This document shows positions 1 to 64,000 of a stretch of DNA of 64,000 nt, piece by piece. Made by a program: the position numbers and the translations under genes. Source of the stretch: Candidatus Zhuqueibacterota bacterium (lineage in GTDB: Bacteria > Zhuqueibacterota > Zhuqueibacteria > Oceanimicrobiales > Oceanimicrobiaceae); NCBI GenBank assembly GCA_029262055.1, contig JAJDAD010000112.1:62001-126000 (forward strand), written 5' to 3'. The first letter of the stretch is position 1, and the number at the start of each line of letters is the position of its first letter. The notes beneath the pieces were generated by a model. It was not told where the DNA came from. It ran no database searches and worked only from the letters and a program-made list of their open reading frames with translations.

Positions 1-100
1 AGCGCTTGACGGTTTTAGTGCCGGACATGATTTTGAAGCGGACGCTGTACGACTTTCATCCTATTTACAGAAGCCGCACGACTATACGGAGGCCATCGTT

Positions 101-901
101 GTGCGACCGGTTTCCGGCCCCGTGCACCGAAGTGGGTGGCGAGCTTCGCGACTCATTTATCTCGCCATATTGGTTCTTTTTATTGTGGCAGCATACTTTG
201 CCGCCTCTGAGTTGGCCGGTGTAAACACTGCCGACCTGGATCCGGTTGCGACGATTTCCGCCTCTCCTGACCCTGGAGAACAGTCTCCGGCGGCGCAGCA
301 GGGTAGTTCTGTGCAGACCGCGTCGACACCGGCGCCGGAGAACCTCCTTGGAGGAACGGGTCCACTTGCTGAGCCTACGCCGAAGGCTGTACAGCCTGAC
401 GCAATTGTCCGCAGGGACACGAGTCTGCAAAGTGAAAGCGAAGTTGGAGAATCGGTGGCCGTGCCGCCCGGTCTTCTTCTGGTGACCTGCACACCCTGGG
501 CCCAGGTTTTCGTGGATGGCGACTCACTCGGTCTCACGCCGTTGGGCGGCCCGATTGCTCTACCCGCGGGCATGCATGAGGTCGTTTTCAAAAACCCCGG
601 TTTTCAACAACGAACGGAAAGTATCGAAGTCAAGTCGAATGAAGAAACTGTGCTCGACTTCTCCTTTTGGTCCACGGTTGGGCGATTGAAGCTGGATGTG
701 AGTCCGTGGGCGGAGGTGTTTATCGATGACGTGTTCAAAGATTCCGTTCCTCCGCAGGACACGCCGTTTGTTCTCACTCCGGGCTTACATCGTTTAAGCT
801 TAAGGCATCCGGAGATCGGCCAGTGGGATACCGAAGTCAACATCGTTGCAGGGCAATCACTGCAACTTCAGTTTAATCTCAAAAGCCTGCTGTCGCGATG
901 A
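101..901 (+). CDS. membrane-anchored PEGA-domain protein
   Basis: A basic N-terminus (about 18 residues) is followed by one membrane segment (about residues 19-37, LIYLAILVLFIVAAYF), a Ser/Pro/Thr-rich linker and two PEGA modules (about 125-190 and 195-265), recognised by the G-x-TPLGGPIALPAGMHEV pattern and its weaker second copy. PEGA domains are extracytoplasmic beta-sandwich modules, often attached to Ser/Thr kinases or wall-associated proteins. The GTG start is supported by GGAGG at 88-92, eight bases upstream. The same frame stays open back to base 2, so this could instead be the C-terminal part of a longer protein, for example a PEGA-tailed kinase, that begins outside the window. The partner of the PEGA region is unknown. 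Confidence 0.75.
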   Translation: MRPVSGPVHRSGWRASRLIYLAILVLFIVAAYFAASELAGVNTADLDPVATISASPDPGEQSPAAQQGSSVQTASTPAPENLLGGTGPLAEPTPKAVQPDAIVRRDTSLQSESEVGESVAVPPGLLLVTCTPWAQVFVDGDSLGLTPLGGPIALPAGMHEVVFKNPGFQQRTESIEVKSNEETVLDFSFWSTVGRLKLDVSPWAEVFIDDVFKDSVPPQDTPFVLTPGLHRLSLRHPEIGQWDTEVNIVAGQSLQLQFNLKSLLSR

Positions 902-996
902 ACCGGCGCCATGAACCTTGCGTTTGTTGCGACATAGCCATAATTTGTAGCGAGTGACTGCCAATTTTGTACACTTCATTCTTTCAGGAGTAGATT

Positions 997-1818
997 TTGT
1001 CTCACACGACCAAAGGCGCGTGTCTTAGTATTGTCCTGTTCTTTTCCTGGACCGCTGCAGCCGTGGGCCAGAATTCGGATATACGCCTACTCGAGGAAAT
1101 CCAAAGCGCCTACGAAGAGCACAACTACGTGGAAGTGGAGATGAAGGCAACGTCGGCGCTCACTGCGTATCAGCGGTTTTCATCCGACCAGTTGGCCGAG
1201 ATTCACAAGATCCTCGGAGTGGTCTATTTTTCCCTCAACAAGCCTGAAGAGTCGGAAGCCCAGTTCACCAGCGCATTAGCCCTGGCGCCAAACTTAAGCC
1301 TTGATCCTGTACAGGTTTCTCCCAAAATCATCAGTTTCTTCGATCAAATCAAACAGAAACGCATGTCATCTCCCGACGATGGCAATGAGCTTCAGGCCCC
1401 ACGATATGTCCTGCTCGCTGACAAGCGACCCGGCGCTACCTTGCGTTCGCTGGTCCTGCCCGGTTGGGGGCAGATCTACAAAGGCGAGAGGAAGAAGGGA
1501 TTTGTGCTCAGCTCTCTTTGGACTGCCGGCGTCACAGCCACTGTGATCGCACACTTCAGCAGAAACAGTTCGGAGGACAGGTATCTCGATGAGACCGATC
1601 CCGCCCGCCTGGAGTCAAGGTTCGATTCATTCAATCGTCTGCACAAGTTGCGTAACGGCCTGGCCGCCTTCTCAGCCGCTGTTTGGATTTATAGCTATTT
1701 TGATACCTTCCTGACGGGGAAGCCCACAGCGCCACGCAAGGAAAGCAGCGCCGCGCTCTATCCTCTTCTCGCCCCCGGATCCGCACAACTGGCTTTTCGA
1801 CTGAGCTTCAGACATTGA
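997..1818 (+). CDS. secreted DUF5683-like protein with TPR-like N-terminal half
   Basis: The 273-residue product starts at TTG, with CAGGAG at 985-990 six bases upstream. It has a signal peptide (about residues 1-24, ending AVGQ). Residues about 30-115 look like TPR helices (YFSLNKPEESEAQFTSALAL). A DUF5683-like segment follows (about 145-245), with the hallmark LPGWGQIYKGERKKG and two hydrophobic helices. Such proteins are common, uncharacterised envelope proteins in FCB bacteria. It lies 95 bp after the PEGA protein on the same strand and may be cotranscribed. Function is not known. Confidence 0.7.
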   Translation: MSHTTKGACLSIVLFFSWTAAAVGQNSDIRLLEEIQSAYEEHNYVEVEMKATSALTAYQRFSSDQLAEIHKILGVVYFSLNKPEESEAQFTSALALAPNLSLDPVQVSPKIISFFDQIKQKRMSSPDDGNELQAPRYVLLADKRPGATLRSLVLPGWGQIYKGERKKGFVLSSLWTAGVTATVIAHFSRNSSEDRYLDETDPARLESRFDSFNRLHKLRNGLAAFSAAVWIYSYFDTFLTGKPTAPRKESSAALYPLLAPGSAQLAFRLSFRH

Positions 1819-2043
1819 CTTTCGGCGGGCAAGGCCTCGCAATGACAGGCATCACAAGATTTTTTTCGGCTGTTGTGACTAGCCTGCATAATTCATGAAT
1901 CAGCGTATTGCGCACAAATCGAGCAAACATCGTCATTCAGGAGGAATCCCTTTTGAACGGGTCCGGTGGCTATCGACGGGCGCAGCTTTTGCCAAAAAAG
2001 ATCCTTCCAGGATGACAAGAAACTAATTTGTGAATAGCGCAGG

Positions 2044-3396
2044 CTAGACCCAGCTAGCCAACCACATTCTCTGATAAAATGAACCGAGCGGAATTGGGTA
2101 AGCAGTCCAGATAGGGTAGAAGTACAGCGCGGTCAGGACAATACAAACCATGGCGACTGCAGCAATTTCTCTTGACCAGCCCTCTCTTTGCCAGAGTTGA
2201 TAAAGGGCGACGGCGAGCAGAATTATGGCGAATGGCAGAGCCCCCATGTAGTGATATGAAAAAGTAGCGCGCGAAATAAGCGCAAACGGCAAGTAGTGAA
2301 AAATGAACGCCGCCAGCGCGAACAGAACGCCAAAATTGCGGCGGAAGATTCCCCCCCAGAACGAGAACATAACGGCCGGTACGGCGAGCCACCAGATTAC
2401 GGGGTTACCGATATTCAGGACGGTTTGCACCGTTTGCTTTGTTTCATCGACCTGCCAGAAATAGTTGACCGGGCGCAGCGATAGGGGCCAGCGCCACCAT
2501 TCGGAGGCGTAGCCGTGCCCTTCTTTCAGGTTGGCGTGGTAGCCGTACATTTGTTGGTGTAGTTCCACAAATTGATATTCCGGGTTTTGCTCTATGTGGA
2601 TCGGAAATGTGACGGCGTAGACAAGAGCCGGCAGCAATGCGCAACAGAAGATTATTGTGAGCGGATGGAGCCGCCCAATTCGTTTCAGGAGCAGGCTTTG
2701 TGGAAGAAAAGCTTTGAGCTTTGTTGTGTGACGGTTGAGCTGCGCCAGAAAGCTGAAAAGCAGGATCATACCCAGACTCGCAACTCCGATCCACTTTACG
2801 GCAATCGCGGCGCCGCTGCATATTCCTGCTCCCGCCAAATAAACCCACGGAGCTTTTTGCGGGCGAGGAGTGCCACTGCGTAGAAACAGATAGTAGGCGG
2901 CGAGGGAGAAAAACACCGCAAAGATGTTGATGAGGCCGGTACGGGACTCAACCAAAAGCAGCCCGTCAAGCGCGGCCAGGAGTCCGGCCAGAAATGCTAT
3001 CTTGCGGTTTTTGAACAGGATTCGGCACAGTGCGTAAATCAGAACGATGGTGCCGATACCGAACAAGGCATTCATGGTGCGATAACCGAGCGGCACGAAG
3101 CCGAAGAATTTTATACCCACGGCAATCAAATATTTTCCAAGCGGCGGGTGGGAGTCGAAAAAAGTCGTGCCGGTCAGATAGTTCTTTGCAAATACCGGAA
3201 AATATATTTCATCAAAAACCAACTCGCCGGGAGTTGCTATCCGCCAGAAGCGAAGAAAGCCAGTGAATCCGACCAGAAATGCCAGTGCAAATCTGTCTGC
3301 CTGCCTGACACACCAGCGCCGGATCGCTTCTAGTGCGACAGGAGCTGCCTCAACTCTCATGATGAGGTTATGCAGCATAGCCAGAGATCGGCTCAT
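2044..3396 (-). CDS. PMT/GT39-family glycosyltransferase
   Basis: This polytopic protein (about 450 aa) resembles dolichyl- or polyprenyl-phosphate mannose:protein mannosyltransferases. The first external loop carries the GT-C acidic pair (VFDEIYF), followed by the PMT signature HPPLGKYLIAVG; about ten or more hydrophobic segments follow. Such enzymes transfer a sugar from a lipid-phosphate donor to proteins or envelope glycans outside the membrane. The start chosen is the ATG at 3396, which overlaps the upstream stop as ATGA and has AGGAGG just upstream. An in-frame ATG at 3441 lies inside the previous gene and is less likely. It is the last gene of the GT2-GtrA-GT-C-PMT operon. The acceptor cannot be told from sequence. 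Confidence 0.85.
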   Translation of the reverse strand: MSRSLAMLHNLIMRVEAAPVALEAIRRWCVRQADRFALAFLVGFTGFLRFWRIATPGELVFDEIYFPVFAKNYLTGTTFFDSHPPLGKYLIAVGIKFFGFVPLGYRTMNALFGIGTIVLIYALCRILFKNRKIAFLAGLLAALDGLLLVESRTGLINIFAVFFSLAAYYLFLRSGTPRPQKAPWVYLAGAGICSGAAIAVKWIGVASLGMILLFSFLAQLNRHTTKLKAFLPQSLLLKRIGRLHPLTIIFCCALLPALVYAVTFPIHIEQNPEYQFVELHQQMYGYHANLKEGHGYASEWWRWPLSLRPVNYFWQVDETKQTVQTVLNIGNPVIWWLAVPAVMFSFWGGIFRRNFGVLFALAAFIFHYLPFALISRATFSYHYMGALPFAIILLAVALYQLWQREGWSREIAAVAMVCIVLTALYFYPIWTAYPIPLGSFYQRMWLASWV

Positions 3397-5393
3397 TGCA
3401 AGCCTCCTGATTTGAGGGTTTCGGTGGTCTCGCTCGCACATACACGCCGGCCGGGCCTTGCGGATTGCACATCGTAGATAGCGTAATTCTCGCTCGTCAG
3501 CACCGTCTCATATTCGGCAGCAAAGCGATCGGAGCCACCGTTGAATCGTTCGCGCTCGTGTGGGCCAACCACGATATAGTCGACGTCCAGGCGTGTCAGT
3601 TCGGCTCTGCCGCTGTCTGTGCCCGCATAGATCTGCCGGACCGCTTTCTCGATGGGGACATAATCGAGACCATGCGAGAAGACATGTCCCGGGTAGCCGA
3701 GCACGACCGAGTTGCCGGTGAGCGCTAGTAGGTTATTGTGTACCGGCGCAGTCAGAAAGACGGCCTCTGGGCTCATGCGTGCACTTATTTGTGCAGCCAG
3801 TTGTACCTCTTCAGCCGACAATTCCGTCCACGGGCCGCGCTGCAGTTCGTGCAGAAGATTCAGCGCTCCCGACAAGGTCAAAGAGATGAGCAGAACGCGA
3901 AAGGTAAATGCTCTCAGCCACCAGGAATGGCAGCGGTACAGAGTGACCAGAATCTGTGCGACAAAAGGCAGGGAGAGCAGGAACCAGTAAATCAACATCT
4001 TGTTGTTGTCATACGCGAAAGCTGAAAAGGAAAACAAGTTCAAGACCACAAAAATGGCGCCGAATGGCAGGTAGAACAGTATCGCCCGTTTGCGAATCTT
4101 TAGACGTTTTCTAATCAGCAATGCGATGAGAAGCAAAGGGATGAAGCCCCCAAGGTTTTTCAACCAAAACCACAACAGATTCTCCGCATCGGCCATCCAT
4201 CCGGGGTGTGGACGAATGACGTCCGTGGAAACATTGGACGATAGGATGTAGAGAATCTGCGGAAGGGCAAGCGTGAGCGCGACACCGCCCATGGTTAGCC
4301 AATAGCGGAGATGCCGCACGCGCGCGGTCTTGCGAAGACAGCTGAAGAGAAAGAACAGAGCGCCCGAAATTGTCAAGGTCAAGAGCGTATGCGTGTGAAA
4401 CAGCGGCAAAAGCCCCAGAAAGATCCCCGGCACCCATCCCTGCTTCGGTCGCCGCGCCTTGAATGCGGTCCACCAAAACAAAATGACCGACAAGCCTATC
4501 GGAAAGCCGAACAGAAAAGATCGCTGCGGAATGAGATGGGCGAGAGTCGGATTTATCCAATTGACCTTGAATTCCGGCATGTTGGTGTAGCGCCTGGGTA
4601 GATCCTGCAACAGCTCCCAGACCGGCCGGGTGGCAAAAAAAATGTCCTGAAAAAACCATAAGAAACCGAGACCGCCCGCAAACACAAAGAGAACTGGCAC
4701 AAGCAGGGCAGCCTGCAGATTCTTGGTCAGCCGGTAACTTAGGTAAAACAGCAGAGTGGTGGTAACGCTGTTCAACAAAATGGCCGGCCACTCCATGGCA
4801 TATTCCAATGGGATACCGAATCTGATCAGAATCGCACTGAAAAAGTCCGGCATGAACGGATAGACCAGCGGTTGCCCCGCTACGGTCGTGCTATTCAGGT
4901 TGAGTATGCTCTGGTTTACGAAGGACATGATTAGGCTGGTGTGGTAAGGCAGGTCACCCCAGGCGTCCAGATATCCGGTGGCCAGCGCACCGTCATGCCA
5001 GATGACCAAGCGATTCATCAGGATGATGAACAGGACCAACGAGGTCAAGAAAACAGCGCCGGCATAGGCGTCGGTTTTACTGAGGCGAAGGTGAGCGCGC
5101 CCAATCGCCGGTGTCAATCGCCTACTGCCAAATGCAGCCGAGGCTCTTTGCGCCAGGATGGCTGCTCCGGTTACCATGAGCATGAGCGTGAATATGCCCA
5201 CCAGAATTGCTGTTTCGAATCCTAGCGCCAGGCTGCCGCAAAAACTCAGGCTGATAAATGCAACCAAACCGAGAACGATCCCAAGCAACAGGCGCTCTCC
5301 GAGAAAGAGCACGGTCCGGAAGCTAAAAGCTAAGGTGCAGCCACAGAACGTGGTCGCCAAAAGCAGCGTTGCGAATTTTAAGAGAGGAGCCAC
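3393..5393 (-). CDS. large polytopic GT-C-type membrane protein
   Basis: About 666 residues with roughly a dozen membrane segments, an N-terminal hydrophobic bundle and a soluble C-terminal part (around DVDYIVVGPHERERF). It looks like an uncharacterised GT-C-fold glycosyltransferase or lipid-linked sugar handling protein, but I cannot point to a confident catalytic motif. The GTG at 5393 is chosen because an in-frame start at 5468 would overlap the GtrA gene by about 90 bases; neither start has a strong ribosome site. It is coupled by ATGA to the PMT gene downstream and overlaps GtrA by 16 bases upstream, so it belongs to the glycosylation operon. Confidence 0.65.
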   Translation of the reverse strand: MAPLLKFATLLLATTFCGCTLAFSFRTVLFLGERLLLGIVLGLVAFISLSFCGSLALGFETAILVGIFTLMLMVTGAAILAQRASAAFGSRRLTPAIGRAHLRLSKTDAYAGAVFLTSLVLFIILMNRLVIWHDGALATGYLDAWGDLPYHTSLIMSFVNQSILNLNSTTVAGQPLVYPFMPDFFSAILIRFGIPLEYAMEWPAILLNSVTTTLLFYLSYRLTKNLQAALLVPVLFVFAGGLGFLWFFQDIFFATRPVWELLQDLPRRYTNMPEFKVNWINPTLAHLIPQRSFLFGFPIGLSVILFWWTAFKARRPKQGWVPGIFLGLLPLFHTHTLLTLTISGALFFLFSCLRKTARVRHLRYWLTMGGVALTLALPQILYILSSNVSTDVIRPHPGWMADAENLLWFWLKNLGGFIPLLLIALLIRKRLKIRKRAILFYLPFGAIFVVLNLFSFSAFAYDNNKMLIYWFLLSLPFVAQILVTLYRCHSWWLRAFTFRVLLISLTLSGALNLLHELQRGPWTELSAEEVQLAAQISARMSPEAVFLTAPVHNNLLALTGNSVVLGYPGHVFSHGLDYVPIEKAVRQIYAGTDSGRAELTRLDVDYIVVGPHERERFNGGSDRFAAEYETVLTSENYAIYDVQSARPGRRVCASETTETLKSGGLQ

Positions 5394-5845
5394 TGTGCCA
5401 TCATCCGTTGAATCGTTTTTACACTGAAGAAGCCTTCTGAGGAACGGCGTTCCACAAAGACCCACCATTTGCTCAAGGCGAAACTAAGCGTTGTCCCCAA
5501 CAGGATGCCTGAAGTTTTTGCGACAATCTCGGGGGCCCCGAGCCCCAGGTGCAAAGATACCAAACAGATTTGGTGCAGACTTAGCACTGCAGCCGAGACC
5601 ATGAGAAATTTCACGTATTGCCGGGTCGTTTGTGCGCCGAAGGTGTGTTCTCCGAACGTCCAGTATTTGTTCATGCAAAAGCTGTTCAGGCTGCCAAGTA
5701 AAAAAGAGATGCTGCTGGCAGCCAGAACCGGCACGTCGACCAGATGCACCAACATGAGAAACACAAACGCATCGATGACTGTGTTAACCACACCTACAGA
5801 GACAAACTTACTGAAATGGGGGGAAACCCGCTTTGAAAGTCGCAT
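5378..5845 (-). CDS. GtrA family membrane protein
   Basis: 155 residues with four membrane segments and the GtrA pattern: an N-terminal F.SVGVVNTVIDA helix, then SFLLGSLNSFCMNKYWTF after the second helix. GtrA proteins are thought to help move polyprenyl-linked sugars across the membrane, next to GT2 lipid glycosyltransferases such as GtrB. It starts two bases after the GT2 stop and overlaps the following GT-C gene, consistent with tight cotranscription. The substrate is unknown. Confidence 0.85.
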   Translation of the reverse strand: MRLSKRVSPHFSKFVSVGVVNTVIDAFVFLMLVHLVDVPVLAASSISFLLGSLNSFCMNKYWTFGEHTFGAQTTRQYVKFLMVSAAVLSLHQICLVSLHLGLGAPEIVAKTSGILLGTTLSFALSKWWVFVERRSSEGFFSVKTIQRMMAQWLLS

Positions 5846-5847
5846 AC

Positions 5848-6636
5848 CTAGAGTCCGGCCCCGGCCAGAAATGCGGGCGACGGCGCTACCGCAAAGCCGG
5901 TAGAGAAGGCCAGTCGCATTCTGAGTAGACCGATGAAATGCTCCGAAACGGTCTGCCGGATGTCTACACGCGAGTCTTCGTCATCGATCCAGAGCACCGG
6001 TACTTCAAAGAGCCGGAAATTGTAGCTCTCGGCCAACAGCAAAAGCTCTGCATCAAAGAACCAGCCCTGATTCTCCACCAGAGGAATCAGGGTCCGGGCA
6101 GCGCGTCTTGTGATCGCCTTGAAACCACATTGCGAGTCCGAAAAACCACTGCGAAAGAACAACTTGATCAGGCTGATGTACCCTCGCGAGAGTATCTCCC
6201 GTTTGAGGCCACGTTCAACCTGAGCGCCTTTCTTGTAGCGCGAGCCAAAGGCCACGTCCGCTTTGTTCTCGATCAAGCTGTTGATCATGGGCATGAAACA
6301 ACTCAAATCTGTCGACAAATCTACATCCATGTAGCTCAAGATGTCGGCGTCGCTGGTCAACCATGCCTCGCGCAAGGCGCGCCCACGGCCTTTGAGCGGG
6401 AGGCGCAGGTAATGTACCAAAGAAGACTCGCTTGCGAGGGCCTGCCCCACATCACCGGTCGAGTCGGTCGATGCGTTATCGGCGATTATCACCCGCCAGT
6501 TGTAAGGACAGTTCTCCCGCAGAAACGTTTTCAGGGTCGAGACACTGCCTGCCAGGTCTCGTTCTTCGTTGTAAACAGGAAGTACAACGTCTATTCTGAG
6601 GTTCGAGCTTTTTGTGCTGACGCTTCCAAAATCCAT
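5848..6636 (-). CDS. family 2 glycosyltransferase (polyprenyl/dolichyl-phosphate sugar synthase type)
   Basis: 262 residues with the GT-A fold landmarks of DPM1/GtrB-like enzymes: DVVLPVYNEERDL near the N-terminus, ADNASTDSTG, the metal-binding YMDVDLSTDL, and a C-terminal IDDEDSRVDI segment typical of the dolichyl-phosphate glucosyl/mannosyl synthase group. It would load a sugar from a nucleotide donor onto a lipid phosphate at the cytoplasmic face. It is the first gene of the minus-strand operon. The start is supported by AGGGAGAG a few bases upstream. No C-terminal membrane anchor is evident; the neighbouring GtrA could supply it. Confidence 0.85.
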   Translation of the reverse strand: MDFGSVSTKSSNLRIDVVLPVYNEERDLAGSVSTLKTFLRENCPYNWRVIIADNASTDSTGDVGQALASESSLVHYLRLPLKGRGRALREAWLTSDADILSYMDVDLSTDLSCFMPMINSLIENKADVAFGSRYKKGAQVERGLKREILSRGYISLIKLFFRSGFSDSQCGFKAITRRAARTLIPLVENQGWFFDAELLLLAESYNFRLFEVPVLWIDDEDSRVDIRQTVSEHFIGLLRMRLAFSTGFAVAPSPAFLAGAGL

Positions 6637-6651
6637 GATACTCTCCCTTGG

Positions 6652-6690
6652 AAATGATGTCCCCCGTTGGCACGGAGGACATCATTTTTT
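6652..6690 (+). terminator. intrinsic-terminator-like hairpin facing the plus strand
   Basis: Eleven-base perfect arms (AAATGATGTCC at 6652-6662 and its complement at 6677-6687) run into a T tract at 6685-6690. The T tract follows the stem only on the plus strand, although both flanking genes are on the minus strand. It sits between the DUF5666 lipoprotein and the GT2 gene. Confidence 0.5.
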
Positions 6691-6693
6691 GAG

Positions 6694-7764
6694 TTAATTT
6701 TCCCGAATTCTTTTTGCCTGAGTCGTACCGTTTTGCGGCAGCGGACCCCAGGCGTCAACCGTTTCCCCGAATTCAAGAGCATGCAGGGTGATGATGCTAC
6801 CATCATCGTCTTCCAGCGTGGTGGCAGATGAAACAATGAACCTGATGCCCTGCACCGTCACCTCTCCGTCTTGAGGACCGCTTACTACCAGGGCCTGGAT
6901 CGCGCCGTCCACGTGAACCTCTGGCGAAGGTGATGGGCTCGGGCTGACAGTCGGCGAAGGTGACGGACTTGGGCTGACAGTCGGCGAAGGCGACGGACTC
7001 GGGCTGACAGTCGGCGAAGGTGACGGACTCGGACTGACAGTCGGCGAAGGTGACGGACTCGGGCTGACAGTCGGCGAAGGCGACGGACTGGGACTGACAG
7101 TCGGCGAAGGCGTTGGACTGGGACTGACAGTCGGTGAAGGCGACGGACTGGGACTGACAGTCGGTGAAGGTGATGGACTCGGAAGCGGAACCGGATTCTC
7201 ATACTTTCCCTCGGAATCAAACTGGATGTCAACACTCGCTGACAGGCCGGCTACCTGGACTGAAAAGGACACGGTTCCAGGCAAAGCGATGCTGCTGAGG
7301 TCGACGCCCTCAGCCTTAATCTCAAACCAGCCGCTATCTTCGATGTCGATACGTTCTATGCCGGGCGCACTCCCTTCAAATCTGAATCCTGCATCATGGC
7401 GCTCGAATGAGCTGGTCGGGATTGTCTGTGTGAAATCGCCGAAAGTAAGAACGAGGTCGGTATCGGTGACGTCGATGCTGTCGATTTCGCTGAGTGCAAC
7501 AACCCCCTCGATCTCAAAACTTTGATAGCCGGAGTCGCTTTCTGATTCGATTTCGGCCTCTGAGATCAAGAAGAAGTTAGACGAAGGCACCGGTGTTGGG
7601 CTGACTGATGGTGTCGGCGATGGACTTGGGCTCGCGGTGGCCATTACCGACAGTTTCTCCCCTGAGCTAAGCGGATTGTCGTTTGACCCGCTGCATGCTG
7701 AGAAGAGCAGCATGGCAGCCAGACAAAACGAGACAAATGATTGGACTACCGGGATTCTGTGCAT
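6694..7764 (-). CDS. DUF5666-containing lipoprotein with Pro/Ser tandem-repeat linker
   Basis: 356 residues. The N-terminus is a lipoprotein signal (about residues 1-24, lipobox LFSAC). A beta-rich domain follows (about 45-190), then a linker built of repeated [10 protein letters not shown] units (about 195-280), and a C-terminal DUF5666-like domain (about 283-356, with [19 protein letters not shown] and RIREN). Start support: TAGGAG upstream of the ATG. The linker probably spans a wall or matrix layer. The gene faces the nine-repeat DUF5666 T9SS gene across a 980-bp gap, suggesting a related surface role. Function unknown. Confidence 0.75.
6931..7170 (-). repeat. eight tandem 30-nt repeats inside a CDS
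   Basis: Eight consecutive 30-base units, each ending in a GACAGTCGG[C/T]GAAGG block on the plus strand, plus a partial ninth. Each unit encodes ten residues ([10 protein letters not shown] on the minus strand). Units differ at a few third positions. The length is a multiple of three, so slippage would change linker length without breaking the frame. Confidence 0.9.
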
Positions 7765-7793
7765 CAGGTTACTCCTATTGTGAGAATGAAAGT

Positions 7794-7822
7794 GTATTAG
7801 TGAATTGTCTCTGTTTGCGCAA
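7794..7822 (-). promoter_or_regulatory. candidate sigma-70-like promoter for the DUF5666 lipoprotein
   Basis: On the minus strand TTGCGC, 17 bases, then TAATAC, about 30 bases before the start codon at 7764. The match is moderate and rests only on sequence and position. Confidence 0.35.
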
Positions 7823-8744
7823 AAACGAGAGGTGACGACGCCTTACGCAACATCGGTGCCAACTTTGGCTCGTCGTGGGCCGCATTGGATGTAAGTTTTA
7901 CAAAAACAGTATGACATTATCATTAGAGTCCTCCGGGGGCTGGTTGCAACACGACGACTATTGCGCATCGAATTCAGGGTTGTGCGCAGACGGTGCGCAA
8001 CTCGGCAGCGGGTATCGTGAGGGCTGGGGGCGTCAAACGTTGCTGCAAATAACTTGAGATTTCCCGAAACCACGGTGCGAAGGCGCGCCGCCAAAGCCTG
8101 CCCTCGGCACCCAGGGAATGTGGTAGCTTGAAAGCTCCGGAGCCCCTAGTGCCTTCGGCCTGAACCTTCCCCGGCTGCCGCGAAATCGGGCCTCGAAATA
8201 ATACGCGCCAGGACTGTTTTGTCTTGCAAAGAGGGCGATTTTTGTATAAATAGTGATGGTGGTATCCTAACCTGTGCTGTTTATGGATTGCTTTTCAGTA
8301 TTTCTCGAAGGATTTTGTCCGGTTAGATCCGTGCCTGTTGAATGTTGCCGGCCAGGTCGAAAAAGGTTCCTCGGAATGACAGGATAGTTTGATTTGTGCT
8401 CAACGGGCAGCTTCATAAATTATCCAGGCTAAATGTCCAGACCACCACGCTGCACAATAGAGGTGGGTTATTTGCGGGGAGCACCTCCTGTTAAGTGAGG
8501 CGTGCCTGCCCTCTGAGATTCCAATAGATGATAGAGAAGGTGCTGCAGCTGGATTAGTGCTAGCGCACATGTTGCACAGCTGTGTTTATTTGTGCGCAGC
8601 GTGGGCGCCGCGAGTCGGATCTGCGCAACTGCCAGTACCAAGCATAACTGTTTGGTTTGAAGCTACTTACACTTAATCAAGGAAGGACTCGATTGTTTGG
8701 CATTGATTTTGATATATCGCACTACCAGCAGTCAGTAGATTGAT
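7823..8744. other. long divergent intergenic region, no gene seen
   Basis: About 920 bases between the divergent DUF5666 genes. I see no convincing reading frame with a ribosome site. It holds scattered short inverted repeats and AT-rich promoter-like stretches (for example TATAAAT near 8243), none strong enough to call. Confidence 0.5.
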
Positions 8745-11537
8745 ATGACCAAGGAGCATAATAAATTGAAAACGAATCGTTACATTAAACGGTCATACTT
8801 GTACACGCTTGTGGCCTTATGTGTTTTTCACCTGCCAGGGACTGCCACGTTTGCACAGAGCGTCAATCTTTCAAAGAACGCCGATTTTTCCACGGAGGAT
8901 CGGGATTTTACACGGGACGATATTCTTTACATGCGGGTCAGTGACCCTTCAGTCGATTTTACCGACATTGACAAGAACGAGTACCAACTGTCGACAGAGC
9001 AAGAGAATATCGATGATATCGAGGGCAGCTTTGACAATTTGCTGAACGGCACGTATGAAGCAAGCCTGGATCTCAGTGTCGTGGACCCATCGGTTTCCCA
9101 GTGGGATTGGCGTGCACGCATTGAAGACGATAGCGGACATGAGTTTAGGCCCCGGATCCCGGTCCAGATCGGTGCAGGGACGGCAGCCGAGATTTCAGTT
9201 GCCGGAGAACTCGAGTCCGTCGGATCGGGCTTCCTGGTCGTTGCAAGTACCACCATTGCCGTGGACAGCGCCACGATTTATCTGGAAGACAGCGGGCAGG
9301 CCATCGCCTTTACGGACCTGCGGGTAAACGATTTACTCAGCGTCAGGGCGCAGGACACGAATAATGCTCTGCGCGCTCTTGTGGTCACGCGCACATTTGC
9401 TTCCCGTGAGGAGCAGTTCACCGGCGTCATTGAGTCTCTTGCTGCCGACAGATTGGTTGTCCTGGGCCGGGAATTTCTGGTTGACGCCGGCACAACGGTT
9501 CTTGATCTGAGCGGCAATCCCATCCTCTTCAGCCAGCTCGTGATCGGGACGACCGTCGAAGTCAAGGCGGAAGTTCAGCCCGACGGTACGTTCCGTTCGA
9601 CGCGCATAAAGGTCGAGGATGCGGGCTCCGAGGAAATTCAATTCACCGGTGTTGTGACAGCCCTGAGCGACACGAGTGTGACCGTAGACTCGGTTTTTTT
9701 TCTGGTCACTGACTCGACTATCGTCGAGGATATCAACGACAATCCTGCTATACTAAGCGACCTTGACCTGAATTTCCGTGTCGAAGTGCGTGGCGAGAAG
9801 AAGTCAGACGGCATCTTCCGTGCGACCACGATTAAGGTTGAGGACGATGGCTCCGGTGTGGAGCCCATCGAAGTAAGCGGTGCTGTGACGGCTGTCGGTC
9901 CGGATTCCATTGTTGTTCAGGGGCTGACTTTTGGTGTCGATGCACAAACCAGCGTTCTCGACGACAACGGAGACGCCCTTTTGTTTGCAGCCATCCGCGT
10001 AGGTTTTATCGTTGAAATCCGCGCGACGCCACAAGCCGATGGATCCTTTCTGGCCACCCGCATCAAGGTTGAGGACTTTAATGCGGAAGAAGTTGAAGTC
10101 AGCGGTGCAATTGAAAGTATCGGCGTCAACTCGATTGTGGTGCTGCAACGCGAATTCCTGGTTACAGATTCTACAGTTATTCTTGGCGATGATGATAATC
10201 CGATCGATTTTTCCGTTCTGCGAGTAGGTGATGTCGCCGAGGTTCGCGGTGAGGTGCAACTCGATAGCAGCTTGCTCGCAACCCGCATCAAACTGGAAGA
10301 CCTTTTTATAGATGAAGTTGGGCTCGTGGGTACCATCGAAAGCCTTGGGCCGGACAGCCTGGTGGTTTCCGGCGTTACGTTCTTTGTAACAGCAAGTACG
10401 CTCATCCAGGATCTGAACGAACAGTCCATCGCGTTATCCGCCTTGTCGGTTGGATCTTTTGTAGAAGTTGAGGCGGATATACAGGCGTCAGGTCAATTTG
10501 TTGCGGTCAAGATTGAAGAAGAGGATCGCATTGGCGACGAAGTGAGCGTAACCGGGATCATCGAGGAATTGGCATCCGGCTCCTTGACGGTCTTAAGCCA
10601 AACTTTCGGCGTCACTGAGAATACCGTAGTCTTTGACAGAGATCTAAACATTACGAGCCTCGCCGCCTTGTTTCTTGGGCAAACGGTTGAAGTGCGCGGC
10701 GACCTGCTGCCAGACGGGACGCTGGTGGCCATCAGAATCAGAATAGAGGACAGCCAGTCAAGCCAGACTGAAGTGACGGGTCCCGTCGACTTTGTGGGCC
10801 AGACCAGTGTTCGGATAATCGGTGTGACCTTTGACGTCGATGCAAATACGGAAATCCTAGATGTTAAGAATCAGCCCATCCCCCTGACCGATCTGAAGGT
10901 TGGCCAGATCGTAGAAGTGGAAGCGCAGTCTGCCTCGGGCGGTGATCCCCTGGCCAGCCGGATTAAGGTAGAAAATGTCTTGCTGCTTTCCGCTGTGATC
11001 GACGAGATTGCCTTTAATGGCATACAGATGGCGGGTGTGGAGGTTCTTGTCGACGCCAGAACCTTGATTCTGGGTACCTTGAACAGATTCATTACCGTTG
11101 ATTCGCTGATACAAGGCCAGTTTATCCAGATCCGTGGTTTGAGAAACGGCGGCAACACGGTATTTGCGACCAAGGTCCGTTTTCTCGGACAGGGTGTCAT
11201 AACCTCGGTTGGTGACGAGCCGGAACCCGTCGGTCAGGTTCCCGAAGACTTCGCTTTGCTGCGGAACTTTCCCAATCCGTTCAATCCCGCAACGACGATC
11301 AGATTCAGGGTTCCCGGGAAACCCGGAGAACAGCTGCAGACGACCGTTTCGATTTATAATCTCCTGGGCCAGACTGTCCGGACGCTGGTCAATTCACGTC
11401 TCGCTGCGGGAGTGACGCATGCGCGTGTTTGGGATGGCAGAGATGACCGGGGTGCTACAGTCGGAACCGGTGTATATATTTACCGGCTCAAGGCAGGTGA
11501 ATTTTCGCAAACCAGGCAAATGGCGCTGATCAAGTAG
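8745..11537 (+). CDS. secreted protein with nine DUF5666 repeats and a T9SS sorting domain
   Basis: 930 residues: signal peptide (core LYTLVALCVFHLPG, cleavage near AQS), an N-terminal domain to about residue 145, then nine DUF5666-type repeats of about 70 residues (about 148-825) with a recurring V.G.I.S.....I.V......V...T pattern and a RIKVED-like end. A C-terminal Por/T9SS sorting module closes the protein (about 840-930: FPNPFNPATTI, LGQTVRTL, GVYIYRLKAG). T9SS carries such cargo across the outer membrane and may anchor it. The ATG at 8745 has no ribosome site; an in-frame TTG at 8766 has AAGGAG nine bases upstream and may be the true start. Binding partner unknown. Confidence 0.85.
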   Translation: MTKEHNKLKTNRYIKRSYLYTLVALCVFHLPGTATFAQSVNLSKNADFSTEDRDFTRDDILYMRVSDPSVDFTDIDKNEYQLSTEQENIDDIEGSFDNLLNGTYEASLDLSVVDPSVSQWDWRARIEDDSGHEFRPRIPVQIGAGTAAEISVAGELESVGSGFLVVASTTIAVDSATIYLEDSGQAIAFTDLRVNDLLSVRAQDTNNALRALVVTRTFASREEQFTGVIESLAADRLVVLGREFLVDAGTTVLDLSGNPILFSQLVIGTTVEVKAEVQPDGTFRSTRIKVEDAGSEEIQFTGVVTALSDTSVTVDSVFFLVTDSTIVEDINDNPAILSDLDLNFRVEVRGEKKSDGIFRATTIKVEDDGSGVEPIEVSGAVTAVGPDSIVVQGLTFGVDAQTSVLDDNGDALLFAAIRVGFIVEIRATPQADGSFLATRIKVEDFNAEEVEVSGAIESIGVNSIVVLQREFLVTDSTVILGDDDNPIDFSVLRVGDVAEVRGEVQLDSSLLATRIKLEDLFIDEVGLVGTIESLGPDSLVVSGVTFFVTASTLIQDLNEQSIALSALSVGSFVEVEADIQASGQFVAVKIEEEDRIGDEVSVTGIIEELASGSLTVLSQTFGVTENTVVFDRDLNITSLAALFLGQTVEVRGDLLPDGTLVAIRIRIEDSQSSQTEVTGPVDFVGQTSVRIIGVTFDVDANTEILDVKNQPIPLTDLKVGQIVEVEAQSASGGDPLASRIKVENVLLLSAVIDEIAFNGIQMAGVEVLVDARTLILGTLNRFITVDSLIQGQFIQIRGLRNGGNTVFATKVRFLGQGVITSVGDEPEPVGQVPEDFALLRNFPNPFNPATTIRFRVPGKPGEQLQTTVSIYNLLGQTVRTLVNSRLAAGVTHARVWDGRDDRGATVGTGVYIYRLKAGEFSQTRQMALIK
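9195..11190 (+). repeat. nine intragenic DUF5666-coding repeats
   Basis: About 210-225 bases per unit, diverged at DNA level but clear in protein. The units share a short beta-strand pattern, and most end in TRIKVED or a variant. They probably arose by internal duplication. Confidence 0.75.
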
Positions 11538-11593
11538 AGGGCCGTTGCACGAAATAGAATCCTCTTTCCTAACCCCTCCTACAATTGAGCCAG

Positions 11594-11624
11594 AGGCCTG
11601 GGCATGCAGTCCGGGCCTTTTTTT
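11594..11624 (+). terminator. intrinsic terminator after the DUF5666-repeat gene
   Basis: Stem AGGCCTGG (11594-11601) pairs with TCCGGGCCT (11610-11618, one G-U pair) and is followed by a T run to 11624. It lies 57 bases after the stop codon, in the right orientation. Confidence 0.75.
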
Positions 11625-11833
11625 ACACCTGACCAGAAATCAGCCTCGAGGGGTTGTCCACAGCACCTGCGTTTTGCCTGCTCGCTTCCCGGAAGCGCCG
11701 GAACATCGCGTTTCTCGCCGAGACCAGTGACGAAACAGCTCCTAAGTCTGTCGCTCCTCCTAAACCTGACCGTGGCAAGCAACCATGGTTGCAGCACCCG
11801 CTTTCCGATCTGCAACAAGGGTAGGATGGTGGA

Positions 11834-12142
11834 TTAAGAACTTGGAGCGTGGTAAACGGGTCTGTGCAGGCGTCTCAGACACAAAAGCAAAACAGCGGTG
11901 TTTAGAATGAGGAAGATGAATCTCGCCAGGGTGCTAATCCTGAGCGCAGTCCACTCGTCTGGCGTCTTTGTGTATTCCGGCAATTCTGCGGACAACCTGA
12001 TGTCCAGGTTATTGAGGGTGGACGCGCTCACGTATTCATGCGAGATGTCGTGCAGCGCCAGGAAATCAAGAATGGTCATGAGAAAAAGGAGTGCACTGAA
12101 CACGATCATTAGTTGGGTAAAGACTCGTAGAGTGGTCATCAC
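11834..12142 (-). CDS. small two-helix membrane protein, unknown function
   Basis: 102 residues: an N-terminal membrane helix (about 8-28), a polar stretch of about 45 residues, and a second helix (about 70-92) with a basic tail. The GTG (12142) or the ATG directly after it (12139) may start translation; GGAGG lies just upstream. It begins 18 bases after the ilvD stop, so it is probably cotranscribed as the last gene of the gluconate/ilvD operon. I do not recognise a family. Confidence 0.6.
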   Translation of the reverse strand: MMTTLRVFTQLMIVFSALLFLMTILDFLALHDISHEYVSASTLNNLDIRLSAELPEYTKTPDEWTALRISTLARFIFLILNTAVLLLCLRRLHRPVYHAPSS

Positions 12143-12160
12143 AAACCCTCCGCTGTATCG

Positions 12161-13840
12161 TTACAAGTCAGCATCCGTAATCGCGCCGGTGGAAGCCGAG
12201 CTCACCGACCTTGCATATTTCGCGAGCACACCTCTTGCCGGCGGTTTGGGAGCGACCCAGGCAGCCAGCCTTTGCTGCACCTCTTCGTCGGAAACATTCA
12301 GATTAAGCTCGCGGGTCTCGGCGTTGATGCTTATCTCATCACCATTTTGAATGATTGCGATCGGCCCACCAACCGCAGCCTCCGGCGTGACGTGGCCGAC
12401 TACGAACCCGTGGCTGCCACCCGAAAAGCGGCCATCCGTGATCAGCGCTACATCCTGCCCCAAACCCTTGCCGATGATCGCGGAAGTGGGACTCAGCATC
12501 TCGCGCATGCCGGGGCCACCTTGCGGGCCCTCGTACCGAATGACGACGACATCGTTCTTTACCACGTCTCCGTTCAGAATCGCTTGCAGGGCGGCTTCTT
12601 CGGAGTCATAGACTTTTGCCGTTCCGGTGAATTGCAGGCCTTCTTTACCGGTAAGCTTGGCCACGGCGCCAGTGGGAGCCAGGTTGCCGTACAGGATTTC
12701 CAGATGGCTGGTTTTTTTCAGCGGGTCGGCAAAGGTGCGTACGATATCCTGCTTCTCCGGATAGGGCTGGACCTGCGCCAGGTTTTCTGCGAGCGTTTTG
12801 CCGGTGACGGTCAGGCAGTCTCCGTGTAACAGTCCTCGATCTAACAGCATCTTCATCAGCGGTTGAATGCCGCCGATTTCAATCAGCTCTGACATCAGGT
12901 AGCGGCCGCTCGGTTTGACGTCCGCGAGGACCGGCACGTTTTCGCCGATACGCGTGAAGTCGTCCAGTCGTAAGTCCACGCCGGCGCAGTGGCTGATCGC
13001 CAGCAGGTGCAGCACCGCGTTGGTGGAACCGCTTAAAGCGATGACAACTGTAATGGCGTTTTCAAACGCTTCTTGGGTCAAAATCTTCGAAGGCCGGATA
13101 TCCTTATCGATCAGGTTTAGGATTGCCTGGCCGGCATTTGAGCAGTCTGCCTGCTTGTGCTCGGAAATGGCGTCTTGCGCCGAGCTGTTGGGCAGGCTCA
13201 ACCCCAGCGCCTCGATCGCGGAAGCCATGGTGTTGGCAGTGTACATGCCGCCACAGGAGCCTGGTCCCGGAATCGCGGTACATTCAACTTCTTTAAACGC
13301 TTCATCTGAGAGGCTGCCCTGGGCGCGCTGGCCGACAGCTTCAAACACAGACACGATATCTCGTCTTTCTGCGCCCGGTTTTATCGTGCCGCCGTAGACA
13401 AAAATTGCTGGCCGGTCCAGTCTGGCCATGGCCATGGCGCAGCCGGGCATGTTTTTGTCACAGCCACCGATGGCAACCAGGCCGTCAAAACCCTGAGCGC
13501 CTGCCACCGTTTCAATTGAGTCAGCGATAACTTCCCGCGAGACGAGTGAGTAGCGCATGCCGGGCGTGCCCATGGAGATGCCGTCCGAGACCGTGATCGT
13601 ATTAAAGATAACACTTTTGCCTCCGGCCTGGTCGACGCCTGCCGCTGCTGCCCTGGCCAGTTCGTCGATGTGCATGTTGCACGGCGTCACCATGCTCCAG
13701 GTGGAAGCAATGCCGATCTGGGATTTGCTGAAATCTTCATCTCCGAAGCCGACCGCACGCAGCATAGCTCTTCCGGGTGCGCGTTCATCTCCGTCCAGGA
13801 TTACGCTCGAGTGTTGTCGACCGCCGTTCTTCTGGGTCAT
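12161..13840 (-). CDS. ilvD: dihydroxy-acid dehydratase
   Basis: 559 residues, the usual length of the IlvD subgroup. The conserved cysteines expected to bind the Fe-S cluster are present in [16 protein letters not shown] and [13 protein letters not shown], and the C-terminal GRFSGG.HG..VGH motif is intact. The enzyme dehydrates dihydroxy acids in valine, leucine and isoleucine synthesis and is the ilv step missing from the operon at 36-47 kb. It sits behind gluconolactonase, gluconate permease and gluconokinase, so a sugar-acid dehydratase role (same superfamily) is possible; the sequence looks like ordinary IlvD. AGGAGA precedes the ATG. Confidence 0.9.
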
Positions 13841-13926
13841 TGATCAGGTCTCCTTGTATCGGTTTCTCACTTGGTTTGTCTGTTCTGTGCGCCTGATGAG
13901 GGCACAATTCCCGCAGCGCGACCGGG

Positions 13927-14409
13927 TCAGGGCAAAGCTTTGCGCACGATCAATTCGCAGATCCGGCCGGTCGAATTCTCAATGTCAATTGTCAGGGCGT
14001 CTTCCGGCTCTTCTAACGTTTCGAGCTGGCTGGCAAGCAAACCGGCTTTCATGAAGTGTCCTTTTCGGGAGTCCAGCCTGTTTTTCAGCGTGTCAAAATC
14101 ACCTTTTAGATAGACAAACAAACACTCGTCCTGCGCTTGTTCACGAGTTTTGTTGCGAATTGATTTTGTCAGTGCTGAGCACGCGATGACTTTGTTCTCC
14201 GTCTTGCGCGCATTGATGATAGCGATAATTCGGTCAATCCATGCCACCCGGTCTTCAGCGCTCAGCGCTTCTCCTCGAGTCATTTTTGCTACGTTTGATT
14301 CTGGGTGATAATCGTCCCCGTCATAAAACTCAAAGCCGGTGCGCTCTGACAGAACTCTGCCTATCGTCGTTTTGCCACTCCCGGATACTCCCATCAATAT
14401 GATTACCAT
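13927..14409 (-). CDS. gntK: gluconokinase
   Basis: About 160 residues. The P-loop GVSGSGKTT is at the N-terminus, followed by FYDGDDYHP, which marks thermoresistant-type gluconokinases, then ACSALTKSIR and GHFMKAGLLASQL. It phosphorylates gluconate to 6-phosphogluconate. The ATG at 14409 is chosen because it gives the family's usual N-terminus (MVIILMGVSGSG) and clears the upstream permease by 14 bases; longer frames run into the permease gene. It lies in the order gluconolactonase - permease - kinase, a complete gluconate uptake and activation set. Confidence 0.92.
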   Translation of the reverse strand: MVIILMGVSGSGKTTIGRVLSERTGFEFYDGDDYHPESNVAKMTRGEALSAEDRVAWIDRIIAIINARKTENKVIACSALTKSIRNKTREQAQDECLFVYLKGDFDTLKNRLDSRKGHFMKAGLLASQLETLEEPEDALTIDIENSTGRICELIVRKALP

Positions 14410-14423
14410 CGCATCAGTCAGGT

Positions 14424-15788
14424 TTAAGCAATGAAAATACCAAGAACGAAAACCACCGTAAATCCGGTTACTGCGATGAGCATTGTCATGACGGTCCATG
14501 AGCGCAGGGTATCTTTTTCGCTTAGGCCGAAGTAACGATTTACTAGCCAAAACCCGGAATCGTTGACATGTGACAGGATGGTGGCGCCGGCAGCAATCGC
14601 AATCGTGACCAAACCCAACGCCGGCGCGCTCAACTCAAGACTGCTGAGAATCGGGGCCATCATCCCGGCGGTTGTAATCATGGAAACAGTTGCAGATCCC
14701 TGAGCTATTCGTACAACTGAAGCTATCAAGAAAGCCAAAAGAATCGGAGGTAGGGAAGAACCTGCCATCAAGGTCGCCAATTCGTCGCCTACGCCGGAAT
14801 CAATCAGTACCTGCTTAAACACGCCGCCGGCGCCGGTCACGAGAATGATAAGCCCGGCCGGTTCCAGCGCTTTGGTAGCGATCTGTCGCACTTCATCCCT
14901 GGAATAGCCCTCTCTGATTCCCAACAAATAGAAAGACAGCAATGTGGTCATGAGCAAAGCCGTAAACGGGTGCCCCAAAAAACTCAGAACGGTGCGAGTG
15001 GTGCTTCCTTCCGGCAGCAAGAGTCCTGAGAACGTATTGAGGAGAATCAAGATCAGGGGCAGAAAAATGATAGCGGCAACCGTGCCGAATCCTGGCAGTT
15101 CCCGCTCTGCCGGTTTGTCTTCCATTTCAATGTAATCCGGAACCGGGACATGAATCCTCTTTGAAATAAATTTTGCAAAAACAGGGCCGGCGATAATCAT
15201 GGCCGGAATCCCTGCCAATGTCCCAAACATGATAACCCAGCCGATGTCTGCGCCCAGCAACTCCGCAACCGCAATCGGACCTGGCGTTGGCGGAATAAAG
15301 CTGTGGGTGACGGCAAGACCGGCAAGCAAAGGAATCCCGTAAAACAGCAGGGAGCGCCCGGTTTTGTACGCCAGGCTGTATACCAGAGGCACGATAATAA
15401 TAAAGCCGACGTCAAAGAAAACAGGTATCGAGACCATGAATCCGGTACTCGCCAATGCCCATTGTGCCCGGTCTTCCCCGAATTTTCCTATTAAAGTGCG
15501 GGCGAGCTGTTCGGCGCCGCCGGAGATTTCAAGCATCCGGCCAAACATGGCGCCCAGAGCGACCACGATTGCCACAAAGCCCAGCGTTCCGCCCATGCCG
15601 TTTTTGATCGACGCCAGAATGGCCTGCAACGGCATTCCGGCAGCAATCCCTGCGAGAAAACTGACAAGAAGCAGCGCAACAAAAGCCTGCAGCTTGGTTC
15701 GAATAACGAGAAAAAGTAAGAGGAGAATCCCCGCTAACGCGACCAGCAGTAATGTGATATCCGTGCCTCCGGTTGGGCTAAAACCCAA
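14424..15788 (-). CDS. GntP-family gluconate:proton symporter
   Basis: About 454 residues with around twelve membrane segments and GntP-family motifs: FVAIVVALGAMFGRMLEISGG, HSFIPPTPGP, and the conserved end HVNDSGFWLVNRYFGLSEKDTL. It imports gluconate or a related sugar acid. The start is unclear. A TTG at 15788 would overlap the lactonase gene by 11 bases. A better ribosome site (GGAGG just after the lactonase stop) is followed seven bases later only by an in-frame ATC at about 15758. It is flanked by gluconolactonase and gluconokinase. Confidence 0.88.
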   Translation of the reverse strand: MGFSPTGGTDITLLLVALAGILLLLFLVIRTKLQAFVALLLVSFLAGIAAGMPLQAILASIKNGMGGTLGFVAIVVALGAMFGRMLEISGGAEQLARTLIGKFGEDRAQWALASTGFMVSIPVFFDVGFIIIVPLVYSLAYKTGRSLLFYGIPLLAGLAVTHSFIPPTPGPIAVAELLGADIGWVIMFGTLAGIPAMIIAGPVFAKFISKRIHVPVPDYIEMEDKPAERELPGFGTVAAIIFLPLILILLNTFSGLLLPEGSTTRTVLSFLGHPFTALLMTTLLSFYLLGIREGYSRDEVRQIATKALEPAGLIILVTGAGGVFKQVLIDSGVGDELATLMAGSSLPPILLAFLIASVVRIAQGSATVSMITTAGMMAPILSSLELSAPALGLVTIAIAAGATILSHVNDSGFWLVNRYFGLSEKDTLRSWTVMTMLIAVTGFTVVFVLGIFIA

Positions 15789-16785
15789 GGCCCGTTGTAT
15801 TGAGCCTGATTCGGTAAAGGTGCGAGTCCGCCGTGATATACAGTACCGAGCCATCATTGCCAAAAGTACAATTGGCAGCAATCTGGCCGGTCTTTATCGT
15901 TCCAAGATGTGTGCCCTCAGGCGTGAATACATGAACGCCGCCCGGGCCGGTGGCAAATATGTTCCCGCCCTGATCCACCGTCATGCCGTCCGGAAGCCCC
16001 TGCTGTCCGGACTTAGCCCATTCGGTCGCATCAAAGAAAACACGGCCGTTTTGAATATTGCCATCGTCCGCAACATCGAAGGCCATCCAGACGGCATGTT
16101 CAGGATCCGAATTTGAGACGTACAGCGTTTCTTCATCCGGGGAGAAGGCGATGCCGTTCGGAAAAGTCATCTCACGGGTTAACAATATCAATTGACCATC
16201 TGTTTTGAAAAGATAAACGCCACTGAAATCCAGCTCCTTGTTCGGGTCCTGATTCAGGCCCTTTAGGCCATAAGGTGGATCCGTAAAGTAAAGATCGCCA
16301 TTGGATTTAAAGACAGCATCGTTCGGGCTATTGAGGCGTTTGCCCCGGTACCTGCTTACCAGGGTCTTCTTGGTGAAGTCCTTACTATTGAGTTTGGACA
16401 TACAACGATTACCATGGTCGCACATGGTCAGTGTGCCCTCTGCATCCAGGAGCAGACCGTTTGAGCCAAGCTCGATCCCGGGCGGGTCGCTGCCGGCATG
16501 ACCAGCCGGTCTCAAGTAGATGCTGAGCCCTTCCTTTTCGTGCCATTTGTAGATGGTATTCCTGGGAATATCGGAGAAAAGCAGGTACTGGCCGTCAGGC
16601 ACCCAGACCGGGCCCTCAGCCCAGTCAAATCCTTCACCAATCTTTTCCAGAACTGCGTCGGACGGTACTATTTTTTCGAGCGCGCTAGCCAACTTATGGA
16701 CGGGCGGTTGTGGCAACACAGGAGAGACAGGCACATGCGAAAAAACCAGTGCCACAAGGACTTTCAGTAGTGTAGTCATTTTCAT
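15778..16785 (-). CDS. secreted SMP-30/gluconolactonase-family protein
   Basis: 335 residues: a signal peptide (about 1-26) and a six-bladed beta-propeller of the SMP-30/gluconolactonase/LRE family, with GEGFDWAEGPVW, YLLFSDIPRNTIYKW, NSPNDAVF.SNGDLYFTDPPYG and FPNGIAFSPDE. It hydrolyses sugar lactones to aldonic acids, probably in the periplasm. As first gene of a minus-strand operon with a gluconate permease and kinase, it likely feeds gluconate into the cell. The ATG at 16785 and a second in-frame ATG at 16779 are both possible starts. Confidence 0.88.
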   Translation of the reverse strand: MKMTTLLKVLVALVFSHVPVSPVLPQPPVHKLASALEKIVPSDAVLEKIGEGFDWAEGPVWVPDGQYLLFSDIPRNTIYKWHEKEGLSIYLRPAGHAGSDPPGIELGSNGLLLDAEGTLTMCDHGNRCMSKLNSKDFTKKTLVSRYRGKRLNSPNDAVFKSNGDLYFTDPPYGLKGLNQDPNKELDFSGVYLFKTDGQLILLTREMTFPNGIAFSPDEETLYVSNSDPEHAVWMAFDVADDGNIQNGRVFFDATEWAKSGQQGLPDGMTVDQGGNIFATGPGGVHVFTPEGTHLGTIKTGQIAANCTFGNDGSVLYITADSHLYRIRLNTTGLGF

Positions 16786-17361
16786 AGTATTCTTTCATTA
16801 GTATCAGCTTGAAAATGTTCGAACCAATTCATCTGGGGTGTGCTGGAGGACGATTTGTTTAGGATAGGGCGCTGCTTCGCCGCGTGGTTCATTGCGGGCC
16901 CCTGATGGCCCGAATGAGTTTCTTTCATATTCAATTACGTGACAAAGACAGCGTCAAATCTACAGGGCTTCCACCTGGTCGCTTGGCCGCTAGCCAGCTG
17001 GTGTCTGCTGAATTTGATACAAAAACTAGGGTATTGCCGTGACAAAAGCAACAGCTTTGTTGCCCTCGGGTAGCAGGAATGTTGCGGTGTATTCGTAGCA
17101 GGTCTTCACTTGGTCCAAAAGCCGGCGTACGCTGCATTAGCCCATCACTTCCGCTCTTCTTCTTTTCCGCGATCACTGCCAAGCAACCGGCTGTTCAAGA
17201 TTTTCGGCTTTCACTTTGACAAATACAGGCGCTTGCTGGTTTGTGCATGGTATCAGTCAATACGCTCAGGTTTTTGTCTTTCCAGGCCATCAGGCGATAT
17301 GGAACTGGCTCTGCGCAGGATTCAGTGTTTGATGGAAGACAGCCTTTCCCGCCTTACCTGC
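16786..17361. other. intergenic stretch without a recognisable gene
   Basis: About 575 bases between the gluconate operon start and the MITE-like element. Short reading frames exist but none has both a ribosome site and protein-like content. The gluconate operon promoter should lie near 16790-16900; no clear match was found. Confidence 0.5.
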
Positions 17362-17370
17362 ATGTTCTTA

Positions 17371-17521
17371 CAGGCTGTTGCAGGTTGCAGATTTGGCACC
17401 CATAAACCCTGACAAGGTTAACAGAAGATAGGGAACCCAGTTATCATAGACCAAAGAGTTAAGGTGAATCCCGATGTTCTTCGTTATTTTTGATCCTGTC
17501 AGGGTTATGTGCAACAGCCTG
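17371..17521. mobile_element. MITE-like element, 151 bp, with 12-bp terminal inverted repeats and 9-bp target duplication
   Basis: The ends are perfect inverted repeats (CAGGCTGTTGCA at 17371-17382; TGCAACAGCCTG at 17510-17521). Complementarity continues inside: CCCTGACA near 17408-17415 pairs with TGTCAGGG near 17497-17504, with an extra insertion of about 17 bases in the left arm. The element is flanked by the direct repeat ATGTTCTTA (17362-17370 and 17522-17530), as left by transposition. It has no coding capacity. It lies downstream of the T9SS protein gene that ends at 17684. Confidence 0.75.
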
Positions 17522-17683
17522 ATGTTCTTAGCGGGAGCCTCCCGTTTGCGTCGACGAGATTCCGGCTCATTACCTGCCCTGCGATCTTTGAGTGCGGTGA
17601 CTACCGTGATGTAAGCGGTCGAGTTTTCATTCAGACACGACTCGCCTAACCGGGCTAATCGGCCGGGCTTCAGCTCCCGGGAA

Positions 17684-20473
17684 CTACCGCAGCAATAACA
17701 TCTTTCGGGTTTGGACCAAGCCTTTCGACTCCAGTCTGTACAGATACACACCACTTGCGACTCGGCGGCCATAAGAGTCTTTGCCGTTCCACGTGACCTC
17801 ATAGAAACCGGCAGGCTTCTCTTCATCCACCAGCCGACGGATTTCCTGCCCCAGCAAGTTCATAACCTTCAGAACGACTTTGGTTTGTTCCGAAAGCTCA
17901 TAACTGATGCGTGTTTCCGGATTGAACGGATTAGGATAGTTTTGTGATAGCTTGAAGGACTCTGGCGTTGCTGTCGTGGTTTCTGATTCTTCTTCGACAT
18001 CAGTGATGAGCGGGTCGCCCGGTTCAACCGTGAATGTGATTGGATTCCCGTTTTCATCATTTGCGGTGACATTCTGCAAATCAAAAGACACCGACGCTCC
18101 CAACGGCGCGGATTCAGAACCTTTCAGGTGTACGCTGGCAACAACCCCAGTGCCCTGAGCGCCTCCCTGGCCGGCTTTTCGACTCATACCGACACTGACG
18201 GTTTTGGTTGCTGTGTTGATATTGGGGAAGAAGATGATGTCTGAACCAAAAAATGGGTCAGCCTCTGCACTCAGGGCTTCGATGGCACCACTATTGTCAG
18301 TATAAACAAGATCAAAGGACAGGCCGAATAACCCGGTAATATCCGTAACCAGAATATCAACTACTATACTGTCCCCTGCCACAGGTTGCACAACAGGTTT
18401 GATTTTAGGCGTTTGGAGAGTGCCGTTCGGGCCATTTTTCCTAAGAAACGTTGACTTAGGAGAAGAGGTGAAGCCTTGCCTCAACGCCAAAGTGGCCGCG
18501 CTGTGAGTTTTCCCAAAATTCAGGCCAATGGGCAGGACATCTTCCGAACCAACGCGACCACTTCCGCCGGCGTCTGCAAAAGTGGCGGCTTCAGGCTCCC
18601 AGCAGACAACGCTTTGCGCGCTCCAAAGCGGGGATGCATTTGGCCGTCTGGGCCCAGTCTTGCCGAAGTGAAGTCCGATTGGCAAAACATCTCTGGCGTC
18701 GACTCTGCCGTCATTGTTTGTATCTCCGGGCCAGACATCGCAGCCGCAAACGATGGCGGTCGTTGCAGCGGAAGGAGACAAATTGATATCACCGCCACTT
18801 GCGTCATTTGCGGTGACATCCGACAACGACCATACAATACTTGTTGGGTCAGGAGTGTCATCGGAAGATTTGAACTCAATCCATATAACAGGCCCGCTGC
18901 CACTTGCGCCGGCGCCACCGGTTTTGGTTACGCCAACACTAATCTTGCCCGCGGCGTCATCAATCTGAGCAAATGGCACGATATTGCTGCCAAGAATATT
19001 ACTGACACTGCCCTGGGGATCCGCAAAGCTGTGGCTTACATAATCAATGTGGGTGGTCGCGTAATTCAAATCGAAACTCACACCGAAAAGGTCTGAAACA
19101 GCGTTCGGATCTCCTACCGCGATCGGCACATAGAATTCCTGTCCGCATGATGCGGTTGCAGGGGCATCCGGCGCAATAGAAGGACCAGAAGTGCCGCCTA
19201 CATTCATTCTTACAGTTAACTCCTGATTGCCGCCATTCGACGTCACAGTGACCTCTCCGGAATGATCCCCGGGACTCAATCCACTCCGGTCGACGTTAAC
19301 CGTGACTGCGGCATTGCCATTGCCACTTGCCGGTGAGACAGTCGTAATCCAGGTTTCATTCTCACTGACACCCCAACTCAAAGTGCCGGAACCGGCATTG
19401 CTGATGTCGAAGCCTTTGCTGGTTGCAGATGCTCCGAAATCCAACGTGGTTGGATTAATTGATAGTACAGCATTTCCGGTTTCCTGTTTTGTTAGAATAA
19501 CATTATCAAAAAAAGCGTCCACGTTGGAAGTGCCGAGGACAAACGAAAAATCGGCATTGCTATCCGTGGGGTCATTCATTTTAAAAGCAAAGCTGAACTT
19601 TTGTTTCGATGCGGTTAATGAAAAAGTCTGGTAACCGCTATAGGCAGTATGGGGAGCTGAAGCTTTTCTAATATAAAAAGCAATCTGTCTTGGACTGGCT
19701 GCATAAGCATCAAATGATACTGAGTATGTTTTGCCATTTTCAATCAATAAATTACTCTGTATTAATTGAATGTGCCAATCGACATTGCTGCCGTTGGTTA
19801 TTGATACAGCATATTCACCGTTTTTCACGCTGCCGCTTGCCGTTGCTTCCGGAGCAACAAAAAGCAACCAGCCGGTGTCGCCGTCGGAGAAATCGCCGTT
19901 TACCAGGATGTTATCGCTGACGCTGCCTACGCTCATATTTATGGTCAGGTCTTGGTTGCCGCCATTAGATGACACGGTGATCCTTCCGGAATAGTCGCTT
20001 GGACTCAATCCGCTTCGGTCGACAGAGACAGTAACTGTAGCATTGCCACTGCCGCTGGCTGGTGAAAGAGAGGTAATCCACGGCTTATCCGGGTTTTCGC
20101 TGACATTCCAGGTCAGGCTGCCGCTGCCGGAGTTGCTGATTTGAAAAGTCAGGCTGGTTAGGCTGGTGCCAAAATCCAAAGTTGCGGGTGATACGGAGAG
20201 GATAGGAGCTTGATTTCCAGGGTCGTCATTAGTGCAAGCGAGGAATCCGGCCTCCAGTCTGAAATTAGCGCTCGCCGCTTTGCCGGCCGGTCCAGCTTGC
20301 CCGCCAGCGGCAAGAAGCCGGAAACCAGACGAGGTCGCCCGGCCACCATAGCCAGTCAGAGAGGCGCATTCGAGTTTAGCCTGCGCGTTAAGCGAGCCAT
20401 TTGCTAGTAGCAAAAGTGCAATTGCAACGCAAATGAGCACGACGTCAGACCATTTATATCTTTTGGACATCAT
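17684..20473 (-). CDS. secreted multidomain T9SS protein (BACON, CBM-like, cohesin-like, dockerin-like)
   Basis: About 929 residues. In order: signal peptide (about 1-31); BACON-like domain (about 89-178); carbohydrate-binding-like beta-sandwich (about 183-325, starting NILVNGDFSDGDTGW); second BACON (about 330-415); cohesin-like domain (about 425-570); dockerin-like pair (DTNNDGRVDARDVLPIGL and a degenerate copy, about 575-655); second cohesin-like domain (about 690-820); and a T9SS sorting domain (NYPNPFNPETRI, LGQEIRRL, GVYLYRLES). The start ATG at 20473 (or 20470) has GAGGAG just upstream. It probably binds glycans at the cell surface; no catalytic domain is seen. It follows the collar-like gene by about 70 bases. 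Confidence 0.85.
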   Translation of the reverse strand: MMSKRYKWSDVVLICVAIALLLLANGSLNAQAKLECASLTGYGGRATSSGFRLLAAGGQAGPAGKAASANFRLEAGFLACTNDDPGNQAPILSVSPATLDFGTSLTSLTFQISNSGSGSLTWNVSENPDKPWITSLSPASGSGNATVTVSVDRSGLSPSDYSGRITVSSNGGNQDLTINMSVGSVSDNILVNGDFSDGDTGWLLFVAPEATASGSVKNGEYAVSITNGSNVDWHIQLIQSNLLIENGKTYSVSFDAYAASPRQIAFYIRKASAPHTAYSGYQTFSLTASKQKFSFAFKMNDPTDSNADFSFVLGTSNVDAFFDNVILTKQETGNAVLSINPTTLDFGASATSKGFDISNAGSGTLSWGVSENETWITTVSPASGNGNAAVTVNVDRSGLSPGDHSGEVTVTSNGGNQELTVRMNVGGTSGPSIAPDAPATASCGQEFYVPIAVGDPNAVSDLFGVSFDLNYATTHIDYVSHSFADPQGSVSNILGSNIVPFAQIDDAAGKISVGVTKTGGAGASGSGPVIWIEFKSSDDTPDPTSIVWSLSDVTANDASGGDINLSPSAATTAIVCGCDVWPGDTNNDGRVDARDVLPIGLHFGKTGPRRPNASPLWSAQSVVCWEPEAATFADAGGSGRVGSEDVLPIGLNFGKTHSAATLALRQGFTSSPKSTFLRKNGPNGTLQTPKIKPVVQPVAGDSIVVDILVTDITGLFGLSFDLVYTDNSGAIEALSAEADPFFGSDIIFFPNINTATKTVSVGMSRKAGQGGAQGTGVVASVHLKGSESAPLGASVSFDLQNVTANDENGNPITFTVEPGDPLITDVEEESETTTATPESFKLSQNYPNPFNPETRISYELSEQTKVVLKVMNLLGQEIRRLVDEEKPAGFYEVTWNGKDSYGRRVASGVYLYRLESKGLVQTRKMLLLR

Positions 20474-20542
20474 TTGTCTCCTCAATCTGTTTGATTCGAA
20501 ACAGGTTACCATAATTCTCACACAAGCCTTCATTCCCGACCT

Positions 20543-21685
20543 CTACTTGATGCGCATCAGTTTGAGTAGACCGACATATTTGGGCGTGTGGTCCTTTGAG
20601 TCCGAATCAAAAGCGCTAATGTTCACATCGTGGCGATGACTGCCATTTGAGGTTGATTTTTTGGCTGGCAAATCTAAGCTATGATTGTGACTGGCATTGG
20701 GTTTGGACGGGAATTCGGGTATCTCTAGGTCCCTGTGGAAATGCGTACTGCCACCGGTTCGGGTATATAACGTGAGTGGAGAGCTGGATCTTCTTTTGGA
20801 TAACGGCAGGAAATTACCACCAGATGCACCGGCCTCGTTCCCTATAAGCACAGTGTTCTCACTTTGGTCCCATGAAGTAAAGCGGTCATTTTGAAACGTT
20901 GCCCACGGATGCTTGTGTGATGTGGTCGTGCGACCTGTCTGGGTGCCCGCTGTTGGTGGGTCGACTTGATGAGTATGACCGCTCACGAGGCTTACAAATG
21001 CTCTAGACGGATCAACATTATGATCATGAAGGCCATCGCTGCTCGCACGCACGCTCGGTGGATCGACAGAATGCTTGTGGGAAGCGGAACCGCCGCCTTT
21101 GCCGACATCCGAAGGAGTGCTTGCTCCCCTGACGAATTTGTTTCTCAGATCCGGAAGCCGAAGACCCTGGAATGGACTCTGACCGTCTGTAACAGTGCTG
21201 CCGTCACAAATCTGGAAACCCGCAGGGATCGCGAAAGTGTTATTCGGCCGCCACCAATCAATGACAGTGCCAACCGGGACGTTGCCGCCACCGCTTCCGG
21301 TTTGGTCGAAAACCGAGCGGAAAGCATATGGGGCACTGGCCAATTCGAAACGTGGGGACATCTCCGGGTCCGCTTGAATCTTAACGCCCAGCCAGTAAGG
21401 AATATCAAATTGGGCTGTAAGCGGCTGTGTTTTCCCCATAATTGTATTCACCAAACCTCCCTGCACGCTTACATTTTGGATTTCACTCCAGATGACGGCG
21501 CCACCAAATGCCGCGTCGTAAATGGTAAACTTGATAGAATAACTGCCATCGGCTAAAGGTTGGCCTGTAGCATCTTTCAAAAGACCCTGGAAGTTCATCG
21601 TCTTAGGGACTTGCCCCAAAACAAGTTGAGTGGATAAAACCAAAACCAAAGGCAAAAGCATGAAAAGAATGTTAAGTTTCCTCAT
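20543..21685 (-). CDS. secreted phage-tail-collar-like protein with seven HxH motifs
   Basis: 380 residues: signal peptide (about 1-24), an N-terminal domain common in FCB secreted proteins (about 25-122, NFQGLLKDATGQPLADGSYS ... ASAPYAFRS), then a tail-collar-like segment (about 138-190: GTVIDWW, PAGFQICDGS, LPDLRNKFVRG). The rest is low-complexity with HxH at residues 203, 220, 237, 257, 315, 333 and 350, mostly 17-20 apart, and an end YVGLLKLMRIK typical of tail-fibre-like proteins. In phage T4 gp37, HxH motifs bind iron along the fibre needle. No phage genes are nearby, so it is probably a host surface fibre. GAGGTC lies upstream of the ATG. Confidence 0.8.
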   Translation of the reverse strand: MRKLNILFMLLPLVLVLSTQLVLGQVPKTMNFQGLLKDATGQPLADGSYSIKFTIYDAAFGGAVIWSEIQNVSVQGGLVNTIMGKTQPLTAQFDIPYWLGVKIQADPEMSPRFELASAPYAFRSVFDQTGSGGGNVPVGTVIDWWRPNNTFAIPAGFQICDGSTVTDGQSPFQGLRLPDLRNKFVRGASTPSDVGKGGGSASHKHSVDPPSVRASSDGLHDHNVDPSRAFVSLVSGHTHQVDPPTAGTQTGRTTTSHKHPWATFQNDRFTSWDQSENTVLIGNEAGASGGNFLPLSKRRSSSPLTLYTRTGGSTHFHRDLEIPEFPSKPNASHNHSLDLPAKKSTSNGSHRHDVNISAFDSDSKDHTPKYVGLLKLMRIK

Positions 21686-22390
21686 GATGACGACCTCCTT
21701 AGTTTCGTTTGCAAATCAGGTGAATAAGTCGACTCAGGTTTACCGCCGCCTCACTGCAAATATGAGCTCCAGCAAGGCTCAAGGAGTCCCCGAGAGACAG
21801 AGTTTGAAAAACCAACGGACAACAACCTAGCCTAAGATCTATTCTACTGCGCAAGACCATCTTCCGTGACTTAGCGAAGGCTGGGCTTGCAAATCTGTGG
21901 AGATGATACCACTAGCTACGGCTTGTCCGTTGTTGTCTTTGCCATCTCGGGTCACCCACCCTCTTTCTCGTTAAACTCGAATGACTAATGGCACAAATCA
22001 TAATAGCACCCTCCTTCGAATGATTGGGACTTTAACCGGAAGTTGATTCTATTGGGCCTTATTCAAAGGGTGTGCCAGAGAGCTCAGGAAAGGTGGAGTG
22101 TCGCTTAGTCCGAATAAAACAAAAGCTTATAAGAATGGTATTTCGAGTGAATAGTTGGTGTTAGGGTGGTAAGATTGCGTAGATTTTTGCGCAGCAGCAG
22201 GGAGAAGTTGTTTTTAGTGCGGTTAAGTGCGAAGATTATTGGAGGAGCAATAGCGGAACGAAACTACGTCTCAAACTCGTCTTAGCGTGACAAAAAAACT
22301 TGCTCTGCTTGCAAAGAATCTCGTTCCCAGGGATCTTGGCTATATGAGAACAGCGCAAAAGATCAAGCTGGGACATCCCCGCCACATCGC
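21686..22390. other. 705-bp intergenic region upstream of the secreted-protein pair
   Basis: No gene is recognisable. It contains a perfect 10-base inverted repeat, CAACGGACAA (21813-21822) and TTGTCCGTTG (21923-21932), 100 bases apart. On the minus strand TGGCAC is followed after five bases by TTGAA (22062-22077); this resembles a sigma-54 site but lacks the -12 GC. The region should hold the promoter of the collar-like gene. Confidence 0.45.
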
Positions 22391-23944
22391 CTACGTCTTG
22401 GCAATGCCCAATTTTTCAATCTTGTAGCGTATCGTTCCTTCGGAGATTTGCAGAGCACGAGCTGCTTTTCTTTGATTCCAGTCATTGTCCGCAAGCGCCT
22501 GCCGAATCAGTTGCGTTTCATACCCGGCCAGACTTTCCTGCAATGAACTCCCAGGGAGGTGTCTCTCTTGTCTTGCAGCGAGTCGCCCAAACTCCTTGCG
22601 GAATTCCCTGGGGAGAATATCCCCGCCTAAAACGGTCATTTTCGGCCTGGCGAGGGTTACCATCCGTTCGACAAAATTCTCCAGTTCCCGAACATTGCCC
22701 GGCCATTTTCGCAGCCGCATAAAATGCAGAATCGAACCATCAAACGATTCCGCCTGCTTTTGCTGCTGGCGGACAAATTTGTAGAGAAAGCGATTCGCCA
22801 GCAGAGCAACATCCCCCTGCCGTTCATTCAAAGTCGGCACATAAATTGGGTAAACATGTAGTCGATAAAACAGATCTTCCCGAAACTGTCTGCTTTCTAC
22901 TTGTTCCAGTAGAGATGCGCTTGAAGCGGCAACGATGCGGACATCTACTTTGCGCGGGCTATTGCTACCAACTGCCCGGACTTCACCTTCCTGTAACACG
23001 CGCAACAATTTGGACTGCATCTCAAATGGCAGATTGCTGACTTCATCCATAAACAAAGTACCGCCATCTGCCGCCTCTATCAAGCCTATTCTGTTTTGCA
23101 TGGCACCGGTAAAAGCACCCCTGACATGACCGAATAATTCACTTTCGATGAGGTTTTCAGGAATGGCGCCGCAGTCAACGGGTACAAAGGGTTCGTCTTT
23201 TCGTGAACTGAATTTGTGAATGGCACAGGCAATCAATTCTTTGCCCGTCCCACTCTGACCTTCCAACAATACCCGCACATCGCAGCGGGCGGCAGCTTCA
23301 ACCGCACGCAGTAATTCGACGAATTGCTGGCTTTGACCCAGTAGGCCGGCTGACCTGTACTTTGAAACCAACGCTGTTTCTGAAATGGGGGGATTGAAAT
23401 ACTCGTGTATTTTTTGTGCATTTGTCAAAAAGGGAGCAGAGATGGCAGCCATTGTCTCCAGCAAATCCAGAGTCTCCTCGCCAAACGCAGGTTTTCCATC
23501 TTTTCTCATCGCCGACAGATAACCAACTGTGATTCTTTCGCATTGTATCTGAACGCACATAGCTGAGCCAACGCCCTCTTTCTCAAAAACGCCTCTGCTA
23601 AAACGGCTATCTGCCTGCAAGTCCGCGCTTAGAAATGCCTGTTTCTTTTTTGATACCCATCCGATGACGTTGGTTTGCGCTAGTCGGTACTTTTGCCGGT
23701 CGGGTTCATTCCCTTCTTTGATGATGGTTTTCAACGTATTCTGCGTAGCCGGATTGACCAGGACGATGGATGCGAAGTCCGCTGCAAGCAGCGTGGCAGT
23801 TTTCAATGCTACGATCCGAATAATCTCCTGGAAATCAGTCTGTTGTCCGAGAATGCTTGCGAGATGAAGCACACAATCTGCTTTCCGTGCATCAGTAACT
23901 GTGGCTTCCCATTCATTCGCAACCTGTTTCTTCCTCTTTGACAT
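22391..23944 (-). CDS. GAF-domain sigma-54-dependent transcriptional activator
   Basis: About 517 residues: GAF sensor (about 30-180), AAA+ sigma-54 interaction domain (about 200-440) with Walker A GQSGTGKE, the sigma-54 loop GAFTGA, Walker B GGTLFMDE and the R-finger region FREDLFYRLHVYPI, and a Fis-type helix-turn-helix at the C-terminus (RKAARALQISEGTIRYKI). It should activate sigma-54 promoters, probably nearby, in response to a small ligand or to the kinase upstream. The ATG at 23944 is one base past the kinase stop (TAATATG), so the two are translated together; longer frames would run into the kinase gene. Confidence 0.93.
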   Translation of the reverse strand: MSKRKKQVANEWEATVTDARKADCVLHLASILGQQTDFQEIIRIVALKTATLLAADFASIVLVNPATQNTLKTIIKEGNEPDRQKYRLAQTNVIGWVSKKKQAFLSADLQADSRFSRGVFEKEGVGSAMCVQIQCERITVGYLSAMRKDGKPAFGEETLDLLETMAAISAPFLTNAQKIHEYFNPPISETALVSKYRSAGLLGQSQQFVELLRAVEAAARCDVRVLLEGQSGTGKELIACAIHKFSSRKDEPFVPVDCGAIPENLIESELFGHVRGAFTGAMQNRIGLIEAADGGTLFMDEVSNLPFEMQSKLLRVLQEGEVRAVGSNSPRKVDVRIVAASSASLLEQVESRQFREDLFYRLHVYPIYVPTLNERQGDVALLANRFLYKFVRQQQKQAESFDGSILHFMRLRKWPGNVRELENFVERMVTLARPKMTVLGGDILPREFRKEFGRLAARQERHLPGSSLQESLAGYETQLIRQALADNDWNQRKAARALQISEGTIRYKIEKLGIAKT

Positions 23945-23945
23945 A

Positions 23946-26522
23946 TTATGACTCTTGGTGCCGGAGTAGTTCAATGAATGGCGGATAGTCCTTGAGCGGC
24001 TCCAGATCTTTATCCAGGTGAATACTGAGGCCAAATTTGTGGCCTTGTTCAAATGCTCGATGCAATAGCAGCATCGCCTCATCCTTTTTCCCCAATACAG
24101 AAGCCAGGCAAGCTTGCCAATAAGTATGATATCCGAACAAATAGGGACGTTCTACTGATCTAAGCTTCTGCATAACTTGTTGTGCCTCTCCGAGGTCGCC
24201 ATTTCTGGCAGCAAGCGATCCCAGGTAACCCTGATACCTAATCTTGTCAGGATATGTGTCGGCCAATCGTGCAAATATGACTTTTGCTTCCAGCCATCGT
24301 TCGGCGGAGTATAACGCGAGAGCATATCCAAACAGAGCTCTCTCATCGAAATCTTCAGTCGCAAACCGGGCTGCATACAACTGGCAAGACTGGTCAAGCA
24401 ACCGCCGGCCGGCTTGTTCATAGCCATGCACGTATAATTCATGACCAGCGTCGCGCAGAATTCCCGGCTGCGCAGAGAGGTTCATATTCACATTTCGTTC
24501 AACCAAAACCGCGATGTCATCGACACGGCCGAGCGCCGACAACGCCCTTACTTCCAGCACAAGTATTTGTGCATAATTGGGGTAGAGTTTGCGCGCAATA
24601 CGGGCTTGTCTCAATTCCTCAGTATGCTCACCGTTCATGTGGTGGGCAGCTGATACAAAAGTCCAGTAGGGGTACCAACCTCTCATCCAGCCGCGGCCGG
24701 GATCAATTTTTTTGAACATCTCTGAGGCTTCTTTACATCGGTTGGTCTCGACCAATTTTGTTCCTAGTAGAAAATGAACTAAGCCATCCCGAGGAGCGAT
24801 CTCTGACATCTTTTGCAACGCCTTGATAGCTGCTGGATAGTCGCCACTTAAAGTAGCTATATGGCGATCCAGATTACATTTCTCAAATAGGCTGAGTTTC
24901 TCACGATGCGCATTCAACACCCTTACATTTTCTTGTGCTTTGCTATATTGTTTCAAAAGCAAGTAGACATCGGTTGCGTAGATCAAAGGAATGATGAATG
25001 TAGAATCAAGGGCCACCGCCCGGTTGAAGCCTCGAATCGCTCGTGGAAATTTTCTGTCACTCAAAGCATCTAAACCATCGATGAACTCAAGGTAAGCTTC
25101 ATAGGTGGGCAACCCACTCATGGCATGAGTTATGGTGCCCATTCTCCGATCTAAATGAGAAGCAAATCCGCCCAATACCCGTTTGCGCAGTCTTTCAATT
25201 GTATTGAGTGGTTTGTCCAAACTGCCGGATGAGTTAAACACATCGACAATTCTATTCTCGCTGACGTCGGTAATTCTTGCCAGAATGTGCAGGAGATCCT
25301 CCTGGAAGTAGTACGCGCCTGAAATGACAAATCTGGCATGTGTTTCTTCAGCCAGAGCATGGATGTTGAAACTGGAATCGGGATTGGGACTTACTTGTTT
25401 TGCGAATGCCAGAGCGTTCAGAGGCGATACGACTTCGGCAATTCCTGAATTCGCCAAGCCCTGCGTCATCCAATCCGCGGCAATAATGCCCAGTGGCTCC
25501 AGTTCCGGGTTCCCGGTCTGGTTGTCAAAAATGCTGACAATAACCTGCTGCGATTCAGCTGCCGATCCGGGATTGCGTGCATCGTTGAAGAAAAACAATC
25601 CCGCAACGACGAGAGCGATGCTAACGCACACCACCCCTGTCCACTTTTGCAGACGTTTCCTTTGGGATTTTTGACGCAGCAGTCGGTGTTTCTCCGGTAA
25701 TCTGTTGGCAGAGCCCTCCAACAGGCACAAATCCTGGAGCATTTCTGCAAGGCTTTGATACCGGTCTTTCGGAGCTTTTTGCAGGGCTTTGCTTATGACC
25801 ATTTGGAGCTCTGACCGGATATTGTCATTTACGTTCGAGATGGGCTCCGGTTCTTCATTCAAAATTGAGTAGAGCACCGCTTGGTCGATCTCACCGGCAA
25901 AAGGACGTTTTCCAGTCAGCATTTCATGGATGACTACCCCTACTGACCAGATATCCGCACGGTGGTCAACGGGGTTTCCCTTGGCTTGCTCCGGAGACAG
26001 GTAGGCGACCGTGCCTGAGGCGCGGCCACTGCTGGTGATGTTTTGCACTCCCAACAATTTTGATAAACCAAAATCAATGATCTTAACAGTGCCATCGCTC
26101 TGCACGATGATATTACCGGGTTTGATGTCGCGATGAATAATGCCTTGCCCATGCGCTTTAGCCAACCCCTCGGCTATCTGAATTGCTATGTCAACCGTTT
26201 CCTCTGCCGACAGAGGCGCATGCATAAGTTTATCTTTCAAGGTCTGTCCGTCATAATGCGCCATGCATATGAAGGTATGGCCATCGCCGTCTTCGTCGAT
26301 TTCATGAATTGTGGAGAGGTTCTGGTGATCCAGCGCCGAGGCAGTCTGGGCTTCGTAAATGAAACGCTGGCTGGCGTCTTTGTCACGGGTTAGATCTGGT
26401 GGCAGGAATTTCAGAGCAACGTGGCGTTTAAGCTTAATATCTTCAGCTTTATAGACAACGCCCATGCCGCCCCGTCCTATTTCTTCGAGGATGCGGTAAT
26501 GCGATATCGTTGTCCCGATCAT
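23946..26522 (-). CDS. membrane Ser/Thr protein kinase with TPR-rich sensor region
   Basis: About 858 residues. The N-terminal Hanks-type kinase (about 8-270) has GRGGMGVVY, VALKFLP, HRDIKPGNII, DFGLSKL and an APE-like SPEQA. A basic linker and one membrane helix (about 300-322, VVCVSIALVVAGLFFF) follow. The C-terminal half starts with a FlgO/TolB-like segment (VSIFDNQTGNPELEPLG) and continues as TPR-like helices. The ATG at 26522 gives a normal kinase N-terminus; the frame extends upstream to 26564 but lacks support. The downstream sigma-54 activator overlaps its operon tightly and is the obvious candidate partner or substrate. A promoter lies at 26623-26651. Confidence 0.9.
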   Translation of the reverse strand: MIGTTISHYRILEEIGRGGMGVVYKAEDIKLKRHVALKFLPPDLTRDKDASQRFIYEAQTASALDHQNLSTIHEIDEDGDGHTFICMAHYDGQTLKDKLMHAPLSAEETVDIAIQIAEGLAKAHGQGIIHRDIKPGNIIVQSDGTVKIIDFGLSKLLGVQNITSSGRASGTVAYLSPEQAKGNPVDHRADIWSVGVVIHEMLTGKRPFAGEIDQAVLYSILNEEPEPISNVNDNIRSELQMVISKALQKAPKDRYQSLAEMLQDLCLLEGSANRLPEKHRLLRQKSQRKRLQKWTGVVCVSIALVVAGLFFFNDARNPGSAAESQQVIVSIFDNQTGNPELEPLGIIAADWMTQGLANSGIAEVVSPLNALAFAKQVSPNPDSSFNIHALAEETHARFVISGAYYFQEDLLHILARITDVSENRIVDVFNSSGSLDKPLNTIERLRKRVLGGFASHLDRRMGTITHAMSGLPTYEAYLEFIDGLDALSDRKFPRAIRGFNRAVALDSTFIIPLIYATDVYLLLKQYSKAQENVRVLNAHREKLSLFEKCNLDRHIATLSGDYPAAIKALQKMSEIAPRDGLVHFLLGTKLVETNRCKEASEMFKKIDPGRGWMRGWYPYWTFVSAAHHMNGEHTEELRQARIARKLYPNYAQILVLEVRALSALGRVDDIAVLVERNVNMNLSAQPGILRDAGHELYVHGYEQAGRRLLDQSCQLYAARFATEDFDERALFGYALALYSAERWLEAKVIFARLADTYPDKIRYQGYLGSLAARNGDLGEAQQVMQKLRSVERPYLFGYHTYWQACLASVLGKKDEAMLLLHRAFEQGHKFGLSIHLDKDLEPLKDYPPFIELLRHQES

Positions 26523-26622
26523 GGCTAATTCGCCGGAATGACTATTAGTGATGGGAGGATACAACCCGCCAGTATCCTCACCGCGATGGAGTTATTGCAA
26601 ACGGGAGGAAACTATCTGATTA

Positions 26623-26651
26623 TAATTAGGCAAAAACGTAACAAATGTCAA
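26623..26651 (-). promoter_or_regulatory. candidate promoter of the kinase/activator operon
   Basis: Minus strand TTGACA (26651-26646), 17 bases, then TAATTA (26628-26623), about 100 bases before the kinase start. A TATAAT-like alternative lies slightly further downstream. The -35 context (TTGACATT.GT.ACGT) resembles that of the lysW promoter at 58.3 kb. Confidence 0.5.
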
Positions 26652-26771
26652 GAGGACAATGAAGTGCGTACAAAGTGAGAAGCAGGCCGGCTTATCGTCT
26701 GCTGGGTATGGATTGTCCATACGTCGCGCGTAATCACCGCATCGCACGCGGTGCGTCTTACCAGCAGAGCT

Positions 26772-27046
26772 TTGCCTGAGAATATCATACATTCGTTCCC
26801 AGGTGGCTACCCGTAGTTCATCCGATTGCTCCAGGCTGGTGGTCAGCAGGTTTGGAATGGCTTTTGCAGATAGTCAAAAGACTCATCGCCAGTCTGGTTT
26901 TCAAAACCTACAATTGCGACGGTCTTTGGAGCGGGGCTCAGCCCTTCCTGAATGAATGTGTGTTTGATTGAGAATGCTGCCAACACCAGCAACAGCATAC
27001 TGATAAGGAAAAAGGCGGTCCCCTTTCTAAAATACCGAACCCCCAA
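26772..27046 (-). pseudogene. frameshifted remnant of a kinase-type membrane sensor (TM plus TolB/FlgO-like start)
   Basis: A TTG-initiated frame (27046) encodes a basic stretch, a membrane helix (FFLISMLLLVLAAF) and VAIVGFENQTGDESFDYLQK, then stops early at 26843. Shifting frame by one base at the A run (26862-26865) continues the family sequence: AIPNLLTTSLEQSDELRV then ATWERMYDILRQ, down to about 26772. This is the region that follows the membrane helix in many Ser/Thr kinases, including the FENQTGD-like motif seen in the intact kinase next door. The kinase domain and the rest of the sensor are missing. It overlaps the end of the YhhN gene by 20 bases. Confidence 0.65.
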
Positions 27047-27668
27047 CAGAACCGGCGATCAACCACTGTGCCGCGAAATAGGTTGTCAGGTTCAATGCGC
27101 GGGCCGGTTTGAACGCCCCCCGGAAGCGATTAATCGCCAGAATTGTGTCCGAAATGACAAATAGAACCGCTCCGGTGAAGGTTAGGAAGGCCTCGCTTTG
27201 ACCTGTTTGGCTCCACCGCTCCCAGGCCAACCAGGCCATCACCAGAATGACTCCAATGTAGATGAGAACCGGCAGCCTTAGTTTGCCGAGAGAGGAGGCG
27301 ACAATAAGGTAGATAACAATGCCGTAGATGACTAAAGGAATCAATGGCCACCATAGCAGCGCGTCAATTCCTGACGCAAAGGCCGCAATGTAGAAAAGGT
27401 GCGCTATGAGAAATGCAACCAGCCCGGCCACGAATCGATCCGAGGGCAGCATTAAGAAAACATCGCCTGCCAGGGAGAAGATGAGACCGGTTATTATCAT
27501 GTATTTGTAGAACGGGAAGGACGCCTGTCCCAGGATGGCGATCAGCCAGATTAGCACCATTGTCAGGGGTTTGAAAATATAGACCTGCTGCCGTGCCTCA
27601 CGATATTCCGCCCTAATGTGAATGAAGGCCGAAAGTACAATCAAAAGCGTGAGCATAGATGCTACCAT
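27027..27668 (-). CDS. YhhN family membrane protein (lysoplasmalogenase-like)
   Basis: About 213 residues with eight membrane segments and YhhN/TMEM86 landmarks: KPLTMVLIW, GLIFSLAGDVFLMLP, FLIAHLFYIAAF and GAVLFVISDTILAINRF. Family members hydrolyse the vinyl-ether bond of lysoplasmalogens (TMEM86B); the bacterial role is less clear. The ATG at 27668 has GAGG about nine bases upstream. The last residues (GSVGGSVF) overlap the kinase-sensor remnant, so the original C-terminus may have been altered by that junction. Confidence 0.8.
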   Translation of the reverse strand: MVASMLTLLIVLSAFIHIRAEYREARQQVYIFKPLTMVLIWLIAILGQASFPFYKYMIITGLIFSLAGDVFLMLPSDRFVAGLVAFLIAHLFYIAAFASGIDALLWWPLIPLVIYGIVIYLIVASSLGKLRLPVLIYIGVILVMAWLAWERWSQTGQSEAFLTFTGAVLFVISDTILAINRFRGAFKPARALNLTTYFAAQWLIAGSVGGSVF

Positions 27669-28074
27669 TTCCCCTGTCCTCAAACTGGACGGTTCTATGA
27701 TGACCGTTCCGGCGTTAAGATTGACTGTCTACTTCAGCATCACTTCTACAGGCCGCTCACAGGAGTTTCACGCTGCCATGGCCGGTTTGGCGTCAACCCC
27801 TACGGATTCAATGAAATGGGAATTCTATTGCCCGCATCATATGTCTTGTCACTCAATAAGTCGAATAGAGAGGGCTGTATTAGCGAAACAACAACACAGC
27901 CAACCCGCAAGCGGTGCGGTCTTCGCGCCGTTGTCGGACCCTTTGAGAATCGACACAATCTGATGCTTAGCGATTCATCATGCAGAGTTCCTTGAGTGAG
28001 TGGGAATAATGCCGCGTTTTGCGACTGGTCCGACGCGGAGCAGGCAACCAGTCCGGCACCTGCCCAGCAGTTGC
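27669..28074. other. 406-bp stretch with no recognisable gene
   Basis: Between the YhhN and VOC genes, both on the minus strand. Reading frames here are short, with no ribosome site and no protein-like pattern. Composition is mixed and the segment may be decayed sequence, in line with the remnants on either side. Confidence 0.4.
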
Positions 28075-28437
28075 TTATCGCACTTGCCAAAGCCCCTGTT
28101 CGATCCCACCATTTTCATAAATCGCTATTATGCCGTGTCCGGGTATCTCCATGCGTTCTAGCAAAATCCTGGCACCCAGTTGCGCCGCCGTCTGAACGGA
28201 AGCCTGGACATCAGCCACTGCAAGGTAGGTACGCACAATCGGCTTCTCAGTGGAATGCATGGGAGCACGAATCCCACAGAGTGACCCGCCCGGAAGGTGG
28301 GCGACACAGGCGTTCCCCAATGCGGGGTCCATTGACTGGAAGTCCCAGCCATGAGACTTTGTGTAGAGATCGCACATGGCCTTAACATCAGGCGTGACGA
28401 TCTCGAGATAATAAACTGAGTGTTCCGGAACAACCAT
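28075..28437 (-). CDS. VOC (glyoxalase/bleomycin-resistance fold) family protein
   Basis: About 120 residues with the paired beta-alpha-beta-beta-beta pattern of vicinal-oxygen-chelate proteins: HSVYYLEIVTPDVKAMCDLY at the start, YLAVADVQASVQTAAQLGA in the second module, and a closing GIIAIYENGGIEQGLWQ. The final glutamate region and the first His could bind metal, but the set is incomplete and the substrate is unknown. The ATG at 28437 is chosen for its GGAGGA nine bases upstream; an in-frame ATG at 28482 is possible. It lies 54 bases after the frameshifted SDR gene on the same strand. Confidence 0.75.
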   Translation of the reverse strand: MVVPEHSVYYLEIVTPDVKAMCDLYTKSHGWDFQSMDPALGNACVAHLPGGSLCGIRAPMHSTEKPIVRTYLAVADVQASVQTAAQLGARILLERMEIPGHGIIAIYENGGIEQGLWQVR

Positions 28438-28491
28438 CGGCGTCTGTCCTCCGTGTTTACGAAGTGCTTTGTTCAATACCATATTGTTCGT

Positions 28492-29276
28492 CTATCCACG
28501 CCGAAAACCACCTTCTGAATTAATCACTTGACCAGTAATCCATTGTGCATCATCGGAAACCAGCCAGCTGATCATGCGTCCAGCATCATCCGGTTGGCCC
28601 CATCGATTTTGCGGCATTCTGTCTAAAACTGCTTTGTTTACATCATCGTTCGGTGTATAGGTTTCTGTTGGTCCGGGATTAATAGTATTTACTGTTATCC
28701 CTTTTCCAATCACTACATCAGAAAGGCTCTGGGTCAGTTGATGTAACGCACCTTTTGATGCAATATAGGCAAGTTCATCATTCTGTGGTGCAAGATGTGC
28801 CCGGAAGTAAGCAAGATTATACGCCCGCCTTTCCTGCCATCATGTTGGTTAATATACTCTTTGATGAGTAATAAAGAAGCACGGACATTAATTGCAAGAT
28901 GCAGGTCAATCTCTCTGGCTGTTAAATCGTAAATGGATTTCAAAGAATCGTATGTGTGGTTTATTATCAAAATATCAATATGATGAAAACGATTGACCGC
29001 AGCTTCAATTAACTGTGATGGAGAATCGGGATTATTAAAATCAGCTTCGTGTTGTTCGATTTGAATATTATATTTACTCAAATCTTCATGAATTAGCTCT
29101 AGTTCATTATTGGCAACTTGGAGGGACATCATTCTATCGTATTTGCTGAAGGAATGTAAAAACAGGGTGGCCCCACTAAGAGCAAGCTTGTCCGCAATGC
29201 CAAAACCGATGGATTTTCGTCGACTTACACCTGTAATCAATGCTACCTTGTTTTTCAATGATGACATCTTTTCCAC
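28492..29276 (-). pseudogene. SDR-family oxidoreductase broken by one frameshift
   Basis: Two frames together make one complete short-chain dehydrogenase. The first (29276-28734) has LITGVSRRKSIGFGIA, IDILIINHT and GGRIILLTSG, and then derails. Reading one base over from about 28800 restores HLAPQNDELAYIASKGALHQ with the catalytic YxxxK, followed by INPGPTET and WITGQVINSEGGFRRG. The break fits loss of a single base near 28798. Codon use is much more AT-rich than in the neighbours, and the sequence style recalls Firmicutes SDRs, suggesting recent transfer. A base-calling error cannot be ruled out. Substrate unknown. Confidence 0.8.
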
Positions 29277-29305
29277 TCAATCATGCTGCCTTTCGGGAGA
29301 AAGGG

Positions 29306-30916
29306 TCACACTTTTTCCTGACTTGCTATCTTCATTGGCTGCAACTTCTTATACGTAAGACTACGCCACGCCCATTCCAGGGGGCCAAAACGATAAGTCT
29401 CCAACCACCATTTTGAAAAATGAATCTGGAATATAAGGATTGCAATCACAATCAGCATTTGCGGAGTCCTCGAAATCTTACCGAACATTCCACCCGCATA
29501 GCCATGGAATATACCAGTGAGAATGACCGTCTGCATGATGTAGTTGGTCAGCGCCATTCGGCCCAGAGGCGTCAATTTGCCTAGAAGTCGATGCCATCGT
29601 TCAGATTGAATCATACAGGTGATTAAGCCCAGATAACCTGCTGCCATCAAATACTGCCCTGTGCTGAACAGTATCATTCCGATAGAAAGAAATACGATTA
29701 AGCCCTCTGTGGCCGGATGTTGTAACACCAATAGCCCACCCACGGTAAAGGTCAGGCCGAAGCCCATACCAATCCACGCCATATAGGAAAAGAGTCGTGT
29801 ATGCTTGCCGTGTTCTCTCATTATTCCGCTGGAAATCAGCCAGTAGCCTAAAAGGAAGATTGGTAACAAAATAAATAGCGAAAGCAGCGGCGTCATCATA
29901 AGCCTGAAGAGTGTATCTTTGACGCGGAATTGGGTGGCCTTCCAATAGCTTCCTTCAGTATATGCGTTTATTTCTACGTTTGCCTTTTCTTTCTTCTTCG
30001 CCCGGTCCTTGAGCTTTTCTTTTACTTTTTGTGCCAGTATTTCCTCCGGTGTCATATCTTCTTCACTGCGGTCCTGAGCACTTGTTTCTTGAAACTTGTC
30101 GCGAGTGGCGCGCTCTTGATCCGCCTGGACGGATGTAGACGCCGAAGATTGTATTTCACCAGACGGTTGTATTTCAGGTATGCCGTCCTCTCCTGGGTCA
30201 CCGCTATCGTGAGTTACTGCTGCTTGATCGCTTTCGGCCGTATTGTCATCTGCCTGCTCGAGCGATTTAACCTCGATGAGAATTTCCTGTTGCTCTTGCC
30301 AGCGTGTTTGCAGGCGATTGGGGTCATAGGCGGCACCGGCCCCGATACCGGCTATCACGGAAATTGCAGAAGGGAGAAACAGCCAAATCAGACCGATCTT
30401 TAATAAGGATCGTGGGTTGTCGAATTTTTGAAAACGCTTTCGTTTGAATAGACAGAGCAAGCCGAGGAATAGTAGTCCGGCAAACGCATAGTCATGGAGT
30501 ATATCTCCACTCCAGAGAAAGACCATGTGCAGTATGCCTATGGCAAATAGCACTGCCATCCTACGACTAAACCAGGCTGTGAACGGTTTCCCACGCTCTC
30601 TGGCACGCAATAGCATAACCCCGAAGCCCATACCAAAGAGCAAAGCGAACAACTTGAAAAACTTACCTTCCACGAAACACCGGATGAGCCAGCCCACCGC
30701 ATGGTCCAGTCCCAAAAGGTTCTTGTCGAATGTTGTAAGTTCAGCAATTGGGCGTCCGAACCATTCGATGTTCATCAGCAGAACACCGATCAGTGCAAAG
30801 CCCCGCAGAATGTCCATTACATCGATACGTTCTGATGCGGAAACCGGTGCTAACTCGGGTATTGCATCAACGTTCCGTTGAAACTCACTGGGTTTTGCAT
30901 CGTCCAGTGCTGTCAT
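29306..30916 (-). CDS. DUF418 family membrane protein with long charged insert
   Basis: 536 residues. It begins with the family hallmark ERIDVMDILRGFALIGVLLMN and has about eight to ten membrane segments; the DUF418 region near the C-terminus carries GRMALTNYIMQTVI and a closing FGPLEWAWRSLTY. Residues about 205-320 form a hydrophilic Glu/Gln/Asp/Lys-rich insert between membrane segments, longer than usual for the family. DUF418 proteins (YeiB-like) are of unknown function. The next gene upstream on the same strand is about 350 bases away, beyond a repeat copy. Confidence 0.85.
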   Translation of the reverse strand: MTALDDAKPSEFQRNVDAIPELAPVSASERIDVMDILRGFALIGVLLMNIEWFGRPIAELTTFDKNLLGLDHAVGWLIRCFVEGKFFKLFALLFGMGFGVMLLRARERGKPFTAWFSRRMAVLFAIGILHMVFLWSGDILHDYAFAGLLFLGLLCLFKRKRFQKFDNPRSLLKIGLIWLFLPSAISVIAGIGAGAAYDPNRLQTRWQEQQEILIEVKSLEQADDNTAESDQAAVTHDSGDPGEDGIPEIQPSGEIQSSASTSVQADQERATRDKFQETSAQDRSEEDMTPEEILAQKVKEKLKDRAKKKEKANVEINAYTEGSYWKATQFRVKDTLFRLMMTPLLSLFILLPIFLLGYWLISSGIMREHGKHTRLFSYMAWIGMGFGLTFTVGGLLVLQHPATEGLIVFLSIGMILFSTGQYLMAAGYLGLITCMIQSERWHRLLGKLTPLGRMALTNYIMQTVILTGIFHGYAGGMFGKISRTPQMLIVIAILIFQIHFSKWWLETYRFGPLEWAWRSLTYKKLQPMKIASQEKV

Positions 30917-31021
30917 GGCTCTCCTCGATAGGATTATGTTTACAATTAGCCCTTCTATTCGTAATAGACCTCATTTTCCGTAGTGAGGGTCTATTATTCA
31001 TAGGTAACTTGGAACAACGCT

Positions 31022-31228
31022 CGCAGGGGATTGACACGCCCCACGCTTTTTTGCCATGAAATCCCCTGCGTAATCAATTGACAGGGAATTCCATTGTTGT
31101 CAATTATCTTGTAGCGGGCCATCTGAGCTTTTGTCCATACAAAGACCTGCGGGGGATACAATCCCTCACCCATTTGTTCCGCGGGGGATTACTCGGAAGT
31201 GGTGATGGTTAACTGCCAAATCCCCCGC
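31022..31228. repeat. palindromic intergenic repeat, copy A
   Basis: Contains two hairpins: CGCAGGGGATT (31022-31032) with AATCCCCTGCG (31060-31070), and GCGGGGGATT (31181-31190) with AATCCCCCGC (31219-31228). The spacer between them (TCAATTGACAGGGAATTCC ... CATTTGTTCCGCGG) recurs at 32.8-33.0 and 34.35-34.6 kb. This copy lacks about 60 bases present in the other two. It fills the gap between DUF418 and the 94-residue orphan. Confidence 0.75.
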
Positions 31229-31265
31229 AAGCCTGAAGCAATTATTCTAATCAAAACAGTAGGCC

Positions 31266-31550
31266 TTATTCAAAATATCGTTGATACCGTTTAGCGAAGC
31301 CCATTGAAGCAAGCATTTTATCAAAGGCCGACATGACATCATCTATACGTTCGCTAATATCTCTGAGAGCTAATTCAGCATATTGTTCGCCTGTGGCATC
31401 TTTGTCATCAACACCTTCTTTTAGGTATTTTTGTGCTTCAGGTATCCTGCTTTCAGTGGCATCATTTAGAGCATTTGACCACGCTTCAAAGTTCTTAGAC
31501 GCTTCAATGAATTGGATTTGCGTTTTCATATCCGCTGGTGCTTTAGGCAT
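31266..31550 (-). CDS. 94-residue acidic orphan protein
   Basis: A soluble, mostly helical protein with no signal peptide or membrane segment; it is rich in Ala, Glu and Lys, with conserved-looking blocks such as FEAWSNALNDATESRIPEAQ and MLASMGFAKRYQRYFE. AGGAGA lies five to six bases before the ATG, which supports it as a real gene. It follows the coding remnant at 31596-31816 on the same strand. I do not recognise a family. Confidence 0.6.
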   Translation of the reverse strand: MPKAPADMKTQIQFIEASKNFEAWSNALNDATESRIPEAQKYLKEGVDDKDATGEQYAELALRDISERIDDVMSAFDKMLASMGFAKRYQRYFE

Positions 31551-31595
31551 TGTCTTCTCCTATTTTTTCGGGCTGGTCTCCCGATGGGGATAGGC

Positions 31596-31816
31596 TTATT
31601 TTTCAAAAACAAAATCTGGGTCAGCAAACCTTTCAAGGTTCTCGATTCTTTCAAGAATAAGGTTCTTCGTTTCTTTTTCGAGTTCAGGATTGTCTCGGGT
31701 TTCTACTTCCTCAAGATAATACGCAGTTGCAAAAGCGGCATTATCTTCGCGTCTATATTCTTGCCAGGCTTCTTCAATTTCGAACCCACTGGCGCTATAT
31801 CCACTCCAGCCAGTGG
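31596..31816 (-). pseudogene. start-less coding remnant (about 70 residues)
   Basis: On the minus strand a frame ending at the TAA at 31596-31598 reads as a coherent, charged, helical tail: FEIEEAWQEYRREDNAAF ... NLERFADPDFVFEK. It has no ATG, GTG or TTG before it runs into the GNAT gene, which ends at 31817. It looks like the 3' end of a gene whose beginning has been lost, now fused behind the acetyltransferase. Its acidic helical style is similar to the 94-residue orphan just downstream. Function unknown. Confidence 0.4.
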
Positions 31817-32353
31817 TCAGGCGACCAACTTCACAGGCCTTTCCATGATGAGATCCGTCTGTTGATCGCTCCCCAAAACGAATTCCTTAATGCCTGCTCT
31901 CACGAATCCCCACTTCTCATAAAATTGTACCGCGCGTATGTTTCTCTCCCATACGCCAAGCCAGATCGTTCGATTTCCATTCCTTGCAGCCGTTTCAAGG
32001 CAGGCCTTCATTAAGGCTGCACCATATCCCTTGCCTATGACTTTTTGCTCAACGTAGATCCGCACCAACTCCATCGGGCGTGGGCCGTTCACAGAAGTAG
32101 CGCCTTTGCCATCGCGAAGCATGGCATACCCGATCGCTTTGCCCTCTTCATGAGCAAGGAGAAACGTCGAACCCGGATTGGCAATTTCGGCTTCAATCTG
32201 CTCTGTTGAGAAACTCCAAGCTAGGTATTGTTCCATGTCTTCGGGACGATTGTGCTCCCCAAAGGAGGCTTCGAAGGTGCGAGCGCCGAGATCAGCTATC
32301 GTGCTCGCGTCTCTTTCTGTTGCCCGGCGAAAACTCAGGGTTGGACTTGCCAT
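31817..32353 (-). CDS. GNAT family N-acetyltransferase
   Basis: 178 residues with the GCN5 fold: N-terminal FRRATERDASTIADLG, the beta4 strand MELVRIYVEQKVIGKGYGAAL containing the acetyl-CoA-binding Q/R-x-x-G-x-G/A loop (here KVIGKGYG), and the C-terminal NIRAVQFYEKWGFVRAG. It transfers an acetyl group from acetyl-CoA to an amine of unknown identity. It is probably complete. It is followed without a gap by the start-less remnant. Confidence 0.88.
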   Translation of the reverse strand: MASPTLSFRRATERDASTIADLGARTFEASFGEHNRPEDMEQYLAWSFSTEQIEAEIANPGSTFLLAHEEGKAIGYAMLRDGKGATSVNGPRPMELVRIYVEQKVIGKGYGAALMKACLETAARNGNRTIWLGVWERNIRAVQFYEKWGFVRAGIKEFVLGSDQQTDLIMERPVKLVA

Positions 32354-32540
32354 TCTATCTCCGCCTACACCTCTTCGAACTGGTTGACAATTTCATGTGC
32401 ATTCGAATTGGTTATGTGGTGTGTACTTAAACGCTTTATCTGAGGGAAGCAGTTGGTACGGTTGCGGTTGGTAGGAAAGTCCAAAATTCTCCTCCAAATC
32501 ACAGCTTAGCAGTCGTCTTCGTAGAATGTTACAGCAGTAT

Positions 32541-32780
32541 AATTATGTCGCTCCTGATATGCAACTGAAATTCAATAGAATGGAGTGAGGAGTCAGTCGG
32601 GTGGATTGGACCTACGTTTTGAAGTCGACACTTACCTTTCATGGGTTCCCCCGAGCTTTCTTTGCAACAGGGCCTGGTTGATTGTGCCATCCGCCAAATA
32701 GCGATAAAGGTCCTTTCCGGGACGCAGGGTTTCGGTGTAATCTTCGTGTGCTCTCACCGCGGTCGCAGGGACCTCAAATA
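32541..32780 (-). repeat. direct repeat of the amidase 3' end, copy 1 (truncated)
   Basis: This 240-base segment matches 35522-35747 in the same orientation: the shared downstream flank (ATTATGTCGCTCCTGATATG) and the last 48 codons of the amidase gene. The match ends abruptly near 32780, where repeat copy B begins. Confidence 0.8.
32632..32778 (-). pseudogene. C-terminal fragment of an N-acetylmuramoyl-L-alanine amidase
   Basis: The last 48 residues match the C-terminus of the intact amidase at 35600-36232 (35 identical by my count; FEVPA.AV.AH.DYTETL.PGKDLYRYL). The rest of the gene is replaced by palindromic repeat sequence. The position equivalent to the zinc-ligand Cys (TLCPG) is Arg (TLRPG), as expected of a decaying copy. 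It cannot be an active amidase. Confidence 0.75.
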
Positions 32781-32790
32781 CTCTCCGCTC

Positions 32791-33005
32791 CCACGCTTTC
32801 TTGCCATAAATCCCCTGCGGAATCAATTGACAGCGGATTTCCTTCCGGCTCGACAATCATTCTGGGCACGGCTGCGTGGATGCTGAAATAAACTCGATTG
32901 TCGTCTAATTATCTTGTAGCGGACCGTCTGAGCCTTTGTCCCTGCAAAGACCTTGCGGGTTATTGACTCCTGACCTGTGGGGGGTAGAATCCCCCGCGAG
33001 CGTAC
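32791..33005. repeat. palindromic intergenic repeat, copy B
   Basis: Shares CCACGCTTTCTTGCC, AATCAATTGACAG, CATTCTGGGCACGGC, GCTGAAATAAACTCGATTG and TGACTCCTGACCTG with copies A and C. Here the terminal GGGGG and CCCCC arms are nearly adjacent (32978-32998), so the second hairpin's loop has been lost. It begins where the amidase duplicate stops. Confidence 0.75.
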
Positions 33006-33185
33006 AAAGCCGCGTGTCGCACAAGCATCTTTTGGTCTGTCAAGGGTGTCCGCGCGGAGTGTGAGATTAGAGGATGGAAGTCTGAAGGTGGAGAATAGTT
33101 GATGACTTTACATACTACTTTCACAACGGGCGATGAGCTTTTGCACAAACTTCTCAGATCAATGATAGATTAATATTGTATGCGC

Positions 33186-33788
33186 CTAAAAAACCTTCTT
33201 GAGGGCAAAATTTAGTAACTCAGTACCAAGGACACCGGAGGCGCTCGCAATCCAGTCTTTCATTGAAAACCCCTCTCCGCCCAGGCTGCCATAACGTTCC
33301 CAGGGAACGACGCTGTCCTTTACTTCCCACCAAGTAATAATCGTCAGGGAGAGCTTGATTCTCCTGAGTGGTGTGGAACGGGCAATCCCTGCCTGGTCAA
33401 GACCAATCAGCACTGTATGGCCAGCAGCGGCTGCGGCGAAATGTTCCACCTTGTCATATTTGGACAGGTACCCGCCATTGGTCGATGTCCATTTATCCCT
33501 TTCCCAAGGCAACAGTCGCACTTGATGCTCCGATAGGGCAAATGCTGTAAACATCAACACACCACCAAAGTCCAAGGTCCATTCTGTAGGAGTTCGGGGC
33601 AACAAGATGTTCCCAAGCGTGAGTCTATCCTCGTTTTTGATTTTGGAGTTTTGTAGGCTCTGGTCAGATGAGCTGTGATTCAAGCCGGGAGAGGCTTGGC
33701 TTACTGGCTCACTTTGCTCCTGACCCAGAATGGGCGAATAAATAGCTGAAAGAACAATAACACTCACGACAGGAGTCATGATTCCCAT
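33186..33788 (-). CDS. secreted DUF2279-like protein
   Basis: About 200 residues: signal peptide (about 1-23, ending ILGQ), a Ser/Gln-rich stretch, and a domain with DKVEHFAAAAAGHTVLIG and WWEVKDSVVPWERYGSLGGEGFSMKDWIASASG. The DK.EHF plus W.EVKD plus DW.A. pattern resembles the DUF2279/YfiM-like periplasmic lipoprotein group; function unknown. GAGGAGG lies six bases before the ATG at 33788, which decides the start over the upstream ATG at 33803. No operon partners are evident. Confidence 0.7.
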   Translation of the reverse strand: MGIMTPVVSVIVLSAIYSPILGQEQSEPVSQASPGLNHSSSDQSLQNSKIKNEDRLTLGNILLPRTPTEWTLDFGGVLMFTAFALSEHQVRLLPWERDKWTSTNGGYLSKYDKVEHFAAAAAGHTVLIGLDQAGIARSTPLRRIKLSLTIITWWEVKDSVVPWERYGSLGGEGFSMKDWIASASGVLGTELLNFALKKVF

Positions 33789-34198
33789 CACACACCTCCT
33801 CACATAATGTTCAATCTATATATACAAGCATTAACATAAATTGCAGAAATTTAATATTCAAGCCTGAACGTCTGGAGATAATGACTTTGGTGGGTTGATA
33901 AAGAGTGTTTGGCTAAAACCGGATACTCATGAAGTATTCTGTATCCTTGCTACCAGGGCAGCCTCTTGAATTGATTCAAACAAAACAGGAGTACCTGGCT
34001 TGCAAGTCATTAATCCACAACACTCCGATACCCCGTTCGATTTGGCATGGAAATCGGAGTTATTCACTTTTGTATCTGAAATTCTCACCCCTTCTGCGGC
34101 GAGCTGGCTGCCAAAGAAGAGTCTTCCTGTGACCGGAGTGTTTAGCTTAATGTCCATTTCTGATAGAGGCAGTTTCGGTTTGCTCGAAGTGGGCTTTT

Positions 34199-34261
34199 TC
34201 AGAAAATGCGATGGGGTTCTTTCCTGTGCGGGTTGTTGTGTATGTATTCCAGCTTCTGGAC
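34199..34261 (-). pseudogene. C-terminal scrap of a REP-associated (IS200-like) transposase
   Basis: The frame ending at 34199 reads VQKLEYIHNNPHRKE, matching the conserved KL.YIHNNPV.. helix near the end of Y1-type REP-associated transposases (RAYTs). The remainder of the enzyme, including the catalytic Tyr region, is absent. It lies about 90 bases from palindromic repeat copy C. Confidence 0.5.
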
Positions 34262-34351
34262 AGCAAACGTTGTTCTAGCAGAGAAGCTGTAAATGGCACT
34301 TATGACGCTTGTAGCGGATTCATGACACGATGCCCAACTATTATCAGACCC

Positions 34352-34612
34352 CTGAGGAATCGATGAACAGGGAATTCCATTTCCGCCCGGCAAAATCATT
34401 CTGGGCACGGCAGTGGGGAGGCTGAAATAAACTCGATTGTCGTCAATTATCTTTTCGGGGGTCGTTTGGGCCTTTGTCCTTGCAAAGACCCTGCGGGTTG
34501 TGGACTCCTGACCTGCGGCGGGATACAATCCGCCACCCATTTGTTCCGCGGGGGATCATTCAGGGTGCTGGCGGCTAACTGTCAAATCCCCCGCGAGCGT
34601 GGATAAGCAGCT
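34352..34612. repeat. palindromic intergenic repeat, copy C
   Basis: The fullest copy. It includes CAGGGAATTCC, CATTCTGGGCACGGC, GCTGAAATAAACTCGATTG, TTGCAAAGACC and the hairpin CGCGGGGGAT (34547-34556) with ATCCCCCGCG (34586-34595). It is close to the transposase scrap, consistent with a REP-type element family. Confidence 0.75.
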
Positions 34613-34979
34613 GCAAAGCCGTGAGGCTTTGTGGGAAGAAAGCCTGTAGCAAGGCAGTGAGCCAGAGCCTGCCATGAGCGATACCGAAGGGAACAGAGAC
34701 ATCCCCCGCTTTCGCGAGGGCAGGCACCTAAGGCCGGGTCCGGGGTAAGCTGGCACATGATAGTAAAAGGCTGTGGCAAATGATCATTTCATCAGGATGG
34801 GTAAGCAAGGTCTGGAGCCACCTGCCACACGGACTTTCTTTCTGATATCTCTATTCGTCTCGGACAGAATGCACAAGTTAGGTAAGCTCCAATCGCCACA
34901 GGCTGAAGCCATGTGGCACACGGTCTCCTATCCTTTCTTGTCAGGGCCACCCGCCCGGCACTTCCTGCTGTATCGGCCT

Positions 34980-35495
34980 CTACGGCTGGGCACCACGCCC
35001 TAGAGGAAACTCGATACCCCCGAAAAAAACGTGGGGGCCACTGACCCCGCCGTGTCTACCGCGCTGAACTCCAAATCGGAGCCTTGGTGCACGCGCTCGA
35101 GGATTGACCGCCACGCCAAACACAACTCGGAAAACCTCGCCTCCGAACTCTGGTTCTGTCAGCAAGCCGACACTGGCTCCTATAAACGGAGTGAAGACGG
35201 CGAGAGGCAGAGGCTTTGCTTCTAGCCCAAGCTCTAGTGTTAAGAAATTTTCGTCAGCGGAAGAATATGCTATACCTGCGTCAAAACGAAGGTATCCTGT
35301 CTGGTCAACCTGTCTTGCCACACGGATACCCAGCCAGCCCCCCTTATCCGACCAATTGTGAGGTTCAGCTTGCCCTGCCTCGACACGAAGAAACCACGGC
35401 GGGCGTGTCTGTGCCCATAGCGAGTCGTTAGCGCCCGCGATAATGATCACAACTAGTAGCGCACGGAATCCGTGGCTACACCTATTGCATTTCAT
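34980..35495 (-). CDS. small outer-membrane beta-barrel-like protein
   Basis: About 171 residues: signal peptide (about 1-29, ending LWAQ), then alternating polar/hydrophobic strands (YLRFDAGIAYSS, FLTLELGLEAKP, FTPFIGASVGLL, FRVVFGVAVNP, HVFFGGIEFPLG) as in eight-stranded barrels. The ATG at 35495 is preferred because GGAG lies eight bases upstream; the ATG at 35522 gives an odd N-terminus. It is downstream of the amidase on the same strand and may be cotranscribed. Function unknown. Confidence 0.65.
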   Translation of the reverse strand: MKCNRCSHGFRALLVVIIIAGANDSLWAQTRPPWFLRVEAGQAEPHNWSDKGGWLGIRVARQVDQTGYLRFDAGIAYSSADENFLTLELGLEAKPLPLAVFTPFIGASVGLLTEPEFGGEVFRVVFGVAVNPRARAPRLRFGVQRGRHGGVSGPHVFFGGIEFPLGRGAQP

Positions 35496-35521
35496 GGAAA
35501 TTGCTCCAAAAAGGTTATTCA

Positions 35522-35747
35522 AATTATGTCGTTCCTGATATGCAACTGAAATTCAGATAGAGGTACAGGGGAGTCAGTCGGGTAGGTTGAAGCAGGCCCT
35601 CATCTGTCAGGGACTCCCCCAATCTTTTTCTGCGACAGGGCAGCTCTGATTGTGCCGTCCTCCAAATAACGATAGAGGTCTTTTCCGGGGCAGAGGGTTT
35701 CGGTGTAATCTTTGTGTGCTTTTACTGCGTTTGCAGGAACCTCAAAT
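35522..35747 (-). repeat. direct repeat of the amidase 3' end, copy 2 (intact locus)
   Basis: Matches 32541-32780; this copy is continuous with the whole amidase gene and is probably the parent. Confidence 0.8.
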
Positions 35748-36232
35748 TCTCTTTGCAAGAAAGCGGTGAGGTCGATGAGCGCTGCCAGTTGCGCCTGACT
35801 GAGGATCTGGACCTCATAGTTGCCCATCACGCAAATGAGGGCATGGCCGGTGGGATCATAGCCGGTGTTGGTATCACCGGGATAAATGATTGGCCGCGTT
35901 TCGTAGATTCCGCCTTCCAGGTCGATCATGAAATGATACGGGTTATCCATCCAATTCTTCTCCGTCCGGCACCACGCTTGAAAGTTCTGCAAATAGAGAA
36001 CGGGATCTTTGTCCTTGGGGAATTCCTCGCCGCCGTGATGGATGGTGATCTTGCTGACCTTGTGCCGCGCTAAAGTAGTGTCGCCCGGTTGCCAGCCCCA
36101 GCCACTGCGTTTTACGACCCCTAAGGCGGCAGGATAATCAATTGCGGCTGTTTCACTCTCGAGTGCTTCTCTTTTGGAGCATGCCACGACCGGCAGAAGG
36201 GCCAGCAAAATAAAGAATAATTTGAAGGTCAC
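35600..36232 (-). CDS. N-acetylmuramoyl-L-alanine amidase (amidase_2/PGRP fold) lipoprotein
   Basis: 210 residues: a lipoprotein signal (lipobox VVAC, Cys18) and a type-2 amidase/PGRP domain. Expected zinc ligands are visible: His65 or His66 (ITIHHGG), His173 (KAHKDYTETL) and Cys181 (TLCPGKDLY). YHFMIDLEGGIYETRP and GHALICVMGNYE are typical PGRP-fold blocks. It cleaves the bond between N-acetylmuramic acid and L-Ala in peptidoglycan, acting in the periplasm from the inner face of the outer membrane. A partial copy lies about 3 kb away at 32632-32778. Start ATG at 36232. Confidence 0.88.
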   Translation of the reverse strand: MTFKLFFILLALLPVVACSKREALESETAAIDYPAALGVVKRSGWGWQPGDTTLARHKVSKITIHHGGEEFPKDKDPVLYLQNFQAWCRTEKNWMDNPYHFMIDLEGGIYETRPIIYPGDTNTGYDPTGHALICVMGNYEVQILSQAQLAALIDLTAFLQREFEVPANAVKAHKDYTETLCPGKDLYRYLEDGTIRAALSQKKIGGVPDR

Positions 36233-36529
36233 GTGCTGATTCTTCCTGTATTAGCTCCCATAAGTAACGTCATGGGAAATGATTGGCGCTTCCTGTTTTT
36301 TTCAAGTTCAGAGAACAAATCTAACAACCGCCGGCATTCAGCCCTTTTTGAAGCGGTCCGGTCGCGTCCGCCGGGTAGCGCTTCAACCCAAAGAGATCCT
36401 TTCAGGATGACAGAGAGGTGGTCATGGACACAGCAGGCCATGGTTGCTTCGCTGACCGGCGTTTCTGCCGGATCAAAATATCAAACTCGCGAAAGAATGT
36501 CAATTTGTTTAAATTGTGTAAGTTTCTTC

Positions 36530-36558
36530 TTGACATTCGTAATCCGCTTCCATATATT
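36530..36558 (+). promoter_or_regulatory. strong promoter of the branched-chain amino-acid operon
   Basis: TTGACA (36530-36535), 17 bases, TATATT (36553-36558). It shares CTTGACATTC and TATATTCG with the glnA promoter at 58.5 kb. Transcription should begin near 36565, just before the candidate leader peptide. Confidence 0.75.
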
Positions 36559-36586
36559 CGACGCTAATTATCCAGCCAAAAAAATA

Positions 36587-36712
36587 ATGACGAACGATCA
36601 AACAAAAAATCTTCTCCAGATTTTAAGCCTCTCCGGCCTCAGGCGGATCGGGGCGATTGTTCGCATTATGCTTGTGATTCTCCTTCTTATTTTAGGATTG
36701 ATTATAGGCTAA
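36587..36712 (+). CDS. candidate Ile/Leu/Val-rich leader peptide of the BCAA operon
   Basis: A 41-codon frame starts about 22 bases after the predicted transcription start and ends 127 bases before thrC. By direct count 21 of 41 residues are Leu (11), Ile (8) or Val (2), and the stretch from codon 29 to 40 has eleven such codons in twelve. This is what ilv/leu attenuation leaders look like. Against it: no ribosome site is visible before the ATG, and the C-terminal run could equally be a single membrane helix of a small protein. An inverted repeat starts eight bases after the stop codon. Confidence 0.5.
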   Translation: MTNDQTKNLLQILSLSGLRRIGAIVRIMLVILLLILGLIIG

Positions 36713-36719
36713 CAGCCAA

Positions 36720-36787
36720 GAAGTCAATCCTACAACTAAAAACAAACTTTCCACCCAAACATCCAAACAAAACGTAGGCTTGACTTC
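36720..36787 (+). promoter_or_regulatory. leader stem-loop before thrC
   Basis: GAAGTCAATCCTAC (36720-36733) pairs with GTAGGCTTGACTTC (36774-36787), 13 of 14 positions, with a 40-base A/C-rich loop. A second small stem (GGATA-AGAG-TATCC, 36791-36804) follows. No T tract follows either, so they are not classical terminators; they could be antiterminator, pause or translation-control structures linked to the leader peptide. Confidence 0.5.
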
Positions 36788-36839
36788 CAGGATAAGAGTA
36801 TCCGGTTCAGTGTGATACATTTATTTTAGAGGATGCAGG

Positions 36840-38105
36840 ATGGTCGAGCAACGTCGTTTCTTCTCGGGTCTCAAGTGCCGCGAGTGTGGACGTCCATATC
36901 CCGGCAAGGCGCTCTATGTCTGTGAATATTGTTTCGGGCCGCTGGAAGTCGAGTACGACTATGCCTTGATCGGTGACTCTTTGTCACGCGAGAAAATCGA
37001 AGCCAGGCGGAAGTCCATGTGGCGATACCGTGAGCTGCTGCCGGTGGCCGGCGATATTTCGGTCGGCGCCGATGTCGGTTTTACGCCCCTGGTCAGGGCA
37101 AAGCGCCTGGCCGCGGAATGGGGCGTGCGCGAAGTCTGGCTCAAGAATGATTCAGTCAATTTCCCCACGCTGTCTTTTAAAGACCGGGTGGTCAGCGTTG
37201 CGGTGAATCGCGCTCGCGAATTGGGCTTCAAGGTGATCTCATGTGCCAGTACCGGCAATCTCGCCAATTCGGTTGCCGCCCAGTCCGCCAGCGCCGGCAT
37301 GCAGAGCTTTGTCTTCATTCCTCACGATCTCGAAGACGGCAAGATCCTGTGCTCATCGATTTACGGCACCAAAGTGGTGGGCATCCGGGGTACTTATGAC
37401 CAGGTTAACCGTCTTTGTGCCGAAATCGCCGGGCGCTACGGCTGGGGATTTGTCAATATAAACTTGCGGCCCTACTACGCTGAGGGCAGCAAATCCATGG
37501 GTTTCGAGATTGCGGAACAGTTGGGCTGGCGGATTCCGGATCATGTGGTGGTGCCGATGGCCGGCGGTTCGCTGATCACAAAAGTCGACAAAGCATTTGA
37601 CGAATTTGCCAAACTTGGTCTGGTGCCGCACAAGACAGCCAAAATACATGGAGCGCAGGCACAAAACTGCGCGCCGATTGTCAACGCGTTCAGGGCCGGG
37701 TCAGATGTTGTTCGTCCAATCGCAGAGCCAAACACGATTGTAAAATCCCTGGCGATCGGCAATCCCGCCGACGCCCACTATGCCCTGCAAACCATCAGCG
37801 GTTCCGGTGGCAGTGGCGTGGCCGCCAGCGATGCCGAGACCATAGCCGGCATCGAGTTGCTTGCCCGCACGGAAGGTGTGTTTGCTGAGACCGCCGGTGG
37901 CGTAGTCGTAGCCGCGGCAATCAAACTGCTGGCCAGCGGTCAAGTCAAGCCGGACGAATCGTTGGTACTCTGCATTACCGGCAATGGCCTCAAGACGAAA
38001 GAAGCCTTGCATGGCAGACACGAACTGAAGACCACGATTAAACCCAGCCTCGCGGAGTTCGAGAGCTTAATTGAGACAGAGTCACCAACTAAGGAGTGGA
38101 AATGA
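36840..38105 (+). CDS. thrC: threonine synthase
   Basis: 421 residues. An N-terminal zinc-ribbon-like Cys set (C13, C16, C28, C31) is followed by a PLP fold-type II enzyme with TLSFKDR (PLP Lys about residue 114), SCASTGNLANSVAA and MAGGSLITKV. It makes threonine from O-phosphohomoserine; threonine is a source of 2-oxobutanoate for isoleucine. It heads the structural genes of the BCAA operon and overlaps the MoaD/ThiS gene by ATGA. Because of that partner, a sulfhydrylase-like role is a possible alternative. GAGGA lies upstream of the ATG. Confidence 0.85.
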   Translation: MVEQRRFFSGLKCRECGRPYPGKALYVCEYCFGPLEVEYDYALIGDSLSREKIEARRKSMWRYRELLPVAGDISVGADVGFTPLVRAKRLAAEWGVREVWLKNDSVNFPTLSFKDRVVSVAVNRARELGFKVISCASTGNLANSVAAQSASAGMQSFVFIPHDLEDGKILCSSIYGTKVVGIRGTYDQVNRLCAEIAGRYGWGFVNINLRPYYAEGSKSMGFEIAEQLGWRIPDHVVVPMAGGSLITKVDKAFDEFAKLGLVPHKTAKIHGAQAQNCAPIVNAFRAGSDVVRPIAEPNTIVKSLAIGNPADAHYALQTISGSGGSGVAASDAETIAGIELLARTEGVFAETAGGVVVAAAIKLLASGQVKPDESLVLCITGNGLKTKEALHGRHELKTTIKPSLAEFESLIETESPTKEWK

Positions 38106-38374
38106 TCAATGTAAGAATCCCAACGCCCCTGCGCACATTGACGCGCGACCAGGAAGTCGTTTCCGCCACCGGGACGACCGTTTCCGAAATCATCGATGAT
38201 TTGCAGAGTAACTACCCGGGCATCAAAGAACGCATTTGTACGGGCAACGGTGAGCTGCACCGCTTTCTTAATGTCTATCTCAACGACGAAGACATTCGCT
38301 TCCGGGACGGCACTGCGACCGCGTTGAACGCAGGAGACGAGCTGTCCATCATTCCGGCAATCGCAGGTGGCTGA
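38102..38374 (+). CDS. MoaD/ThiS family ubiquitin-like small protein
   Basis: 90 residues with the beta-grasp pattern: MINVRIPTPLRTLTRDQEVV, a helix (SEIIDDLQSNYPGIKERI), LNVYLNDEDIRF, and the essential C-terminal Gly-Gly after IPAIAGG. Such proteins are activated at the di-glycine tail and carry sulfur as a thiocarboxylate. The ATG at 38102 overlaps the thrC stop (ATGA), so the pair is translationally coupled. No E1-like MoeB/ThiF enzyme is in the window. A role in sulfur amino-acid synthesis, as for CysO, is possible but not shown. Confidence 0.85.
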   Translation: MINVRIPTPLRTLTRDQEVVSATGTTVSEIIDDLQSNYPGIKERICTGNGELHRFLNVYLNDEDIRFRDGTATALNAGDELSIIPAIAGG

Positions 38375-38410
38375 TTACGACTTCACTTTGAGCAACGAAG
38401 GAACAGAAAA

Positions 38411-40174
38411 ATGTCAAGCGCAACCGTAGAAACCACGAAGGGGCCGCCGGCCGCAGTTGCCGGAAAGAAGACCGGCACAAAGACTGAAACTGAACTGCTG
38501 ACGGGTTCGCAGATTCTCCTCAAGGCGTTATCCGATGAGAAGGTAGATCTCGTTTTCGGCTATCCGGGTGGCGTGGTTTTGGGACTTTATGACGATTTGT
38601 TCAAGGCCTCGACGCCGTTTCGCCACGTGCTGGTCCGGCACGAGCAAGGGGGCACGCACGCAGCCGACGGCTACGCACGCGCAACCGGCAAGACGGGCGT
38701 GGTTCTGGTGACCTCAGGCCCGGGCGCGACCAACACGGTGACCGGGATCGCTACCGCTTACATGGACTCCATCCCCATGGTGATTTTTACGGGCCAGGTT
38801 CCGGCGGGTTTGATCGGCAATGACGCCTTTCAGGAAGCGGACATCGTCGGCATTACCCGGCCGATCACCAAGCACAGCTATCTGGTCAAGAAAGTCGAGG
38901 ATCTGGAACAGGTCGTGCACGAGGCATTTTTCATCGCGCGCACCGGGCGGCCGGGCCCTGTGCTGGTGGATCTCCCGAAAGATATGCTTTGTGCCAAAAG
39001 CAAGTACAAGGGCAAGAAACAGATCGCCATCAAGGGTTACAGTTGCAGCCAGAACGGCACGGTCAAGAGAATTGCCGAGGCCGCTGAACTGCTTAGCAAT
39101 GCCAAGCGGCCGCTGATTTATGCCGGTGGCGGTATCGTCCTGGGGGAAGCGTCCGATGAGTTGCGCGCGTTGGCCGTCAAGACCAACATACCGGTTACGA
39201 CGACCTTGATGGGACTGGGCACCTTCCCGGAATCGAACGCGCAGGCGCTGGGGATGCTGGGAATGCACGGCACCTGGTATGCGAACATGGCCATCAGCGA
39301 GTGCGACGTCTTGCTGGCGGTAGGCGCGCGGTTTGATGACCGCGTCACCGGCCGGCTCGACGGCTTTTCTCTCAAATCAAAGAAGATTCACATCGACATC
39401 GACCCGTCCTGCCTGAACAAGAATGTCAATGTGGAAATACCGATTCAGGGCGATGTTAAGACCATTCTGCCCGATCTGACCAGGATGGTTAGAAAGCCCG
39501 AAACCGAGGAATGGTGGCAAACGATCTGGCAGTGGCGAAAGGAACATCCCCTGCGTTATGCCAAATCGGAGAAGATTATTTCGCCGCAATTTGTAATCGA
39601 GAAAGTTTCCGAGGTCACCGGCGGCGACGCCATCGTGGTGACGGATGTCGGGCAGCACCAAATGTGGTCGGCGCAGTATTATAAGTTCAACCATCCGCGC
39701 TCCTGGCTAACTTCCGGGGGACTGGGGACCATGGGCTACGGCTTTCCGGCGGCCATGGGCGCTGCCATGGGGCGTCCGGAGCGAACGGTTTTCTGCATCT
39801 CGGGAGACGGCGGCTTCCAGATGACGACGTTTGAGCTGGCTACCGCGGTTGAGCACAAGGTTCCGGTCAAAGTGGTCGTACTGAATAACGGCTACTTGGG
39901 CATGGTGCGGCAATGGCAGGAAATGTTTTACGGCCAGCGCTATTCTTCCTCTCATCTGGCCAGCGGCAATCCTGATTTTGTGCAGCTGGCGCAAAGTTAC
40001 GGCGCGGTCGGTCTGCGGGCAACTACACCGGATCAGGTTATGCCGGTTTTGCAGCAAAGTATGGAAACTTCCGACAAGCCGGTGGTCATGGAGTTCATGG
40101 TGGCTGAAGAAGAAAATGTCTTCCCCATGGTTCCGGCCGGGGCAGCTTTGACTGAGATGGTTGATACCGACTAG
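38411..40174 (+). CDS. ilvB: acetolactate synthase, catalytic subunit
   Basis: 587 residues, full length for IlvB/IlvI. ThDP enzyme motifs: GYPGGVVLGLYD, VRHEQGGTHAADGYARATGK (catalytic Glu), GGGIVLGEASDE and the ThDP/Mg site GDGGFQMTTFELATAVEH...LNN. It condenses two pyruvates to acetolactate, or pyruvate with 2-oxobutanoate. An N-terminal extension of about 30 residues precedes the conserved region. A terminator-like hairpin overlaps the stop codon before ilvN. Confidence 0.97.
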   Translation: MSSATVETTKGPPAAVAGKKTGTKTETELLTGSQILLKALSDEKVDLVFGYPGGVVLGLYDDLFKASTPFRHVLVRHEQGGTHAADGYARATGKTGVVLVTSGPGATNTVTGIATAYMDSIPMVIFTGQVPAGLIGNDAFQEADIVGITRPITKHSYLVKKVEDLEQVVHEAFFIARTGRPGPVLVDLPKDMLCAKSKYKGKKQIAIKGYSCSQNGTVKRIAEAAELLSNAKRPLIYAGGGIVLGEASDELRALAVKTNIPVTTTLMGLGTFPESNAQALGMLGMHGTWYANMAISECDVLLAVGARFDDRVTGRLDGFSLKSKKIHIDIDPSCLNKNVNVEIPIQGDVKTILPDLTRMVRKPETEEWWQTIWQWRKEHPLRYAKSEKIISPQFVIEKVSEVTGGDAIVVTDVGQHQMWSAQYYKFNHPRSWLTSGGLGTMGYGFPAAMGAAMGRPERTVFCISGDGGFQMTTFELATAVEHKVPVKVVVLNNGYLGMVRQWQEMFYGQRYSSSHLASGNPDFVQLAQSYGAVGLRATTPDQVMPVLQQSMETSDKPVVMEFMVAEEENVFPMVPAGAALTEMVDTD

Positions 40175-40196
40175 GGTGGTTCTGGTCGGTTTTTTT
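40166..40196 (+). terminator. internal terminator-like hairpin between ilvB and ilvN
   Basis: ACCGACTA (40166-40173) pairs with TGGTCGGT (40183-40190, one G-U) and is followed at once by seven T. The left arm includes the last codons and the stop of ilvB, so a ribosome at the stop would block the stem. Confidence 0.6.
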
Positions 40197-40213
40197 ATTT
40201 TTGGAGCATTCAA

Positions 40214-40702
40214 ATGAAGCATACGATTTCAGTCTATTTTCAGAATAATTTCAACGCGCTCTCACGTATTATCGGGCTTTTCAGTGGCCGGGGGTTTGAG
40301 ATTGACAGCGTCAGCTTTGGTGAAGCCAAGGAAAAGGGAATGGCGCGCATGACCATCGCGACGCACGGCGACGCCCTGATCATTGAGCAGATCAACAACC
40401 AGCTCAACAAGTTGGTCGATGTGGTGAAAGTTGCGGACCTGACCAATGAGCCGTTCGTCGAGCGCGAGTTGTCGCTGATCAAAGTAAAATCGACGCCGGA
40501 AACACGTTCCGAAATAACGGAAGTGGTGAACGTCTTCCGGGCCAAGATCATCGATATCAGCCCGGACACGCTGACGGTAGAAGTGACTGGCAAGAAAGCG
40601 AAAGTCAATGCCGCCATCGGCATGTTGCGGCCGTTCGGCCTGATCGAAGTGGCCCGTACCGGTACAGTCGCTTTGAAACGTGAATTCAAGGGCATGACCT
40701 GA
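40214..40702 (+). CDS. ilvN: acetolactate synthase, regulatory subunit
   Basis: 162 residues: N-terminal ACT domain (KHTISVYFQNNFNALSRIIG, with the valine-binding G.GF.ID-like GRGFEIDSVSFGEA) and the C-terminal ALS-SS domain (REL.LIKV, VTGKKAKVNAAI, MLRPFGLIEVARTG). It activates IlvB and confers feedback inhibition by valine. TTGGAGC lies before the ATG. The hairpin after ilvB could lower its dose relative to the catalytic subunit. Confidence 0.95.
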   Translation: MKHTISVYFQNNFNALSRIIGLFSGRGFEIDSVSFGEAKEKGMARMTIATHGDALIIEQINNQLNKLVDVVKVADLTNEPFVERELSLIKVKSTPETRSEITEVVNVFRAKIIDISPDTLTVEVTGKKAKVNAAIGMLRPFGLIEVARTGTVALKREFKGMT

Positions 40703-40808
40703 GTCCTTTTTTTCTGGAAAGTGCAGCCAACTTGCAAGCTGCCGCGCACCATGCTGCGGGTTCAATAACAAGAACAAGATGAAATACTTACACTAACGAG
40801 GAAGAAAG

Positions 40809-41804
40809 ATGAAACTGTACTACGATAACGACGCTGACCTTGAACTGCTCGCCGGCAAGACCGTGGCCGTTCTCGGCTACGGCAGCCAGGGTCACGCCCA
40901 TGCACTAAACCTGAAGGACAGCGGCGTGGACGTCGTTGTTGGATTGCGCAAAAGCAGCGCTTCCTGGGCAGCGGCTGAAAAGGACGGGTTAAAAGTCGTG
41001 GAGACCGCCGCCGCCGCCAAAGCCGGTGATATCATCATGGTGTTGCTTCCGGACCAGAATCAAAGCAGCGTTTATACCAATGACATCCGGCCCAACCTGG
41101 AGTCGGGAAATGTGCTCGCCTTTGCACACGGCTTCAATATTCACTTCAATCAAATTGTCCCGCCCGCAGACGTAGATGTTTTCATGATCGCGCCCAAAGG
41201 GCCGGGCCATCTCGTGCGGCGTGTGTTTGCCGCCGGTGGCGGTGTACCTTGCCTGCTGGCGGTGCACCAGGATGCTTCGAGGAAGGCCACCGACCTTGCG
41301 GTCGCATACGCAAAAGGCATTGGCGGCACCCGGGCGGGCGTCATTGAAACGACCTTCAAGGAAGAAACGGAGACCGATTTGTTCGGGGAGCAGACCGTGC
41401 TCTGCGGCGGTGTTTCCGAGTTGATCAAGGCCGGATTTCATACGCTGGTCGAAGCCGGCTATCAGCCTGAAATCGCCTATTTTGAGTGCATGCACGAGCT
41501 GAAACTGATCGTGGATTTGTTCTACGAGGATGGATTGGCCGGCATGTACTACTCGGTGAGCGAGACCGCCGAATATGGCGGCATGACCCGTGGCACGGAG
41601 ATCATCACCGAGGAGACCCGGGAGCGCATGCAGGATATTCTCGCTGATATCCAGGATGGTTCCTTTGCACGCGAGTGGATTCTGGAAAACCAGGCCGGCC
41701 AGCCCGTCCTGAGTGCCCTGCGGAAACAGCACGACGAACTGCAGGTCGAGCAAGTTGGCAAAAAATTGCGTGAAATGATGAGTTGGATCAAGAACAAAGG
41801 CTAA
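40809..41804 (+). CDS. ilvC: ketol-acid reductoisomerase (NADP+)
   Basis: 331 residues, class I length. Rossmann motif [17 protein letters not shown] and the cofactor loop [11 protein letters not shown], whose Arg and Ser residues fit NADPH preference. Metal and substrate residues follow in [26 protein letters not shown] and [15 protein letters not shown]. It isomerises and reduces acetolactate or acetohydroxybutyrate. GAGGAAG precedes the ATG by a few bases. Confidence 0.97.
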
Positions 41805-41809
41805 GCGCC

Positions 41810-43432
41810 ATGCGAAAGAGAATACAGATTTTTGATACTACCCTGCGCGACGGCAGCCAGGGAGAGAAAGTCTCTTTTTCCGTCGAGGACAAGCTGCGCA
41901 TCGCAGTAAGATTAGACAGCTTCGGCATCGACTACATCGAAGGTGGCTGGCCGGGGTCGAATCCCAAGGACCTGCTGTTTTTCGAGCGAATCCGTGATTC
42001 GGAGTTGCAGTGTGCGAAAGTCGTGGCATTTGGCAGCACCATGCGTTCCAATAGTCTGCCGGAGCAGGACGGCAATCTGCAGGCGCTGCTGCAGGCGGCA
42101 ACTTCGACGGTGTCGATTTTCGGCAAGTCCTGGCTGCTGCATGTGCAAAAAGCCCTGCGCGTGCCACCCGAAGAAAACCTGCGACTCATTCGCGAATCTT
42201 TGGCTTACATGAAAGGACACGGCAAGGAAGTCATCTACGACGCCGAACATTTTTTTGACGGCTACAAGCACGACCCTGATTATGCCGTCGAGACCTTGCT
42301 GGCCGCCCGGGAAGGTGGCGCAGATGTCCTGGTTTTGTGCGACACCAATGGCGGGACGCTGCCAACAGAATTGGCACAGATTATCTGCGACGTCAAAACC
42401 GACCTGGCGCTGCCGATCGGGATTCACGCCCATAACGACTCCGAGGTTGCCGTGGCCAACAGTCTGGCCGCAGTCGAGAGTGGCTGCGCGCACGTACAGG
42501 GTACGATCAATGGCCTGGGCGAGCGCTGCGGTAATGCGAATCTGTGTTCGATCATCGCCAACTTGCAGACCAAGAGAAGTTACCAGTGCGTCCCGGATAG
42601 CAAGCTGCCGGAGCTGACGTCGGTTTCACATTTTGTGAGCGAAGTGGCCAACCTGTCACATGCCCACAATGCGGCGTTTGTCGGAAAAAGCGCTTTTGCG
42701 CACAAAGGCGGCATTCATGTCAGCGCGGTCATGAAGGACGCCACTACCTACGAGCATATCCCGCCGGAAACAGTGGGCAATGAGCGCCGGGTGCTGGTCT
42801 CAGACCTCTCCGGAAGAAGTAATATTTTCTACAAAGCTGATGAACTCAACATCAACCTCACGCAGCATCCGGACAAAGCGCCCGCTATCGTAACTGAGCT
42901 TAAAAACCGTGAAAGCCGCGGCTATCAATATGAAGCGGCGGAGGGCTCGGTCAAGCTCCTGATCCAGCGCATGCTGGACGAGTGGGAGGATTATTTCCGG
43001 CTGGAGGGGTTTCGCGTCACGGTTGAAAAGAACGCCACCGGCGAAACGCGTTCGGAGGCCAGTATTCGGGTCAATGTAAACGGCAATGTCGAGCACACGG
43101 CTGCCGAGGGCAGCGGCCCGGTCCACGCCCTCGACCAGGCGTTGCGCAAGGCCCTGGTAAAATTCTACCCTGAAGTTGAAAACATACAACTGTCCGACTA
43201 CAAAGTTCGTGTGTTGAACGAGAAAGACGGCACCGGAGCCAAGGTGCGCGTGCTGATCGATTCGTCATCGGACGGCGAGTCGTGGGGCACGGTCGGTGTT
43301 TCCGAGAATATTATCGAGGCAAGTTGGCAGGCCTTACTGGACGGGGTCTCCTACTTTCTGTTACAACGCGAGCAAGAAATGAGTGAAGCCAAAACAATCC
43401 CTGAGTCAGCCGCTAGCGCAGTGGCCAGCTAA
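41810..43432 (+). CDS. cimA: (R)-citramalate synthase
   Basis: About 540 residues. The HMGL-like TIM barrel opens with [17 protein letters not shown] and [15 protein letters not shown], which separates CimA-type enzymes from Leu[15 protein letters not shown] holds the metal-binding His pair. A C-terminal LeuA-dimer regulatory domain is present (about 400-530). It condenses pyruvate and acetyl-CoA to citramalate, giving 2-oxobutanoate for isoleucine without threonine dehydratase. The ATG at 41810 follows ilvC by five bases. Confidence 0.93.
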
Positions 43433-43452
43433 ACGGAAAGGAGTGTACAACG

Positions 43453-44646
43453 ATGGACGATCGAGTCATTATTTTCGACACAACTCTACGAGATGGCGAA
43501 CAGGCACCCGGGTTCAACATGAATCTCGAAGAGAAACTCCGTATGGCCGAACAGCTCGAACGACTTAAGGTAGATGTGATCGAAGCGGGATTTCCCATCG
43601 CTTCCGACGGCGACTTTCTGGCTGTGCGCGAAGTCGCAAAGAGGACCAAAAGTTGCGTCGTGGCAGGATTGTGCCGCACCAAGAAACTCGACATCGACAG
43701 AGCCTGGGCCGCACTGCAGCACGCGAAGTCGCCACGAATTCACACATTTATTGCCACCTCGGATATCCACCTGAAGCATAAACTCCGGAAGAGCAAAGCC
43801 GAAGCGCTTGCCGACGCCGTCTGGGCTGTAAAGTATGCCAAAGAGCGTTGCCAGGATGTGGAGTTCTCAGCCGAAGATGCCACCCGCAGCGACCCGGAAT
43901 ACCTGGTCGAGATTTTTTCAGCCGTCATTGACGCCGGCGCGACCGTGATTAACGTGCCGGACACGGTCGGCTACAGTCTGCCGTGGGAGTTTGGCGAGCT
44001 GATTGAAATGCTGATCGATAAGGTCGACGGCATGGATAAAACTGTATTGAGTGTGCACTGCCACGACGACCTCGGGCACAGCGTTTCCAATTCCATTGTG
44101 GCGGTAAATCACGGCGCGCGTCAGATTGAATGTACCGTTAACGGTATCGGCGAGCGGGCAGGTAATGCGGCCCTGGAAGAAGTCGTGATGACCATGCGCA
44201 CGCGTTCACGGGCCTTTAGCTGTGATACTCAGGTCCGGGCGACCGAGTTGTATGCCACCAGCCAGCTCCTGACAGACATAACGCATGTACCGGCTCAACC
44301 CAACAAGTCCATCGTCGGCGCGAACGCGTTTGCCCACGAAGCCGGGATTCATCAGGACGGTGTCTTGAAAAATGCGCTGACTTACGAAATCATGACTCCT
44401 GAAAGCGTCGGCGTCCCGGGCAACAAGCTGGTGCTCGGCAAGCACTCCGGCAGGAATGCTTTGAACGCGCGTGTGCGTGAACTAGGCTACACGCTGGACA
44501 AAGAGGGACTTGCAAAGGTATACGAAGAGTTTACCAATCTTGCTGACGCGAAAAAAGTTGTATCCGATGCCGATCTTGCCGCAATCGTGAAAAGGGCGAT
44601 TGCCGCCGAAACAGCCACCGTCGATAAAGAACTTCAAATTCAGTGA
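43453..44646 (+). CDS. leuA: 2-isopropylmalate synthase lacking the C-terminal allosteric domain
   Basis: 397 residues, where typical LeuA has about 510-560. The catalytic barrel is complete ([68 protein letters not shown]). The linker subdomain ends at DKELQIQ, where the leucine-binding LeuA-dimer domain should begin; leuC starts 16 bases after the stop, so no detached domain follows. Feedback control by leucine through the usual site is therefore unlikely. GGAAAGGAG lies before the ATG. Confidence 0.93.
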
Positions 44647-44662
44647 TAAGGGCTTCAAAGAA

Positions 44663-45952
44663 ATGACCATCACCGAGAAAATCTTAGCTAAGCACGCACG
44701 AAAAAACAGAGTAGAGCCAGGCGATAATGTCTGGGTGGATGTTGATATTTTGATGACCCATGACGTTTGTGGTCCACCGACCTTTGGCATTTTCAAGAAG
44801 GAGTTCGGCGAGGATGCGCGCGTCTGGGATCGTGAAAAACTGGTCGTCATACCGGACCACTATGTTTTTACATCCGACAAGTATGCAAATCGCAACATCG
44901 ATGTCTTGCGCGACTTTGCCCGGGACCAGAACTTACCGCATTTCTATGATGTCGGGACTGAGCGCTACAAAGGGGTTTGTCACATTGCGCTGCCCGAGGA
45001 AGGGTTTACGCGTCCCGGGGAAGTGTTGTTTGGCACGGACTCGCACACCTGTACTGCCGGCGCTTTCGGTGAGTTTGCCACCGGGATTGGCAATACGGAC
45101 GCGGCGTTTATTCTCGGCACCGGCAAGCTTTGGGTAAAAGTGCCGGAGACCATGCAATTTGTTTTCGAAGACGAGCTCCAGCCTTATGTTATGGCCAAAG
45201 ACATGATTCTGAAAATCATTGGCGATATCGGGGTAGACGGCGCCAGCTATCGCACGATGGAGTTTGCGGGCGCGGGTGTGCAAGCCCTGGACATGGAGGG
45301 TAGGATGACATTGGCAAATATGGCGATAGAGGCGGGTGGCAAGAATGGCGTTATCGAGCCGGACCAGGTGACTTTCGACTATGTGGATGCGCGCACGAAC
45401 CACCCGTATGAACCGGTGTTTAACGATGGTGGAGCCAAATACCACAGCGTCAAGGTCTACAAATCGAAGGACCTGGAGCCGATGCTGGCGAAGCCCCATT
45501 CCCCGGACGCGGAGTCGACGGTCTGGCAAATGCGTGACACGAAGTTAAACCGGGCCTATATCGGTTCATGTACCGGTGGCAAGATCACCGATTTTATCGC
45601 TGCTGCCGAGATCATGAAAAAGCAATCCGTGAAAATCGATACCTATGTTGTACCTGCTACTACGGAAATAGCGCACGGCCTGCGGACCATTAAACTCCAT
45701 GGCGAGACACTGCAGGAGATTTTCGAAAACGCGGGCGCGCGCATCGGTCCCGCTTCGTGCGCCGCCTGTCTCGGCGGGCCGCAGGATACATTCGGCCGTT
45801 TGAACGGAGCTGAAATTTGTATTTCTACAACAAACCGTAATTTCCCTGGCCGGATGGGATCGAAGCAGTCCCAGGTCTATCTGGCGTCGCCGTACACAGT
45901 TGCGGCTTCAGCTGTGAAAGGCAAGATTACGGATCCGCGAGATTTGATGTAG
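44663..45952 (+). CDS. leuC: 3-isopropylmalate dehydratase, large subunit
   Basis: 429 residues, the shorter form often seen in archaea and many non-proteobacteria. Aconitase-fold motifs: GTDSHTCTAGAFGEFATGIG, IGSCTGGKITDFIAAA and ASCAACLGG, with the three cysteines for the 4Fe-4S cluster. It works with LeuD to isomerise 2-isopropylmalate. The ATG at 44663 gives the normal N-terminus (MTITEKILAKHA); the frame extends back into leuA. Confidence 0.95.
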   Translation: MTITEKILAKHARKNRVEPGDNVWVDVDILMTHDVCGPPTFGIFKKEFGEDARVWDREKLVVIPDHYVFTSDKYANRNIDVLRDFARDQNLPHFYDVGTERYKGVCHIALPEEGFTRPGEVLFGTDSHTCTAGAFGEFATGIGNTDAAFILGTGKLWVKVPETMQFVFEDELQPYVMAKDMILKIIGDIGVDGASYRTMEFAGAGVQALDMEGRMTLANMAIEAGGKNGVIEPDQVTFDYVDARTNHPYEPVFNDGGAKYHSVKVYKSKDLEPMLAKPHSPDAESTVWQMRDTKLNRAYIGSCTGGKITDFIAAAEIMKKQSVKIDTYVVPATTEIAHGLRTIKLHGETLQEIFENAGARIGPASCAACLGGPQDTFGRLNGAEICISTTNRNFPGRMGSKQSQVYLASPYTVAASAVKGKITDPRDLM

Positions 45953-45986
45953 AACTGCATTTTTGAGACTGGACACAGAAGGTTTG

Positions 45987-46037
45987 ATGGACATTATTGA
46001 TATTTACTACCAGCAACGGGAAAGAGAAAACAGATGA
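45987..46037 (+). CDS. 16-codon upstream ORF coupled to leuD
   Basis: An ATG at 45987 opens a 16-residue frame (MDIIDIYYQQRERENR) whose TGA overlaps the leuD ATG as ATGA. AGAAGG lies five bases before it. leuD's own ribosome site is weak (GGGAAAGAGAAAACAG), so translation of this mini-frame could help leuD. It may also be chance. Confidence 0.35.
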   Translation: MDIIDIYYQQRERENR

Positions 46038-46594
46038 GCGAAACGATCAGGGGCAAAGCTTTTGTCCTCGGAGAGAACATCGATACGGACCAGATCATCC
46101 CTGCTGAGCACCTGGTGTACAGTCTGGACGATCCCTCCGAGAAGAAATACTACGGCCGGTTTGCCTTGTCCGGTGTGCCCGTCGCCAATTCCGGGTTGCC
46201 GGATGGCGGCGTAGCCTTTACCGGCGAAAATTCTTATGAGTCACAATTCGCCATAATAATCGGCGGCCGGAATTTCGGGTGCGGCTCCTCGCGCGAGCAT
46301 GCACCGGCAGCGTTGCAGATCGCGGGTGCACGGGCTGTGGTCGCGCCTTCGTACGCGCGTATTTTTTACCGCAACGCAGTGGACGGTGGTTTTCTTGTCC
46401 CCTTCGAAACCGAAGAAGACCTGACCAAGGCCATCCGGACCTTTGACGAGCTTGAGATAAGTCGGGAACAGAGCGAGCTATGTAACCTGACGAGCGGCAA
46501 GTCGCATGCCCTGAAACCTCTCGGCGACGTGGCGGATATTGTCCAGGCCGGCGGAATTTTCGCCTATGCCCGGCAGAAAGGGATGATGTCATGA
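46034..46594 (+). CDS. leuD: 3-isopropylmalate dehydratase, small subunit
   Basis: 186 residues with the swivel domain of the aconitase family: VLGENIDTDQIIPAEH at the start, GGRNFGCGSSREHAP in the middle and ARIFYRNAVDGGFLV after it. It pairs with LeuC. Its end overlaps leuB by four bases (ATGA). Confidence 0.95.
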   Translation: MSETIRGKAFVLGENIDTDQIIPAEHLVYSLDDPSEKKYYGRFALSGVPVANSGLPDGGVAFTGENSYESQFAIIIGGRNFGCGSSREHAPAALQIAGARAVVAPSYARIFYRNAVDGGFLVPFETEEDLTKAIRTFDELEISREQSELCNLTSGKSHALKPLGDVADIVQAGGIFAYARQKGMMS

Positions 46595-47706
46595 CCCGGC
46601 ACGTAGTGGTTCTACCCGGCGACGGCATTGGGGTCGAGGTAACCCAGGCCGCGATCACTGTTCTCAAATCTGTCGCGCAGCAGTTCGGCGTAACAGTTGA
46701 AACGGAAGAACATCTGGCCGGTGGCGCCAGCATCGACGAGTGCGGTCTTCCGATCACGGATGAAGCATTACAGGCGTGTAAAAAGGCGGATGCTGTTTTC
46801 CTGGGAGCAGTAGGCGGGCCGAAATGGGATGATTTCCCCAAAGACCAGCGTCCCGAGATCGCCTTGCTTCGTCTCCGCAAGGAGCTGGGGCTTTACACCA
46901 ACTTGAGGCCGGTAACGGTTTTCGAGCCCCTGCTGGAAGCATCTTCACTGAAACCGGAAGTGATTCGCGGAACCGATATCCTGATCGTGCGCGAGCTGAC
47001 CGGCGGCTTGTATTTTGGTGTGCCAAAGTACTGCAAACAAGTCGGGAGCGAAGAAGTTGCCGTAGATACGATGCAGTACAGCACGTCCGAAATCGACCGC
47101 ATCGCGCGCGTCGCATTCGAGGCTGCGGCCTTGCGGAGGGGCAAAGTCACCTCTGTTGACAAAGCCAATATTCTGGCGACTTCGCAACTTTGGCGCAAAA
47201 CCGTGAGTTCAGTGTCTCAAGACTTTAGCGGGATTGAAATCGAGCACATGCTGGTCGATAACTGCGCCATGCAAATCGTGCGGAACCCCAAACAGTTTGA
47301 TGTGATTTTGACGGAAAATACCTTCGGTGATATATTGAGCGACGAGGCTTCCATGTTGACTGGCTCACTCGGGATGCTGCCGTCCGCATCGTTGGGAACG
47401 CGCGGAGGACTGTACGAGCCGGTGCATGGCACTGCGCCTGACATCGCCGGTAAGAACTTAGCCAACCCGCTGGCTGCAATCGGATCGGTGGCGCTGATGC
47501 TGCGCTACACCTTTAAAATGGTGGAGGCGGCCCAGGCGATTGAAGCCGCCATTCAAAGTGTGCTGGACGACGGGCTGCGCAGCGCAGATATTGCCGCGAA
47601 TGGGGGAAATGTTTTGGGGACCGATGCCATGGCCCGCGAAGTGCTGTCGCGGGCAAGGCGTACGTGCGCAACTTCTCAAAGACCAACGAACATCCCGGCC
47701 GCTTAG
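46591..47706 (+). CDS. leuB: 3-isopropylmalate dehydrogenase
   Basis: 371 residues. LeuB/Icd family motifs: LPGDGIGVEVT at the N-terminus, LRLRKELGLYTNLRPV, the catalytic Tyr in ELTGGLYFG, NILATSQLWRKTV, the metal-binding DVILTENTFGDILSDEASM, and EPVHGTAPDIAGKNLANP for NAD binding. It oxidises 3-isopropylmalate to 2-ketoisocaproate. It ends the leu block and is followed by a stem-loop and gltB. Confidence 0.96.
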   Translation: MTRHVVVLPGDGIGVEVTQAAITVLKSVAQQFGVTVETEEHLAGGASIDECGLPITDEALQACKKADAVFLGAVGGPKWDDFPKDQRPEIALLRLRKELGLYTNLRPVTVFEPLLEASSLKPEVIRGTDILIVRELTGGLYFGVPKYCKQVGSEEVAVDTMQYSTSEIDRIARVAFEAAALRRGKVTSVDKANILATSQLWRKTVSSVSQDFSGIEIEHMLVDNCAMQIVRNPKQFDVILTENTFGDILSDEASMLTGSLGMLPSASLGTRGGLYEPVHGTAPDIAGKNLANPLAAIGSVALMLRYTFKMVEAAQAIEAAIQSVLDDGLRSADIAANGGNVLGTDAMAREVLSRARRTCATSQRPTNIPAA

Positions 47707-47713
47707 CTCTAAC

Positions 47714-47758
47714 CCCAATATACTTTTAAGTACTCACCCCACTCAGAAGTGTATTGGG
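47714..47758 (+). promoter_or_regulatory. stem-loop between leuB and gltB
   Basis: CCCAATATACTT (47714-47725) pairs with AAGTGTATTGGG (47747-47758), 11 of 12 with a G-U at the odd position. No T tract follows, so it may be an RNA-processing or stability structure rather than a terminator. Confidence 0.5.
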
Positions 47759-47800
47759 AGGGTCGGGGTGGTATATCTGTTTCACAAGAGGCGAGAAAAT

Positions 47801-50800
47801 ATGCAATTACCTTATCACAATTGGCGCCCCGGAAACGACGCCTGCGGTACCGGCTTCATAGCCAACAGTTCAGGGAAGCAAAGTCACTCGGTCTTACAAC
47901 GTGCCCTGCAGGCCGTCACAAATCTCACGCATCGCGGCGGCGCAAGCTCGGACGGACAAAGCGGAGACGGCGCGGGTGTACTTGTGCAGCTACCACATAC
48001 TTTCTTTAGGAAAGTTCTCTCCGAGAACCGTCTGCCTGTGCCGGCCAGTGACGATTTTGGTGTCGGTATGTTCTTTCTGCCACGCGCCGACTCACCGGCC
48101 GGCAAGCGGCTGCAGAGCAAGTGCCGCAAGATCAGCGAATCTGTTTTTCAACGCATGTCGCTGCAGGTCGTGTGTTGGCGCAAAGTCCCCGTGGACATTT
48201 CCTGTCTTGGCGCCAAGTCCGCTCAGGAACGCCCGGCCATCTATCAGGTCTTTTTGAACCGGCCGGCGGTTGTGCCGAGCGGCCTGGCCTTTGAACAGAG
48301 ACTCTATCTTGCACGCAAAGAAATCGAGAGAAAAATCCGGAGCCAGGGCGTGTCGCCCTTCTACATTCCATCCCTGTCACACCGGACGATCGCGTACAAA
48401 GGCCTGTTCATTGCCCCGCAATTGCGACAATTCTACCTCGATTTACAGGATGCCCGGTTTGAAACTGCGTTGGCCGTCTTTCACCAGAGATTCAGCACCA
48501 ACACTTTTCCCAACTGGTACCTGGCGCAGCCTTTTCGGCAGTTGGCGCACAACGGCGAGATCAACACACTGCAGGGCAATGAAAACTGGTTGCAAGCCTG
48601 GGAGAGAGAACTTGAGTCGCCCACCTGGGGCGGAAATCTGAAAAAGCTGACTCCCATTCTCAGTGCGGGCGGCAGTGATTCCAGCAAGCTCGACAATATT
48701 CTTGAACTGTTGACGCTGTCAGGCAGGAGCATTCTACACAGCGTAAAGATGTTGCTCCCGGAGGCTTACGAAGAGGTGCCGGGCCTGGACGACGATTTAC
48801 GGGCGTTTTACGAGTATCATGAGACCATGATGGAGCCCTGGGATGGTCCGGCCACTGTAGTTTTTACGGACGGTGGGGTGGTCGGCGCAGCGCTCGACCG
48901 CAACGGGCTCAGGCCGGCCAGGTATACCATTACCAAAGACGGCTTTACTGTGCTGGCTTCCGAGTCAGGCGTGATCGATATCCCCGCGGAAAACGTACTC
49001 CAAAAAGGCCGGCTGGGGCCCGGTGGTGTGCTCGCCGTGGACACGCAAGCAGGCACGGTTCTGTACGACGACGAAATCAAGAAGGGGCTGTCCGCCGAAA
49101 GGCCATACCGCGAGTGGCTTAGCAGGAACCGGATTGCGCCACCCCCGGACTTGCCGCAGGTTGTTCCCGCTGAGACGAAGGAGGACCGGTCCTTGTCGCG
49201 TAGGCAGATCGCCTTCGGTTACAGCAAAGAGGATGTCGAGAGGATTCTCATCCCCATGAGCGTGAATTCCGTCATACCCGTTGGGTCGATGGGGGATGAC
49301 ACACCGCTGGCCATTTTCTCCGAACAGCCGCGGCCGCTTTACAGTTATTTTAAGCAAAAATTTGCCCAGGTCACCAATCCGCCCATCGATCCCATTCGGG
49401 AGCGGCTGGTCATGTCCCTGAGCGTCATGGTAGGGCATCGTGGCAACATCCTGGAGGAGTCTGAGACGCACTCTCGTTTCATCAAGTTCGACGGCCCGGT
49501 GTTGTCCATAGCTGAGTTCGACTGGTTAAAACAACAGGATCCTGCTTTTTACAAGTATGCCGAACTCAGCGCTTGTTTTAATTTGTCGGACGGGCCCGAC
49601 GGTTTGCAAGTGGCGCTGCAACGATTGTTGCAGCAGTCAGTCGATGCGGTGGACAGCGGCGCGGCACTTCTGTTTCTCTCTGACCGTGCGGCCAATGAAG
49701 AAGTGGTCGCCATCCCCATGTTGTTGGCGGTGTCGGCTGTGCATCATCATCTGATTCGGACCGGCAGGCGTATGCGCGTCAGCCTCATTTGTGAATGCGG
49801 CGATTTGAGAGACGAGCACCACCTGGCCTGTCTGCTGGGCTACGGCGCCACAGCCGTGCTTCCCTACCTCGCATACGACACCATTGCGGATTTGGTGCGC
49901 CGCCGGAAAGTTAACGGAGTTGCGGTGGACGAAGCTCTGTCAAATTACAGGAATTCTCTGGCCGCCGGCTTACTCAAGATCATGGCTAAAATGGGTATTT
50001 CCGCCTTGCGCAGTTACCACGGCGCGCAGATTTTTGAGATACTGGGCCTGGACCGGGACATGGTCGACCAATATTTTTCCGGGACTGAGTCGAGATTGGG
50101 TGGTTTCGGAATGGCAGCACTGGCCGGGGACCAGATCGGCTTGCATGCGGTAGCTTACCCGGAAGGACACGGTCTGCCGGACTACGGCTTGTTCCGCTTT
50201 CGCAAGAAGGGTGAGCCCCATGCCTACAATCCGGAAATGCTGCGCTCCCTGCATCACGCTGTCAGAAACGGCGACGCGGACTCGTACCAGGTTTTCTCCA
50301 AAGTGGTGAATGAGCGCGATGCCCTCAAGCTACGCGATATGTTTGATTTCGAGTCTGGCCGTCCTGCACTCGATCCGGACGAGGTCGAGCTGGCGCACGA
50401 GATCGTAAAGAGGTTTTGCACGACCGCCATGTCGCTGGGAGCCTTGAGCCGGGAGGCCCACATTGCGCTCGCCATCGGGATGAACCGTCTCGGGGCAACC
50501 AGCAACTCAGGTGAAGGCGGGGAAGATCCGGCGCGGTTTCAATCCACTGTGAAACCGGGGCTTTTGAGCAATCAGGGTTTCGAGCTTCAGCCCGGCGACT
50601 GTGCCAACAGCAGGATAAAGCAAGTGGCGTCCGGCAGGTTTGGCGTCACGCCCGCCTACTTGCGCTCCGCCGCCGAAATCGAAATCAAAATGGCGCAAGG
50701 CGCCAAGCCGGGAGAGGGCGGCCAGTTGCCGGGTCATAAGGTCTCCGAAGAGATCGCGAAGATCAGGCATACCACCCCCGGCACCACCCTGATTTCACCG

Positions 50801-52336
50801 CCGCCACACCACGACATCTACAGCATAGAGGATCTTGCGCAATTGATCTACGATTTGAAAACCGTTAATCCGCAGGCCAGCATCGGCGTTAAGCTGGTTG
50901 CGGAGGCTGGCGTGGGTGCGGTCGCCGCCGGAGTCGCTAAAGCCTGTGCTGATGTTATCCACATCAGCGGCCATGACGGCGGCACGGGTGCGTCACCTCT
51001 AAGCTCTATAAAAAATACCGGGATTTCCTGGGAATTAGGGTTGAGCGAAGCACAGCACGTCCTGCGGATGAACGGTCTCCGGGATCGTGTCCTGTTGCGG
51101 GTCGACGGCGGCTTGAAAACCGGAAGAGACGTGGTCCTGGCTGCATTGCTTGGCGCCGACCAGTTTGGCTTCGGGACGATGGCGCTGGTTGCGGTCGGTT
51201 GTGTCATGGCGCGGCAATGTCATCTCAACACCTGCCCGGTCGGCATCGCCACCCAGCGCCAAGACTTGCGTTTGCGCTTTACCGGCAAACCGGAGCAAAT
51301 CCAGCGTTACATGCTGTTTGTCGCTGAGGAAGTGCGGACCATTCTGGCCAGCCTGGGCGTCAGGAGCTTGGCTGAACTCGTTGGCCGGTCTGATTTCATC
51401 AAGGAAAAAGTGGGGTCGCAACCGGCAGATTTTACCAGCCTGGCCCTGGGCGCTATGCTTGAGCAGGCGACCCCGGAAGGAACCGGGACGCCGGCCGTCG
51501 CCGGCAAAACAGATTGGCAGGTCAAACACTTGGATGACACACTTCTGCAATCCCTGCTGCCGGACCTGGAGCAGGGAAGAGCAGCCAGGGTGGCCGCGGA
51601 GATCAGAAATGTCGACCGGGCCGTGGGCGCGCGCCTGGCAGGTGAAGTTGAGAAGAGAGCCCGGGACAGCGACTGCTCATTGCCCTTAGTGCAAATTGAT
51701 TTTACCGGCAGCGCCGGCCAGAGCTTTGCGGCCTTTTGTACGGATGGTCTCTATCTGAACCTGCAGGGGGACGCCAATGATTATGTCTGCAAAGGTATGA
51801 CCGGCGGTGAAGTCAGCATTTATCCACCTGAACAGCTTCGCGAACGTGCTCACGAAAATGTCATCATCGGCAATACGGTGATGTACGGCGCCACCGGTGG
51901 CAGCCTGTACGTGGCCGGTCAGGCCGGCGAACGCTTCTGTGTCAGAAACAGTGGCGGCGTGGCAGTGGTGGAAGGCGTCGGCGATCATGCCTGCGAATAT
52001 ATGACCGGTGGCGCAGTGGTCGTTCTGGGAGCAGTCGGCAAGAACTTCGCCGCAGGCATGACCGGCGGTAATGTCTATGTCCTGGACCAGTGTGGCGACG
52101 TTGGTCGCTGCCTGAATGCTGCCAGTGTCGAGCTCGCTGAAGTCGGGCAATCCGGAGACGGCGAATGGCTCAGCGGTTTGTTGCAAACTCATTTGGAAAA
52201 AACAGGTAGTGCGCTTGCAGAGAGGTTGCTAAAGAACTGGGAAATCAGCCTGCAGTTGTTCTGCAAAGTTGTGCCCAAGGCGGGCCCGGTATCTGCCACG
52301 CAGGGCTCTTATGCGGGGAAGGCGGCCCTGGGTTAG
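47801..52336 (+). CDS. gltB: glutamate synthase, large subunit
   Basis: 1511 residues, full length. The N-terminal glutaminase domain has the nucleophile Cys in NDACGTGFIA (after a short pro-region); the central and FMN synthase domains follow, with GEGGEDPARF, GAKPGEGGQLPGHKV, HISGHDGGTGASPLSSIK and the 3Fe-4S loop QCHLNTCPVGIATQ; the C-terminal GXGXG beta-helix closes the protein. It turns glutamine and 2-oxoglutarate into two glutamates. The ATG at 47801 has AAGAGG upstream. It ends the operon; gltD is not adjacent. Glutamate supply for the BCAA transaminations fits the setting. Confidence 0.96.
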   Translation: MQLPYHNWRPGNDACGTGFIANSSGKQSHSVLQRALQAVTNLTHRGGASSDGQSGDGAGVLVQLPHTFFRKVLSENRLPVPASDDFGVGMFFLPRADSPAGKRLQSKCRKISESVFQRMSLQVVCWRKVPVDISCLGAKSAQERPAIYQVFLNRPAVVPSGLAFEQRLYLARKEIERKIRSQGVSPFYIPSLSHRTIAYKGLFIAPQLRQFYLDLQDARFETALAVFHQRFSTNTFPNWYLAQPFRQLAHNGEINTLQGNENWLQAWERELESPTWGGNLKKLTPILSAGGSDSSKLDNILELLTLSGRSILHSVKMLLPEAYEEVPGLDDDLRAFYEYHETMMEPWDGPATVVFTDGGVVGAALDRNGLRPARYTITKDGFTVLASESGVIDIPAENVLQKGRLGPGGVLAVDTQAGTVLYDDEIKKGLSAERPYREWLSRNRIAPPPDLPQVVPAETKEDRSLSRRQIAFGYSKEDVERILIPMSVNSVIPVGSMGDDTPLAIFSEQPRPLYSYFKQKFAQVTNPPIDPIRERLVMSLSVMVGHRGNILEESETHSRFIKFDGPVLSIAEFDWLKQQDPAFYKYAELSACFNLSDGPDGLQVALQRLLQQSVDAVDSGAALLFLSDRAANEEVVAIPMLLAVSAVHHHLIRTGRRMRVSLICECGDLRDEHHLACLLGYGATAVLPYLAYDTIADLVRRRKVNGVAVDEALSNYRNSLAAGLLKIMAKMGISALRSYHGAQIFEILGLDRDMVDQYFSGTESRLGGFGMAALAGDQIGLHAVAYPEGHGLPDYGLFRFRKKGEPHAYNPEMLRSLHHAVRNGDADSYQVFSKVVNERDALKLRDMFDFESGRPALDPDEVELAHEIVKRFCTTAMSLGALSREAHIALAIGMNRLGATSNSGEGGEDPARFQSTVKPGLLSNQGFELQPGDCANSRIKQVASGRFGVTPAYLRSAAEIEIKMAQGAKPGEGGQLPGHKVSEEIAKIRHTTPGTTLISPPPHHDIYSIEDLAQLIYDLKTVNPQASIGVKLVAEAGVGAVAAGVAKACADVIHISGHDGGTGASPLSSIKNTGISWELGLSEAQHVLRMNGLRDRVLLRVDGGLKTGRDVVLAALLGADQFGFGTMALVAVGCVMARQCHLNTCPVGIATQRQDLRLRFTGKPEQIQRYMLFVAEEVRTILASLGVRSLAELVGRSDFIKEKVGSQPADFTSLALGAMLEQATPEGTGTPAVAGKTDWQVKHLDDTLLQSLLPDLEQGRAARVAAEIRNVDRAVGARLAGEVEKRARDSDCSLPLVQIDFTGSAGQSFAAFCTDGLYLNLQGDANDYVCKGMTGGEVSIYPPEQLRERAHENVIIGNTVMYGATGGSLYVAGQAGERFCVRNSGGVAVVEGVGDHACEYMTGGAVVVLGAVGKNFAAGMTGGNVYVLDQCGDVGRCLNAASVELAEVGQSGDGEWLSGLLQTHLEKTGSALAERLLKNWEISLQLFCKVVPKAGPVSATQGSYAGKAALG

Positions 52337-52372
52337 GGCTTTATCCGAGCTATCACGTGGAGTGAATCTGTT

Positions 52373-53527
52373 CTAACCCAGAATATTCGTCAGGGTTTGG
52401 GCTACTTTTTTCAGTTCATCCCGGGTGATCGTGAGCGGCGGCAGAAGGCGGAGAACTTTGGCTCCGGCAGGCAGCGCGAGTACGCCATCTTCCAGGAGTG
52501 CAAAAATGAAAGGTTTGACTTTTTCCTGCAGTTCGATGCCGATCATTAAACCGAGATGGCGGATTTCCCGGACCTTGGCGAGCCCCTGCCGGCGCAATTC
52601 TGCAACCAGCCAGTCGCCCTTTTCTCTTGCCTGCTCGGCCAGATTATCTGCCAGCATGAAATCGATGGCGGCGTTGGCTGCGGCGCAGGCCAGAGGATTG
52701 CCACCGAAAGTGGTTCCGTGTTTTCCGATTGCAACCTGGATCTTGTCGTTGCACAAGAGCGCGCCCATCGGGAGGCCGCCCGCGATCGCTTTCGCCAGAC
52801 AGATCATGTCGGGTTGCAGATCGAAGTGGTTGCAGGCAAACATCTTTCCTGTCCGGCAAAATCCACTCTGCACTTCATCGATGATGAGCAGGACGCCGGA
52901 ATCTCGGCAGAGCCCGGCAACGTTGCGCAGATAGTCATGAGTCGCGACGTGCACGCCGCCTTCGCCCTGAACGACTTCCAGTAAAACCGCGGCTGTAGCA
53001 TCTGTAATCTTGCTCTTCAGCTTTTCGAAATTATTGAACGGGACATGGTGGAACCCGGGCACCAGCGGCTGGAAGTCCGCCCGGTACTTTGGATTGAAGG
53101 TCGCACTCAGCGCCCCCATAGTGCGACCATGAAACCCGCGCACGGCACAGACAATTTCTGTTTTCCCGGTGGTGTATCGGGCAAATTTCAGGGCCGCCTC
53201 GACGCTCTCGGCGCCACTGTTGCAGAGGAAGACCCGCTTTGCATCTCCGGGAGCGAGTGCGGCTAATCTTTCAAGCAGTGTGCTGCGTACGTCATTGTAA
53301 AAGATTCCGGGACAGGTTATGAGCTTTGCCGCCTGACTGCTGACGGCTTCGATGACTTTGTCATTACAGTGCCCGACGTTGGCGACCCCGTTGCCGGAAA
53401 CGCAATCGACGTATTCGCGTCCGTTTTGATCCCAGACCTTTGCGTTTTTCCCCCTAACCAGAACCAGATCTCGTTTCGGGAAAAGTTCGAAGCCGAACGC
53501 TTGTTCGAGTGCTTTATAGTCGGTCAT
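52373..53527 (-). CDS. lysJ: class-III aminotransferase, LysJ/ArgD type
   Basis: 384 residues. Acetylornithine/[LysW]-aminoadipate-semialdehyde aminotransferase motifs: DCVSGNGVANVGHCN, NSGAESVEAALKFAR, IIDEVQSGFCRTG and LAKAIAGGLPMGA with the PLP Lys, then GTTFGGNPLACAA. It transaminates the carrier-bound semialdehyde using glutamate. It is the last gene of the LysW operon and overlaps lysZ by ATGA. LysW linkage makes lysJ the likely name; one enzyme may serve both lysine and ornithine branches. Confidence 0.9.
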   Translation of the reverse strand: MTDYKALEQAFGFELFPKRDLVLVRGKNAKVWDQNGREYVDCVSGNGVANVGHCNDKVIEAVSSQAAKLITCPGIFYNDVRSTLLERLAALAPGDAKRVFLCNSGAESVEAALKFARYTTGKTEIVCAVRGFHGRTMGALSATFNPKYRADFQPLVPGFHHVPFNNFEKLKSKITDATAAVLLEVVQGEGGVHVATHDYLRNVAGLCRDSGVLLIIDEVQSGFCRTGKMFACNHFDLQPDMICLAKAIAGGLPMGALLCNDKIQVAIGKHGTTFGGNPLACAAANAAIDFMLADNLAEQAREKGDWLVAELRRQGLAKVREIRHLGLMIGIELQEKVKPFIFALLEDGVLALPAGAKVLRLLPPLTITRDELKKVAQTLTNILG

Positions 53528-54315
53528 TTGATGAGTGTCCCTCCTCCGCTAAGTGCATCCTTTATGGGATGTTCCGTGCGACCATCCGCAATGACGACCG
53601 CCTCAACTCCATTGTCGAACAGCCTGGTGAGGGCAAGCAGTTTTCGCTTTATTCGTCCTGTGACCTGCTCCTCGCGTTGCTTCAGCCCGGCAACCGTCAT
53701 TTGCGGGATAAGTGAACCCGGGTCATCCGGATCATCCAGGAAGCCAGGCGCCTCGATAAGCTGGATGACAGTCTGGGCGTTCATGTTTTTTTGTAGGGCA
53801 GTAACGATGTCATCATTTTCAGAGTTGATGGCGAAGCCGTTTTCATCTACAATGGGAATGGTGAGCACCGGCACATAACCGTTCTCCAGAAGTAGTCCCA
53901 GCAGCGACCGGTTAACCTCTTGCGGTTTTCCGGATAGATCGCGCACGATTTTGAGCTTGCCGTTCTCCCGGACGCGAATGCCTTTGTTGCGTCTGCCCTG
54001 CACGACCCGGCCGTCAAGCCCGGACAGGCCAACTGCGTTAGCGCCGTGCTGCTGGAACAGTTCAACCAGGCGTTTATTGCGCAGACCGGAATAGGCCATC
54101 ATCAACAGATCCACGGCGTCTTGATCGGAATAGACGCTGCTGTAGCCAGAGACGGAGGTGAGCACTTTCTTGGGTTTGGCCAGCGCTTGTGCGAGGTTGT
54201 CCCGCAGGGCGTTGGCCCCGTGTACCACAATGTAGGACTCCCGCAGGTCTGCCAGGTCAGCAACGATGCCGGGCAGATTGATGTTTTCGCCACCGCCGAT
54301 TTTTGCTATTAGCAT
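53524..54315 (-). CDS. lysZ: [LysW]-aminoadipate/[LysW]-glutamate kinase
   Basis: 263 residues of the amino-acid kinase family, LysZ group: MLIAKIGGGENIN, VVHGANALRDNLAQ, LTSVSGYSSVYSDQ (LysZ-like rather than ArgB), VGLSGLDGRVVQGRR and NSENDDIVTALQ. It phosphorylates the side-chain carboxyl of carrier-bound aminoadipate or glutamate. The ATG at 54315 gives the family N-terminus; upstream in-frame codons fall within the amidohydrolase gene. It overlaps lysJ by four bases. Confidence 0.9.
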   Translation of the reverse strand: MLIAKIGGGENINLPGIVADLADLRESYIVVHGANALRDNLAQALAKPKKVLTSVSGYSSVYSDQDAVDLLMMAYSGLRNKRLVELFQQHGANAVGLSGLDGRVVQGRRNKGIRVRENGKLKIVRDLSGKPQEVNRSLLGLLLENGYVPVLTIPIVDENGFAINSENDDIVTALQKNMNAQTVIQLIEAPGFLDDPDDPGSLIPQMTVAGLKQREEQVTGRIKRKLLALTRLFDNGVEAVVIADGRTEHPIKDALSGGGTLIK

Positions 54316-54344
54316 TTGGTTTTCGTGTCCGGTTTGATTCTTCC

Positions 54345-54980
54345 CTAAAAGGTTGTAAGCGAGTCGTTTCGCAGTTTGTGCCAACCCGTCTCGCCCGGGT
54401 AGGGTGCGGAGCAGAGAACGGACTCGTTTGCCGACTGTTTGTAGTGCAGCGTAAAATACTCCGGGTCTTCATTAAATAATGAAGCCACGCAGGCGCCTTC
54501 CTTATCAGCGACAATAATGTTGGAGGCGCGTACAAAGTGTGTTTGCTTTTTGAGAATGCGGATTGCGGTCGCAAGTGTTTCTGACATTTGTCTGCGCGGC
54601 AAACGCAGCAACAGATTGAAGATTTTCTCAGCCCCGGTTTTCCCTTCCTGTTTTATTCTAACACCGCGCAATTCGCCGTTAAAGGCAAAGACATAGCCTT
54701 TGCCATAGAACGGCATGTTGTTTTCGATGGCAATGCCCTTGTTTTCAAAGGCGCTGCGCACGTGAGCCAGCAGGCGCGTGGTCGGTGGGAATTGCGTCAA
54801 ATCATCCTGCCAGATCGGTTTGATGTTCCTGTACAAAGTCCACTCGCCATTCTGCAAGTAGGCGCAGCCCCAGCCGTGGCCCTGATACTCCTTGCTGGCT
54901 TGGGCGACTCGTGCAAAAGAACGTAGATGTGGCCGGATGTCGAATTCCTGCTCCGTTTTTACGAATAGCAATCTACACAT
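54345..54980 (-). CDS. class-II glutamine amidotransferase/gamma-glutamyl hydrolase-like protein in the LysW operon
   Basis: 211 residues of the Ntn-type GATase-II fold. Cys2 right after Met (MCRLLFVKTE) is the expected nucleophile and fixes the start, which overlaps the upstream ligase gene by 22 bases. Other family-like blocks are GHGWGCAYLQNGEWTLYRN, LLAHVRSAFENKG, NNMPFYGKGYVFAFNGELRG and ASNIIVADKEG. The closest family style is EgtC/Dug3, enzymes that cleave gamma-glutamyl amide bonds. No synthase domain is attached. Its place between a LysX-type ligase and LysZ suggests release of product from LysW, a job usually done by LysK, which is not in the window. That role is inference. Confidence 0.8.
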   Translation of the reverse strand: MCRLLFVKTEQEFDIRPHLRSFARVAQASKEYQGHGWGCAYLQNGEWTLYRNIKPIWQDDLTQFPPTTRLLAHVRSAFENKGIAIENNMPFYGKGYVFAFNGELRGVRIKQEGKTGAEKIFNLLLRLPRRQMSETLATAIRILKKQTHFVRASNIIVADKEGACVASLFNEDPEYFTLHYKQSANESVLCSAPYPGETGWHKLRNDSLTTF

Positions 54981-55846
54981 ACTGCCTCTGGTTGAGTGGC
55001 CGATTGGGCCGCTGCTTGCGCCACAAAGTCAATGATGTGGCCCGGGATGTCGCAGCCGGTGGCGGCGAATATGCTCTTAAACTCCATGGTGTGGTTCACT
55101 TCGTTAACCATGATCCCATCCGCAGTTTCGAACAGATCGATGCCGACGATAGCGCCGTTTACCGCTCCCGCTGCCTGTAGCGATATTTCCCTGATTTCCG
55201 GAGAAATCGGACAGGAAGTCGATCTGCCGCCACGCGCAGCGTTGGTAATCCAATGCTCAGATTCGCGGTAGGACGCAGCCAGACATTCCGAGCCAACCAC
55301 AAGGCTGCGGATGTCGCGCCCCTTCTTCTCTACATATTTTTGAATATAGTAAATCGTGTGGTTGTAGCTGCCGAGCACTTTGCGGTGCTCCAGGATGGTA
55401 AGCGCCGTCTCGCGATCGTTGATTTTTGACAGCAAGCGGCCCCACGAACCAACTGCCGGTTTGAGGACGACCGGGAAGCCCATTTCTTCCATGGCCCGCA
55501 GAGCAGCCTTCTCAGAAAATGCCACGCGGACCTCCGGCTGTGGCACTGCGTGGGTGCGCAGTGCGATGGAGGTCGCGAGTTTGTCACCGCAAATATCCAC
55601 TGTTGTAGCGGAGTTGATACATTTGACGCCGTAGCTTTCGAACAACTTGATCGCGTTCAGTGCGCGTGAGTGATTGATGCTGCGATTCAAAACCACGTCG
55701 AGATCGAACGTGTGATTGTTCACGTCAAAATGCAGCGCACGATCGTCTATTTGCACCAGCTCAATATCGGGGCGAGATTGAAAGGCACGCAGCAAGAACT
55801 TTTCTTCGGGCCGAATCAACGAATGCAGAAATCCTACTCTCATCAT
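54959..55846 (-). CDS. LysX/ArgX-type ATP-grasp ligase (paralog 1)
   Basis: About 295 residues, RimK-related. ATP-grasp blocks: [40 protein letters not shown] and a metal-binding EVNHTMEFKS. It joins the alpha-amino group of aminoadipate or glutamate to the C-terminal Glu side chain of LysW. The ATG at 55846 (or 55843) follows the lysY stop by 25 bases. It differs from the second paralog in the substrate region: HWITNAARGGRSTS here against [14 protein letters not shown]. Which is LysX and which ArgX cannot be decided from this. Confidence 0.85.
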   Translation of the reverse strand: MMRVGFLHSLIRPEEKFLLRAFQSRPDIELVQIDDRALHFDVNNHTFDLDVVLNRSINHSRALNAIKLFESYGVKCINSATTVDICGDKLATSIALRTHAVPQPEVRVAFSEKAALRAMEEMGFPVVLKPAVGSWGRLLSKINDRETALTILEHRKVLGSYNHTIYYIQKYVEKKGRDIRSLVVGSECLAASYRESEHWITNAARGGRSTSCPISPEIREISLQAAGAVNGAIVGIDLFETADGIMVNEVNHTMEFKSIFAATGCDIPGHIIDFVAQAAAQSATQPEAVCVDCYS

Positions 55847-55871
55847 TTTCTGGTTTCCTAAAAGGCCGACC

Positions 55872-56918
55872 CTAGACCGGGTGCAATCCGGGAAATTGCA
55901 GGGCGGTTGTTTCTTCAAAACCGTTCATTATGTTAAAGGCCTGCACAGCCTGTCCGGCTGCGCCTTTCATCAGGTTGTCGATTGCGCTGATGACCACCAG
56001 CCGGTCAGACTCGGGATCTTTCTCAAAGCCGATGTCACAATAGTTTGTTCCGCTCAGGATTTTGGGCTCGGGATAGCGATAGACACCGGTTTTTTCTTTC
56101 ACGATGCGGATGAAAGGTTCGGCGCCGTACTCAGCGCGCAGCAGCTTCCAAATGTCCTTTTCTTCCAGGCTTTCGTTGAGAAAGAGGTGGCAGGTGGCCA
56201 GAGCGCCGCGGACAATTCCGAGCGCGGTGGCCGAGAAGTGGATTTGGGCGGGTTGGCCAAAACTGAGTTCCTGGATCACTTCCGCGACGTGCCGGTGCCG
56301 GGTCGGTTTGTAAGAGCGAACCGTGTCACTGCGTTCGGGATGGTGGGAAGCATCGGACGGAGAGTTACCGCCTTCGCTGGAGCCGCCTTTGACTTCAACG
56401 ACGGTCTTGTGCAAATCCACCAGCCGGTTTTTGAAAAATGGATAGAGGCCGAGTATGGTGGCTGTGGCATTGCAGCCCGCGCTCGAAACGTATTTTGCCG
56501 AACGCATCTGTGCGCGGTGCAGCTCGGGAATGCCGTAAACGAAATCAGCCAGCCGGTCGGGCAATGTGTGCGGGCGCCCGTACCAGCGTTCGTACTCGGC
56601 CAGGCTGTTCAGTCTGAAATCGCCACTCAGGTCGATTATTTTGCCGGCCTTCTGCATCATCTCCGGCATAGCGGCCATGGATTTTCCGTGCGGCAGGCAA
56701 AGAAAAATGACATCGCTAGCGCCCAGCTCGGCCAGGAGACTGAACTTTAGCGATGTGATCTTGCGCAGGTTGGGATGGATCTTGAAAACGGATTTTCCAG
56801 CAAACCGCTCTGACGTAACCTGCCCTAGTTCCACATTTGGGTGGAAGAGCAGCAGGCGCAGAACTTCTCCACCTGTGTAACCGGAGCCGCCGACAATGGA
56901 TACTTTGAGTTTAGACAT
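55872..56918 (-). CDS. lysY: [LysW]-aminoadipyl/glutamyl-phosphate reductase
   Basis: 348 residues of the ArgC/LysY family: Rossmann motif [22 protein letters not shown], the catalytic Cys in [38 protein letters not shown] (the LysY-type loop) and a C-terminal [17 protein letters not shown]. It reduces the carrier-bound acyl phosphate to the semialdehyde with NADPH. The ATG at 56918 has GAGAGGA upstream and overlaps the upstream ligase gene by eight bases. Confidence 0.92.
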
Positions 56919-57765
56919 GGCGTGTTCCTCTCGCGACTGCGACTGCGTAATCCACAATCAGGCCGGGAATGTTCACTCCCGTGGTCTCGACGCTGTTCTT
57001 GAATTCCATAGTGTAGTTCACTTCGTTGACCAGCAGTCCGTTATCTGTTTCAAACAGATCGACGGCAACAATGCCTCCGCCGACTGCCTTTGCCGCGGCC
57101 ATGGACAGGCGCTGTATTTCATCAGTCACCTCGCATTTGCTGGCGACTGCGCCTCTGGCGGTGTTGGTAATCCAGTGGTCTGACGTGCGGTAGACCGCTG
57201 CCACGCACTCGTCGCCGATAACGAAGCTGCGAATGTCACGGTCTCGCTTTTCGATATATTCCTGAATGTAGAAGATGGAGTGGTGATAGGTGCCCAGAAC
57301 AGTTTTGTGCTCGAGGATGGACTCGGCAGCGTCGCGGTCGTTCACCTTTGACAACAAGCGCCCCCAGGATCCGACTGCCGGCTTGAGGACGACAGGGTAA
57401 CCCATTTCCTCGATGGCCTGCAGGGCGGATGCTTCGGTGAAGGCTACCTTTACGCGCGGCTGGGGAATGCCGGCTTTCTGCAGGGCGTCGGAGGTGAGCA
57501 GTTTGTCGCCACAGACCAGCGCCACCTGCGATTCGTTGATGCACTTGACGCCGGCGCTCTCAAACAGCTTGAGGGCATGCAGTGCGCGCGAGTGGTTGAT
57601 GCTGCGCTCCAGAACAACGTCGAAGCCAAGCCTCTTGGTACCGATGTCAAACGTCAGTTTGCGATCGTCTATCCGGACCACTTCCAGGTTGCGGCGACTG
57701 CCGCATGCTTCCAGCAACAGCTTTTCGTCTTTGCGCAATAACGAATGTAAGAAACCGATTTTCAT
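56911..57765 (-). CDS. lysX: LysX/ArgX-type ATP-grasp ligase (paralog 2)
   Basis: 284 residues, clearly related to the ligase at 54959-55846 ([60 protein letters not shown]). It is the first enzyme gene after lysW and directly precedes lysY. Two such ligases in one operon fit separate charging of aminoadipate and glutamate onto LysW, with the later enzymes shared. The assignment of the two substrates is not possible by eye. Confidence 0.87.
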
Positions 57766-57853
57766 GCCATGTTTTCCAAAGGATTATTGGGGCCGTTCAA
57801 TTGGTTTGGGCGATCTTTTCAAAGCATGGGAAGGGAAGAATCCCCAGTCCAGT

Positions 57854-58027
57854 TTATTCGCCCCAGTCTTCCTCTTCCTGCGGCGCCTCTGCCAGCTTGA
57901 TCGGGTTGAGGTTGGTAACCTCGAGTTCGGTGCCGCAATCCTGGCACTCGATCAGCTCACCCTGGATTGTGTCATTGGCCAAACTTACGTCTCCGCCGCA
58001 GATGGGGCATTCGATGGTCTTGCTCAT
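57854..58027 (-). CDS. lysW: amino-group carrier protein LysW
   Basis: 57 residues. A zinc finger of two CxxC pairs (ECPICGG and ECQDCGT), a short acidic body, and the hallmark C-terminal EDWGE whose last Glu is the attachment site. It shields the alpha-amino group of intermediates in lysine or arginine synthesis and guides them between enzymes. AAGGAG lies before the ATG at 58027. It is first in the operon and 88 bases ahead of the ligase gene. Confidence 0.95.
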   Translation of the reverse strand: MSKTIECPICGGDVSLANDTIQGELIECQDCGTELEVTNLNPIKLAEAPQEEEDWGE

Positions 58028-58308
58028 TTTTCACTCCTTTCTGTGTGTGAATTGTGTTTTTATGCAAAAAAAAAGCCTTTCCAAAGTACATTTGGAAAGG
58101 CTTAGTATTTGCGTGGTTCTGATTTTCTAAATACGGGTGCTTATACCTTTCCCAATGAGGCTACGTTTACCTGCCGGCCTAGGAAGATGGTTCTTCCTGC
58201 CAACGAGGTTGCTGGGCCTTACGTTGTAGCTCTTTGGGGAAACTCGGTTCATGTTTTCGTCGATTTTGGAAAGTTCCGTTGCTTTTCTATTCAGCCTGCA
58301 CGACAATT
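58028..58308 (-). promoter_or_regulatory. structured 5' leader of the LysW operon with possible antiterminator
   Basis: About 280 bases between the predicted transcription start and lysW. Besides the terminator, the RNA contains TTGGGAAAGG (58155-58146), which can pair with CCTTTCC in the terminator's left arm and would block it. It also contains TTTCCCCAA (58242-58234), which can pair with TTGGGAAA and would free the terminator. A 7-bp hairpin (AGGAAGA/TCTTCCT) lies between them near 58180-58197. This is a switch-like layout. I could not match it to a known riboswitch class. Confidence 0.55.
58066..58103 (-). terminator. intrinsic terminator inside the LysW operon leader
   Basis: On the minus strand AAGCCTTTCCAAA, a five-base loop, TTTGGAAAGGCTT (13 perfect pairs), then nine T (58074-58066). 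It ends 39 bases before lysW. No minus-strand gene lies upstream before glnA, so it can only act on the lysW transcript, as an attenuator. Confidence 0.85.
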
Positions 58309-58315
58309 GACCGAA

Positions 58316-58344
58316 AAAGTAAAGAACGTTACAAACAATGTCAA
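58316..58344 (-). promoter_or_regulatory. candidate promoter of the LysW operon
   Basis: Minus strand TTGACA (58344-58339), 17 bases, TACTTT (58321-58316). The -35 is perfect and the -10 weak. Placement gives a leader of about 280 bases. Confidence 0.5.
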
Positions 58345-58496
58345 GGGATTCGTTATATTTCTTTCATCACCAGAGGTGATGTCGTATTGTTTAGGTTATT
58401 TCGTGTAGTTTCCTCAAATTTGATTGAATGTATGTATAATATGCTTAATTTGTTTAAGTGTATAAAGCATATTTGTTAAATAAATTAAAAAAGAAC

Positions 58497-58526
58497 TTGA
58501 CATTCTAAGGGAAAGAAGTCTATATT
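58497..58526 (+). promoter_or_regulatory. promoter of glnA
   Basis: TTGACA (58497-58502), 18 bases, TATATT (58521-58526), in an AT-rich setting about 58 bases before the glnA ATG. It closely resembles the BCAA operon promoter (shared CTTGACATTC and TATATTCG). Confidence 0.7.
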
Positions 58527-58583
58527 CGCCCTTTGCTGGATAGCTCAGAATACTTGAACGAAACTTAGAGAGGAGTCGATTTG

Positions 58584-60002
58584 ATGGCGAAGTCATTTGC
58601 TGATGTTAAGAAATTTGCGGAAGATAACAACGCCAGGATTCTGGACCTGAAGTTCATGGATTTTCCTGGAATGTGGCAGCACTTTTCCACTCCCATTTCC
58701 ACTTTTACCGAAGACCTTCTCGAAGAGGGTTTCGGTTTTGACGGGTCGAGCATCCGTGGCTGGCAGGCAATCAATGAAAGTGACATGTTGGTTATTCCTG
58801 ACCTGAGTACGGCCGTCATCGATCCTTTCATGAAACCGGCAACTTTGAGTCTGATCTGTGATGTATATGATCCCCTCACCAAACAACAGTATTCGAGGTG
58901 CCCGCGCAGTATCGCGCAGAAGGCGGAAGCGTATGTCCGGACCACGGGTTTGGCAGATGTGGCCCTTTTCGGACCTGAGGCTGAGTTTTTCATTTTTGAT
59001 GATGTACGTTTCGATCAAAATGAGCACAGCGGTTATTACTTCCTTGATTCAGTGGAAGGGTGTTGGAATTCCGGTAGGGACGAATCTCCGAACCTGGGCT
59101 ACAAGCCGCGCTACAAGGAAGGCTATTTCCCGGTGCCGCCATCAGATGCTTTTCACGATATGCGCAGTGAGATGATCCTGACTATGGCAGATTGTGGGCT
59201 TGAAGTTGAGTGCCATCATCACGAGGTAGCCACAGGCGGTCAGGCTGAGATTGATTTGAGATTCGGCCGGTTGGTAAAAACTGCGGACAATCTTCTCCTT
59301 TATAAGTACATTGTAAAAAACACGGCCCGTAAGTATGGCAAAACCGTGACTTTCATGCCTAAGCCGCTGTTTAACGATAATGGGTCAGGCATGCATGTGC
59401 ATCAGAGTTTGTGGCGAGAGGGTCAACCATTGTTTGCCGGATCCGGCTACGCAGGACTGAGCGAGATGGCTCTATTCTACACCGGCGGTCTTCTCAAGCA
59501 CGCCCGGGCGCTGGTCGCTTTGACCAACCCAACGACCAATTCTTTCAAACGCCTTGTGCCGGGTTATGAAGCACCGGTTAATCTTGCGTACTCCAGACGC
59601 AACCGCAGCGCTGCTTGCCGTATACCCATGTACTCTGACAGCCCTAAATCCAAACGTATTGAGTTTAGATGTCCGGACCCGAGCTGTAATCCTTATCTCG
59701 CGTTCAGTGCCATGCTTATGGCCGGGTTGGACGGGATTACTAATAAGATTCATCCCGGTGAGCCTCTGGACAAGGATATTTACGATTTGTCGCCCGAGGA
59801 GCTTGCGGATGTGCCGTCAACGCCTGCGTCGCTCTCAGATGCGCTCGACGCCCTGGAGGCGGACCATGAATTCCTCCTTAGGGGTGATGTCTTTACTGAA
59901 GATGTGATAGACACGTGGATCTCTTACAAACGTGAAAATGAAGTCGATGCTCTCCGTTTGCGGCCGCATCCGTATGAGTTTGCGCTCTATTATGATGTTT
60001 AA
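58584..60002 (+). CDS. glnA: glutamine synthetase type I
   Basis: 472 residues, GSI length. Motifs: the [12 protein letters not shown]-type N-domain (here [17 protein letters not shown]), AEFFIFDDV, the ATP and metal site [41 protein letters not shown], and the adenylylation region [15 protein letters not shown] with Tyr. It makes glutamine from glutamate and ammonia. The ATG at 58584 has GGAG eight bases upstream. It is divergent from the LysW operon. Adenylylation control is possible, but no glnE is in view. Confidence 0.97.
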
Positions 60003-60046
60003 TCCTGCGGTACTCTGAACTTTCGTTCCGCCGGTTTTAGGCATTC

Positions 60047-60080
60047 AAGCCCGTCGTGCAATCTGTCGACGGGCTTTTTT
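60047..60080 (+). terminator. intrinsic terminator of glnA
   Basis: AAGCCCGTCG (60047-60056) and CGACGGGCTT (60067-60076) form a 10-bp stem with a 10-base loop, followed by T to 60080. It lies 45 bases after the stop. Confidence 0.9.
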
Positions 60081-60094
60081 GTCAATAAGGAGCG

Positions 60095-60832
60095 CTAGGG
60101 GTTGGAGCTTCCAGGTCGTCTACGAGTTGTCAAATCCGGTGTGCTTAAGTAGAGGAAGCAGGCGGCTGATATGCCGGCCGAGCCAAAGATCATGCACATG
60201 ACCATGATCTGGTAGCGCACCGCAATCAAAGGAGAAATGCCGGAGAGAATCTGTCCGGTCATCATGCCGGGCAGGGAAACCAGGCCAACCGCAAACAGGG
60301 AATTCGTAATCGGAATAAGAGATGCGCGCAAAGCAATCGCGCGTGCCTCAGTGTAGATGACGCCGCGCGCGGTTTCCGCGCTTAACCTTTCCGCCGCAAG
60401 ACTGACACTGTTCATGGCGTTCGCGAATATCATGCCGGTAAGTGGAATGAAATACCGTGGCCAGTACCAGGGCTGCAACTCCAGGACACCCTGCGTGATG
60501 AGCAGCAGAGTGGCGCCGCCACCGGCGGCTATGGCCAACAGCGCTTTGCCGTAGAGTTGTTTTCTTTTGCCCGCGATTGAACGCAGTGAGATCCAGGCGG
60601 CTGAAAAGAGCATCACTGACATGACGCCTGTGACCACCCAGGGACTGTCCGATTGAAAAATGTATGTCAGGCAGTAGCCGATGAGCAGCAGTTGCACGAG
60701 CATGCGCAGGACCGCGTACAGCGAGTTGCCGAAATCCAACGACCATTTGTATAGAATGCCTACTACCAGCATGACCGGGACAAACGCCATCGCCAGGTTG
60801 GCAAACGGAATCATCTGAATCGAATTGTTCAT
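60095..60832 (-). CDS. FetB/UPF0014-family ABC transporter permease
   Basis: 245 residues with about six to seven membrane segments and the family signatures FIPLTGMIFANAMNSVSLAAERL and LPGMMTGQILSGISPL.AVRYQI. FetB with the ATPase FetA exports iron in E. coli. No FetA-like ATPase is adjacent, so the partner must be elsewhere. It is convergent with glnA across the shared terminator region. Confidence 0.85.
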   Translation of the reverse strand: MNNSIQMIPFANLAMAFVPVMLVVGILYKWSLDFGNSLYAVLRMLVQLLLIGYCLTYIFQSDSPWVVTGVMSVMLFSAAWISLRSIAGKRKQLYGKALLAIAAGGGATLLLITQGVLELQPWYWPRYFIPLTGMIFANAMNSVSLAAERLSAETARGVIYTEARAIALRASLIPITNSLFAVGLVSLPGMMTGQILSGISPLIAVRYQIMVMCMIFGSAGISAACFLYLSTPDLTTRRRPGSSNP

Positions 60833-60962
60833 AGTGGCTGAGTCCTCGCTAAATTGTTTTGCCCGCCCGCGAATCCATGTGGAACCTGTTCCTTCTAACG
60901 TGGTTTATCCTTTATGCTCCAAGCCAGGCCAGTCCCATCACTAAGGAAAGCAGAGGTCCTAT

Positions 60963-61220
60963 ATGCCCAAAGATCCTGATCTTACTCATGCTTGGAAAGT
61001 GGTACACACGTTCGACGGACCTGTTTATGCCGAAATGGCTGAGGCCGCTGTTCGCGAAGCAGGCATTCCATGTCTCCTGAAAAAAAACTTCTTCAACTCC
61101 GCTTACGGAGTACAAGGTACGGATGGAATGGGGCTGAGGTCGCAACTGCTGGTGCCGGCGGACCGCGAGGAAGAAGCACGCGACCTTATTGCCGGCATGA
61201 CGAGCGACTTTTCGGAATAG
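60963..61220 (+). CDS. DUF2007-domain protein
   Basis: 85 residues: WKVVHTFDGPVYAEMAEAAV then LREAGIPCLLKKN-type core and LLVPADREEEARDLI at the end, the alpha-beta pattern of DUF2007 (putative signal-transducing protein, GlnB-like fold). AGAGG lies before the ATG. It stands alone between FetB and DUF3047. Function is unknown. Confidence 0.75.
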   Translation: MPKDPDLTHAWKVVHTFDGPVYAEMAEAAVREAGIPCLLKKNFFNSAYGVQGTDGMGLRSQLLVPADREEEARDLIAGMTSDFSE

Positions 61221-61439
61221 CGGCGGGCCGCCGTCGTTGGCGGGCGGCTTCATCGAGCAAGAGGCACGCGGCGTGTGTCAATGAGAGAGAAGTGGCGCTA
61301 CCGGGCGCCATCGCTCGAACTGGGCGTTGGCTTTGATAAGGATTAAGTCGATGTGACGACCGCGGGCCTGCAGGGCGGACAGGACGGACTGTTTTCCTTC
61401 CAGGTGCAATTGTGTAGCGCGGTTTGCCTATTCCTGCGG

Positions 61440-62159
61440 TTACAGCTTTATCCTGTTCTTTCTCTTGGCCGCATCTGTAGCCGGGTCGCTGACTTCTATG
61501 CTGATATCGTCGAACCAGGCATCTGCGACCTGGTTGGTATTGTCCGTATCCACCATGACCGCCACAGCGCTGACCATTTCCGGGTGCTTGTTGAATGCTT
61601 TGCGGTAGTCAGCGACAAAGTTGCGTTCCTCCCGTATCCATTCGTTGCGGTTTTCTTTGCCGCTCTGGATCACAATGGTTCGAACGTGGGCGGCATACGG
61701 ATTCTTGTAGCTGGCGCCCACTTCTTTGTTTGCAGCCCAAACATAGCAAATGGCGCGGGTCTTCCAACTCACAAAATGTGGTCCGAATACCACGTAGACG
61801 CGCGCCACATAGTCGTCTCCGCCCTTGGTGTCTTCCGCGGTATCTTTGGATAGAGGTTGATCGATTTTCCAGCGCCAACGTAACTTTCCGGTTTGGCCGG
61901 GCCGGATATCAAGCAGGCGCCAAAGCCCGGAAGCTGCGTCAATGCTGGTGGCTTTCAGGACGCGATTGCTATCGTCTTCGGTCTTAACCTGATATTTGGT
62001 GGGCTTCACCGCCAGCTTTCGCTCGACCCAGTCATTTTGCCAATCCTCTTTGAAATCACCAAGCAGGACCGAGGTTTTTGTTTGCGCCACGACGCCGCTT
62101 AACGTGAAGAACTGAATCGCTGCAAAAGTTACGCTTAGGTATATCAGAATTTGTCGCAT
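61440..62159 (-). CDS. secreted DUF3047 protein
   Basis: About 239 residues: signal peptide (about 1-26, ending VVAQ) and a DUF3047 beta-sandwich with LLDIRPGQTGKLRWRWKIDQ, DDYVARVYVVFG, AICYVWAANKEVG and VADAWFDDISIEV. Such proteins resemble carbohydrate-binding folds, but no function is established. The ATG at 62159 follows a TTG in frame. It lies 75 bases after pdxH on the same strand. Confidence 0.8.
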   Translation of the reverse strand: MRQILIYLSVTFAAIQFFTLSGVVAQTKTSVLLGDFKEDWQNDWVERKLAVKPTKYQVKTEDDSNRVLKATSIDAASGLWRLLDIRPGQTGKLRWRWKIDQPLSKDTAEDTKGGDDYVARVYVVFGPHFVSWKTRAICYVWAANKEVGASYKNPYAAHVRTIVIQSGKENRNEWIREERNFVADYRKAFNKHPEMVSAVAVMVDTDNTNQVADAWFDDISIEVSDPATDAAKRKNRIKL

Positions 62160-62234
62160 CAAAAAGACCTTTCTATTTAAAAAAAAGTGGCGTGCGGGAT
62201 GGGATGGCGGTCAGGAATGCCGGACACGCAGACC

Positions 62235-62819
62235 TTACGGATAAAGTAAGCTTTTTTGCCAGCCTGCTTCGGTTTTGATAAACAGCTCGCGGTCGTGCAA
62301 ACGATCGTCACGATTGCTCCAGAATTCTATTCGTTCCGGGACCAGCCGGAATCCGGACCAGAACTCCGGACGCGAGACTTGCTCACTTCCGAATCTGCGA
62401 GAAGTTTCCTCAAATTTTGTTTCCAGGGTTTTTCTTTCCGGCAGATGCTCGCTTTGCTGCGAAGCCCAGGCGCCAATTTGGCTACCGCGCGGCCTGGTCG
62501 CAAAGTAGGCGTCGGCCTCCGTGGGCGAAACCGGCTGCACCGAGCCCTCAACTCTCACTTGTTTTTTTAGTTGCTGCCAGTAGAAACAAAGCGCGGCTTG
62601 CGGGTTCTGTCTCAGCTCCACCGCCTTCTGGCTTTCGAGGTTGGTGTAAACAACGTAACCTTGCTCATCGAATCCTTTTAATAAAACGACCCGGGCCGAT
62701 GGCCTGCCGTCGGCGGTCGCGGTCGCCAGGACACATGCGCTGGCTTCAGGAGGTCCGTCCCGCAGGACGGTTTCGAACAGGGCGCCGAATTTTTTGATGG
62801 GGTCGAGTTGGCCTTGCAT
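62235..62819 (-). CDS. pdxH: pyridoxamine 5'-phosphate oxidase
   Basis: 194 residues. FMN-binding split-barrel motifs of PdxH: ATADGRPSARVVLLKGFDEQGYVVYTN split by short turns, ALCFYWQQLKKQVRVEG, YFATRPRGSQIGAWAS, and the C-terminal RLVPERIEFWSNRDDRLHDR with the PLP-binding RxH pattern. It oxidises pyridoxine or pyridoxamine phosphate to PLP, the cofactor of LysJ and ThrC in this window. The start ATG is at 62819. Confidence 0.95.
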   Translation of the reverse strand: MQGQLDPIKKFGALFETVLRDGPPEASACVLATATADGRPSARVVLLKGFDEQGYVVYTNLESQKAVELRQNPQAALCFYWQQLKKQVRVEGSVQPVSPTEADAYFATRPRGSQIGAWASQQSEHLPERKTLETKFEETSRRFGSEQVSRPEFWSGFRLVPERIEFWSNRDDRLHDRELFIKTEAGWQKSLLYP

Positions 62820-62951
62820 AATCCTGAGCGGTCGTTCATTTCAAAAATGAAGGGGAATGTACGAATTTCAGGCGGGTGATGCAACTGATTTGGGGCAGCT
62901 ATTTGCGGAAGGAGGACAGGCAGCTGTTGGGACAACCCGGCACTTTCGTGT

Positions 62952-63743
62952 TCATTCGCCCACCGGCTTCTTAATAAGAATTTTGACTGAATCCGCAACC
63001 ATAGATCCAAATACGCCGACGCCATTTTCGATATTGGACGCTTTTTGTCCGCCACGGCCAAAGCCGGATAATGATGGCCAGACAAAAGCGGCCGCTGCGG
63101 AGTCGACCGCGAACACACGCAAATTCATCACCTCTCGATCCACGAAACCGCAATCGAGCCACTGCCGGAACCTGATAACTGTTTTGGTTTCGTGCAGAAA
63201 ACGGAGTTGGTTGAAAGCACTGAATTCCGGGTTAAACCTTGAGCATTTTGGGACGACTTCTCCAAAGAGGTAGAAGCCAATTCGCTCCGAAGGCTGCCAT
63301 TCAAAATTTACGTCGACCAGCTCGTTGAAAGATGATTCATTTTGAGGTGTTAAGAAATGCGGGCGTTCCGGAACTGTGGTCCGTCCGGTAACGATTCTCC
63401 CTTCCGGGTCACGGACCTCCAAAGTATAGGTCTTCAAAGGCGCTACATGCAGCTTTTCCGCAAGATCCTTGTAGACGCCGGGAGATATCTCCGAGAATCT
63501 TACCTCTTGCGTCGAACTTCTGACAATCACGATGGCTCCGGAGGTCGGGTTGTCCAATTCAGGCTGTGTTATCCCATCGCTTTGCGCTATGTTGATTGCA
63601 TCACTGACTGAAATGATTTGGTTTTCCAGGTCCGGGTTGAGAATGGCCTGCACAGCTAGCCTGTTGATGTTGGTTTCAATTATGGGATTTTGGCTGCACG
63701 CTGCCAGGGCCAGAATCAAGAACGCAAGTGCTGTTGTCTTCAT
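62952..63743 (-). CDS. DUF4249-family lipoprotein
   Basis: About 263 residues: lipoprotein signal (lipobox LAAC, about residue 16) and a domain with NRLAVQAILNPDLENQIISVSDA, then GAIVIVRSSTQEVRF, YTLEVRDPEGRIVTGRTTVP and a closing GVFGSMVADSVKILIK. DUF4249 proteins are typically encoded next to TonB-dependent receptors in Bacteroidota, as here. The ATG at 63743 follows an in-frame TTG. It lies 18 bases after the receptor stop. The substrate is unknown. Confidence 0.8.
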   Translation of the reverse strand: MKTTALAFLILALAACSQNPIIETNINRLAVQAILNPDLENQIISVSDAINIAQSDGITQPELDNPTSGAIVIVRSSTQEVRFSEISPGVYKDLAEKLHVAPLKTYTLEVRDPEGRIVTGRTTVPERPHFLTPQNESSFNELVDVNFEWQPSERIGFYLFGEVVPKCSRFNPEFSAFNQLRFLHETKTVIRFRQWLDCGFVDREVMNLRVFAVDSAAAAFVWPSLSGFGRGGQKASNIENGVGVFGSMVADSVKILIKKPVGE

Positions 63744-63761
63744 CAAAAAGTTCCTTTGAAC

Positions 63762-64000
63762 TTAAAATTCAAAACTGACGCCGAAAGTGGGTAGGACAGG
63801 CAACTGCGGAATCGTTTTACGTTTTATGGTGCCGGTATTGCGATCGTGCTCCCAGTCGTAGGCCAGCACATTCCTGCGATAGTAAACATTCACTGCCTGG
63901 ATATACGGCAGGATTGCCCAACCGCGCTTCTGAATCCGTTTGACCAAACCAAGGTCAAGCCGGTGGTATGTGGGGTACCGGACGGTGTTGCGATCTGAAC
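63762..64000 (-). CDS. TonB-dependent receptor, C-terminal end (partial)
   Basis: The last 79 or so residues of a gene that continues beyond the window edge. YHRLDLGLVKRI, then an aromatic LPYIQAVNVYYRRNVLAYDW strand and a final FGVSFEF with terminal Phe are typical of TonB-dependent receptor barrel ends. It is in an operon with the DUF4249 lipoprotein. The frame is read from base 64000 to the TAA at 63762. Confidence 0.7.
   Translation of the reverse strand, partial: SDRNTVRYPTYHRLDLGLVKRIQKRGWAILPYIQAVNVYYRRNVLAYDWEHDRNTGTIKRKTIPQLPVLPTFGVSFEF

Follow-up and report, generated by a model that had tools for sequence, protein, structure and literature searches.

A 151-bp MITE in a Candidatus Zhuqueibacterota genome and its probable IS1182-type insertion into a hairpin loop

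Which transposase moved a gene-less element of 151 bp into the genome of a Candidatus Zhuqueibacterota bacterium, and what set the 9-bp repeat that flanks it? The element lies in the stretch of 64,000 nucleotides analysed here (the window). The earlier note had described its 12-bp terminal inverted repeats, internal complementarity and 9-bp flanking duplication, and every coordinate and letter of that description was exact (Table 1). The terminal repeats are complementary at 12/12 positions, and the inner inverted repeat is 82% complementary over 17. As a single strand, the element folds with -29.5 kcal/mol; 200 dinucleotide shuffles average -13.85 (SD 2.65), which gives z = -5.9, and none of them folded as well (0/200). 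Two ORFs of at least 80 aa overlap it (100 aa on the plus strand and 152 aa on the minus strand), both entering from outside, and the nearest long ORFs (15778-16785 and 17684-20533) are both on the minus strand. No Rfam family matches the element. It is short, gene-less and bounded by terminal inverted repeats, as MITEs are, and it has an exact 9-bp target-site duplication, which occurs as an uninterrupted loop in a class relative (G061). A third ATGTTCTT (CCCGATGTTCTTC) is present within the element at 17474-17481, where 11/12 bases are identical to the right junction CCTGATGTTCTT.

Table 1. Coordinates of the element, its repeats and its putative target in the window.
Feature	Positions	Strand	Remark
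Putative target hairpin, left side	17346-17361	.	TTCCCGC at 17346-17352, 4 nt between, CCTGC at 17357-17361
Left target duplication ATGTTCTTA	17362-17370	.	Sequence; 9-mer also forms the loop in uninterrupted G061 hairpins
MITE, 151 bp, no gene	17371-17521	.	Sequence; single copy
Left terminal inverted repeat CAGGCTGTTGCA	17371-17382	+	12-mer shared with multicopy G001 elements
Inner inverted repeat, left arm	17405-17421	+	
Inner inverted repeat, right arm	17490-17506	-	
Right terminal inverted repeat TGCAACAGCCTG	17510-17521	-	
Right target duplication ATGTTCTTA	17522-17530	.	Sequence
Putative target hairpin, right arm GCGGGA	17531-17536	.	Compare ATTCCCGC-ATGTTCTTA-GCGGGAAT in G061

The search for further copies, which the earlier note had proposed as a check, gave none besides the element itself in its own genome (G000, 5.7 Mb, 114 contigs), but elements with the same ends are present in many copies in Caldithrix sp. 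N075bin58 (G001, about 360 contigs), which belongs to a different genus. The element thus lacks the multiple host copies usual for a MITE, and the evidence for mobility comes from relatives. The 12-mer end has four sites in the own genome, of which two belong to the element itself, and its reversed control pattern has none; with about 0.7 expected by base count, the remaining two sites count for little as evidence. Although GGCTGTTGCA was found 25 times in this genome versus 7 times for its reversed control, these sites were dropped as element ends, because among the fetched stretches only the window's site pairs with a second exact copy. The same genome also contains, at a contig end, an intact IS5-family insertion sequence (L056, 1-1490 on C32) encoding 450 aa, with ends TAGTCGTCCCTGAAAAA.

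A DNA search of 60 genomes with the element gave short, weak matches only, of which only L026 in G001 was informative. Based on a pattern search whose gap range left out the window element's own spacing, paired GGCTGTTGCA ends were found in 2/63 class genomes, with nine copies in G001 and one in G053. The 12-mer CAGGCTGTTGCA was counted 25, 13 and 11 times in G001, G053 and G057, respectively (reversed controls: 0, 1 and 0). Four of the nine G001 copies (L058, L060, L064 and L066) carry exact 9-bp repeats when CA/TG is assigned to the element; L061 has a repeat matching at 8/9 positions, and the others have a partial repeat or none. Further G001 elements include L135, with an exact 9-bp repeat, and L137 (8/9). 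In L130, also in G001, the window's 9-mer occurs in reverse complement (TAAGAACAT) on both flanks, with the left copy shifted by two bases. Homology between the interiors of the window element and the G001 copies was ruled out by a shuffle test, in which 953/1000 shuffles were as good, so these elements share their ends and target and have no recent common MITE.

Several other G001 loci were observed. L063 (1499-1637) is flanked by two different 9-mers, GGATTGCAG and TTAAAGATT, each of which is a hairpin loop elsewhere in this genome, which suggests recombination between copies. L132 and L133 share the 12-bp end as well and adjoin hairpin arms GTCATTCCCGC-GAAR; L132 has GAAG on both sides. By eye, no DDE transposase was seen near unpaired ends among the ORFs listed (of 288). 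Three pattern matches in viral sequences had no convincing duplication.

Relatives bear on the nature of the duplicated 9-mer. In G001, a hairpin that is dispersed in the genome, ATTCCNGC-N9-GCNGGAAT, has the duplicated 9-mer as its loop; the repeats correspond to such loops, as in ATTCCGGC-AATCTTTAA-GCCGGAAT, and uninterrupted hairpins with the loops AATCTTTAA and CTGCAATCC are present in the same genome. In G061, GTCATTCCCGC-ATGTTCTTA-GCGGGAATCC occurs uninterrupted in three copies, its loop being exactly the 9-mer of the window. Since the G001 repeats are loops and ATGTTCTTA-loop hairpins occur uninterrupted in G061, duplication of a hairpin loop is the simplest account of the window repeat. 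Together with the multicopy, same-ended G001 elements and their 9-bp duplications, these three loci bear out the earlier note's view of a MITE with a true target duplication that was mobilised from elsewhere.

The evidence for insertion in a hairpin is strong for the G001 copies and several others, but the stem is weak in the window itself. On joining the window's flanks, TCCCGC pairs with GCGGGA; the energy of this fold is unexceptional, being equalled or bettered at 26% of random window sites. Relative to the uninterrupted G061 hairpin, nine additional bases, CTTACCTGC, lie between the TTCCCGC arm and the left repeat (17353-17361) and are perhaps an older event. A hairpin-arm motif was found upstream of 31/99 12-mer sites, compared with a background of 1.9%. 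In two loci, the MITE interiors themselves (L237, 717-844; L222, 4807-4934) hold a hairpin repeat of the ATTCCCGC-N9-GCGGGAAT type.

A survey of insertions was carried out with the pattern AGGCTGTTGCAN{100,130}TGCAACAGCCT over genome contigs, which gave 58 stretches from bacteria and archaea, or 59 insertions with the window. These are not independent genomes, because eight come from two Porphyromonadaceae genomes and six from N075bin58. An exact adjacent repeat of at least 4 bp was present in 22/59 insertions versus 1.4% in a control where flanks of different insertions were paired; the remaining 37 had none. The 22 repeats were 4 bp (11 cases), 5 bp (3), 6 bp (3) or 9 bp (5) long. Exact repeats of at least 9 bp, found in 5/59 insertions including the window, never occurred in the mismatched-flank control. 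Perfect Watson-Crick flanking arms of at least 8 were found in 11/59 insertions versus 0.8% in the control. Judged by fold energy, the signal was modest overall, with only 10 of the 59 sites in the best 5%. In several cases the repeat coincides with the target hairpin's loop: at 9 bases in L225, L236, L254 and L267, at 4 in L237 and at 5 in L256. As a universal rule, this equality was ruled out by L223, in which a 4-bp repeat lies within an 8-nt loop. Among the 59, some have AAAAG/CTTTT-like flanks and may represent terminators or replaced hairpins instead of loop insertions.

With regard to the parent family, the window element has the IS1182-like end form ([CG]AGGCTGT...). IS1182-family transposases flanked by CAGGCTGTGTGAAAAC ends with 4-bp repeats (GACC, AACC, TGCC) were found in L299, L302, L303, L313 and L319. 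The IS1182-type transposase of L362 (Rhodococcus plasmid) is bounded by GAGGCTGTTGCAGAAT and GAGGCTGTCGCAGAATC and flanked by TACG on each side. In L330, AGAGGCTGTTGCAAAATG is located about 90 bp from a region matching the IS1182 model, and the same genome holds the MITE L229. The transposase scores of L330 (267) and L362 (265) are slightly below the IS1182 cut-off of 270. Like the window element, the insertion sequences with CAGGCTGTGTGAAAAC/GAGGCTGTTGCAGAAT ends (L299, L302, L303, L319 and L362) start in most cases with CAGGCTGT and have a short direct repeat adjacent to their ends; unlike it, they are about 1.7 kb long with a transposase, have 4-bp repeats and carry inner end letters that are mostly GTGA, not TGCA. 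Among 15 tabulated IS1182-type loci, which were picked for recognisable ends, 10 have a repeat of at least 4 bp, nine being 4 bp and one 8 bp long (L325). The latter (1349-3057, Lutispora) is an IS1182 element in a terminator-like hairpin, with the repeat GCGTAAAC.

An exact matching end beside a transposase was found in only 1/30 fetched loci. According to profile searches, IS1182 transposases above the cut-off are present in 5/63 class genomes and 5/35 MITE-bearing genomes, and absent from G000 and G001; the IS1182 matches in the class carry other ends. No autonomous IS1182 partner with identical ends was found in G000 (114 contigs) or G001 (about 360 contigs), and the G000 protein scoring highest with the IS1182 model reaches 101 bits against the cut-off of 270; it is an IS5 transposase, with 542 bits. 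Viral scans with the L330 and L326 transposases gave nothing; of the five loci that the L324 transposase gave, the three that were checked have no useful ends.

Other origins of the element have to be weighed against this. Derivation from an IS903-group (IS5-family) element with GGCTTTGTTGCACAAA ends, moved by a transposase indifferent to hairpins, appears unlikely, even though it would account for the 9-bp duplication. A published table of IS903-group elements lists GGCTTTGTTGCA ends together with duplications that are mostly of 9 bp (PMC6382973). Compared with the window end, GGC-(TT)-TGTTGCA has two different bases. Among the nearest published counterparts is MITEAba12/ISAba12, which resembles the window element in its length (about 110 bp), a similar end core and 9-bp duplications; it differs in that its ends begin with GGCTTTGTTG and in that its target is described as AT-rich and lacking a motif (PMC6382973). 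The IS903-group end (GGCTTTGTTG...) starts with GG, and the window end is CAGGCTGTTGCA. In G001, CA lies directly beside the duplication, which makes the end there CAGG... and not GG..., a match to the IS1182 CAGGCTGT. Elements with AGGCTGTTGCA ends also give 4- and 5-bp repeats. The IS903 group is less likely because the end includes CA and because of these shorter repeats.

The earlier note had named families such as IS4 or IS1, in which 9-bp duplications do occur, as fitting the duplication, but had not assigned the element. Such an origin now seems very improbable: no resemblance of the ends to those families was seen, and they fit IS1182, whose transposases occur with near-identical ends. 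Only two DDE_Tnp_1 matches were found in the own genome, neither with such ends, and DDE_Tnp_1 loci in six genomes had no CAGGCTGTTGCA ends. Nor did 9 bp hold up as a signature of a family, since same-ended elements also show 4- and 5-bp duplications. Equally remote is the explanation that no transposon is involved and that the structure is a chance or composite hairpin repeat. The single copy in the own genome and an interior unrelated to the relatives' elements would agree with it; against it stand the exact 12-bp ends and exact 9-bp repeats with a known uninterrupted target, as well as the multicopy occurrence of the same ends with duplications in a relative.

Based on the above results, we consider the window element to be probably a non-autonomous MITE of the IS1182 type, which entered a hairpin loop and left this loop duplicated. 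The following pathway can be suggested. An IS1182-family DDE transposase, acting in trans, would recognise and bind the 12-bp CAGGCTGTTGCA ends. Integration would occur at the centre of a short hairpin repeat of the TTCCCGC...GCGGGA type, the hairpin and not its sequence being recognised. The two 3' ends would attack where the 9-nt loop meets the arms on either side, and with strands joined at both edges, gap repair would copy the loop on each side.

Hairpin targets are known from this family. IS1272 and TnSha1 (IS1182 family, staphylococci) insert in hairpins without a primary sequence consensus (PMC5678879, PMC4923244). IS1272 is reported to replace the hairpin (Wan et al. 2017, PMC5678879) and TnSha1 to delete it (Furi et al. 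2016, PMC4923244), in neither case with a target duplication, whereas insertions of the window type appear to keep the arms and duplicate the loop. Pathway c of Wan et al. 2017, a hypothetical one, has the loop duplicated (PMC5678879). Our literature search found neither these end sequences, nor an observed loop-length duplication, nor the combination of IS1182, MITE and hairpin; the papers that matched the end sequences were, judged by title, on unrelated subjects.

The element is a real MITE of an ordinary kind; a moderate interest lies in its target and in the rule by which it was duplicated. The length of a target duplication is normally taken as nearly fixed and set by the transposase. 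In contrast, elements with one kind of end show repeats of 4, 5 or 9 bp here. We suggest, as a tentative reading, that a branch of the IS1182 type may measure its target by structure and join at the loop edges; the duplication would therefore equal the loop, of 4, 5 or 9 bases, with its length set by the hairpin. If this is true, the branch would follow the pathway with loop duplication, which for IS1272 was drawn as no more than a possibility, and the dispersed hairpin repeats across phyla would be its landing pads. If the equality of loop and repeat is causal, structure-directed IS1182 integration would be directly testable and would explain the presence of such elements inside hairpin repeats.

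Follow-up and report, generated by a model that had tools for sequence, protein, structure and literature searches.

A probable ribosome-mediated transcription attenuator in the leader of a LysW operon from candidate phylum KSB1

The lysW operon and its leader

The window, which is the whole stretch of 64,000 nucleotides analysed here, carries on its minus strand a lysW gene followed by further genes of a LysW-dependent pathway, and glnA lies upstream of the lysW leader in divergent orientation. Leader and operon comprise the following elements, given in the direction of transcription:

58314..58344, minus strand: promoter-like site, TTGACA (58344-58339), 17 nt and TACTTTTT (58321-58314), a layout common to KSB1 relatives
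58127..58252, minus strand: predicted leader ORF of 41 codons and a TAG stop, MNRVSPKSYNVRPSNLVGRKNHLPRPAGKRSLIGKGISTRI (6 Arg, 4 Lys); a short ORF is found in 9/9 lysW leaders
58234..58242, minus strand: S1, TTTCCCCAA, ORF codons 4-7, able to pair with S2 (anti-antiterminator)
58146..58155, minus strand: S2, TTGGGAAAGG, antiterminator strand, ORF codons 33-36
58091..58103, minus strand: S3, AAGCCTTTCCAAA, left arm of the terminator and alternative partner of S2
58073..58085, minus strand: S4, TTTGGAAAGGCTT, computed right arm of the terminator
58066..58074, minus strand: T tract of the intrinsic terminator, nine T in the sequence, the first two inside the stem
58034..58040, minus strand: lysW ribosome binding site, AAAGGAG in the sequence
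57854..58027, minus strand: lysW, amino-group carrier protein of 57 aa (TIGR01206, above cut-off)
52373..57765, minus strand: lysX, argC/lysY, a second lysX (argX-like), a class II glutamine amidotransferase-like gene, lysZ/argB and lysJ/argD (NCBIfam matches)

The gene order after lysW is similar in relatives. ArgJ is absent from the window's genome and from the five other searched genomes that bear the attenuator, argG is present in the window's genome and adjoins the lysW operon genes, close downstream, in genomes G002 and G005, and in the window lysW is not followed by a homocitrate synthase gene. Arginine is thus the likely end product, and the gene content suggests that the ornithine made by the operon most likely serves arginine synthesis. 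A homocitrate synthase gene does follow lysW in G005, G028, L108 and L097. Two further loci, L181 (G025) and L180 (G040), combine argJ with a lysW operon that includes homocitrate synthase and have no recognisable leader-peptide attenuator; their LysW operons are probably lysine-only.

The layout TTGAC(A/T), 17 nt and TAnnTTT stands before lysW in five KSB1 relatives, with a spacer identical to that of the window, and we infer a transcription start near 58309. Between the promoter-like site and lysW lies an intrinsic terminator with its 9-T tract (58103-58066, minus strand), which the initial annotation had described as a 13-bp stem followed by nine T, and which is indeed present: 58103-58073 reads AAGCCTTTCCAAA-TGTAC-TTTGGAAAGGCTT, giving 13 pairs and a loop of 5. 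Since glnA is divergent, no upstream gene needs a terminator in the lysW leader.

Alternative pairings and the reading frame that spans them

Upstream segments had also been proposed to form a mutually exclusive chain with the left arm of the terminator, and the computed pairings bear this out to different degrees. The S2:S3 pairing beats 991 of 1000 dinucleotide shuffles of the window leader (9/1000 as good); S1:S2 taken alone is matched by 90/1000 shuffles and is suggestive. Folded as the minus-strand transcript, the leader with its terminator is better than shuffles (z -2.9, 1/200), and S1:S2 is present in the minimum-energy fold. The statement that no known riboswitch class is recognisable was confirmed as well: at gathering thresholds, the Rfam covariance models gave no match in the whole window, the leader producing chance-level matches only, without any riboswitch among them, and the T-box covariance model did not match the leader.

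The initial annotation missed the ORF at 58252-58127, which overlies both upstream segments. S1 falls in its first codons and S2 within its last ten, the putative control codons lie between them, and 23 nt separate its stop codon from the terminator. The ORF has no clear Shine-Dalgarno sequence, and its Arg and Lys codons are scattered, with no run like the His or Trp runs of his and trp leaders; the Lys/Arg content of the window leader alone is not significant (p 0.08-0.25). Its six Arg codons (CGA, AGG three times, CGT twice) exclude CGC and CGG, the two commonest Arg codons in the window's genes, a point that was raised post hoc. The choice of sensitive control codons has been treated elsewhere (PMC1183508).

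A simple footprint model, in which a 29-nt ribosome footprint was masked stepwise along the window leader and the pairing recomputed, indicates where a ribosome could act. With no ribosome, S2:S3 is weak in this model (2.9 expected pairs). It forms when the masked A site is close to the ORF start or falls on Ala-27 to Arg-30; masked A sites at Ser-31 and all later residues of the peptide abolish it. Masked stalls at codons 16-26 yield little antiterminator because S1:S2 still forms around the masked stretch, and the Arg and Lys codons of this segment would therefore work, in the model, only if the ribosome itself prevents S1:S2.

Recurrence before lysW and before other amino-acid operons

Nine lysW leaders were compared, those of the window, L057, L100, L077, L088 and L128 (all KSB1), L108 (Calditrichota), L097 (Zixibacteria) and L099 (Anaerolineae). 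Common to all nine is a short ORF, often rich in Lys and Arg, then a terminator, then lysW. The gap between ORF and terminator is 19-43 nt (counting the first of two terminators in L108), much as in his and asd leaders, where it ranges over 24-43 nt. Promoter and terminator elements are the only sequence common to all nine: no aptamer-like conserved region was found among them, nor within the window's family (L057, L100), and by inspection the regions shared by L057, L100, L077 and L128 are the promoter and S2/S3 only. Outside close pairs, the lysW leaders offer no alignable sequence on which a covariance model could be based. When the leader was used in a DNA search of 60 relatives, essentially terminator-like matches were returned, some of them asd leaders, and the terminator region was the sole part of the leader refound before lysW. 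Most other lysW genes, including those of Ignavibacteria and Melioribacter, have no leader terminator. No Arg-type leaders were found before argG or argJ in the class, so that the attenuator seems to go with LysW operons.

Every one of the nine leaders contains a stretch able to pair with the left arm of the terminator, with 2-27 of 1000 shuffles as good; in L108 this significance pertains to the second terminator, the first being matched by 128/1000 shuffles. This Calditrichota locus has two tandem terminators between leader ORF and lysW, 155-65 nt upstream of the gene. In seven of the nine leaders the complementary segment falls within the final ORF codons; it comes just after the stop codon in L099, and after the ORF, in the first terminator, in L108. 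Taken one at a time, the leaders yield an ORF through S2 in 9-66% of their shuffles; counted together, an ORF reads through S2 in 7 of 8 independent lysW leaders (p = 0.0009 against shuffled upstream sequence, or about 0.007 by our own calculation at the same null rates without L108, whose S2 was picked by eye). By the shuffle test, the S1:S2 pairing is significant in L057, L077, L088, L128 and L097 and absent in L100 and L099. Ahead of lysW, the antiterminator pairing and the terminator are thus found again in nine genomes whose leader sequences are not conserved, and this, together with one compensatory pair, upholds the transcription attenuator proposed initially.

The compensatory pair comes from L077 and L088, two related leaders; for the window's own ORF no close relative permits a substitution test. 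A change of G to A in S2 is accompanied by C to T in S3, which converts one S2:S3 pair from G-C to A-U. A 38-nt block with Lys and Arg codons is invariant between the two; outside this block, 8 of 10 codon changes are nonsynonymous, and there is no frameshift. Pooled over the leader set, Lys and Arg make up 60 of 254 residues, versus 17% in ORFs from shuffled leaders, a modest enrichment (p = 0.004) that also holds against 1935 short ORFs from the relatives' loci (Fisher p = 0.003) and against his leaders (p = 8e-5). Reading an Arg or a Lys product from codon counts over all leaders was tried and rejected, as it gives a trend only: L077 and L088 do not fit, having more Lys than Arg, yet no homocitrate synthase was found there.

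Leaders of similar build precede other biosynthetic operons of the class. In the window's own genome, hisG (L168, G000:C26) is preceded by the ORF MLLQKYTHRPHHYHHYPHLEVGLVMRAT, an antiterminator and a terminator; no shuffle out of 300 pairs as well, S2 sits among the final codons of the ORF, 21 nt ahead of its end, and the terminator follows 37 nt after it. This is apparently a his attenuator. A His-rich ORF stands upstream in 13 of 30 hisG loci of the class, the window's genome included, and the same simple test gives no significant S2:S3 pairing for several of the other his leaders. The trpE gene of the window's genome (L246, G000:C14) has the Trp-rich leader ORF MKHLPANYFWRNWYWYYYTSSGKDSHSSSR upstream, and of 30 trpE loci in the class, about 20 have a Trp-rich ORF upstream, often with WWW or WWWW. 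Upstream of asd, three relatives have ORFs rich in Thr, Met, Lys and Ile, whose last codons contain a GGAAAGG-like S2 that is followed by a CCTTTCC terminator, and a fourth has the leader ORF MMTMSKRTDKKTKKSKYPGLD. Such asd leader ORFs (L003, L004, L005 and L017, e.g., MKIKSTTKTMKMTMMKTMTCTCGFWKGGL), each with a terminator before the aspartate-semialdehyde dehydrogenase gene, are apparently aspartate-family attenuators. Judged from these sequences, leader-peptide attenuators whose codons correspond to the product appear to be in use in the class, and it is therefore natural to read the lysW leader likewise.

Two other kinds of terminator were seen. At L014 and L023 a terminator lies shortly upstream of a pyrR-like gene, with no obvious leader peptide. 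In the window, a terminator-like hairpin with a T tract (40166-40190, plus strand) lies 23 nt before an ORF starting MKHTISVYFQNNFNALSRIIGLFSGRGFEIDSVSFGEAKE that looks like the small subunit of acetolactate synthase; this hairpin is possibly inside an operon.

The sensor and its relation to known systems

We propose that the LysW-dependent ornithine/arginine operon is probably controlled by its leader through ribosome-mediated (leader-peptide) transcription attenuation, a reading built on the terminator, the S2:S3 alternative and its recurrence, the ORF across the switch and the sister leaders in the genome and class. It is very likely that the switch is real, and the sensor is most likely a translating ribosome, which would stall on the leader, and not a ligand-binding RNA. 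With no ribosome on the leader, S1 would pair with S2, leaving S3 free for S4, and transcription would terminate. When charged Arg-tRNA (and probably also Lys-tRNA) is scarce, the ribosome would stall at Arg or Lys codons before S2; S1 would then be blocked, S2:S3 could form in place of the terminator, and the operon would be transcribed. When charged tRNA is plentiful, the ribosome would reach the last codons and cover S2, so that S3:S4 forms and transcription ends before lysW. As to the signal, we infer mainly charged Arg-tRNA, which is the best explanation, and perhaps Lys-tRNA also. Among the candidates named in the initial annotation, arginine fits best and lysine second; glutamine finds no support.

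We advance only tentatively, as a rather doubtful extension, that the leader is a two-input attenuator, in which a peptide with both Arg and Lys codons, and with both switch strands inside its ORF, would open the shared lysine/arginine carrier-protein operon upon shortage of either amino acid, the Arg:Lys codon ratio tracking the presence of homocitrate synthase. Within the window's family, the leader is Arg-rich where homocitrate synthase is absent (the window, L057) and Lys-rich where it is present (L100).

A ligand might be sensed by the RNA directly. The region closed off by S1:S2 is stable and multi-branched, and the succession of P1, antiterminator and terminator is the layout of many riboswitches; in a riboswitch of a new class, the terminator would be favoured when this fold binds arginine, lysine or an intermediate of the pathway. 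The aptamer of a riboswitch is the best conserved part of its leader, whereas the sequence enclosed by S1:S2 is conserved neither in the family members L057 and L100 nor elsewhere, has no Rfam match, and is itself an open reading frame, which renders this possibility decidedly unlikely. Given the lack of a conserved aptamer even within the family, the short ORF that spans the switch, and the similar His, Trp and Thr/Met/Lys leaders of the class, we find no support for the initial framing as an unrecognised riboswitch.

The switch between S2:S3 and S3:S4 is silent on what moves it, and an RNA-binding protein, or uncharged tRNA acting directly in a T-box-like manner, could do so while the ORF is incidental, as the frequency of ORFs through S2 in single shuffled leaders (9-66%) would permit. 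The leader does not match the T-box model, however, chance would rarely place the ORF through S2 in seven of eight leaders at once (p = 0.0009), and similarly built leaders with His, Trp or Thr/Met/Lys codons stand ahead of hisG, trpE and asd; we hold such a mechanism to be unlikely. Terminators with the core AAGCCTTTCC/GGAAAGGCTT being common in the class, the hairpin might also be an ordinary terminator or a weak site of constitutive attenuation, in which case no regulated switch would exist. Yet the divergent glnA leaves no upstream gene in need of a terminator, and the left arm has a second partner, to judge from the segments complementary to it in nine leaders and from the compensatory change, such that this last explanation appears very improbable.

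Ribosome-mediated attenuation, the reading that we prefer, would turn an anonymous attenuator into a specific prediction, namely that arginine, and perhaps lysine, is sensed through translation of a 41-codon ORF. It also suggests that leader-peptide attenuation is a general means of control over the amino-acid operons of candidate phylum KSB1, a phylum for which no earlier report of it was found in the literature searched. Moreover, the enzymes by themselves hardly reveal the amino acid that a LysW operon produces, and leader codons may offer evidence on this point.

In Thermus thermophilus, the lysine (aminoadipate) gene cluster was reportedly described by Tsubouchi and colleagues (J Biol Chem, 2005) as subject to leader-peptide attenuation; the likeness lies in a leader peptide controlling LysW-type pathway genes. 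In other phyla, lysine riboswitches (L-box) and T-box leaders likewise attenuate Lys or Arg genes at the RNA level; unlike them, the lysW leader matches no Rfam family. Closer in build are the classical trp, his, thr, leu and phe attenuators of Proteobacteria and the trp attenuator of Actinobacteria (PMC1262725), which have a short ORF with control codons, a mutually exclusive antiterminator and intrinsic terminator, and an operon for the amino acid concerned. In apparent contrast to these, the lysW leader has S2 within the final ten ORF codons and S1 within the first ones, with the control codons between them; its Arg and Lys codons are scattered and form no run, and its host is an uncultured bacterium of candidate phylum KSB1. 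A 2010 survey had leader-peptide systems known only from Proteobacteria and Actinobacteria, and added hisS/hisZ of Firmicutes (PMC2965389). The orf34 leader of speF in Salmonella is alike in its 34-codon ORF with Arg codons, where stalling at low arginine switches the RNA structure, and differs in acting through Rho and mRNA decay, with no intrinsic terminator, on a polyamine gene (PMC6386406). The lysW leader most likely belongs with the known leader-peptide attenuators (PMC1262725, PMC2965389), the Arg-codon leader of speF being a further precedent (PMC6386406).
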